This document shows positions 1 through 38,104 of a DNA stretch of 38,104 nucleotides, in pieces. The stretch comes from Hyphomonas sp. TMED17 (GTDB lineage: Bacteria > Pseudomonadota > Alphaproteobacteria > Caulobacterales > Hyphomonadaceae): assembly GCA_002172915.1 (NCBI GenBank), contig NHBW01000005.1, forward strand, positions 362,197-400,300, written 5' to 3'. Each line of letters opens with the position of its first letter. Positions within the stretch are counted from its first letter, which is position 1. The position numbers and the translations under genes are program-made. The notes under the pieces are model-generated. The model worked only from the letters and a program-made list of their open reading frames with translations, had not been told where the DNA came from and did not search any database.

Positions 1-69
1 GTTCAGCAGCGCCAGTACATCACCACCGATAATGCCCATAAACGGCCAGATCCGGGCGACAGACCGTAA
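1..69 (+). CDS. possible 3' end of a plus-strand gene (partial)
   Basis: A plus-strand frame is open from the window edge and stops at TAA 67-69, giving about 22 residues ending in KRPDPGDRP. A hairpin that could terminate in both directions follows at once, which would suit a gene converging on tuf. The opposite strand is also open here and hydrophobic, so the call is weak. The product cannot be recognised. Confidence 0.28.
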   Translation, partial: VQQRQYITTDNAHKRPDPGDRP

Positions 70-99
70 AAAAGCCGCCCTGATACACAGAGCGGCTTT
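68..99 (-). terminator. Rho-independent terminator after tuf
   Basis: On the minus strand an 11-bp stem (AAAGCCGCTCT paired with AGGGCGGCTTT, one G-U pair, 7-nt loop) is followed by a T run. It lies about 50 bp past the tuf stop and closes the str block. In the plus direction the stem is followed by TTTCTTTG, so it may work both ways. Confidence 0.85.
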
Positions 100-150
100 C
101 TTTGTCTCGTCATGTCGCACGCCCCTCAGAGCGCGATAAGCGACAGGCCC

Positions 151-1341
151 TTAGGACTTAACGCTGGCCACAACACCGGCGCCAACAGTCCGGCCACCTT
201 CACGGATCGCAAAACGCAGGCCCTGGTCCATCGCAATCGGCTGGATCAGCTCGACTTCCATTTTCACATTATCACCCGGCAGGACCATTTCCTTGTCCTT
301 TGGCAGGCTGACAACACCTGTCACGTCAGTTGTCCGGAAGTAGAATTGTGGACGGTAATTCGTGAAGAAAGGTGTGTGACGACCGCCCTCTTCTTTCGTC
401 AGAATATACGCTTCGGCTTCGAACGATGTGTGTGGCGTAATCGAACCCGGTGCACACAGAACCTGACCGCGCTGTACGCCTTCACGGTCGATACCGCGGA
501 TCAGCGCACCGATATTGTCGCCCGCCTGACCCTGGTCAAGCAGCTTGCGGAACATTTCAACACCCGTACACGTCGTCTTCTGTGTCTCGCGGATACCAAC
601 GATTTCAATCTCGTCGCCGACTTTCAGAACGCCGGTTTCAACCCGACCAGTCACAACTGTACCACGACCGGAAATCGAGAACACATCCTCAACCGGCATC
701 AGGAAAGGCTTGTCCAGCGGACGCTCAGGCGTCGGGATATAGTCATCCACTGCCGCCATCAGTTCCAAAACCTTGTCCTTGCCAATCTCAGGATTACGCC
801 CTTCAACCGCTGCCAGCGCAGAACCCGCAACGATCGGAAGATCATCACCCGGGAAATCATACGAACTCAGAAGTTCGCGGATTTCCATCTCGACCAGCTC
901 GAGAAGCTCTTCATCATCAACCTGGTCAACTTTGTTCATGAACACAACCAGCGCCGGAACACCAACCTGACGGGCCAGAAGAATGTGCTCGCGGGTCTGT
1001 GGCATCGGACCATCGGCTGCGTTCACAACCAGAATCGCACCATCCATCTGCGCCGCACCCGTGATCATGTTCTTGACATAGTCAGCGTGGCCCGGGCAAT
1101 CCACGTGCGCATAGTGACGGTTCTCCGTCTCATACTCAACGTGAGCCGTGTTAATCGTGATACCACGCGCTTTCTCTTCAGGCGCACTATCAATGTCTTC
1201 ATATGACTGCGCTTCACCGCCTGTCGCTTCCGCCAGCGTCATCGTGATCGCCGCCGTCAGCGTCGTCTTACCGTGGTCAACGTGGCCGATCGTGCCTATG
1301 TTCACGTGCGGCTTATTACGCTCAAACTTCTCCTTGGCCAT
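151..1341 (-). CDS. tuf: translation elongation factor EF-Tu
   Basis: EF-Tu delivers aminoacyl-tRNA to the ribosomal A site as a GTP complex. The 396-residue protein has the usual full length. The G-domain motifs are intact: GHVDHGKT at residues 19-26, the switch region with RGITI, DCPGH near 81-85 and NKVD near 136-139. Domains 2 and 3 follow, ending in GVVASVKS. The ATG is preceded by AGGAGG at good spacing. It is the last gene of rpsL-rpsG-fusA-tuf, 38 bp after fusA, and is followed by a strong terminator rather than by rpsJ. A second tuf copy elsewhere is possible, as in many proteobacteria, but cannot be seen here. Confidence 0.98.
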
Positions 1342-1379
1342 GAGATACTCCTCCTACCAAAACCAATAAAATAAAAGGC

Positions 1380-3500
1380 CTATCCAGCCAGCTCAGATAC
1401 CAGCTTCTGTGCCTCTGCTTTTGGCACTTCTGCATAGTGTTCGAATTGCATGGTGAACTGCGCACGACCTTGCGACATACCGCGCAAATTCGACACATAA
1501 CCAAACATGTTTACCAGAGGAACGAAGGCCGTAATAGCAGTCGCATTACCGCGCGCTTCAGACCCCTGAATTTGACCGCGACGTGAATTCAAGTCACCGA
1601 TAATGTCGCCCATATAGTCTTCGGGCGTCACGACTTCTACCTTCATGACCGGTTCCATCAGACGCGGATCGCCTTTGGACTTCAATTCTCTGAAAGCAGC
1701 CCGGCCGGCAATTTCAAACGCCAACACGCTCGAATCGACATCGTGGAATGCGCCATCATAAAGAACCGCTTTAAAGTCGGTCATCGGATAGCCGGCCAGA
1801 AGACCGTTTTCCTTAGCGCTTTCGAGGCCTTTCTCGACACCAGGAATATATTCCTTCGGCACGTTACCGCCGACCACTTCATTCTCGAATACAAAACCGG
1901 AACCCGGCTCCAGCGGCTCGAAACGTATTTTAACCCGCGCAAACTGACCAGAACCACCAGACTGCTTCTTGTGAGTATAGTCGATATCGGCGCTTTGGCC
2001 GAGTGCTTCACGGTAGGCAACCTGCGGCTGACCAATGTTCGCCTCAACTTTAAATTCGCGCTTCAGACGGTCGACCAGAATGTCGAGGTGAAGTTCGCCC
2101 ATTCCTTTCATGATCGTCTGACCGGACTCATGGTCGGTCTCGACCCGGAAGCTTGGATCCTCTGCCGCCAGACGAGCCAGACCGAGCGACATTTTCTCTT
2201 GGTCGGCTTTCGACTTCGGCTCGACCGCAATCTCGATAACTGGATCTGGGAACGTCATCGTTTCAAGAACAACCGGATCACTCTTCGCGCACAGCGTATC
2301 ACCGGTCGTCGTTTCCTTCAGTCCGGCAAGCGCAATAATATCGCCCGCAAAGGCTTCTTCGATTTCTTCACGATTGTTCGAATGCATCATCATCATCCGG
2401 CCAATACGCTCTTGCTTACCTTTGGTTGAATTCATCATCGAGCCACCCTTTGTGAGGGTACCCGAATAAATCCGGATAAAGGTCAACGAGCCGACAAACG
2501 GGTCATTCATGATTTTGAAAGCCAGACCGGCGAATGGCTGACCATCATCGGCCGAACGGACGATATCACGGGTCTCAGTCTCGTCGCCCGGCTTAAATCC
2601 TTTATAAGCAGGAACATCCAGTGGTCCCGGCAGATAGTCGACAACCGCGTTCAACATTGGCTGAACGCCTTTGTTTTTAAATGCCGATCCGCACAGCACC
2701 GGAATAAACGACATTGACAGCGTCGCCTTACGGATCAATTCCCGCAATTTCTCTTCTGTTGGCTCGACACCCTCAAGATAGGCTTCCATCGTCTCTTCGT
2801 CTTGCTCGACGGCTAGCTCGACAAGCTCTGCACGCATTTCTGCGGCTTTGTCGGCAAGTTCTGGACGAATTTCACGCAATTCCCAGCTCGCGCCGAGATC
2901 TTCACCGGCCCAAACCCATTCTTTCATCGTAACCAGATCGACATGACCTTCCAGCTCGGTCTCAGAGCCGATTGGCATCTGGATCGGCGCCGGAATCGCT
3001 CCGGTTCGGTCTTTGATCATTTTTACGCAGTTGAAGAAATCGGCACCCGTCTTGTCCATTTTGTTGACAAAAACGATCCGCGGTACTTCGTAACGGTCGG
3101 CCTGACGCCATACGGTTTCGGTCTGTGGCTCAACACCGGCATTGGCATCAAGCACACATACGGCGCCGTCCAACACTGCCAGCGAACGCTCGACTTCAAT
3201 TGTGAAATCAACGTGTCCGGGCGTATCAATGATGTTGAAGCGGTACTTTGGCGACAGAGCGGTCTGGCCGTCTTCGGTGCGTTCCCAGAATGTGGTCGTC
3301 GCGGCCGACGTGATAGTGATACCCCGCTCCTGCTCCTGCTCCATCCAGTCCATAGTTGCGGCGCCATCATGCACCTCACCAATCTTGTGTGACTTTCCAG
3401 TATAATAGAGGATACGTTCGGTCGTGGTGGTTTTACCGGCGTCGATATGCGCCATGATACCAAAGTTTCTGTAACGCTCCAGCGTGTAGTCGCGGGACAT
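1380..3500 (-). CDS. fusA: translation elongation factor EF-G
   Basis: EF-G is the GTPase that drives ribosomal translocation and, with RRF, ribosome recycling. The 706-residue length is normal for the canonical form. The P-loop AHIDAGKT is at residues 17-24, followed by the switch motif RGITI, DTPGH and NKMD; domains II to V follow without a break. The N-terminus [21 protein letters not shown] is typical, and the ATG is preceded by AAAAGGTGAG. It sits between rpsG (46 bp) and tuf (38 bp) in the conserved str order. Nothing in it looks truncated or foreign. Confidence 0.98.
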
Positions 3501-3546
3501 AGGCTCACCTTTTATGTCGGATCAGTAGTGGGAGGGGTTTATATTG

Positions 3547-4017
3547 TTACCAGCGGTAGTGTGAGAAAGCGCGGTTGGCTTCAGCCATCTTGTGCGTGTC
3601 TTCCCGCTTCTTGACCGCATTGCCGCGGCCCTGTGAAGCATCAAGAAGCTCGCCGGCAAGGCGTTCTCTCATCGTGTTCTCATTGCGCGAACTGGCAGCC
3701 GCAGCCAACCAGCGAATCGCTAGCGCTTGACGACGGTCAGGACGAACTTCGACGGGCACCTGATAGGTTGCACCACCAACGCGACGCGACCGGACTTCAA
3801 CCGCCGGTGAAATCGATTCAAGCGCTGAATGGAACACTTCAACAGGGTCCTTCTTGGCGCGTGACTCAACGAGGTCGAGGGCACCATAAACGATACGCTC
3901 GGCTGTCGACTTCTTACCGTCTTTCATGATTTGATTCATGAATTTCGACAGAACGACATCTTTAAATTTCGGGTCAGGCAGAACCTGACGTTTTTCAGCA
4001 CTGTGACGACGTGACAT
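3547..4017 (-). CDS. rpsG: 30S ribosomal protein S7
   Basis: S7 starts assembly of the 30S head by binding the 3' major domain of 16S rRNA and contacts tRNA at the E site. The 156-residue protein begins [10 protein letters not shown] and contains the family signature [18 protein letters not shown] near residues 25-44. It ends in NRAFSHYRW, as bacterial S7 commonly does. The start ATG is preceded by GGGAGGG. The gene lies 12 bp after rpsL, so the two are almost certainly cotranscribed. In E. coli S7 is the translational repressor of the str operon; whether that holds here cannot be read from the sequence. Confidence 0.97.
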
Positions 4018-4029
4018 TTTTGCCCTCCC

Positions 4030-4401
4030 TTATTTCGGTTTCTTCACACCGTAGTGTGAACGGCGTTGCTTACGATCTTTTACGCCCTGCGTATCGAGCA
4101 CACCACGCAGGATGTGATACCGAACACCTGGCAAATCCTTGACCCGGCCACCGCGGATCAAGACAACCGAGTGCTCCTGAAGATTGTGGCCCTCGCCCGG
4201 AATGTAACAAAGCGATTCAAACCCGGTCGTAAGACGAACCTTGGCAACTTTACGCAAGGCCGAGTTCGGCTTCTTCGGCGTCGTTGTGTAAACGCGTGTG
4301 CAAACACCACGGCGCTGTGGATTACCCTTCAGGGCTGGGGTTTTAGAACGCTGCGGCTTCGGCGAGCGCGGTTTCCGGATCAGTTGTTGAATCGTTGGCA
4401 T
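4030..4401 (-). CDS. rpsL: 30S ribosomal protein S12
   Basis: S12 lies near the decoding centre and controls accuracy. I place the start at ATG 4399-4401 ([12 protein letters not shown]), giving the standard 123 residues; an upstream in-frame extension exists but its residues do not belong to the family. The streptomycin loop [10 protein letters not shown] has the wild-type lysine, and GRVKDLPG carries the second lysine and the aspartate that RimO methylthiolates in other bacteria. No resistance substitution is visible at those sites. The Shine-Dalgarno (AAAGG) is weak and touches a GGCCCC that can pair with GGGGCC upstream, so translation may be controlled by structure. First gene of the str block. 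Confidence 0.97.
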
Positions 4402-4567
4402 AGGGGCCTTTACTACTCTCTTATTTAAGCGGCCCCTGTCGGACCAGTGAAACAGTAAGAAGAACAGGCAGGATGCCCACTTTCTCACTCTGAACTCTGT
4501 CTGCCAAACAATCAGCCAAAAAGGCTAACGGGCAGACCATCCTAGCCTGCCCAGCTAACATCTCGGG
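4402..4567 (-). promoter_or_regulatory. structured rpsL leader
   Basis: This untranslated stretch has several inverted repeats. GGGGCC (plus positions 4431-4436) can pair with GGCCCC (4403-4408) directly at the rpsL start. GGGCAG/CTGCCC (4530-4552) and GTCTGCC/GGCAGAC (4499-4537) share one arm and so exclude each other, the layout of an attenuator switch. No T run follows, so a classical terminator is not shown. Confidence 0.4.
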
Positions 4568-4596
4568 CGTTTAAGCCCCCGTGCATACCTCGTCAA
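4568..4596 (-). promoter_or_regulatory. candidate promoter of rpsL-rpsG-fusA-tuf
   Basis: On the minus strand, -35 TTGACG (4591-4596), a 17-nt spacer and TAAACG (4568-4573) as a weak -10. The -35 and flanking GGC are the same as in the candidate rplK promoter, which supports it. It would start the transcript about 160 nt upstream of rpsL. Confidence 0.4.
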
Positions 4597-4634
4597 GCCT
4601 TCTCGTCAGACCGAGTGAGCTTCGATGAGGTATA
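4584..4634. repeat. imperfect inverted repeat after rpoC
   Basis: Arms ATACCTC (4586-4592) and GAGGTAT (4626-4632), extended inward by GTC/GAT-type and AAGC/GCTT pairs, enclose a small CTCG/CGAG hairpin. It lies just past the rpoC stop and overlaps the candidate rpsL -35 box. There is no T run, so it may be an mRNA processing or stability element rather than a terminator. Confidence 0.45.
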
Positions 4635-4649
4635 CCGACAACCACAGAC

Positions 4650-7600
4650 CTACTCCGCCGGACCTGGCGCTGGGAGAGCTGCGGTTGCTTCGGCTGCGGC
4701 GGCTTCCCGCTGTTGACGAAGCTTATTATCACGCTGCGACGCGATCCGCCGCATCTGACGCATCCCACCGCCGGTACCGGCAGGAATCAGCCGGCCAACA
4801 ATCACGTTCTCCTTCAGACCTTCAAGAGCATCAATCTTGCCCTGAATAGCCGCTTCGGTAAGCACGCGCGTAGTTTCCTGGAAAGACGCTGCCGAAATAA
4901 AGCTGCGTGTCTGCAAGGATGCTTTAGTGATACCCAGCAGGATTGGCGTTGCCGCTGCTTCACGCTGATCACTTTTGCGTGACCGGCGGACAGCTGCATT
5001 GGCTTCTTCCAGTTCCTGCAGATCGACATGCTCGCCTTTGATCAGTGTCGTCGTGCCTGGATCGGTCACCTCATACTTCTGCAGCATTTGGCGCACGATA
5101 ACCTCGATATGCTTATCGTTAATCGGAACACCCTGCAAACGGTAAACCTTCTGGACTTCGTCAACGAGATAGTTCGCAAGCGCTTCAATTCCGAGCGTCG
5201 CAAGAATGTCCTGCGGCGCCGGATTGCCGTCGATAATATAATCGCCGCGGCGGACAAAGTCGCCATCCTGAACGTCAAGACGACGGGACTTCGGAACGAG
5301 AAACTCGATTGGCTCGATGTCGCTATCTTCTGGAATGATCGCGATTTTCCGTTTTTGCTTATACTCGCGCAGGAATGAAATCCGGCCGTCCATTTCAGCT
5401 ATGACAGCAAAATCTTTCGGGCGTCGGGCTTCAAACAGCTCCGCAACCCGCGGCAGACCACCGGTAATATCTTTGGTTTTCGAACCGCCAGTAACGGTTC
5501 TTGCCATGGATGCACCGATTTCGATCTGATCACCTTCGTCGACCGATACGATCGCACCCGGCGAAAGCATATACCGTGCCTCATTACCGTTTGGCAGCTC
5601 AAGAGGCTCGCCTTGATCATTCACGACCATAATCGACGGGCGCAGATCTGCGCCTTTTGAACCACGGCCATCAATTATCACACGAGATGAAATACCGGTT
5701 GCTTCATCGGTTTCTTCCCGCGCCGTTTTTCCATCGACAATATCAACCAGACGGATACGACCTGCCACTTCGGAAATCATCGGCTGGGCAAATGGATCCC
5801 AGTCGGCCAGACGGTCACCCGGCTTGACTTTCGCTTTGTCCTTAATGTGCAGCGTCGTGCCATAAATCGGTTTAAAGGTCTGACGTGTCCGGCCATCTGC
5901 GTCCTCGATTGCTATGACCATATTGCGGCCTGTGACAATCAAGCTGCCATCCTGACGGGTCACGAAGGATGCGTTCGAGAACCGAACCTTACCTTCGACT
6001 TGCGCCTCGGCAGAACTTTCCTCGGCCACCGATGCGGCACCGCCAATGTGGAATGTCCGCATCGTCAACTGCGTCCCAGGCTCACCGATTGACTGGGCCG
6101 CGATAACGCCGACCGCTTCACCGCGGTTGACCACCGTTCCGCGCGCCAGATCACGGCCATAACATGCCACACAGACGCCAACTTTGGTCTCACACGTCAG
6201 CGGTGAGCGAACTTTGATATGGTCGACCCCCGAATCCTCGATTTTCTGGGCCAATGCCTCATCGATATAGGTATTAGCCGGCGCAATCAGCTCTTCGGTT
6301 TTCGGCACCCGGATATCTTCACCCGTCGTCCGACCAAGAACACGCTCGGACAGTGAGACCACTGTATCAGCGCCTTCCATAATAGCCGACAGCATAATGC
6401 CACGCTCGGTACCACAATCGTCTTCATTGACGATGCAATCCTGGGCAACATCAACCAGACGGCGTGTCAGATAACCCGAATTCGCCGTCTTCAGAGCCGT
6501 ATCCGCAAGGCCTTTACGTGCCCCGTGGGTCGAGTTGAAGTACTCCTGAACTGTCAGCCCTTCTTTGAAGTTCGAAATGATCGGGCTCTCGATGATCGAG
6601 CCATCCGGACGTGCCATTAGACCACGCATACCGGCCAGCTGTTTCATCTGGTTTTTCGACCCCCGCGCACCTGAGTGCGCCATCATGAAGACCGAGTTGG
6701 TTTCTTCCAAACGACCAGTCTCTGGATCGATAATCGCCTCACCGGCAACATCCATCATTTCGTCGGCCACTTTGTCGGTACAGGTCGACCAGGCATCTAC
6801 AACTTTATTGTATTTTTCGCCCCGCGTAATCAGACCATCGGCATATTGACGCTCATATTCGGTGACAAGTTCCTTAGTCTCCTCGACGAGCTTCTTCTTC
6901 CGCGGTGGTATTTTCATATCATCCTTACCGAATGAAATACCGGCTTTAGCCGCTTCACGGAAACCAAGTCCCATCAGACGGTCGGCAAAAATGACAGTCG
7001 CCTTCTGCCCGCAGCTACGATAAACTTCGTCGATCAGCTTACCAACCTGCTTCTTGACCATGACCGTATTAATCAGGGCCGCCGGATCAATCGACGGATG
7101 CTTCGGCAGAACGTCGGCCATCATGTAACGGCCTGGCGTAGTGTCGATTACTTTGTGCGTTGTCGTACCATGCTCATCAACCACTTCGATCCGGGCTTTG
7201 ATTTTGGCATGCATCGACAGGACACCTGTTGACAACGCATGCTCCAGCTCGGCCATGTCAGAAATCATCATGCCTTCGCCGGGCTCTTTGTCCTTGTCGA
7301 GCGACAGGTAATAAAGCCCCAGAACGATATCCTGCGACGGCACAATGATCGGCTTACCATTGGCCGGCGACAGAATATTATTTGTCGACATCATCAGCAC
7401 GCGGGCCTCGAGCTGCGCTTCGAGACTCAACGGCACATGAACCGCCATCTGGTCACCATCGAAGTCGGCATTAAACGCGGCACACACAAGCGGGTGCAGA
7501 TTGATCGCCTTACCCTCAATTAGTTTCGGTTCGAATGCCTGGATACCAAGCCGGTGTAGTGTCGGCGCCCGGTTAAGCATGATCGGATGCTCTCTGATCA

Positions 7601-8849
7601 CCTCTTCGAGGATATCCCAAACTTCAGGCTTTTCCTTTTCAACAAGCTTCTTCGCCGCCTTGACTGTGCTAGCCAGTCCTTTGGCGTCGAGACGGGCATA
7701 GATAAACGGCTTGAACAGTTCCAACGCCATTTTCTTCGGCAAGCCGCATTCGTGCAGTTTCAGATTTGGACCAACCACAATCACAGAGCGGCCCGAATAG
7801 TCGACCCGCTTACCCAGCAAGTTTTGACGGAACCGACCATGCTTGCCTTTCAACATGTCGGAAAGCGACTTCAACGGACGCTTATTAGTGCCCGTAATCG
7901 TGCGTCCGCGACGACCATTATCGAACAATGCGTCGACTGATTCCTGCAACATGCGCTTTTCATTACGGATAATAATATCCGGTGCACGCAACTCCATCAG
8001 GCGCTTCAAGCGGTTATTACGGTTAATGACGCGGCGATACAGATCATTCAGATCCGACGTCGCAAACCGGCCGCCATCAAGCGGCACCAGCGGACGCAGG
8101 TCCGGCGGGATAACCGGAACAACGCTTAGCACCATCCATTCCGGCTTAGCGCCTGACGCCAGGAACGATTCAACGACTTTCAAACGCTTCGAAAACTTCT
8201 TGGTTTTCAGCTCTGACGTCGATTCCGCCAGACCTTCACGCAAAGTGTCCGCCAGCAGGTCAAGATCAAGACCCTGCAGGATTTCCTTGATTGCTTCGGC
8301 ACCGATCATTGCGGTGAAAGCGTCCTCGCCGTGCTCGTCCTGAAGATCCATATGCTCTTCTTCAGTCATCAGCTGGCCCGGTTCGAGTGGCGTAAGCCCC
8401 GGCTCAATCACGATATAATTTTCGAAATAAAGAACCCGCTCGACATCTTTCAGCGTCATATCTAGCAGAGTCGCAATCCGCGACGGCAGAGATTTCAAAA
8501 ACCAGATATGGGCAACCGGTGATGCAAGCTCAATATGGCCCATGCGCTCCCGACGAACTTTAGCCAGCGCAACTTCGACACCGCATTTCTCACAGATAAT
8601 GCCGCGATACTTGATCCGCTTATATTTCCCACAAAGGCATTCATAATCTTTGATCGGGCCAAAGATTCTGGCGCAAAACAAACCGTCGCGTTCAGGCTTG
8701 AACGTCCGATAATTAATCGTCTCGGGTTTCTTGATCTCGCCTGACGACCAACCCCGAATTTTCTCCGGGCTGGCAATGGTGATACGAATAGCATTGAAGT
8801 TCGGAACTTCTTCTTTTTGCTTGTATATGCTCGCTACATCTTGGCGCAT
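4650..8849 (-). CDS. rpoC: DNA-directed RNA polymerase subunit beta'
   Basis: Beta' carries the catalytic magnesium of RNA polymerase. The 1399-residue protein is full length. The N-terminal zinc site has C71, C73, C86 and C89. The active-site motif NADFDGD holds the three metal-binding aspartates D462, D464 and D466. The second zinc cluster is visible as CGTERG followed by [17 protein letters not shown]. The C-terminal tail is rich in Ala, Gln and Glu. ATG with a good GAGGAG site, 94 bp after rpoB and cotranscribed with it. The stop is followed by an inverted repeat and a candidate promoter for rpsL. Confidence 0.98.
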
Positions 8850-8943
8850 TTTATATCTGCTCCTCGGGAGGGTTTGACCGCGTTCTTGAAAGAATTTGGT
8901 CGAGTGAAGTCAAAATTTGATAATTCGTCAGTCAGTGTGACGG

Positions 8944-11900
8944 CTATTCAGCCGCCACCTGAGGTGTCTCGTCATCATCCCCAATCAATTCAACATTCAG
9001 ACCAAGTGAACGCATTTCCTTGATCAACACGTTAAAGCTTTCCGGAATACCGGCCTCAAACGTATCATCACCGCGAACAATGGCCTCATAGACTTTCGCC
9101 CGACCGGCGGTGTCGTCTGATTTTACTGTCAACATTTCCTGCAAGGTGTAAGCCGCCCCGTAAGCCTCGAGCGCCCACACTTCCATTTCACCGAAGCGCT
9201 GACCACCGAACTGGGCCTTACCACCGAGCGGCTGCTGGGTAACAAGGGAATACGGTCCAGTTGACCGTGCATGGATTTTCTCATCGACCAGATGATGCAG
9301 TTTCAGCAGGTATTTGTAACCGACAGTAACAGGTCTGCGGAACATCTCACCGGTCCGGCCGTCATACACTTTTGACTGACCTGACGGATCAAGCCCGGCC
9401 AATTCAAGCATCTTAACGATGTCGGCCTCGCGCGCGCCGTCAAACACCGGTGTCGCCATCGGGACACCCTTGTTCAAATTGCCGGCTAGTTCGACGAGAT
9501 CATCCTCGCCTTCAGGCAGCTCGCCATCTTCGCCATAAACCGTCTTCAGAGTTGATCGCAACTGGTCGATATCGTTATTTTCACGCCACTCTTCGAGTGA
9601 TTCATCAACCATTCGTCCAAGTCCGGATGCCGCCCAACCCAAATGGGTTTCGAGGATTTGTCCGACATTCATTCGCGACGGAACCCCGAGCGGGTTCAAA
9701 ACAATATCAACCGGCGTTCCGTCTTCAAGGAACGGCATGTCTTCAATCGGATTGATTTTAGAAATCACACCTTTGTTGCCGTGACGGCCGGCCATCTTAT
9801 CGCCAGGCTGAAGCTTACGCTTCACCGCGAGGAAGACTTTTACAACCTTCATGACACCCGGTGGCAGATCATCGCCCTGCTGGACTTTATCAACCTTGTC
9901 ATTGAACCGCGCCTCAAGATCCTGAAGCGACTCATTGAACTGGTTTTGCAAGCGTTCCAGCTCTGATTGTGCCTTCTCGGATTTCAGTACGACATCCCAG
10001 AGCTCAGAACGCCCTACACTGCCAATCGCCTCTTCGGTGATTTTACCAAGCGGGAAGCCTTCAGGACCAGCTGCGGCCTCCTTACCAAGCAGCAGTGTAT
10101 TGAGGCGAGAATACGTGTCGCGCTCAAGAATACTCTGTTCGTCTTCTTTATCTTCCTGCAGCTGTTCAATCTGCTCGCGCTCAATCTGAAGCGCACGTTG
10201 GTCTTTATCGATACCGTGTCGGTTAAACACGCGCACCTCGACAACCGTTCCGGCATCGCCTGGTGGCACCCGCAACGACGTATCGCGAACATCAGAAGCC
10301 TTCTCGCCGAAAATCGCTCGCAGAAGCTTCTCTTCTGGCGTCATCGGGCTTTCACCCTTTGGGGTCACTTTACCAACTAGAATATCACCGGCATTGACCT
10401 CGGCGCCAACTGCAACAATTCCGGCCTCATCAAGGTTGCGCAGCGCCTCTTCGCCGACATTCGGAATGTCGCGGCTAATCTCTTCCGGTCCGAGCTTGGT
10501 ATCCCGCGCGGCGATATCAAACTCCTCAAGGTGGATTGATGTATAGACATCATCACGCACAATACGTTCAGAAATTAGGATTGAATCCTCGAAATTATAG
10601 CCATTCCAAGGCATGAACGCGACGAGCACGTTACGTCCAAGGGCCAGCTCTCCAAGGTCGGTTGAAGGACCATCAGCAATAATATCACCCTTGGCGACAA
10701 CATCACCGACTTTTGCAATCGGACGCTGGTTAATACAGCTATTCTGGTTCGAGCGCTTAAACTTCGACAGGCGGTAAATATCGACACCTGATGCAAAGTC
10801 CTCGAGTTCCTCGGTCGCACGGACCACAATCCGCAGACCATCGACCTGTTCGACCACACCGGCACGACGGGCGACAATCGCCGCACGGCTGTCGCGGGCA
10901 ACAACCGACTCCATGCCGGTTCCCACTAGCGGCGCATCAGTCTGGACCAGTGGCACGGCCTGACGTTGCATGTTCGAGCCCATCAGCGCCCGGTTCGCAT
11001 CATCATTTTCCAGGAATGGAATAAGTGCGGCCGCAACCGAAACCACCTGTTTCGGAGACACATCCATGAACTGGACGTCTTCCTTAAGAACCAGCTGTGT
11101 TTCGCCATTAACCCGGGCATTCGAAAATTCGTTGACCAATTCGCCGTTTTCATTGACCGCCGCATTGGCCTGAGCAATTTTGTAGAGTTGCTCCTCCATC
11201 GCCGACAGATAAACCACCTCATCGGTAAGCTTGCCGCCTTCAACCTTGCGATACGGGCTCTCAATGAAGCCATATTTATTGATCCGCGCATGTGTCGCGA
11301 GCGAGTTAATCAGACCGATATTCGGTCCTTCCGGCGTTTCAATCGGACAAATCCGGCCATAATGGGTCGGATGGACGTCACGCACTTCAAACCCGGCCCG
11401 CTCGCGCGTCAGGCCGCCCGGGCCGAGCGCTGACAGGCGACGCTTGTGCGTAATTTCCGACAATGGATTGGTCTGATCCATGAATTGCGACAATTGCGAC
11501 GAGCCGAAGAACTCACGCACAGATGCCACGACCGGCTTCGCGTTAATCAGATCGTTTGGCATTACCGTATCGATATCAACCGAGCTCATCCGCTCCTTGA
11601 TTGCCCGCTCCATGCGAACCAGTCCGATCCGGTAATTATTCTCCATCAGCTCACCGACAGACCGCACCCGACTATTGCCGAGATTGTCGATATCATCAAC
11701 TTCACCGACCCCGTCCTTAAGATCGAGAATGACCCGCATAACGCCGACAATGTCATCATTGCGAAGCGTGCGAATCGTATCCTCAGCCTCTTCATAACCT
11801 TCCAAGGCGACTTTCAGACGAGTATTCATTTTAACCCGGCCCACCGCCGACAAATCGTAACGTTCGCTATCGAAGAACATTTGATTAAACAGTGCGTCGG

Positions 11901-13065
11901 CCGCCTCCTGGGTCGGCGGTTCGCCGGGTCTCATCACACGATAGATATCAGATAGCGCCTCAAACCGCGTATCATTCTTGTCCGCCTTCAACGTATTGCG
12001 CAGCCATGGACCGCGCCCGCCATTATCAACATCAAGAATTTCGAAAGATTTGACTTTCTGCTCGCGCAGTTCCGCCAGCAATTCATCGGTAATCAGATCA
12101 CCAGACTCGCCGTAGATTTCGCCAGTATCGTAATTAACAATATCACGCGCCAGAAACTTGTTTTCCAGAGCCTGCGATGGCAGCAATAATTCCGTTGTCC
12201 CGTCAGCGGCGATCCGCTTGACTGCCAGGGCGGTAATTTTCCGACCGGCCGGGGCAACAACTTTACCAGTATTGGCGTCGACCAGATCGAAGTCGATCTT
12301 CTGGCCACGCCATACATCTGGGTTGAAGCCACACAGCCACCCCTTTTTGTCGAGGCGGTAAATAGTTTTGTCATAGAATGTATCGAGGATCTCGTCGGTG
12401 TCATGACCAAGTGCCATCAAAAAGGTTGTCGCTGGCAGCTTGCGCTTCCGGTCAATACGAACATTCAAAATGTCCTTCGCGTCGAACTCAAAATCGAGCC
12501 AGGAGCCGCGATAAGGAATAATGCGCGCGGCGAATAATAATTTGCCAGATGAATGGGTCTTACCGCGATCATGATCAAAGAAGACGCCCGGCGAACGGTG
12601 CATCTGGGATACGATAACACGCTCGGTCCCGTTGACGATGAAAGTCCCCTTGTCTGTCATCAACGGGATATCCCCGAGATAGACTTCCTGTTCTTTCACT
12701 TCCTTGACCGATTTTGTACCCGTGTCTTCGTCAATATCAAAAACCACGAGTTGCAGACGGACTTTGAGAGGCGCTGCGTAAGTCAGGTCGCGCTGCATAC
12801 ACTCATCAGTGTCAAACTTCGGGGGCTCGAATTCATACGAGACATATTCGAGCGACGCCCGCTCGTTAAAATCGACGATCGGGAACACGCTTTTGAAAAC
12901 GCCCCCCAAGCCGTCGTTGGTTCTTTTCGCCTGTGGCGTATGCATTTGAAGAAAGTGCTCATACGAAGAGCGCTGGACTTCAATGAGGTTTGGCATATTA
13001 ATGGCTTCGGGTATGGTCCCGAAGGATTTACGGATGCGTTTCTTTTCAGTGAAAGATAGTGCCAT
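8944..13065 (-). CDS. rpoB: DNA-directed RNA polymerase subunit beta
   Basis: Beta forms, with beta', the catalytic cleft of RNA polymerase. At 1373 residues it is complete. The rifampicin pocket runs from about residue 524 ([20 protein letters not shown]) and has wild-type D530, H540 and S545, equivalent to E. coli D516, H526 and S531, so no resistance change is visible. Later conserved blocks include [16 protein letters not shown] and [15 protein letters not shown]. The start is [16 protein letters not shown] with a weak site (ATGGGAT) and follows a hairpin-rich 159-bp spacer after rplL. Part of rplJ-rplL-rpoB-rpoC. Confidence 0.98.
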
Positions 13066-13129
13066 CTTTTATCCCATTCTATGCCGATTGCTTCCGCAGT
13101 GTCGGCGTGACTTTTTACAACACGATGAA

Positions 13130-13218
13130 GCGGCGACACCGCAAGGTGCCGCCGCGCCTTAATTTACACCACAGGGGTCGCGCAGATCCTGTGCTGGGTC
13201 TTGACCCCCGAAGGGGCC
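13130..13218 (-). promoter_or_regulatory. rplL-rpoB spacer hairpins (candidate attenuator/processing region)
   Basis: In transcript order: a GGCCCC-UUCG-GGGGUC hairpin (13203-13218) right after the rplL stop, CACAGG/CCTGTG (13170-13193), and an 11-bp hairpin GCGGCGGCACC-UUGC-GGUGUCGCCGC (13130-13155). None has a T run. In E. coli this spacer holds a partial attenuator and an RNase III site that lower rpoBC relative to rplJL; a similar role here is inference. Confidence 0.6.
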
Positions 13219-13224
13219 ATCATT

Positions 13225-13608
13225 CTATTTTAGCTCAACAGAGGCACCGGCCTCTTCGAACTTCTTCTTAAGCTCTTCGGCTTCTTCTTTAGAGACGCCT
13301 TCTTTAACAGCTTTTGGCGCCGCTTCGACGAGCTCTTTAGCTTCTTTCAGACCGAGGCCTGAAACAACTTCGCGGACAACTTTAATCACGTTGATTTTCT
13401 TGTCGCCGGGGCTGGTCAGAATGACGTCGAACTCGCTTTTCTCTTCAGCTGCCGCGCCGCCAGCGTCACCACCACCAGCTACTGCCGCAACAGCGACTGG
13501 TGCAGCAGCAGAAACGCCCCACTTTTCTTCCAGCATTGTTGCAAGTTCGGCCGCCTCAAGAACGGTCAGCGCCGAAAGATCTTCGATAATTTGCTCTAAT
13601 TTAGACAT
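13225..13608 (-). CDS. rplL: 50S ribosomal protein L7/L12
   Basis: L7/L12 forms the ribosomal stalk that recruits translational GTPases. The 127-residue protein shows the N-terminal dimerisation region, an Ala/Gly-rich hinge at about residues 34-55 and the conserved C-terminal domain ([20 protein letters not shown] through [14 protein letters not shown]). The length is slightly above the usual 120-125 because of the hinge. It lies 52 bp after rplJ and before the structured rpoB spacer. Expression would be coupled to L10 through the shared leader, as in other bacteria. Confidence 0.98.
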
Positions 13609-13660
13609 TTTATTTCCTTAGGGATGAGATTGAAGTCTGTTGGGTTGGGAAAATGACCGA

Positions 13661-14176
13661 CTAAGCGGCGTCTTTGCTGCTGTATGCAGAGATAACGCGA
13701 GCCAACTGTGACGCTGGCGCTTGAACGACGCCTGCGACTTTGGTTGCCGGAGCCTGGAGCACGCCAAGGATCTTGCCTCGCAGTTGATCCAAGGATGGCA
13801 GCTTGGCGAGCGCATCGACAGCCTTATCATCAAGAACCTTATCGCCCATGACACCACCAATAATGACGAGCTTGTCGTTTTCTTTGGCGAAATCAGAAGC
13901 ACCTTTTGCAGCCGCCACCGGATCAGGGGAATAGGCGATTACGGTCTGATCAACGAACATGTTCGCTGCATCATCCCCACCTTTTCCGCCCAAGGCGATT
14001 TTTGCAAGACGGTTCTTAATCACTTTTGCCGACGCACCCTGCTCTCGCAGCATGCTTCGGAACTGGGTCATTTCCGCAACGCTTAGACCGGCATAACGCG
14101 CCACGACGACGCTACCCGACTCCTCAAAAATGCCACCAAGCACTTTTAACGATTCGGCTTTTCCAGCTTTATCCAT
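13661..14176 (-). CDS. rplJ: 50S ribosomal protein L10
   Basis: L10 anchors the L7/L12 dimers to 23S rRNA. The 171-residue protein has the conserved SVVVARYAGLSVAEMTQFR block at about residues 21-39, followed by KVIKNRLAKIAL, and a C-terminal helix for L7/L12 binding ending in YSSKDAA. The ATG is preceded by AAGGAG at 6-7 nt. A leader of about 250 nt with hairpins lies upstream, matching the known arrangement in which L10 or the L10-L12 complex represses its own mRNA. First gene of rplJ-rplL-rpoB-rpoC. Confidence 0.97.
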   Translation of the reverse strand: MDKAGKAESLKVLGGIFEESGSVVVARYAGLSVAEMTQFRSMLREQGASAKVIKNRLAKIALGGKGGDDAANMFVDQTVIAYSPDPVAAAKGASDFAKENDKLVIIGGVMGDKVLDDKAVDALAKLPSLDQLRGKILGVLQAPATKVAGVVQAPASQLARVISAYSSKDAA

Positions 14177-14425
14177 TGCGGATCTCCTTCAATAGGCGTT
14201 CGGACCATCCGAGCGCCCGGGTCTTACCCTCAAACGCCTCGCGGCGGTTCAGGGCACCTGCCCAGGGCTGACAATCCAACAGGCGCGAACCGGCGCATGC
14301 CTTGCCTCACCCCGTCTATCATAGGATTTACACGTAAAGGTACGGCACCCATGGTCTTGGACAGGAAACGGGAGGACGACTTTGCCGACCTCCCGCAAGC
14401 GGTGGGTATTAGCGCCTCGGATCAC
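14177..14425 (-). promoter_or_regulatory. L10 leader (autoregulatory rplJ 5' UTR)
   Basis: The stretch has no gene but clear structure on the minus strand: CGGGAGG/CCTCCCG (plus 14369-14395) and, just before the ribosome binding site, GGCG-CGGA-loop-TCCG-CGCC (14195-14217) with a two-base internal loop. Position and layout match the L10 leader known from other bacteria. The L10-binding kink-turn itself was not assigned. Confidence 0.6.
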
Positions 14426-14455
14426 TCTATGCAACCCCTATTTTTTTGCCGTCAA
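14426..14455 (-). promoter_or_regulatory. candidate promoter of rplJ-rplL-rpoB-rpoC
   Basis: Minus strand: TTGACG (14450-14455), an 18-nt spacer containing an A run, and CATAGA (14426-14431). It lies between the rplA terminator and the L10 leader, exactly where a promoter is needed. The -10 is weak. Confidence 0.5.
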
Positions 14456-14509
14456 CCCGTAATTTTATAAATACCTAACAATCCCGACACAGCCTCGGAA
14501 CCGAACCAT

Positions 14510-14541
14510 AAAAAAAGCTCCGACCGTTCCGTCGGAGCTTT
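14510..14541 (-). terminator. Rho-independent terminator after rplA
   Basis: Perfect 11-bp stem AAAGCTCCGAC/GTCGGAGCTTT with a 6-nt loop, followed by a T run on the minus strand, 27 bp past the rplA stop. It separates rplK-rplA from rplJ onward. Confidence 0.93.
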
Positions 14542-14567
14542 CTATTTTCTTACGATCAACCCCGCAA

Positions 14568-15260
14568 TCAAGCGGCAATAACGTCCGCCAGATCTAGCTC
14601 GACGCCCGGACCCATTGTCGAAGACAAGGTGACCTTACGAACATAGGCTCCTTTTGCCCCCGAAGGCCGCGCTTTCATGATCGCGGCAGCAAATGCACGA
14701 ACATTTGCGAGAACCGCGTCCTCGCTAAAGGATGCCTTACCGATGCCAGCATGGACGATTCCGAGCTTCTCAACCCGAAACTCGACCGCCCCGCCTTTAA
14801 CGTCTTTAACGGCATCGCCAACATTTGGCGTGACCGTTCCGACTTTAGGGTTGGGCATCAGGCCACGTGGCCCAAGAATCTTACCAAGGCGACCAACAAC
14901 GGACATCATGTCCGGCGAGGCGATCACACGATCAAAATCGCTTTTGCCGTTCTGAATTTCTTCCATCAGGTCCTCGGCACCGACAAAGTCAGCACCCGCA
15001 GCTTTTGCTTCTTCCGCTTTGGCGTCACGGGCAAATACTGCGACACGAACATCTTTACCAGTTCCCGACGGGAGCGACACAACACCACGAACCATTTGGT
15101 CAGCGTATTTTGGATCCACACCGAGCTGGAACGCAATTTCGACGGTTTCATCAAATTTGGCCGTTGCATTCGATTTGACCAGCTTGACCGCTTCAGCCAC
15201 GGGATAAGCCTTGTCGAGTTCGACCGTTGCAGCTGCAGCGCGATAACGTTTTCCAGCCAT
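14568..15260 (-). CDS. rplA: 50S ribosomal protein L1
   Basis: L1 forms the mobile stalk at the ribosomal E site and in other bacteria represses its own operon by binding the rplK leader. The 230-residue protein is complete, with the signature [20 protein letters not shown] near residues 127-146 and a normal C-terminus. Its ATG lies 4 bp after the rplK stop and its GGAG site overlaps that stop, indicating translational coupling. A strong terminator follows. Confidence 0.98.
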
Positions 15261-15264
15261 GCTA

Positions 15265-15693
15265 CTACTCCGTCACGTCCAGACCGATCGAGCGGGCAGA
15301 GCCCTCGATGATCTTTGTTGCCTGATCGAGATCGTTCGCGTTCAGATCTACCATTTTCGTCTCAGCGATTTCGCGGCACTGTGCACGTGTCACGGTGCCG
15401 GCAGTTGTACGGCCGGGTTCTGTCGAACCGGACTTCAAGCCTGCGGCGCGCTTCAGAAGAATCGACGCAGGTGGCGTTTTGACGATGAAGGAAAAAGACT
15501 TGTCCTGATAATAATCAATCACCACCGGAAGTGGCAGGCCTTTTTCTACTTTTTCTGTTTTAGCATTAAACGCCTTACAGAATTCCATAATATTAATACC
15601 GCGCTGACCGAGCGCCGGGCCAACTGGTGGCGACGGATTCGCAGATCCCGCAGGTATTTGGAGCTTAATCTGCCCCAACAGTTTCTTAGCCAT
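15265..15693 (-). CDS. rplK: 50S ribosomal protein L11
   Basis: L11 binds the GTPase-associated centre of 23S rRNA and is needed for stringent-response signalling by RelA-type enzymes. The 142-residue protein has the proline-rich N-terminal domain ([20 protein letters not shown]) and the C-terminal RNA-binding domain with [19 protein letters not shown]. The ATG is preceded by AGAGAGGA. It is the first gene of a two-gene unit with rplA. The usual upstream neighbours nusG and secE are absent; a 640-bp noncoding stretch and divergent pntAA occupy that place. Confidence 0.98.
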
Positions 15694-15819
15694 ATTGTCC
15701 TCTCTGGCTGCTTAATGGCCGGGAATCTTTCGATCCGACCGCCTAATTTTAGAGGGCCAGTGGTCACGGTCTTGGCAAACCTCCCACCGACACTTTGGTA
15801 TGTCTTCCGACACCGGCGG

Positions 15820-15848
15820 CTTACAGCCGATAATTCATGGCGCGTCAA
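15820..15848 (-). promoter_or_regulatory. candidate promoter of rplK-rplA
   Basis: Minus strand: TTGACG (15843-15848), a 17-nt spacer and TGTAAG (15820-15825, four of six consensus bases). A GCCTGA-TTTG-TCAGGC palindrome (15849-15864) abuts the -35 and could be an operator or chance. The leader to rplK would be about 120 nt. Confidence 0.5.
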
Positions 15849-16333
15849 GCCTGACAAATCAGGCCTCACCTCACCTTACATTATCGGTACCCAGCGGCTT
15901 GTCTCGACCCGCTATCGCCGTCCCGGCAAAACATTCTGACAACAGCTTATAATAGCACTACGCACTGCCATGATCATATTTTAACCCGATGACCAACACA
16001 GAAAGCCAAAGCCGGTCAGTGCCTTCTTTTGCGAAAATTACCCGTGCTTTTAACAATCAGACCGTCGGCACTAAACCCGCCAAACTTAGCCGTTAAACCC
16101 GCCAGTGACGCCCCTCACAGATGCGTACAAAACGCAATAATTCTCCCTTTTTCAGCAGAAATTGGAATTTTTATACAGATTATATATCATAAATCGTATA
16201 TTTTTAGAATAATATTTCTGCCTTAATGCTTATTTTCCGCGGCTTGTTCTAGCTGCACGAATATTTTGGCAAAATAAATCTTCTCACAATATTTCTACTT
16301 GCAGGGTTCAAATTTATTGCCGAAAAAGGCGCC
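15849..16333. other. noncoding region between rplK and pntAA
   Basis: No gene, tRNA or start with a convincing ribosome binding site was found on either strand. It holds an 11-bp direct repeat TAAACCCGCCA (16072-16082 and 16094-16104, 22 bp apart), a strongly A+T-rich stretch at about 16140-16220, and a weak plus-strand promoter candidate for pntAA, TTGGCA (16266-16271) with TATTTC (16290-16295). Confidence 0.5.
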
Positions 16334-17455
16334 ATGAAAATCGCAATTTTAAAAGAAATGATCTCTGGCGAAGTACGCGTGGCGGCAACCCCCGAGACAA
16401 TCAAGAAGAGTGTCGCACTCGGACACTCGGTCGTGGTCGAGAAGTCAGCAGGCCTCGCGGCGGGATATATAGATGCGGACTATGAGGCAGCCGGAGCCAG
16501 CATTGCCACGACCGCTAAGAAAACGGTTGCGGGCGCAGATGTTCTGCTCAAAGTGCGCGGCCCCTCGGATAAAGAGACCGCAGCGCTGCCCGAAGGGCTC
16601 ACAATTATCGCGCTTATGGACCCATTCGCGCTTGACCCGGCCGCATTAAACAGCCGGAAAATCAATGCGCTTTCGATGGAATTCACTCCTCGTATTACGC
16701 GGGCGCAATCGATGGATGCATTATCATCTCAATCAAATCTTGCCGGTTACCGGGCCGTCATTGAAGGCGCGACCCTTTACGGTCGGGCGCTCCCAATGAT
16801 GATGACAGCCGCCGGCACAGTGGCGCCCGCTAAAGTCTTTGTCATGGGCGCTGGCGTCGCCGGATTGCAGGCCATTGCCACTGCCAGACGGCTCGGAGGC
16901 GTAGTCACGGCAACTGATGTCCGGCCCGCTGCAAAAGAGCAAGTGGCGTCTCTCGGGGCAAAATTCATCGCCGTCGAGGACGAGGAATTCAAGGCCGCCG
17001 AAACAGCTGGCGGCTATGCCAAGCAGATGTCGCCTGAATATCAGCAAAAACAAGCCGAACTGGTCGCAAATCATATTGCGAAGCAGGATATCGTTATCAC
17101 CACAGCCCTTATTCCGGGCCGCCCGGCTCCGGTTCTCGTAACCCCGGAAATGGTCGAGGCCATGCGAGTCGGCTCGGTAGTGGTCGATATGGCCGTTGCA
17201 CAAGGCGGAAACTGCCCATTATCCGAAGCCGATAAAACGGTTGAACATAATGGCGTGAAAGTCGTGGGCTTCACCAATTTGCCGGCACATCTGCCGGCAG
17301 ATGCCAGCGCGCTCTACGCCAAAAACCTACTGGCCTTCCTGCCACTGATTACATCCGAGGATGGTGGGCTGAACCTCGATACAGACGATGAAATCGTCGT
17401 TGCCATGACGCTGACACGCGATGGTAAAACCGTAAACGAAAGGCTGTCATCATGA
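16334..17455 (+). CDS. pntAA: NAD(P) transhydrogenase subunit alpha part 1
   Basis: This is the NAD(H)-binding domain I of proton-translocating transhydrogenase, which makes NADPH from NADH using the proton gradient. The 373-residue protein carries alanine-dehydrogenase-like N- and C-domains, the Rossmann motif GAGVAGLQA near residues 174-182 and the conserved RPAAKEQVASLGAKF region. It is a separate subunit, as in Rhodospirillum rubrum, whereas E. coli PntA fuses it to the membrane part. The site before the ATG (AAAAAGGCG) is modest. Its stop overlaps the pntAB start in ATGA, so the genes are coupled. Confidence 0.96.
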   Translation: MKIAILKEMISGEVRVAATPETIKKSVALGHSVVVEKSAGLAAGYIDADYEAAGASIATTAKKTVAGADVLLKVRGPSDKETAALPEGLTIIALMDPFALDPAALNSRKINALSMEFTPRITRAQSMDALSSQSNLAGYRAVIEGATLYGRALPMMMTAAGTVAPAKVFVMGAGVAGLQAIATARRLGGVVTATDVRPAAKEQVASLGAKFIAVEDEEFKAAETAGGYAKQMSPEYQQKQAELVANHIAKQDIVITTALIPGRPAPVLVTPEMVEAMRVGSVVVDMAVAQGGNCPLSEADKTVEHNGVKVVGFTNLPAHLPADASALYAKNLLAFLPLITSEDGGLNLDTDDEIVVAMTLTRDGKTVNERLSS

Positions 17456-17823
17456 ACAAGGCGACAATTCTCATCGGGCTATCGGGAGCCCTGGCCATGC
17501 CGGCCTTTGCCGCCGAAACGGCCGCAATTAGCCCGACCGTTTTTCTAACGGCAATCTTCGCGATGGCATGCTTTGTCGGCTATTATGTCGTCTGGAGCGT
17601 CACACCGGCGCTACATACACCGCTTATGGCGGTAACCAATGCAATCTCGTCAGTCATTATTGTCGGCGCAATCGTTGCAGCGGCCGCGTCGGGTAGCATT
17701 TCCGGCGGCTGGATTGCCAAAGGCCTTGGCGGGCTAGGCGTTGCGCTGGCCAGTGTAAACATTTTTGGCGGCTTCCTCGTCACCCAGCGCATGCTGGCTA
17801 TGTATAAAAAGAAAGGTGATTAG
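17452..17823 (+). CDS. pntAB: NAD(P) transhydrogenase subunit alpha part 2 (membrane)
   Basis: This small subunit supplies part of the proton channel (domain II). The 123 residues contain a hydrophobic N-terminal segment resembling a signal sequence (to about AFAAE at 20-25) and three further membrane spans: near 28-50, near 60-82 and the GLGGLGVALASVNIFGGF segment near 90-110. It ends in the charged tail MYKKKGD. The start overlaps the pntAA stop by four bases. The same split arrangement is common in alphaproteobacteria. Confidence 0.94.
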   Translation: MNKATILIGLSGALAMPAFAAETAAISPTVFLTAIFAMACFVGYYVVWSVTPALHTPLMAVTNAISSVIIVGAIVAAAASGSISGGWIAKGLGGLGVALASVNIFGGFLVTQRMLAMYKKKGD

Positions 17824-17827
17824 TCCG

Positions 17828-19243
17828 TTGGAACAATTCACATCAACATGGGCGCCACTGCTCTATCTGGTCGCCGGTATTCTTTTCATTCTTGCCCTCA
17901 GAGGACTTTCGAGTCCGTCCACCAGCCGCAAAGGCAACCGGAACGGCATGATCGGAATGACCATTGCGGTCGGTACAACTCTCGCGGTTCTCTGGGACCA
18001 GCTGGACTCTACGACTTGGGGAATTCTCGCGGCGGGAGTGCTCGTCGGCGGCGGTATTGGCGCTATTACAGCGCGGCGTATTCCGATGACCGACATGCCG
18101 CAACTGGTTGCCGCTTTCCACTCGCTAGTCGGGCTCGCCGCGGTGCTGGTCGCTGCCGCAGCACTCTATGCCCCAGACGGTTTTGGCATCGGAACGCCCG
18201 GTCAACTGGCCACCGCATCACTGATTGAGCTGTCAATCGGGTCTGCGATTGGCGCTCTGACTTTCACCGGTTCAATCATCGCGTTCGCAAAACTTAATGG
18301 CAATATGTCGGGCGCACCGATTATGTTACCAGCCCGGCATCTCCTGAACATATTAATCGGGGTTGCAGTTATTACACTGGTCGCGATCCTCGTTGCGAAC
18401 GGCGGCTCGGCAACTTGGGCGTTCTGGAGTTTGACGGTTCTGGCGCTCGTTCTTGGCATCACGCTGATCATACCGATTGGCGGCGCCGATATGCCGGTTG
18501 TGGTATCGATGTTGAATTCATACTCCGGCTGGGCCGCAGCAGCGCTCGGCTTCACACTCGGTAACTTCGCCCTGATCATCACCGGTGCACTTGTCGGCTC
18601 ATCCGGCGCCATTCTGTCCTACATTATGTGTAAAGGTATGAATCGAAGCTTCATTTCCGTAATCCTCGGCGGATTTGGCGGTGAAGATGCCGCTGCAGCA
18701 GGCGGCGGTCAGGAAGAACGTCCTTACAAGCGCGGCTCGGCCGAAGATGCAGCCTTCATTATGAAAAACGCATCCAAAGTTATTATTGTGCCAGGCTACG
18801 GAATGGCTGTCGCGCAAGCGCAGCATGCTCTCAAAGAGATGTGCGACAAACTCAAGGAAGAAGGCGTCGACGTCAAATATGCCATTCACCCGGTTGCCGG
18901 TCGTATGCCCGGTCACATGAATGTGCTGCTGGCCGAAGCGCAAGTGCCATATGATGAAGTCTTCGAACTCGAAGATATCAACTCCGATTTCCGCAATTCG
19001 GAAGTCGCCTTCGTAATCGGGGCGAATGATGTCACCAATCCGTCAGCGAAAACCGACACAGCCAGCCCGATTTACGGTATGCCTGTCCTCGACGTTGAAA
19101 ATGCCGGAACGGTTCTATTCATCAAACGCTCAATGGGGTCCGGCTATGCCGGGATCCAGAATGAATTATTCTTCCGAGACAATACAATGATGCTTCTGGC
19201 CGATGCCAAGAAGATGGTCGAAGACATTGTAAAATCTTTATAA
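17828..19243 (+). CDS. pntB: NAD(P) transhydrogenase subunit beta
   Basis: PntB provides the remaining membrane helices of domain II and the NADP(H)-binding domain III. I place the start at TTG 17828, because AGGTGAT (17814-17820), a near-perfect anti-SD match, lies 7 nt upstream and spans the end of pntAB. This gives 471 residues, close to the usual 460-475. An in-frame GTG at 17816 is the alternative. Many hydrophobic segments fill residues 1-280. Domain III has GYGMAVAQAQHAL, HPVAGRMPGHMNVLLAEA and IGANDVTNP, which bind NADP(H). A strong terminator follows. Confidence 0.95.
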   Translation: MEQFTSTWAPLLYLVAGILFILALRGLSSPSTSRKGNRNGMIGMTIAVGTTLAVLWDQLDSTTWGILAAGVLVGGGIGAITARRIPMTDMPQLVAAFHSLVGLAAVLVAAAALYAPDGFGIGTPGQLATASLIELSIGSAIGALTFTGSIIAFAKLNGNMSGAPIMLPARHLLNILIGVAVITLVAILVANGGSATWAFWSLTVLALVLGITLIIPIGGADMPVVVSMLNSYSGWAAAALGFTLGNFALIITGALVGSSGAILSYIMCKGMNRSFISVILGGFGGEDAAAAGGGQEERPYKRGSAEDAAFIMKNASKVIIVPGYGMAVAQAQHALKEMCDKLKEEGVDVKYAIHPVAGRMPGHMNVLLAEAQVPYDEVFELEDINSDFRNSEVAFVIGANDVTNPSAKTDTASPIYGMPVLDVENAGTVLFIKRSMGSGYAGIQNELFFRDNTMMLLADAKKMVEDIVKSL

Positions 19244-19262
19244 TTCAGAAGCGCTTAAAATG

Positions 19263-19293
19263 AAAAACCGGCGGACCAATCCGCCGGTTTTTT
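19263..19293 (+). terminator. Rho-independent terminator of the pnt operon
   Basis: An 11-bp stem AAACCGGCGGA/TCCGCCGGTTT with a CCAA loop, followed by TTT, 20 bp past the pntB stop. An A run precedes the stem, so it may also act for the converging M48 gene. Confidence 0.93.
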
Positions 19294-19342
19294 ATATCTG
19301 ATTTTGCGCTGCATCATGTCTTCTACGCTTATCGTTCAACGC

Positions 19343-20203
19343 CTAGATGAAGGCGTAGCCACGCGCATTGATATAATTGATCAGTTCCTGCCGGCGCCGG
19401 CCCGGGTCAGGATGGGTCGACAGAAATTCGGGCACGCGACGGCCACCGGATTTTTCCGCCATTAGCCCCCATAGTCTTGGTGACTGTCTGACATCATATC
19501 CAGCACGATGCATATAATCGACACCGAGGCGGTCTGCTTGTAATTCGTGCTGGCGGCTATACGGCAATAATACGCCAAACTGCAATGCTGCACCACCAAG
19601 CGCGGCAATTTCATTGCCATAACGCCGTCCGGTCTCGGACTGTGCGATGGCGATGGAGCCAGCGGCAAGGCCGACTTGCGAAGCAACCTGAAGGGAAAAC
19701 CGCTCGGCAGCGTGGCGCCCGGCGACATGTCCGATTTCATGCCCCAAGACCGACGATAACTGGTCATCATTCTCGGTCAGCTCCGTGATACCGCGATAGA
19801 CCCCGACCTTGTTGCCGGGCATCACGAATGCGTTCACATCATCAGTATCAAAAACCGCTACGTCCCAGTCCTGACCGGCGCGATTAGCACCAATGGCAAT
19901 CTTGTTCCAAACGCCGAGCACCCGACGCCGCAGCCGCTCATCCGAAACTTGCGGCGTCTGCTTCTTTAGGTCCGTCCAGGCTGACAAAGCCATTGTCGCG
20001 ATTTGATCATCACCAACGAGTAAAAACTGGTTCGCGCCTGTCTCCGGATTGGTCGTGCAGGCCGACATGATCGGTATCACCGTACCGCAGGCAAGACCTG
20101 TAATGAGACCCCGCCGGGACATTTTTATGGCGGGAGCATCTTTTAGCGCCGCACCATCAAACTCGATGCGTTCAGCTGTTTCAATCATTGTCTTATCTAA
20201 CAC
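19343..20203 (-). CDS. M48-family metalloprotease, predicted Tat-type lipoprotein
   Basis: A zinc endopeptidase of the M48 family, probably acting in the periplasm. The catalytic motif HEIGH gives H155, E156 and H159; the third zinc ligand is likely E220 in HELQAD. The N-terminus carries SRRGLITGLACG followed by a hydrophobic run and the lipobox MSAC with C49, so export as a lipoprotein, perhaps through Tat, is predicted. The start is GTG 20201-20203, chosen because AGGAG lies 5 nt upstream; this gives an unusually long n-region of about 27 residues. ATG at 20122 would remove it but has no good ribosome site. LoiP/YcaL-like or BepA-like quality control is possible; the substrate is unknown. 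Confidence 0.88.
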   Translation of the reverse strand: MLDKTMIETAERIEFDGAALKDAPAIKMSRRGLITGLACGTVIPIMSACTTNPETGANQFLLVGDDQIATMALSAWTDLKKQTPQVSDERLRRRVLGVWNKIAIGANRAGQDWDVAVFDTDDVNAFVMPGNKVGVYRGITELTENDDQLSSVLGHEIGHVAGRHAAERFSLQVASQVGLAAGSIAIAQSETGRRYGNEIAALGGAALQFGVLLPYSRQHELQADRLGVDYMHRAGYDVRQSPRLWGLMAEKSGGRRVPEFLSTHPDPGRRRQELINYINARGYAFI

Positions 20204-20308
20204 GTATGCTCCTTTTCTACTTATTCGCCATACTGACTAACAAATACAAATTTACCCGTTCGCCAAGTCGTACGGGTCGGATTATGAACCAGAGCTGAAA
20301 TCGTCAGC

Positions 20309-21124
20309 TCACGTGCCACCCTCATGGTCACCAAGCAGCCGACCGGCTTGCCCGACCCAGTCCTCCCGGGAAATCCGGCCATGGAACGCAAAATGACGTT
20401 CAAGCCAGACAATATTTTCAGGGGTCCAGCCTGAAACCTGCTCAACGCGCCATATACCGAGATTATTGAGAACATCTGCGATCCGCGGTCCGATACCATT
20501 AATCAATGTCAAATCATCCTTGCCGCCGGCCGGCTCGGCTTCTTCATGCGGCTTTTCAGGCGTAACAAAAACAGGAGCCAAAGGTGCGTCCGGGGTATCC
20601 TCATCAGCTGCAATTTCTTCATCGCCATCAGCATCGATCGACAGCTGCGCCTCTGCAGCATCGTCTTCCTGCCCCTCTTCATAATAGGCGACGCGACCTT
20701 CGAGATAACGATTGCGCCAGCGCAAACGAGCCAGTTGCTCTTCAATCGCCGCGGCACCATCTCCGGCCGAAGTGCTATCTGTTGCAGCATCCATATCAAC
20801 CGGCGGATGCTTCAGTGCCAGCTCTGTCTCGACGGCAGCAATACGCCGCTCCAGCCAAATATTACGCTCGACCAAAGCGGTATCGGGCCGGTTGTCTTTG
20901 GGGCTGTCAGGAACATCCATTTCACTAGCAATCTCAGCGGGCGCGGCCGCAACAGGCGTTTCCGCTATCGTTTCAGTAACGGCGGATGTTTCTGCCGTCG
21001 GGTCTGTTGCTCGACTTTGTTTGCCCAATCGGGACAGATTAGCCCAGACGATCAGTCCCAGCACAAAGCTCAATCCGTGACTGATAATGAAAATGTAAAC
21101 GATGTTTGATACCTCAAACGGCAT
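20309..21124 (-). CDS. membrane-anchored helix-hairpin-helix domain protein
   Basis: Function unknown. The start is placed at ATG 21124 (MPFEVSNIVYIF), because GGAGGG lies just upstream; longer in-frame starts have no such site. The 271 residues comprise one N-terminal membrane segment (about 5-27), a long acidic and Ala/Thr/Pro-rich, probably disordered region with a predicted coiled part (about 95-165), and a C-terminal helix-hairpin-helix domain in the last 60 residues (LINGIGPRIADVLNNLGI, then WTPENIVWLERHFAFHGRI and WVGQAG). The same domain type occurs at the end of alphaproteobacterial NuoE and in COG3743-like proteins. It may bind DNA or protein at the membrane. The M48 gene follows 105 bp downstream. 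Confidence 0.75.
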   Translation of the reverse strand: MPFEVSNIVYIFIISHGLSFVLGLIVWANLSRLGKQSRATDPTAETSAVTETIAETPVAAAPAEIASEMDVPDSPKDNRPDTALVERNIWLERRIAAVETELALKHPPVDMDAATDSTSAGDGAAAIEEQLARLRWRNRYLEGRVAYYEEGQEDDAAEAQLSIDADGDEEIAADEDTPDAPLAPVFVTPEKPHEEAEPAGGKDDLTLINGIGPRIADVLNNLGIWRVEQVSGWTPENIVWLERHFAFHGRISREDWVGQAGRLLGDHEGGT

Positions 21125-21341
21125 GCCGCCCTCCATTATGGCTCTGCTGTCGTCCATAGTCCGCGGATCTGCGGGCTTCGCAATCGTGAAACGACTCGTC
21201 AGGCAAGTGTATCCGTCCCCCGCGGGAAACACCAACATTGTTTGACACACAATAGGCCAACTATGCCGGTATGCACCGATCAATATCGCCAATTTGCGTC
21301 CAGACAGTAGGAATTGGGGCCGCCTGTGCTAAACGGCAGCT

Positions 21342-22154
21342 ATGACTAGTTCAATCGACCTTATTAGCTCCGCCAGCAACCCGCTTATAAAAATGCTTCG
21401 AGGGCTCGATCGCAAGAAAGTCCGGAGCGAAACCGGGCTATTTCTAGCTGAGGGCGGCCGCCTGCTCGAGCAGGCACTAGTTCAAGACTGGGACATCGAA
21501 ACCGTCATCGTTTCGAATAGCGGCCTTGAAAGGCCCATGACCCAGGAGCTTATTAGCAGGGCCGCGAAAGCCGGCGCCCGTATCGCCCGGGTTCCAGACC
21601 AGCTGGCCAGCACTATTGCGCGCAAGGAGAATCCACAGGCTGTTTTAGGCGCAATACGGCAAAGAAAACTGTCACTTGACCAGCTCGACCCCAGTGCATC
21701 AGGTCTCTGGCTGGGTCTGCATGAAATACGCGACCCGGGAAACCTCGGAACTATTTTGCGGACCGCTGACTGTGCCGGACTGGCCGGAGTGATACTGATC
21801 GGAACCTGCTGCGACCCCTTCAGCGTTGAAGCAGTCCGGGCCTCCATGGGCTCAATCTTCGATATCCCGCTGGCACGCAGCGACTTCGATACTTTTGACC
21901 GCTGGCGTCAGACCGGCGCGCTGGCACTGGTTGCCGCCAGCGTCAACGGGTCTATCGCCCATACTGACGTCGATTTTACGCAACCGTCTCTCATCCTTAT
22001 GGGAACAGAACAGTCGGGACTGCCTGACGAGGTGGAGGCAAAGTGCGATACGCGTTGCATAATACCCATGCGCGGCGGGGCAGATAGCCTCAACCTCGCT
22101 CAGGCCTCGGCAATCATGGTGTACGAGGCCTGGCGCCAAAGAGGATTTGCATGA
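21342..22154 (+). CDS. TrmH/SpoU-family RNA 2'-O-methyltransferase
   Basis: A SPOUT methyltransferase that transfers a methyl group from SAM to a ribose in RNA. The 270-residue protein has the N-terminal substrate-binding domain (about 8-100) and the three SpoU motifs: RDPGNLGTILRTAD near 127-140, LILMGTEQSGLPDEV near 213-227 and IPMRGGADSLNLAQASAI near 237-254. These form the trefoil knot. The target nucleotide cannot be read from sequence. Its stop overlaps the next methyltransferase start in ATGA, so the pair is translationally coupled. Confidence 0.92.
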   Translation: MTSSIDLISSASNPLIKMLRGLDRKKVRSETGLFLAEGGRLLEQALVQDWDIETVIVSNSGLERPMTQELISRAAKAGARIARVPDQLASTIARKENPQAVLGAIRQRKLSLDQLDPSASGLWLGLHEIRDPGNLGTILRTADCAGLAGVILIGTCCDPFSVEAVRASMGSIFDIPLARSDFDTFDRWRQTGALALVAASVNGSIAHTDVDFTQPSLILMGTEQSGLPDEVEAKCDTRCIIPMRGGADSLNLAQASAIMVYEAWRQRGFA

Positions 22155-23047
22155 AACTCAAGACCGAGCTCTTTCTGGCCGATGACTGGGCCGACTATGA
22201 ATTGCTAGACAGCGGCAATGGCCGGAAATGGGAAAGATTTGGCATTCAAAGGCTTATCCGCCCTGACCCGCAAGCCTTCTGGCAGCCGGCCACGCCGACC
22301 GGTCAATGGCAGGCCGATGCCGTTTTTGATCAAAACAGCGGTGATGATGAACGTGGACGCTGGCGGCAGTTAAACCCGGCTGCACCTGAAGTCTGGCCTA
22401 TGCAATGGGAAAACTTGCGCTTTCATGCCCGACGGTCTCCATTCAGACATGTCGGCCTGTTCCAGGAGCATAGCGTTCACTGGCGGTTTGCGCGCAATGC
22501 AATCACCGCCGTCAGACGTCCGGTCTCGGTCCTGAACCTGTTTGGCTATACCGGTATGATGAGCCTGGCCTGCGCTGAGGCTGGCGCTGAAGTCACCCAT
22601 CTTGACGCCAGCCCAAAATCAAACGGCTACGGTAAGGAAAATCAGGCCCTGTCGGGCCTAGCCGACAGGCCAATTAGATGGATTGCCGATGATGCGATGA
22701 AATTCGCCGCCCGCGAAGTGCGACGAGGCAACCAGTATGATGCGATTATTCTCGATCCGCCAAAATTTGGCCGCGGGACCAAAAACGAGACCTGGCGGTT
22801 TGAGGAAGACCTCCCCGAGCTGCTAAAGCTCGTCAGGCAACTGCTATCACGTCGACCATTATTCATCATTCTCACCGCATACGCAGTCCGGCTGTCACAT
22901 ATCGCTCTCGCCCAGACACTGGAAGATCATATCCGCGATCTCGGTGGCGAATTGGCAATGGGCGAAATGGCATTGCCCCAGGCCTCTAGCGACCGCGTAC
23001 TGCCAACCGCGATTTGTGCGCGCTGGCAGGCTGATGAGCTGCTTTAG
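22151..23047 (+). CDS. class I SAM-dependent RNA methyltransferase (RlmI/RlmK-like)
   Basis: A Rossmann-fold methyltransferase, most like the 23S rRNA enzymes RlmI and RlmK. SAM motif I is LNLFGYTGMMSLACAEAGAE near residues 128-147, followed by the acidic HLDAS. The catalytic-loop motif LDPPKFGRG is near 200-209. The 298 residues lack an obvious N-terminal PUA domain, so it is shorter than RlmI. It overlaps the TrmH-family gene by four bases, suggesting a joint role in rRNA or tRNA modification. The substrate is unknown. Confidence 0.88.
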   Translation: MKLKTELFLADDWADYELLDSGNGRKWERFGIQRLIRPDPQAFWQPATPTGQWQADAVFDQNSGDDERGRWRQLNPAAPEVWPMQWENLRFHARRSPFRHVGLFQEHSVHWRFARNAITAVRRPVSVLNLFGYTGMMSLACAEAGAEVTHLDASPKSNGYGKENQALSGLADRPIRWIADDAMKFAAREVRRGNQYDAIILDPPKFGRGTKNETWRFEEDLPELLKLVRQLLSRRPLFIILTAYAVRLSHIALAQTLEDHIRDLGGELAMGEMALPQASSDRVLPTAICARWQADELL

Positions 23048-23210
23048 CTACAGCGGCAGGCTCAGCAGGGCCGGTAAGCCATTGAGCTATCATTATAACA
23101 CTCTACGTCGCGTGCAGCCGCTGCCTCCTGACCAGCTGCAGGGGCGCCGGGAAGCTCACCTCTTGCCGGTCTCATAAATCTGGTCGGAAACACCGCAGGC
23201 GAACAGCCGC

Positions 23211-25766
23211 CTAGGCGCCGCCAGACGCCGACTTCGCGGAAAACTCGGCTTTCACCCGTTCAGCCAGTTGTTTGACCGTGAACGGTTTCGACATGAATGC
23301 GACCTGCCTGTTATCATCGAGCTGCTGGGCGATATCACGCTCGGCATAGCCTGACATGAACAGGATACGGGCATCCCCTAGTAAATCTTTCGCCTCTCTG
23401 ATCAGAGTCGGGCCATCCATTCCCGGCATCACCACATCGGAGACAACCAGATCATACACGCCGGGATCCGCCATCAATAGTTCCAGCGCCTCCTCGCCAT
23501 CACACGATTCAGTGACGTCATAACCGCGTGATCGTAATTGAGATGCGGCAATCGAACGAACACCATCTTCATCCTCAACAAGCAGGATCCGCCCCCGCCC
23601 CGAAAAATCGACCGGCACCACGGCCTTGTCCAGGGCCATTGGCTGCACAATATCTGGGTCCGGCAGATCCTCTTGCTTCAAAGCTGGAAGATAGATCTGG
23701 AATGTGGTGCCCTCGCCTAGACGCGAAATTGGGCAAATATAGCCATCCGACTGTTTGATAATCCCGTACACTGTCGACAGGCCCAACCCCGTCCCAAGCC
23801 CTTTCGGTTTCGTGGTAAAAAACGGGTTAAAAATATTGGCAAGATGCTCCGGCGCGATGCCATGCCCGGTATCCTCGATCTCAATCAGAAGATACTCGCC
23901 GGGTTCGACGAACCAGAAACTGCCGGCATACGCGTCCTGCTCGGTCGCACGCGACGTTCGAACCGTTAGTTTGCCGCCGCGCCCTCCCTGCATTAACAGG
24001 GCATCACGTGCATTTGTCGCCAAGTTTATAATCGCCGTTTCCAACTGATTTTTATCGGCTTTGATCATTGGCAGATCACGACCGTGCACGAGGCTGAAAT
24101 CAACCCGCTCATCCAGTAACTGCCCCAGTAACACCGAAAATTCGGACAGGAAGTCGCTCGGATCGAAGACCTCTCGGCGAAACGTTTGCTGCCGCGCATA
24201 GGCCAGCAGCATCGTCACCAGATCTTTCGCACGGACCGAAAATTCGTGAATTTTTTTAAGATGCTCGAAACTCGGATCCCCGACCGGATGCATCGTCATC
24301 AAATGGTCGTTGTTTAGTATAATGCCGGTCAGAACATTATTGAAATCATGCGCAACCCCACCAGCGAGCTTGCCAATCGCAGACATTTTCTCACCCTGCG
24401 CCAGACGCAGTTCGAGATCTTTTTGATTGCTCAAATCAATCACATATGCCGCGAGCGGCCGACCTTCGGAATCGGCGGTCACGATCAAATTAATATGCTT
24501 ATCGTCACGGTCGACAATTTTCAGACCGATCGGCCGATGAACCGCAGCCGCAATTTCCGCTCCGAGATCGGACTCCCCGTCTTCGGTAGCGAACAAATCG
24601 ATCAGACGCGCGCCAGCAACCGCCTTACCATGGCTCAACTCTAGCAGCACGCGATTGGCTTCGACAATAATTGCATCCTGAGGACTCTCGCCAGACAACA
24701 GGACCGCGCCGAACGGTGCACCATCAAACATCGAGTCAACTTGATGCTCCCGTGTCACCGCCGGTGGTGCCGCAACATCCCGCGGCTCACGCGCGGTTAG
24801 CGTCTGCTCATGTGTCAATACGATCAGCCGGCCACGCGCGCTGCTACCCTCACCCTGCCAATTCAAAATAGCCCGAACGGGTATTTCGCTGCCATCAAGC
24901 GAGCGGATCAGGACATCAGCAGATATTGGCGCACCCGCCTTGCGATCACGGCGCAAAAGTTTGACAGATTCCGGCCGCATCAGATCATCAATTCTCAGAT
25001 GCGCGGGTTTTTCGTCCATCCCCAATAAATTTCGGAGCCATTGATTAGCAAAGAGCAGCCTGCCATCAGGGCCGAGGCCGGCAAAACCTATTGGTGCCTG
25101 CTCGGCATCATCGCCCAGCTCTGCAGAAGACTTGGCTTCCGGCGCAGGCTTATCAGCATCAAACCGCCAGAGCACACGATCACCGTCTATGGGACTGACT
25201 TTTGCCGATAGCCGCAAGCTTTCCTGTCCACTTTCAAATTGCAATTCCGGCAGCTGCTCGACAAGTGTTGCGCCGTTTTTTGCAGCCTGAAACAAACGAA
25301 AGACCGGCTCTGAAAACTCTGACCGATTACTGAAGATGCGATCCGGAGACACATTGTCCGACAATGAACTCTGGTCTGACAAGATAGCGGCCGCCCACGC
25401 CTTATATGCCTGATTAGCAGCGACCGGGAACCCGTTGCGATCGCTAATCAATGCGATCTCATCAAGCGCTTCGAGCCATTTGAAAGTCTCGTCTGGAACC
25501 TGATCAGCTTCGGCATCCGCGGTCGCCCTTGGCGGCATGATGGCTCCGAAGGGTTTGTCCCGCGATAATACCATTGTTCCGCCAACCACCAGCGCCAATA
25601 ATAAAATCTGGCCGCCCCGGCCGGCATCGGCTGGCGACCAGAATGATACAATTGCAAGAATGACCGCGAAGAACACGCAGATCCAGAACGCAATTCGAGG
25701 CCAGTCCTGTTCGCGCTGCATATCGGCGAATTCGGCTTCAAAGCCTGCTGACCGCTGCTCGGGCAT
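23211..25766 (-). CDS. cckA: cell-cycle hybrid histidine kinase CckA
   Basis: CckA phosphorylates ChpT, and through it the regulators CtrA and CpdR, controlling the cell cycle in alphaproteobacteria. The 851 residues show two membrane spans (about 24-42 and 52-66), three PAS-like regions (about 95-200, 220-320, 340-450) and a kinase core. Its phospho-accepting H473 lies in VAHDFNNVLTG, the N box in NLATNARDAL near 581-590, and the G boxes in DTGHGIAP and GLGTGLGLSTVYG. The C-terminal receiver has the E/D pocket at 731-733, phospho-acceptor D777 and K827. HDFNN with a C-terminal receiver is typical of CckA. ATG with AAGGGAT upstream. A CtrA-type site lies near the next gene, fliM. Confidence 0.93.
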   Translation of the reverse strand: MPEQRSAGFEAEFADMQREQDWPRIAFWICVFFAVILAIVSFWSPADAGRGGQILLLALVVGGTMVLSRDKPFGAIMPPRATADAEADQVPDETFKWLEALDEIALISDRNGFPVAANQAYKAWAAAILSDQSSLSDNVSPDRIFSNRSEFSEPVFRLFQAAKNGATLVEQLPELQFESGQESLRLSAKVSPIDGDRVLWRFDADKPAPEAKSSAELGDDAEQAPIGFAGLGPDGRLLFANQWLRNLLGMDEKPAHLRIDDLMRPESVKLLRRDRKAGAPISADVLIRSLDGSEIPVRAILNWQGEGSSARGRLIVLTHEQTLTAREPRDVAAPPAVTREHQVDSMFDGAPFGAVLLSGESPQDAIIVEANRVLLELSHGKAVAGARLIDLFATEDGESDLGAEIAAAVHRPIGLKIVDRDDKHINLIVTADSEGRPLAAYVIDLSNQKDLELRLAQGEKMSAIGKLAGGVAHDFNNVLTGIILNNDHLMTMHPVGDPSFEHLKKIHEFSVRAKDLVTMLLAYARQQTFRREVFDPSDFLSEFSVLLGQLLDERVDFSLVHGRDLPMIKADKNQLETAIINLATNARDALLMQGGRGGKLTVRTSRATEQDAYAGSFWFVEPGEYLLIEIEDTGHGIAPEHLANIFNPFFTTKPKGLGTGLGLSTVYGIIKQSDGYICPISRLGEGTTFQIYLPALKQEDLPDPDIVQPMALDKAVVPVDFSGRGRILLVEDEDGVRSIAASQLRSRGYDVTESCDGEEALELLMADPGVYDLVVSDVVMPGMDGPTLIREAKDLLGDARILFMSGYAERDIAQQLDDNRQVAFMSKPFTVKQLAERVKAEFSAKSASGGA

Positions 25767-25929
25767 GTTAAATCCCTTCTATTGAATGATCCCCGCCAAA
25801 TTGATTCGCGACGACATTATCTCCTGAAAGGTCGATTATGGACACATTTCATTTTTTGCGGATTGAAGTCACGTCCGACCGCCACCTCACAAAGTCATTG
25901 AGATCACAGCCGGCAACACACCCGCCCGA

Positions 25930-26937
25930 TCATTCGAATTTGACTTTCAAGGCCATTTTGTTACCGCGCCGGCCAATGTCGGCTTGCGATATAACCGCCC
26001 CGTCCCGTCCGCCGGACAGGATTTCAACCGGCCTGTCAGCTGCGAGCCCCAGCATCAAGGTTGATCCGACACTTAAATCTTTCAGATCCCCGAGCTTCGC
26101 CTCAAATCCAGACAGGCGCGCCGTCAACATTGCAATGATCGGCACCTCTGCCAGATCGGGTTTACGTTTCTCAGCCTCCGCCTGCGGCGGCGCACAGGCC
26201 CGCCCCTCAATCAGTGCCAGATCGCTAGCAAAACCGTCTCCGGTGACGTCATACTCCGTGATTGTTATGTTTTCCGTTTGAAACAGGTCGGCGACATCAC
26301 CAAGATCAGTCGTAATGGCTTGCAGCCTGACGCCATCGCCAAATATCGAATTCAGCGTCGCAATGATTTTATGCAAAAACACGAAATCTAGCGCATTGGG
26401 TTGCCTTGATAGATCGGTATTGTCAGCCACTCTCTGGGTCGTTCGCATTTGCGATATCAAGACATTCGCAAGTCCGAGTGGCAAACAAACAAGCGTCAAT
26501 AAAGATGACGCCGACCGCCCAAACCCAGCAATAATGACGGGCGTTCCTGACATTAGCTGACCTAATGAAGCTGCGTCGAAATCGGCACTTTCACGAGGCG
26601 TCACGGTCAGGTCCAAGGCCGCGCCGCCACGCAAGGCTTTACTAATTCGCACACCAAGCCCAGCATTTAATTTGAATGCGGTATCCCGGTCCGGTGACAC
26701 GCCGTCCTTATTCAATGATTCCGACTGCGATGCGGCTTGCGGCTTGTTATCAGAGTTCTTTGCCTTTCGGCGAACCGGTCGCAACAGCGTCTCGATCTCT
26801 TTCGGCGTCAGAATACTGCGATCTGTTTCAAACACTGGCCCGTCATCAACCGCGACTTGGCCAGACGAAACCGCCGCCAATCCAGGCAGCGGGCCTGAAT
26901 ATGGCGGGTTCGCCGACGGTTTGGATGAATCGCGCAT
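25930..26937 (-). CDS. fliM: FliM-like flagellar motor switch protein (divergent)
   Basis: FliM belongs to the C-ring that sets the rotation sense of the flagellum. The chosen ATG 26937 (MRDSSKPSANPP) is preceded by GAGGTTGATC, which resembles the anti-SD complement; an upstream GTG at 26976 lacks a site. The 335 residues have a Pro/Ser-rich N-terminus, a ILTPKEIETLL motif like the LSQDEIDALL start of FliM but about 40 residues further in, a middle domain, and a C-terminal SpoA/FliN-like domain in the last 75 residues ending in MALKVKFE. FliL and other flagellar genes are not adjacent here. A CtrA-type site lies about 43 bp upstream. A FliN/FliY-type or YscQ-like role is less likely. Confidence 0.75.
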   Translation of the reverse strand: MRDSSKPSANPPYSGPLPGLAAVSSGQVAVDDGPVFETDRSILTPKEIETLLRPVRRKAKNSDNKPQAASQSESLNKDGVSPDRDTAFKLNAGLGVRISKALRGGAALDLTVTPRESADFDAASLGQLMSGTPVIIAGFGRSASSLLTLVCLPLGLANVLISQMRTTQRVADNTDLSRQPNALDFVFLHKIIATLNSIFGDGVRLQAITTDLGDVADLFQTENITITEYDVTGDGFASDLALIEGRACAPPQAEAEKRKPDLAEVPIIAMLTARLSGFEAKLGDLKDLSVGSTLMLGLAADRPVEILSGGRDGAVISQADIGRRGNKMALKVKFE

Positions 26938-26979
26938 GATCAACCTCATACTATGAGTCGCCGATTGTGTTAGCACTTG

Positions 26980-26995
26980 GTTAATTTAGCGTTAG
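26980..26995 (-). promoter_or_regulatory. candidate CtrA-binding site upstream of fliM
   Basis: Minus strand CTAA-N7-TTAAC (plus TTAA 26981-26984, seven bases, TTAG 26992-26995) matches seven of eight bases of the CtrA full site TTAA-N7-TTAA. It lies 43-58 bp before the fliM ATG, where CtrA often overlaps a -35 box. fliM promoters are CtrA-controlled in Caulobacter. Confidence 0.5.
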
Positions 26996-27280
26996 GTGTG
27001 ATAAATGCGAGGCGACGCTCGAACACGCGCCGCAACCAGCGACAGTGTCAGCATACCCCAGAACTCAGCCGAGTGCGCCAAAGCAGCGGTCATGCGCTAA
27101 GTGCAATCGACGCGCTTTTTACATAACCTATGATCCGGGTATAGCGAAATGCGGGCGAAGCAAATCGCGGGCCGGCCAATATGCGTAACGCGCTTTAACC
27201 CCTAGAAGGAAATGGAGCCGGGCATAAGCTTACAAATACATTTTTGAAAAAGACAAGCCGACGAGGTCGCTGCCATATCT
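26996..27280. other. intergenic region between dksA and fliM
   Basis: About 285 bases without a supported gene. A plus-strand ATG at about 27211 behind AGAAGGAA opens only ten codons and is not called. A sigma-54 -24/-12 pair was sought for fliM and not found. Confidence 0.4.
27247..27271 (-). terminator. weak candidate terminator after dksA
   Basis: On the minus strand AGCGAC-CTC-GTC(G)GCT forms a six-pair stem with one bulge, followed after four bases by TTTTT. It is just past the dksA stop at the right place but of modest stability. Confidence 0.35.
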
Positions 27281-27697
27281 CTAGTCTTCGCGAACAACCC
27301 GTTCATTCTTCTCGTGGCGCTCCTGCGCTTCGAGACTCAAAGTTGCAGTTGGCCGCGCTTCGAGGCGTTTAAGACCAATCGGTTCACCAGTGTCTTCGCA
27401 ATAGCCGTAAACGCCCTGATCGAGGCGGCGCAGCGCGGCATCAATCTTTAACGTTAATTTGCGTTGCCGGTCGCGGGTCCGCAATTCCAAGGCTTTATCG
27501 CTTTCAGCCGATGCCCGATCGACCAAATCAGGATGGTTACTGGACTGAGCCTTAAGGTTTCCGATGGTCGTCTGGGCACCATTTAATATGTCAGACTTCC
27601 ATTTCTCCAGCTTAACTCTAAAATATGTTTTTTGCCGGGGGTTCATAAACTCTTCGTCTGAAGATGGAACATACCCTTCGAGATCGATATCCGTCAC
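27281..27697 (-). CDS. dksA: DksA-family RNA polymerase-binding regulator (zinc-site variant)
   Basis: DksA enters the RNA polymerase secondary channel and, with ppGpp, adjusts rRNA and amino-acid promoters. The 138 residues show the coiled coil with tip residues D57, D60 and A62 (DLVDRASAESDKALELRTRD). In the zinc-finger region only C100 remains; the other three cysteine positions are T103, S121 and A124. Single-cysteine DksA is known in alphaproteobacteria and can act without zinc. The start is GTG 27695-27697 with AAAGGTATC upstream. In this order it lies upstream of fliM on the same strand, with a 343-bp gap. Confidence 0.92.
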   Translation of the reverse strand: MTDIDLEGYVPSSDEEFMNPRQKTYFRVKLEKWKSDILNGAQTTIGNLKAQSSNHPDLVDRASAESDKALELRTRDRQRKLTLKIDAALRRLDQGVYGYCEDTGEPIGLKRLEARPTATLSLEAQERHEKNERVVRED

Positions 27698-27922
27698 GTT
27701 TTGATACCTTTGTTAATGTCTTTTCGTTAGTGTTTTTTTGTCTCTATATTATTTCTTTTCGAGATTCGCTAGCAATTTTTACTGAATGCCCCGAAAGCGA
27801 CTGGCCCGTATAACCGTCAGGATGATAGCAACCGGCAATGTTTTGCAGTTAAACGCATTAAATCTATTGATTCCGGTCGTTATTTTGAGCGAAATGAAAC
27901 TCTGGGAATCAATCGCACAGGT

Positions 27923-29218
27923 ATGGTGGACATGGCGTTTAACCGAAGACGGGTTCGGGCAAAAACACCGAGAACTTGGCTCGAGGGTTTGATATTCAAC
28001 GGACTTCTCGCATCTTTCGTGATTCTGGCCTTATGGAATGTCGATATAACCTACACGTCCGACCTCGCCATCGACCCTAATAATCCGAAAGCGCAGACCA
28101 CGACGCGCGAAAATATTGCAATTGCATTCCGGGAGATTGCAGACAGTGGAGAAGACGGCCGGGCCGTATGGGCTGATCGGGTCGAAACAACCGTCCTTGC
28201 AAGCGACTTTTCGGCAGCCCGGGGATATTTGCTGGCAGCCCCCTATATGTTGGATAAATCCGATGCAGCGGCCTTACAATCGGCCGTTGACGAGGAATAT
28301 TCCGGTGACCAGGATGAGCGCCTAGCCCGTGCTGCACTGATTTTTCTACCCGATACTGCGCGTGCCAGCTACCAGATTGCTATCGCGCCGCCCGACTATG
28401 ATCGCCCGCCGCCGCAAACGACGACCGCATCATCTGCGACGGCACCATCCGACGCTCCGGAAGCAAACATTGACCCTGGCCCCGTACCAGATCCGCTAAA
28501 GACAAACCTATCAATGATGCTACTCGGAGATGCCGAAGATCTCACCCGCCGGAGCCAACGCTGGCTGATAGATGATCAGCGCGACTCATTCCCATTGAGA
28601 CTTCGCGCGCTCGGCCTGATAAAATCCAAAGCGGGCTCAAATGATGAGGCGTCTTTTGTCGAAGCCGCATCAATTCTGACCGCCGGGCATCGCGCGAGCC
28701 GGTTGAGCCGAAAATTTACCGAGTTAATGACTGACAAAGTCGAGGCGACGCTTCCTGAAGCCGCCTTGCAGGCCCGTCTGAATGTCGCATTTGAGCCGGT
28801 GATGACGACGGCTGATCGCAGCCGCGAAGTGATCCGCGCTTATGAGGACACAATTGACCATGCCGGTCTCGACGATCTATCCGCAGAAATGGAAACGATT
28901 GCCCGTCTCGCGGACCTAACATCATCAGCAGGCGCTTTGACCCTGATCGAACAAATTGAAACGCCCAATCATATGCAGCGTATTCTATTGCTGGCCGAAG
29001 CTGGCGGCGAGCGTTCTGTGGCGCTGGCCCGTGAAATTGGTCCTGACATCCTGACGCTTGCCCAGCCTGGCATCTTGTATACGCGCGGCTTGCTGATCCG
29101 CACCGCAATCCTAATTCTGATTGCAATTGCGCTGATTATCACCAGCCTGTCATTCCTGACCAATCGCAATTACAATCCTGAAAAAAGGCCAGAACTCTAT
29201 TGCTTCAGGCCAGATTGA
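27923..29218 (+). CDS. uncharacterised two-TM membrane protein
   Basis: I do not recognise this 431-residue protein. It has a basic N-terminus, one membrane span at about 24-41, a large region of roughly 350 residues that is probably periplasmic, helical and rich in Ala, Asp and Glu, a Pro/Thr/Ser-rich low-complexity stretch at about 154-190, and a second span at about 392-414 before a short tail. Both ends would face the cytoplasm. Two ATGs (27923 and 27932) are possible and neither has a strong ribosome site. It is divergent from dksA and overlaps the 3' end of the converging marC gene by 14 bases. Confidence 0.7.
   Translation: MVDMAFNRRRVRAKTPRTWLEGLIFNGLLASFVILALWNVDITYTSDLAIDPNNPKAQTTTRENIAIAFREIADSGEDGRAVWADRVETTVLASDFSAARGYLLAAPYMLDKSDAAALQSAVDEEYSGDQDERLARAALIFLPDTARASYQIAIAPPDYDRPPPQTTTASSATAPSDAPEANIDPGPVPDPLKTNLSMMLLGDAEDLTRRSQRWLIDDQRDSFPLRLRALGLIKSKAGSNDEASFVEAASILTAGHRASRLSRKFTELMTDKVEATLPEAALQARLNVAFEPVMTTADRSREVIRAYEDTIDHAGLDDLSAEMETIARLADLTSSAGALTLIEQIETPNHMQRILLLAEAGGERSVALAREIGPDILTLAQPGILYTRGLLIRTAILILIAIALIITSLSFLTNRNYNPEKRPELYCFRPD
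29181..29211 (-). terminator. terminator overlapping the marC stop codon
   Basis: Minus strand GGCC-T-GAA, 9-nt loop, TTC-T-GGCC, then TTTTTT. The stem includes the marC stop and lies inside the 3' end of the converging gene, an economical arrangement. Confidence 0.65.
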
Positions 29219-29861
29219 AGGCACCCCGGATACCATCAACCAGCAACTGAACCGACAAAGCTGAAAGTATCACACCGAGTATCCGGGTTGTCGCGGCCGA
29301 TATGCTGTCGCCAAGAAACCGCATGAGCGGTCCCGCCGTTAAAAATATGACCATGCATAATAACAGGTTCAGAGCGATGGCCGACAATATCACAGCCTGC
29401 GCCACAATATTGGTTTCGTTCGACATATAGAGCATCGCTGTTGCGATCGAACCCGGGCCGGCAAGCATCGGAATACCAATCGGGAAAACCGAAACATCTT
29501 CAGGTTCCGAGGGTCGCTCTTCCTGATCTGCGAGAACTGTTTCAACGCGGTATTCCCGGCGTTCCGTTCTGCGCTCGAAAACCATATCGAGAGCGATAAG
29601 AAATAATAATGCGCCCCCGGCTATTCTGAATGCATCAATTGAAATATGCAGTTGATCCAGCAACCAGGCGCCACCAATCGCAAAGCCGAAAATTATCGCG
29701 CCGCCGACCATTGTCGACCGAACAGCCATTGTTCGCCGATATGACGGCGACCCCTGCTGGGTTAAAGCCGCAAACATTGGCGCAACGCCGATCGAGTCGA
29801 TCAAAACGAAAAAGGTTACGAATGTCGCGACAAAAAGTGTTATATATTCAGATGTGATCAT
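29205..29861 (-). CDS. MarC/UPF0056-family membrane protein
   Basis: An inner-membrane protein of the MarC family (NAAT domain); its function is unsettled despite the name, although members were once linked to multiple antibiotic resistance. The 218 residues hold about six membrane spans (starting near 6, 48, 72, 122, 150 and 188), with the family features FFVLIDSIGVAPMF in helix 1 and FPIGIPMLAGPGSIATAM after the central hydrophilic loop (about 97-122). ATG start. Monocistronic by appearance. Confidence 0.9.
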   Translation of the reverse strand: MITSEYITLFVATFVTFFVLIDSIGVAPMFAALTQQGSPSYRRTMAVRSTMVGGAIIFGFAIGGAWLLDQLHISIDAFRIAGGALLFLIALDMVFERRTERREYRVETVLADQEERPSEPEDVSVFPIGIPMLAGPGSIATAMLYMSNETNIVAQAVILSAIALNLLLCMVIFLTAGPLMRFLGDSISAATTRILGVILSALSVQLLVDGIRGAFNLA

Positions 29862-30045
29862 GACGATTCCCTATCTCTTCATTCATCGTCCGTCGAGCCT
29901 CTAGAGATTTTTATATGATTGCCCGCCTTCAGCGATCATTCCAACGGTTAAAAATCATTGCCTTCAGGCATCCAATTAGCGCAGCGTCATAGTTGCCCTT
30001 CGCCGCGGCCGCCTTATGGTCTTACAAAACTTAATGAGGTAAGGC

Positions 30046-30912
30046 ATGCGTTTCGAAGGCACTGAAAATTACGTTGCAACCGACGATTTACGCGTCGCAG
30101 TCAATGCGGCAATCGCGTTGGAACGGCCGCTTTTAATCAAAGGTGAGCCGGGGACCGGAAAAACAGTGCTCGCGGTTGAAGTCGCTAAAGCACTGGGTGT
30201 CGATCTCATAGAATGGCACATCAAATCGACTACGAAGGCGCAACAGGGCCTCTACGAATATGATGCAGTTTCACGACTGCGCGACGGCCAGATGGGCGAA
30301 GAGCGGGCAAAAGATGTCCGCAACTACATCAAGAAAGGGAAGTTATGGGAGGCCTTCGTCGCCGGGGACCGTCCTATTCTGCTGATTGATGAAATCGACA
30401 AAGCCGATATCGAATTTCCAAACGATCTCCTGCAGGAGCTCGATAGAATGGAATTTTACGTTTACGAAACAGACGAAACAATCAAAGCGACCCAGCGTCC
30501 GATCGTAATTATCACGTCGAATAATGAAAAAGAATTGCCTGACGCGTTTTTGCGCCGCTGCTTCTTTCACTTCATCAAATTCCCGGACGAGCAGACCATG
30601 AAGGACATTGTCGATGTCCACTTCCCCGACATCAAGCAGAAGCTTGTGTCCGATGCTTTGACAACATTTTACTCCATGCGCGAAGTACCGGGCATGAAGA
30701 AGAAGCCATCAACTTCGGAATTGCTCGACTGGCTCAAACTGCTAATGAATGAAGACATAGATCTCGAAGCGATGCGGGAACAGGACCCGGAAAAACTAAC
30801 CCCGCCCCTGCATGGCGCGCTGCTGAAGAATGAGCAGGACACCGCCCTTTTCGAGCGTCTGGCCTTCCTCAACCGTCGGCAAGATACCGCCCGGCGCGGT
30901 CCTGCCGAATAA
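30046..30912 (+). CDS. MoxR-family AAA+ ATPase
   Basis: MoxR ATPases act as chaperones that mature or insert metals in partner complexes, usually together with a von Willebrand factor A (VWA) protein. The 288 residues have Walker A GEPGTGKT at about 34-41, Walker B LLIDEIDKAD near 106-115, sensor 1 in IVIITSNNEKELPDAF and an arginine finger region RRCFFHF. ATG behind GAGGTAAGG. Normally a VWA/CoxE-like gene follows; here a terminator and the converging tlyA follow instead, so the partner is missing or distant. Confidence 0.92.
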   Translation: MRFEGTENYVATDDLRVAVNAAIALERPLLIKGEPGTGKTVLAVEVAKALGVDLIEWHIKSTTKAQQGLYEYDAVSRLRDGQMGEERAKDVRNYIKKGKLWEAFVAGDRPILLIDEIDKADIEFPNDLLQELDRMEFYVYETDETIKATQRPIVIITSNNEKELPDAFLRRCFFHFIKFPDEQTMKDIVDVHFPDIKQKLVSDALTTFYSMREVPGMKKKPSTSELLDWLKLLMNEDIDLEAMREQDPEKLTPPLHGALLKNEQDTALFERLAFLNRRQDTARRGPAE

Positions 30913-30929
30913 TAGCTATTGATACCGGA

Positions 30930-30980
30930 ACCGGCGGCTGCATCAGGTCCGCGCCTGATTAATCCGCCGGTCCATTTTGT
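30930..30980 (+). terminator. nested hairpin terminator after moxR
   Basis: Outer stem ACCGGCGG/CCGCCGGT (30930-30937, 30964-30971) encloses an inner ATCAGG/CCTGAT hairpin (30942-30959). CCATTTTGTTTC follows, a modest T-rich tract. Confidence 0.6.
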
Positions 30981-31063
30981 TTCGCGCGCTGATAACACAG
31001 TCTGAACATAGTGCGGATAATAGCTCCTGCCGGTCTATGCTTCCCGGTCCCGAAAACTGTCTG

Positions 31064-31846
31064 CTATTCCGGCAACCGACGAGCGAGCATCAGGGTTTCG
31101 CGATTACCATCCCCGCCGCTGATTGGACTCGGAGATGTTTGCAATAGCTCCCAGCCGCTAGACTGTAACCACGTCTTGAAGTCGGTTTGGGCCCGCTCAA
31201 TTGCCAATTGATCGGACACAATACCACCTTTGCCGACGGCGCCACGGCCGACTTCGAATTGTGGTTTGAATAAAGCGATCAAAACGGCGTCTTTACGGGC
31301 GAGCGAAAGTGGTACGGCGAGTAATTTCGATAATGAGATAAAGCTGGCATCGCACACAAGCAGGCTGGGTGGTGCCATGAAGTGATGGGATTGTAGGTTG
31401 CGGGCATCGAGTTTTTCAAATGATCGCAGCCGATCATCCTCAGCGAGGCTTGGATGCAATTGACCGTGACCGACATCAATTGCCGTTACAGACAAAGCGT
31501 TGTTCAGTAACAGCACCTGACTAAACCCACCAGTGGACGCGCCAATATCGAGGCAATGTTGCCCGGCCGGGTCAATTCCGAACTGATCTAATGCATGGGC
31601 CAGCTTTAGACCGGCTCTTGAAACATAGGGATGCGCCGGCTCGGCAGAAATATCGGCATTAGCGGCAACCTTTTCGGAAGCCTTGGCAATCATCACGCCG
31701 TTAACACGGACCCGGTCTGCTGCAATAGCGGCCTGCGCCGCGGCCCGACTGGAAAAATAACCACGTTGAACCAGAACGCGGTCAATACGATCCAGCCCGT
31801 TGCCGTGCCTATCCGATGTCGCTGGCATTGCTACGATTACCCCCAT
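31064..31846 (-). CDS. tlyA: TlyA-family rRNA 2'-O-methyltransferase (S4 domain)
   Basis: TlyA enzymes methylate riboses in 16S and/or 23S rRNA, and in mycobacteria this confers capreomycin sensitivity. The 260 residues contain an N-terminal S4 RNA-binding domain (about 20-75; RIDRVLVQRGYFSSRAAAQ) and an FtsJ-like methyltransferase domain with the SAM motif LDIGASTGGFSQVLL near 99-113. The catalytic region has LVCDASFISL and KPQFEVGRGAVGKGGIV. The first ATG has no ribosome site; an ATG six codons on (31828) has GGGGGT about 10 nt upstream and may be the true start. Not a hemolysin despite older names. Confidence 0.9.
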   Translation of the reverse strand: MGVIVAMPATSDRHGNGLDRIDRVLVQRGYFSSRAAAQAAIAADRVRVNGVMIAKASEKVAANADISAEPAHPYVSRAGLKLAHALDQFGIDPAGQHCLDIGASTGGFSQVLLLNNALSVTAIDVGHGQLHPSLAEDDRLRSFEKLDARNLQSHHFMAPPSLLVCDASFISLSKLLAVPLSLARKDAVLIALFKPQFEVGRGAVGKGGIVSDQLAIERAQTDFKTWLQSSGWELLQTSPSPISGGDGNRETLMLARRLPE

Positions 31847-31905
31847 GGTCGAGATGTTCAGACTATGCTTATGTAAGAATATCCGAATAACTACTAGGCA
31901 AAGCC

Positions 31906-32424
31906 ATGCTGAAAAAAGCCCTTCTTTTATACTTTATCACGATGTTGAGCGGACTTAATGGAATCGCCAACGCCGATCACTCGGTCGCTGCTAATGTTCA
32001 TGGTGGCGATGGTGAGGTGATCGGAACCGTCAGCATCCGCAACGCACCGACTGGCAGCCTGATTAAGCTAATGCTGGACCCGGGGGCATTACAACCCGGC
32101 TGGCATGGACTACACTTACATCAGACCGGTGAATGTTCGGACACAGGTATATTCCGGCTTTCAGGCGGCCATGTCGGAAAAATTCAGGGCCAGCACGGCT
32201 TGCTAAATCCGACCGGCCCCGAACCGGGTGATCTTCCGAATATCTGGGTCGCAGCTGATGGATCGGCAGGCTATGAGGCCTTCTCAAATCTGGTGCAGTT
32301 AACCGACCTCACAGATGGTGATGGCAGCGCATTGATTATACATGCCGGTCCAGATGATCACCTCACCCAGCCAATTGGCGGCGCCGGGGGACGCGTCGCC
32401 TGTGCGGAAATCACTTCCGATTAG
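31906..32424 (+). CDS. sodC: periplasmic Cu/Zn superoxide dismutase, altered zinc site
   Basis: SodC removes superoxide in the periplasm. The 172 residues start with a signal peptide (about 1-23, ending NGIANA). Copper ligands H70, H72, bridging H89 and H146 are present, as are zinc ligands H97 and D109, the disulphide C77-C166 and the active-site R163. The third zinc histidine is replaced by E106: the sequence reads TGPEPGDLPN where relatives usually have GPHAGDLPN. Activity may persist with a weakened zinc site. The stop overlaps the converging SDR gene stop by four bases. Confidence 0.9.
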   Translation: MLKKALLLYFITMLSGLNGIANADHSVAANVHGGDGEVIGTVSIRNAPTGSLIKLMLDPGALQPGWHGLHLHQTGECSDTGIFRLSGGHVGKIQGQHGLLNPTGPEPGDLPNIWVAADGSAGYEAFSNLVQLTDLTDGDGSALIIHAGPDDHLTQPIGGAGGRVACAEITSD

Positions 32425-33152
32425 CGCAAACTCAGACCGCCATCGGCAATGATCGTCTGTCCGGTTACGTAAGCCGACAAGTCGGACGCTAGAAACAAGG
32501 CAATACCAGCCATATCCTGCGGCGTTCCAAGGCGTCGCTGCGGGATGTTTTTGAGCGCCCCTGACAAACGTTTTTCATTCTGGGTTGTCACTTGCGTCAA
32601 CTTTGTATCGACCAGTCCGGGAGCCAGGCCATTGACGCGAATCCCGTCTCTTGCCCATGCCGCGCCGAGCGTTTTCGTCAGCCCGACGGCTGCATGCTTG
32701 GACGCCCCATAGGCCGGTGTACCAATGGTTGCGCCAAATCCGGCTACCGAGCTAACAATAATGACCGCGCCATTCGCAGCGGCGAGGTCGGCATGGAAAT
32801 GACGCGCTACATCCATCACCGAATTTATATTCACGTCCATCACAGCGTCCCAGCCTGAATCAGTAAATTCCGCTCCGCCGTACCGAACGGTCCCCTGACA
32901 TAGGACCAGCACGTCAAGTCCGCGTCCGGTGGGCTGGAGATTAATGGCTGCCCGGTCCGTCACATCGACTTGCTGGTAAGCCAGACCGTCGAGATCGCTG
33001 CCATCCTCATCCCGGTAATCATCCGATGAGGCCCGGGTTCCCCAAACCGCGACATGGCCACCGCAGGCAAGAAATTGCCGGGCAATGCCATTGCCTATTC
33101 CACTTGACCCGCCAGCAACCAGAATATTCTTACCACTGAAATCCAAGTCCAT
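32421..33152 (-). CDS. SDR-family NAD(P)-dependent oxidoreductase
   Basis: A classical short-chain dehydrogenase/reductase of 243 residues; the substrate is unknown. It has the cofactor motif GGSSGIGNG near 15-23, a DVTD motif, and the catalytic set with Ser in IVSSVAGFG and Tyr/Lys in YGASK near 148-152. The C-terminus VTGQTIIADGGLSLR is typical. The usual NNAG motif reads CQGT, an unusual but tolerated variant. A D rather than R/K after the second strand was not assigned, so NAD versus NADP preference is open. Convergent with sodC and divergent from the repeat protein gene. Confidence 0.9.
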   Translation of the reverse strand: MDLDFSGKNILVAGGSSGIGNGIARQFLACGGHVAVWGTRASSDDYRDEDGSDLDGLAYQQVDVTDRAAINLQPTGRGLDVLVLCQGTVRYGGAEFTDSGWDAVMDVNINSVMDVARHFHADLAAANGAVIIVSSVAGFGATIGTPAYGASKHAAVGLTKTLGAAWARDGIRVNGLAPGLVDTKLTQVTTQNEKRLSGALKNIPQRRLGTPQDMAGIALFLASDLSAYVTGQTIIADGGLSLR

Positions 33153-33281
33153 ATCTAACCCAAGTCCAACTACATTCGGCTTCCGTTCAGATTATGGACA
33201 CTATAAAACAGCTTGGATAGACTGAATTCTATCGTTAGACTTTTCGATATCAATTTTCTATCGCCGAAAAAGGAGATCGCC

Positions 33282-34754
33282 TTGCGCAAATTCACCACGC
33301 TTTCATCTTTCAGCTTAGCTGTCGCGTTGCTTGTTGCCGCACCGGTGCAAGCACAGTCATCGGCATCATCAGGCGCATACCAGGCCGGCTTGCCGTCGGG
33401 TTTCAACTTCGGATCGAATAAGGGCGAGTACGCCAATGATGATGATTGCGATGATGCCCGCTTCCACGCTGACGGCGATAATTTCAGCTATAAGCGCGAA
33501 CATGTCCTTGCCGACGCTGCCGACTGTCAGGCTGCTGTCGCGGCTGGCACCTCGTCCCTCATACTGGATTTTGGCGATGATAGCGGCGACTACGCCAATG
33601 ATGGCGAATGTGACGATAACCGTTTCACCGGCTCTGGCCGCTCGATCCTGACAACCGACAGTCATATCAAAGCCGACGCCAGCGATTGTATTGCAGCCTA
33701 TCGGGCTGGCACTATTGATCGCCCGAGCAACAGCTTTGCGGACCTCGTATTTGGTAACAATAGTGGCTCCTATGCGAATGATGATGATTGTGACGATGCC
33801 CGTTTCCATACCGATGGGGATAATTACAATTACAAACGCGAACATGTTCTGGCAGACGCCAATGATTGTCGCGCAGCCGTTGCCGCAGGCGAAGTATCGC
33901 TCGTGCTCGATTTTGGAGATGATAGCGGCGAATATGCCAATGATGGCGAGTGTGATGATAATCGCTTTACCGGCGCCGGTCGGTCTGCCCTGAGCAGCAA
34001 TAGCCATGTTTCGGCTGACGCCAGCGACTGCGTAGCAGCTTACCGCGCTGGTACGATTGATCGCGGCGCGACCGTATTCTCCGACCTCGTATATGGCGAT
34101 AATAGCGGCTCATATGCTAATGACGATGATTGTGATGACGCGCGGTTCCACAGCGATGGCGACAATGTCAACTATAAGCGTGAGCATGTCCTCGCAGACG
34201 CTTCAGACTGCCGCGCCGCTGTCGCATCCGGTGAAGTAACCCTTCTACTCGATTTCGGAAACGATACTGGCGAATATGCCAATGATGGCGAGTGTGACGA
34301 CAGCCGCTTCACCGGCTCGGGCCGTTCATCACTGACTTCAAACAGTCATGTCGGATCCGACGCCAGCGATTGCGTAGCCGCCTACCGCGATGGCACGATC
34401 AACCGCTCTGCCGGACCACCTTCCGGAAGCATCCGTTATGGTAATAATAGCGGCTCCTACGCCAATGATAATGATTGCGATGATGCCCGCTTCCACGCTG
34501 ACGGTGATAGCTACAATTATAAACGTCAACATGTCCTGGCCGACGCCAATGATTGTCGCGCAGCCGTTGCCGCTGGCGAAGTCCGCCTGTTGCTTGATTT
34601 CGGAAATGACAGTGGCGACTACACTAATGACAATGAGTGCGACGATAATCGTTTCACCGGTGCTGGCCGCTCAATTCTGACGAGCGACAGTCAAGTACGG
34701 CGTGACGCCAGCGACTGTATTGCCGCCTATCGCGAAGGACGTCTTGATCGATAG
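33282..34754 (+). CDS. secreted Asp/Asn-rich tandem-repeat protein
   Basis: The start is TTG 33282, with AGGAG 6 nt upstream; it gives a textbook signal peptide (about 1-25, ending PVQAQ). The 490-residue product is otherwise four tandem repeats of about 114 residues starting near residues 41, 155, 269 and 384. Each repeat has an A half (YANDDDCDDARFHADGDN) and a B half (YANDGECDDNRFTG). All eight halves share G-x-Y-x-N-D-x-x-C-D-D-x-R-F and a later D-A-x-D-C-x-A-A, so each half has two cysteines, 16 in all, suited to eight intra-unit disulphides. The acidic loops could bind calcium, but no EF-hand or RTX consensus is present. I know no function. A hairpin follows the stop. Confidence 0.88.
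   Translation: MRKFTTLSSFSLAVALLVAAPVQAQSSASSGAYQAGLPSGFNFGSNKGEYANDDDCDDARFHADGDNFSYKREHVLADAADCQAAVAAGTSSLILDFGDDSGDYANDGECDDNRFTGSGRSILTTDSHIKADASDCIAAYRAGTIDRPSNSFADLVFGNNSGSYANDDDCDDARFHTDGDNYNYKREHVLADANDCRAAVAAGEVSLVLDFGDDSGEYANDGECDDNRFTGAGRSALSSNSHVSADASDCVAAYRAGTIDRGATVFSDLVYGDNSGSYANDDDCDDARFHSDGDNVNYKREHVLADASDCRAAVASGEVTLLLDFGNDTGEYANDGECDDSRFTGSGRSSLTSNSHVGSDASDCVAAYRDGTINRSAGPPSGSIRYGNNSGSYANDNDCDDARFHADGDSYNYKRQHVLADANDCRAAVAAGEVRLLLDFGNDSGDYTNDNECDDNRFTGAGRSILTSDSQVRRDASDCIAAYREGRLDR
33402..34754 (+). repeat. four tandem ~342-bp coding repeats
   Basis: The period is 342, 342 and 345 bp, measured at the codon for F/Y before the first G of each A half (33408, 33750, 34092, 34437). 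Long identical blocks are shared between non-adjacent copies: 34 nt between copies 1 and 4 (33442-33475, 34471-34504), 32 nt between 2 and 4 (33855-33886, 34542-34573), and 29 nt between 2 and 3 (33927-33955, 34269-34297). Confidence 0.9.
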
Positions 34755-34776
34755 CCGAAGCGATCAGCTATCCTTT
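34750..34776 (+). terminator. candidate terminator of the repeat-protein gene
   Basis: GATAGC (34750-34755) pairs with GCTATC (34767-34772) around an 11-nt loop, followed by CTTTT. It spans the stop codons of both the repeat protein and the converging arfB. Confidence 0.5.
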
Positions 34777-35195
34777 TCGACTTTTTCGCGCAGCGCCTTG
34801 ATCTGCGATCTCTGTTTCTTGGCGTCTAGACGCCGCCGGATCGACCCCAGGGTCGGTCTGGTGGCGATCCGCCGCTTCGGCGGCTGCAGCACCGAGCGAA
34901 GCATTTCGGCCAGGCGCTGACGCGCGGCTACCCTGTTGAGAGCCTGCGTGCGATGCGCATTCGCTTCGATCACCAGCTCGCCCGAGCGTGTTAAACGCGC
35001 GCCATATTTCTTTTTGAAACGAGCTTTGACCGCTGCCGGCAACGTGCTCGTTTCAACAAACCAGCGCAACTGAACCGCCGTTGATACCTTGTTGACATTC
35101 TGTCCGCCCGGACCCGATGCACGGACGAATTGCTCGCTATATTCCCAATGCGGAATACTGACCGAATTCGACACAATGATGTCGTTCTCTTTCAA
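34764..35195 (-). CDS. arfB: alternative ribosome rescue factor ArfB (peptidyl-tRNA hydrolase)
   Basis: ArfB frees ribosomes stalled on mRNAs without a stop codon by hydrolysing peptidyl-tRNA. The 143 residues contain the catalytic GGQ in RASGPGGQNVNKVSTAV near residues 26-42 and a basic C-terminal tail (RRRLDAKKQRSQIKALREK) that fits the mRNA channel. The length is usual for ArfB and far below that of RF1 or RF2. The start is TTG 35193-35195, supported by GGAG 7 nt upstream. It converges on the repeat-protein gene with a 9-bp gap. Confidence 0.92.
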   Translation of the reverse strand: MKENDIIVSNSVSIPHWEYSEQFVRASGPGGQNVNKVSTAVQLRWFVETSTLPAAVKARFKKKYGARLTRSGELVIEANAHRTQALNRVAARQRLAEMLRSVLQPPKRRIATRPTLGSIRRRLDAKKQRSQIKALREKVEKDS

Positions 35196-35633
35196 TGGCC
35201 GGCTCCACTCAGCGCTAGACGCGACAGGCTAACATATTTCCATTTATACAATTTGTCGCTGATACCACGATGACAAGGCCCGCCCCTGCCGGATCAGCCG
35301 ACGTCACGACACCGCCGCACTATAATGGCAAGACCGAGCAGGACAAATTATTGGTAAAACGCTGGCGACCCGGCCCGCAACACCGCTTTCTCGACGCCAT
35401 TATCAGCTGACACGCCTCGTCCGGCATGAAGCTCGCGCCGGTCAATCCGAACAATCCGAACAATCTAAAATCATTCCAGAAATGTCTCCCAATCGCTCGA
35501 AAATCCAGCGCTCTGGCAGGAACAGCGGCAGATTGACCGATCGAGGTATTTTTCAGCCAAGAAGGTTTCAATCATGCCGACTCATGTTTAGCTAGTAAGG
35601 CCTGCCGTGCGGCGGGTTAATTGTTCAACAACT
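35196..35633. other. noncoding or decayed stretch between arfB and the small gene
   Basis: No confident gene. On the minus strand an ATG near 35575 opens MIETFLAEKYLDRS, and a protein-like run VNLPLFLPERWIFERLGDIS continues in another frame, which would need one frameshift; this may be a gene remnant. A 46-codon plus-strand frame at 35270-35410 has no ribosome site. A 9-bp tandem repeat (AATCCGAAC, twice) lies near 35447. A CCTGCC/GGCGGG hairpin (35601-35616) sits before the small gene. Confidence 0.35.
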
Positions 35634-35649
35634 GAAAGGAGGTGATCCA
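35634..35649 (+). promoter_or_regulatory. extended, near-complete anti-SD complement (ribosome binding site)
   Basis: GAAAGGAGGTGATCCA is complementary to about 16 nt at the 3' end of alphaproteobacterial 16S rRNA. AGGAGG ends 7 nt before ATG 35650. No other gene in the window has a site this long; most have 4-7 matched bases. Confidence 0.85.
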
Positions 35650-35730
35650 ATGTCGAGTGAGAAAACAGGTAAGGCGATTGGATTTGTTTGTCTTGGTGGT
35701 CTTGTGGAGCAGCCTCTAGACGCCATTTAA
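35650..35730 (+). CDS. 26-residue small ORF with exceptional ribosome binding site
   Basis: ATG to TAA encodes 26 residues, beginning MSSEKTGKAIGFVCLGG and ending in LVEQPLDAI. It has a charged N-terminus, a short hydrophobic middle with one cysteine (C14) and an acidic end; it is too short and polar for a clear membrane span or signal peptide. I recognise no family. It is supported by the exceptional upstream site and by a strong plus-strand terminator 60 bp past its stop, with two hairpins between. It could be a small protein, a leader peptide, or the coding part of a dual-function RNA. No clear promoter was found; the transcript may start near 35570-35600. Confidence 0.6.
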   Translation: MSSEKTGKAIGFVCLGGLVEQPLDAI

Positions 35731-35739
35731 GTCAAGTGT

Positions 35740-35786
35740 GACAGCCCGTGTTGAACGCTGTCGAAATTCAAGAGCCAAGCCGGCTC
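35740..35786 (+). ncRNA. structured 3' region of the small transcript
   Basis: Two hairpins follow the small ORF before the terminator: GACAGC/GCTGTC (35740-35745, 35757-35762) and GAGCC/GGCTC (35772-35776, 35782-35786). With the terminator they form a chain of three stem-loops, as in many small regulatory RNAs. The RNA call is inference. Confidence 0.4.
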
Positions 35787-35789
35787 ACG

Positions 35790-35818
35790 AAGGCCATCCC
35801 TGGCGGGATGGCCTTTTT
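35790..35818 (+). terminator. Rho-independent terminator of the small gene
   Basis: Perfect 11-bp stem AAGGCCATCCC/GGGATGGCCTT with a TGGC loop, then TTT on the plus strand. On the minus strand the stem is followed by CGTGAG, so it serves the plus-strand transcript rather than uvrB. Confidence 0.92.
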
Positions 35819-35840
35819 CATGTTTGAAGATCGCTCATCG

Positions 35841-38027
35841 TTACAAACCGAGATCGAGCTCGCGCAATTTTTTGATCTCGTCCCGTAGACTTGCCGCTTC
35901 TTCAAATTCAAGATTGGCTGCCGCATCCCGCATTTTTGTTTCAAGTGCAGCGATTGCAGCCTGCATATTATGCCCTGCAGCCGGCTGAAAGACCGCCTTA
36001 TCTTCCGCAACTTCTTTTAACCGACGCGATTTTCCGCCCTTAAGCTGCTGCGAACGCCGGTCAGAGCGCTCCCCGAACTGCCCGAGAATATCGGCAATTT
36101 CCCGTACAATCGTCTTGGGGGTGATATTCTGTACCTGGTTATAATTATGCTGCTTTTCCCGACGTCTTTCGGTTTCATCGATAGCGCGCTGCATCGACGC
36201 CGTTATTTTATCGCCGTACAGGATAACTCTGGCCTCGGCATTCCGTGCCGCGCGGCCAATGGTTTGAACAAGGCTCGTTTCCGACCGTAAAAAGCCTTCC
36301 TTGTCGGCATCGAGGATCCCGACCAGCCCACATTCCGGAATATCAAGGCCCTCTCTTAGCAGGTTGATCCCAACCAGAACATCAAACGTGCCAAGCCGTA
36401 AATCACGGATGATTTCGATACGTTCAATCGTATCGATATCCGAATGCATATAGCGCACCCGCACGCCCTGCTCGCGCAGATATTCGGTAAGGTCTTCAGC
36501 CATTTTTTTAGTTAGAGTCGTTACCAGAACACGATGTCCACGCTCGACAGTTTGCCATATTTCAGCCAGCAAATCATCAATCTGGTTGGTAGTACCAGTT
36601 GACACCGGGCGAACCTCTACCGGCGGGTCAAGCAAGCCGGTCGGCCGAATGACCTGCTCGGTAAAGACCCCGCTTGTACGTTCTAACTCCCACTTACCCG
36701 GCGTTGCAGAAACAAACACGCTTTGCGGCCGCATTGCGTCCCATTCTTCGAATTTCAGCGGACGGTTATCCAGACAGCTCGGCAAGCGGAACCCGTATTC
36801 CGACAAGGTCCGTTTGCGATTAAAGTCGCCACGATACATGCCACCAATCTGCGGCACGGTCTGATGGCTCTCATCTGCAAAGACCAATGCATTGTCGGGA
36901 AGATACTCGAACATTGTCGGTGGCGGCTCACCCGGCTTTCGTCCGGTCAGATAGCGGGAATAATTCTCGATACCGTTGCAAGATCCGGTCGCCATCAGCA
37001 TTTCGATATCATACTGAACCCGCTGCTCGATGCGCTGTGCCTCAAGCAGTTTTCCGTCGGCCTCAAACCGTTTAATTGTCGATGATAATTCTGTCTTGAT
37101 GCTCTCTATCGCCTGATTAAGAGTCGGGCGCGGTGTCACATAATGACTGTTAGCATAAAGCTTAATTGCTGGCAGAGACTGTATCTTACGCCCCGTCAGC
37201 GGATCAAACTCGACAATCGACTCCAGCTCGTCACCGAAAAAGGACAATTTCCATGCCCGGTCTTCATAATGGGCCGGAAAAATATCAAGGACATCGCCTT
37301 TGATCCGGAAACTACCGCGCGAAAAAGAAATATCATTCCTATCATATTGCAGCTCGACCAGAATCTGCGCCACCTGCCGGGGATCAATCTGCTGACCGGC
37401 TTCAATCTTTCGCGTCATCGACGTATAGGTTTCAACCGAGCCAATGCCATAAATACATGATACAGAGGCAACGATTATGACATCGTCCCGTTCGAGAATC
37501 GAGCGGGTCGCCGAATGCCGCATCCGGTCAATGGCCTCATTGATCGAACTTTCCTTCTCGATGTAAAGATCGCGCCGCGGGACATAAGCCTCAGGCTGAT
37601 AATAGTCATAATACGAAACAAAATACTCGACCGCATTATCAGGAAAAAAGGCTTTGAACTCGCCGTATAATTGCGCCGCCAGCGTTTTATTCGGCGCCAA
37701 TATCAACGCTGGCCGCTGCGTCGCTTCGATAATTTTGGCCATTGTAAAAGTTTTCCCGGTACCCGTCGCCCCGAGCAGGACCTGGTCGCGGTCACCGCCA
37801 TTGATGCCAGCGACCAGCTCAGGAATAGCGGTCGTTTGATCACCGGCAGCATCATAAGGGGACTCTACCCGGAACGCCTTACCGCCTTCCAGCTTTTCCC
37901 ACTCCCGGTCTGGCCGGTGCGGGGTCCATTCGCTGCTCGGCAAGCCACCAACGGCATCACGCGCCGCCCCGTCCGACAATGATAAGGGGGTGGAAACTGA
38001 AACATTCTGGTCCGGTGTCGTTGTCAT
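35841..38027 (-). CDS. uvrB: excinuclease ABC subunit B
   Basis: UvrB verifies DNA damage delivered by UvrA and loads UvrC in nucleotide excision repair. From ATG 38027 ([11 protein letters not shown]) it has 728 residues; a TTG seven codons upstream is possible, and neither start has a good ribosome site. Present are Walker A GATGTGKT, the beta-hairpin [15 protein letters not shown] that threads between strands, the Walker B motif [17 protein letters not shown], helicase motifs [18 protein letters not shown] and QTIGRAARN, and the C-terminal UVR motif that binds UvrC (last 40 residues). An N-terminal extension of about 45 residues precedes the usual start of the fold. No alphaproteobacterial LexA box (GTTC-N7-GTTC) was seen upstream. 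Confidence 0.97.
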
Positions 38028-38104
38028 ACACAGAATGTAGAATGGCAACGCGGAATCGCAACATGTCCGCCAGTTTAAAATACGATCTATCGCAAAACAA
38101 TAAA

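Follow-up and report, generated by a model that had tools for sequence, protein, structure and literature searches.

A CC2171-type RNA gene with an apparently selected reading frame behind an extended Shine-Dalgarno sequence in Hyphomonas sp. TMED17

Why should an intergenic element carry a ribosome-binding site complementary to the 16S rRNA tail as far as its start codon, when the frame that follows has only 26 codons? The element lies on the plus strand of the window, by which we mean the whole 38,104-nt stretch of Hyphomonas sp. TMED17 DNA that was analysed (Table 1). A sequence-only reading had proposed an ORF behind a Shine-Dalgarno (SD) sequence matching about 16 nt of the 16S tail, placed between two minus-strand genes, and had taken a plain small protein gene as its simplest explanation. 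The placement and the features held: GAAAGGAGGTGATCCA is an exact complement to 16 nt of the tail and abuts the ATG, the ORF is confirmed at 26 codons, and the neighbouring arfB-like gene and uvrB are both on the minus strand. The explanation fared less well, as we describe below.

Table 1. Features of the locus, in window coordinates
Feature	Position	Strand	Remarks
Promoter-like conserved block	35560..35595	+	Alignment A1 (17 sequences); relatives approximately CTTTCATTAGGC-CGAGTCATGCTTA; promoter function putative
Small 5' hairpin GCCTGCC..GGCGGGT, 5' of the SD	35600..35617	+	Predicted fold of the window stretch
Extended SD, complementary to the 16S 3' tail as far as the start codon	35634..35649	+	
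26-codon ORF MSSEKTGKAIGFVCLGGLVEQPLDAI, stop TAA	35650..35730	+	
P1 5' strand: TCG, bulged A, GTGAG	35653..35661	+	Codons 2-4 in the window
P2 hairpin TGGAG-CAGC-CTCTA	35705..35718	+	Loop preceded by a G 59 nt downstream of the start-codon A
P1 3' strand CTCAC	35784..35788	+	Partner of GTGAG at 35657-35661
Intrinsic terminator, 12-pair stem then T run	35789..35816	+	
arfB-like ribosome-rescue gene, RF-1 domain	34764-35195	-	
uvrB	35841-38048	-	

The locus and its ribosome-binding site

Besides the SD, the relatives in alignment A1 (n=17) share CAACA upstream, AGTGAGAAAC after the start, GAGCAGCCTC, CTCAC and the terminator; the small 5' hairpin is variable in sequence among them. The promoter-like block holds GACTC at 35579-35583 in the window, GANTCATG is present in 18 of 30 distinct upstream stretches, and two more have GANTC before GTG. 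GANTC is a methylation site. A consensus scan of 35100-35900 gave no plus-strand sigma-70 match. Further upstream, on the plus strand at 33213-34754, the window carries a 513-aa ORF built from several Asp/Asn/Cys-rich repeats that resemble one another (self matches at 73-77% and, in one case, 40%), whose single Pfam match, Arr-ms (PF12120), is barely above the cut-off at 27.2 versus 25 bits, with no single stretch passing.

The 16-mer of the SD has no second exact copy in the 2.45-Mb assembly (90.79% complete), and its place is the sole one in the window even when up to three mismatches are allowed; since at least one place at that tolerance turned up in 34 of 100 shuffles, it is the exactness of the match that counts and not a loose likeness. 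Its duplex with the tail UGGAUCACCUCCUUUCU has a computed energy of -29.6 kcal/mol, the best of 3502 ATG, GTG or TTG places in the window, the next-strongest non-overlapping place reaching -18.0 kcal/mol. The reverse match, the end of a 16S gene, is absent from the TMED17 assembly, so the tail sequence comes from 16S loci of Alphaproteobacteria that had themselves been chosen with this SD motif. Against circularity, an SD-independent search used the stretch from codon 2 onwards as query: 46 of 101 genomes match at E 0.001, and in the remaining 55 the element may be missing or diverged. Across the best 30 of the 46 matching genomes (two genera, window included), where the SD was not bait, GAAAGGAGGTGATCC stands before the start in 30 of 30 loci. 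Debris of a 16S gene was rejected as an origin: the likeness to the 16S complement ends after 16 nt, and the flanks are conserved as a separate element.

Class members that were found by model R1 (described below) and lack the exact motif extend this comparison. Relaxed to a pattern fixing GGAGGTG and NTGTC, the motif fits 36 of 40 fetched loci, with L343, L371, L372 and L374 outside. The 15-mer of these 36 loci carries 58 changes, of which 33 still pair with the tail as G.U (15 A>G, 18 C>T), counts that are open to inflation by relatedness and transition bias. The remaining changes do not pair: 14 sit within the final four bases and 11 at the opening two. The extended SD looks to be selected as a pairing. 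Strong docking need not equal strong translation, given that in E. coli, according to PMC2176067, a six-base SD outperforms shorter or longer ones.

The fold predicted for the element in the window leaves the start codon largely unpaired (paired at 0.18); the SD core is half paired (0.58), chiefly through a local hairpin of three pairs. SD sequestration by an internal anti-SD was rejected as a general mechanism on the strength of that value and of full SD pairing (at least 0.98) in 10 of 94 folds only: L025, L051, L088, L124, L171, L175, L192, L194, L195 and L202. These ten use an internal pyrimidine-rich stretch, and six of them are of the L051 type. An internal anti-SD mimic such as CACCUCC lies about 93-132 nt past the SD in L025, L051, L088, L124, L192 and L194, with full SD pairing predicted; such loci are a possible self-sequestering version of the element.

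Spread in the class and kinship with CC2171

With the 219-bp stretch as query, 94 of 101 genomes match at a loose E-value of 1, and within the genus 27 of 29 do so at 4e-20 or better. The motif of SD plus start codon occurs in 83 of 387 Alphaproteobacteria, at one place per genome, against 1 of 387 for a reversed control; L193, L199 and L215, among the 83 motif genomes, were dropped as chance hits. A stricter motif was found in 36 of 299 genomes of the phylum, that is, 36 of 113 in the class and 0 of 186 other Pseudomonadota. Model R1, built from alignment A2, some of whose rows come from genomes on which R1 was then run, matches 134 of 387 genomes at E 0.01 and 110 at E 1e-4; only the 110 are counted as good, the other 24 having a best E above 1e-4 and many being partial from model position ~26-32. 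Two low-E matches per genome were seen in G446 (L344 and L345) and G110 (L377 and L204), with mostly one elsewhere. R1 also matches in MAGs labelled Gemmatimonadetes, Phycisphaerales and Acidobacteria (L053, 43.8 bits; L134, 32.9; L099, 25.6). We do not claim presence beyond Alphaproteobacteria: these three loci were picked by the SD motif, and binning error is possible.

The Rfam family RF01867 (Caulobacter sRNA CC2171) matches the window at 38.3 bits (E 9.9e-7) over model positions 1-159, and gives no match there at its gathering threshold of 75 bits. A relaxed Rfam scan matched RF01867 in 7 of 7 relatives, two of them above the cut-off (L137 at 88.5 bits, L103 at 82.9) and the rest at 33-50, and a second such scan in 7 of 8, L245 of the same genus not being among them. 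Searching with the RF01867 model itself gave a match at E 0.01 in 75 of the 289 class genomes, 10 of these above the cut-off; among 14 control genomes, two (Caulobacter vibrioides and Deinobacterium chartae) gave a weak or strong match, one above the cut-off. Judged by these scores, the window element is a divergent relative of CC2171; being homologous yet below the curated family score, it is called a variant here.

Reading frame and fold among the relatives

All counts given here are raw member counts that ignore relatedness, and L053, L134, L016 and L209 (contig end or doubtful, L209 being matched by R1) are left out of the frame, P1-anchor, GCARCCY, P2 and fold counts. In the search of relatives that the sequence-only reading had proposed, the ORF is 26 codons long in all 29 close relatives that are complete, with all three stop codons in use, and the terminator is kept along with the SD. 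The comparison of synonymous and nonsynonymous change that it had also proposed gave a more qualified answer, a pN/pS of 0.59 over codons 7-25 versus 0.78 and 0.90 in the other frames, and a peptide that is only weakly conserved. In 73 of 75 non-redundant members no stop interrupts the frame for at least 17 codons, compared with 52.8 ± 3.8 when codons 7-17 are shuffled (maximum 61 in 500 shuffles), which disfavours a chance ORF; the other two frames are open in 37 and 36. Because the conserved P1 sequence itself places early stops in another frame, we also give codons 7-17 separately, where frame 0 is open in 73 of 75, frame 1 in 44 and frame 2 in 61. The members' ORFs are 13 to 39 codons long, most of them 18-36, apart from five with 55-58 codons (L218, L219, L228, L231 and L232) whose product, as judged by eye, looks secreted or signal-peptide-like. 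None of five peptides tried, four from this longer group, has a Pfam match, and peptides of different families have little in common beyond Met-Ser, the Ser codon of which sits in P1. The reading frame looks selected and the peptide weakly so, with the pN/pS of 0.59 and the five longer ORFs allowing room for peptide function.

Compared with 200 shuffles, the stretch has a better fold than 197 (z -2.78). The two hairpins of the sequence-only reading are better described as a helix P1, a hairpin P2 and a longer body, and its terminator is present with 12 pairs instead of 11. In P1, codons 2-5 pair with a stretch at the foot of the terminator; the pair probability in the window is 0.98, with two of the three outer pairs broken (GAA for GGA). 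Strands set by sequence anchors (119 members, 93 with an anchor, 56 distinct strand pairs; the window, with GAA for GGA, has none) pair at 175 of 280 positions versus 124.9 ± 7.1 when shuffled, the top of 5000 shuffles being 153; the register, with one bulged base, was set after P1 had already been seen. The 39 rows of A2 were likewise chosen after P1 was seen, and its covariation test leans towards P1: 80.2% of P1 cells pair versus 64.9 ± 1.5 shuffled, and the covariation score is 0.450 versus 0.212 ± 0.020, slid versions reaching at most 0.145. All six inner pairs change on both sides and the three outer pairs never do. Two of five P1 measures on A2 (pairs changed on both sides, further pair types) are not above shuffles, and RNAalifold on A2 recovered the terminator and not P1. 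The five core pairs are all present in 43 of 93 anchored members, and the predicted P1 probability is at least 0.5 in 45 of 94 members and below 0.05 in 41.

P2 is a G-CARC-C hairpin that lies 57-59 nt past the start in 29 of 99 members and 53-56 nt past it in four (33 in total), its stem forming 116 of 124 pairs versus 94.5 ± 3.3 shuffled. The motif GCARCCY occurs in 34 of 99 members versus 4 of 294 control stretches, 19 times in one frame, 13 in the second and two in the third, ten of these occurrences lying over or past the stop codon, which argues for an RNA element rather than a peptide motif. Taken together, the RNA fold looks selected, unevenly.

Competing readings and known systems

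Our favoured reading, which we hold tentatively and at somewhat less than an even chance, makes the element an independent RNA gene of the CC2171 kind, mostly present once in a genome, whose product is a dual-function RNA, both structured and translated. On its 5' leader a 30S subunit would dock via extended pairing of the SD with the 16S tail; the start codon touches P1, and initiation would open this helix, which holds the RNA closed against the terminator; the ribosome would then read about 25 codons through or up to P2 and terminate within the folded body. The conserved output would be this cycle of docking, opening and refolding, the peptide being secondary in most clades. Of this picture, conservation underpins the extended SD with its 16S pairing, the frame that stays open, P1 (in roughly half the members), P2 (in one third), the terminator and the existence as a separate gene; it also underpins the view that ribosomes are expected to initiate on this folded RNA. 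We infer the remodelling of the RNA by translation, its role as the function, a partner that would be an mRNA, a protein or the ribosome pool, and any consequence for the cell. Our confidence in the dual-function reading is held back by the finding that barely half of the members have a complete P1. We consider unlikely the further step that CC2171-type RNAs are sensors of ribosome state, in which the leader would read free 30S subunits with intact 16S 3' ends by a duplex along the full tail and initiation would flip P1, and hence stability or activity, to report translation capacity.

The plain micro-protein mRNA of the sequence-only reading, in which the peptide is the function, the fold shields the message and the SD serves synthesis, is a doubtful but serious contender: it would account for the constant ORF length with its three stop codons, the lower pN/pS, the frame open in nearly all members and the longer signal-peptide-like products, but not for peptides that share little past Met-Ser, a P2 conserved in different frames and after the stop, or the want of a Pfam match for the peptides tried. 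A translated-looking ORF behind an extreme SD does stand by conservation; a peptide barely conserved across the class, set against a conserved SD and frame-independent RNA elements, is what a plain small protein gene leaves unexplained. The converse, an ordinary base-pairing regulatory sRNA whose ORF is incidental or merely regulates it, agrees with the Rfam type of CC2171 ('Gene; sRNA') and with an element that is intergenic, structured, terminator-ended and without a fixed neighbour, but such an sRNA needs neither an open frame nor an extended SD beside a start codon, and we think it distinctly unlikely. A decoy that ties up 30S subunits or covers the anti-SD and is not productively translated would fit the full-tail complementarity and the predicted locking of window codons 2-4 in P1; we regard it as very improbable, given a conserved start codon and open frame and given that a single-gene RNA would presumably need extreme abundance to titrate ribosomes. 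Least probable is a leader or attenuator of arfB or uvrB. Of 20 own-family loci (L002-L021), 15 have arfB no more than 1.5 kb away, and in L025, L051, L088, L109 and L124 it follows the RNA on the same strand, but in the window arfB is divergent from and uvrB convergent to the RNA, arfB appears among 30 class loci (L139-L168) only at the own-family L155-L157, and a terminator-like hairpin closes the element in most loci examined; strand and synteny thus disfavour it. arfB is also near the RNA in L090 and is absent nearby in most other families. By a crude ORF call the widest cluster of neighbour proteins spans 10 loci only, and so the element is most likely a gene of its own.

We suggest, from the comparison of relatives, that the CC2171-type 'non-coding' RNA may in fact be translated. 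A catalogued 'non-coding' family appears to hold a conserved short frame, with little conserved peptide, behind a ribosome site that matches the 16S tail, and the curated cut-off of RF01867 covers a small part of the relatives. If it is the act of translation that is conserved, and not the peptide, this would be a clean, testable RNA gene whose function is ribosome engagement.

CC2171 was reportedly first described, and given its name, by Landt et al. in 2008, a study cited in PMC3927594. The Rfam entry lists an sRNA and names no ORF and no function, and our literature search found no paper describing the ORF, the 16S-tail match or the function of a CC2171-type RNA. Passages of PMC11701678 and PMC5596092 use CC2171/RF01867 in the sense of this RNA, the latter for M. 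huakuii MH_s33, a 215-nt RNA-seq product listed as RF01867; PMC5521070 does not mention Caulobacter. The Rfam 15 paper mentions RF01867 a single time, among the improved families, for a gain of one covarying pair. In Caulobacter ribosome profiling, passages of Schrader et al. (PMC4117421) describe intergenic ncRNA regions as untranslated and two earlier predicted ncRNAs, which they leave unnamed, as translated, and translation of CC2171 may already be known from their supplement.

The window RNA shares with RF01867 the order of parts, CAAC..GAAAGGAGGUGAUCCA, NUGUC, a closing helix beside the start codon and a terminator hairpin. It differs in its score, with many non-standard pairs in the alignment, in the sequence of P1 (GUGAG/CUCAC versus CAUUGUC/GACAAUG), and in the inner hairpin of the consensus, which is deleted in the window alignment, whereas the window has P2 with its CARC loop. 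Extended SD pairing that runs on towards the start codon is also described for Staphylococcus aureus, where, in the passages of PMC13009471 that bear on it, G:U for A:U in the start-proximal part kept start selection, comparable to the change from GGTGAT to GGTGGT here; there, however, it is how ordinary mRNAs of a distant phylum initiate, and here it belongs to one structured RNA gene. Closer in phylogeny is rnTrpL/peTrpL of Sinorhizobium meliloti, according to parts of PMC10117765 a small alphaproteobacterial RNA that is both translated and regulatory, the combination we infer for the window RNA; rnTrpL is leaderless and corresponds to the trp attenuator, whereas the window RNA is probably its own gene and carries an extreme SD.
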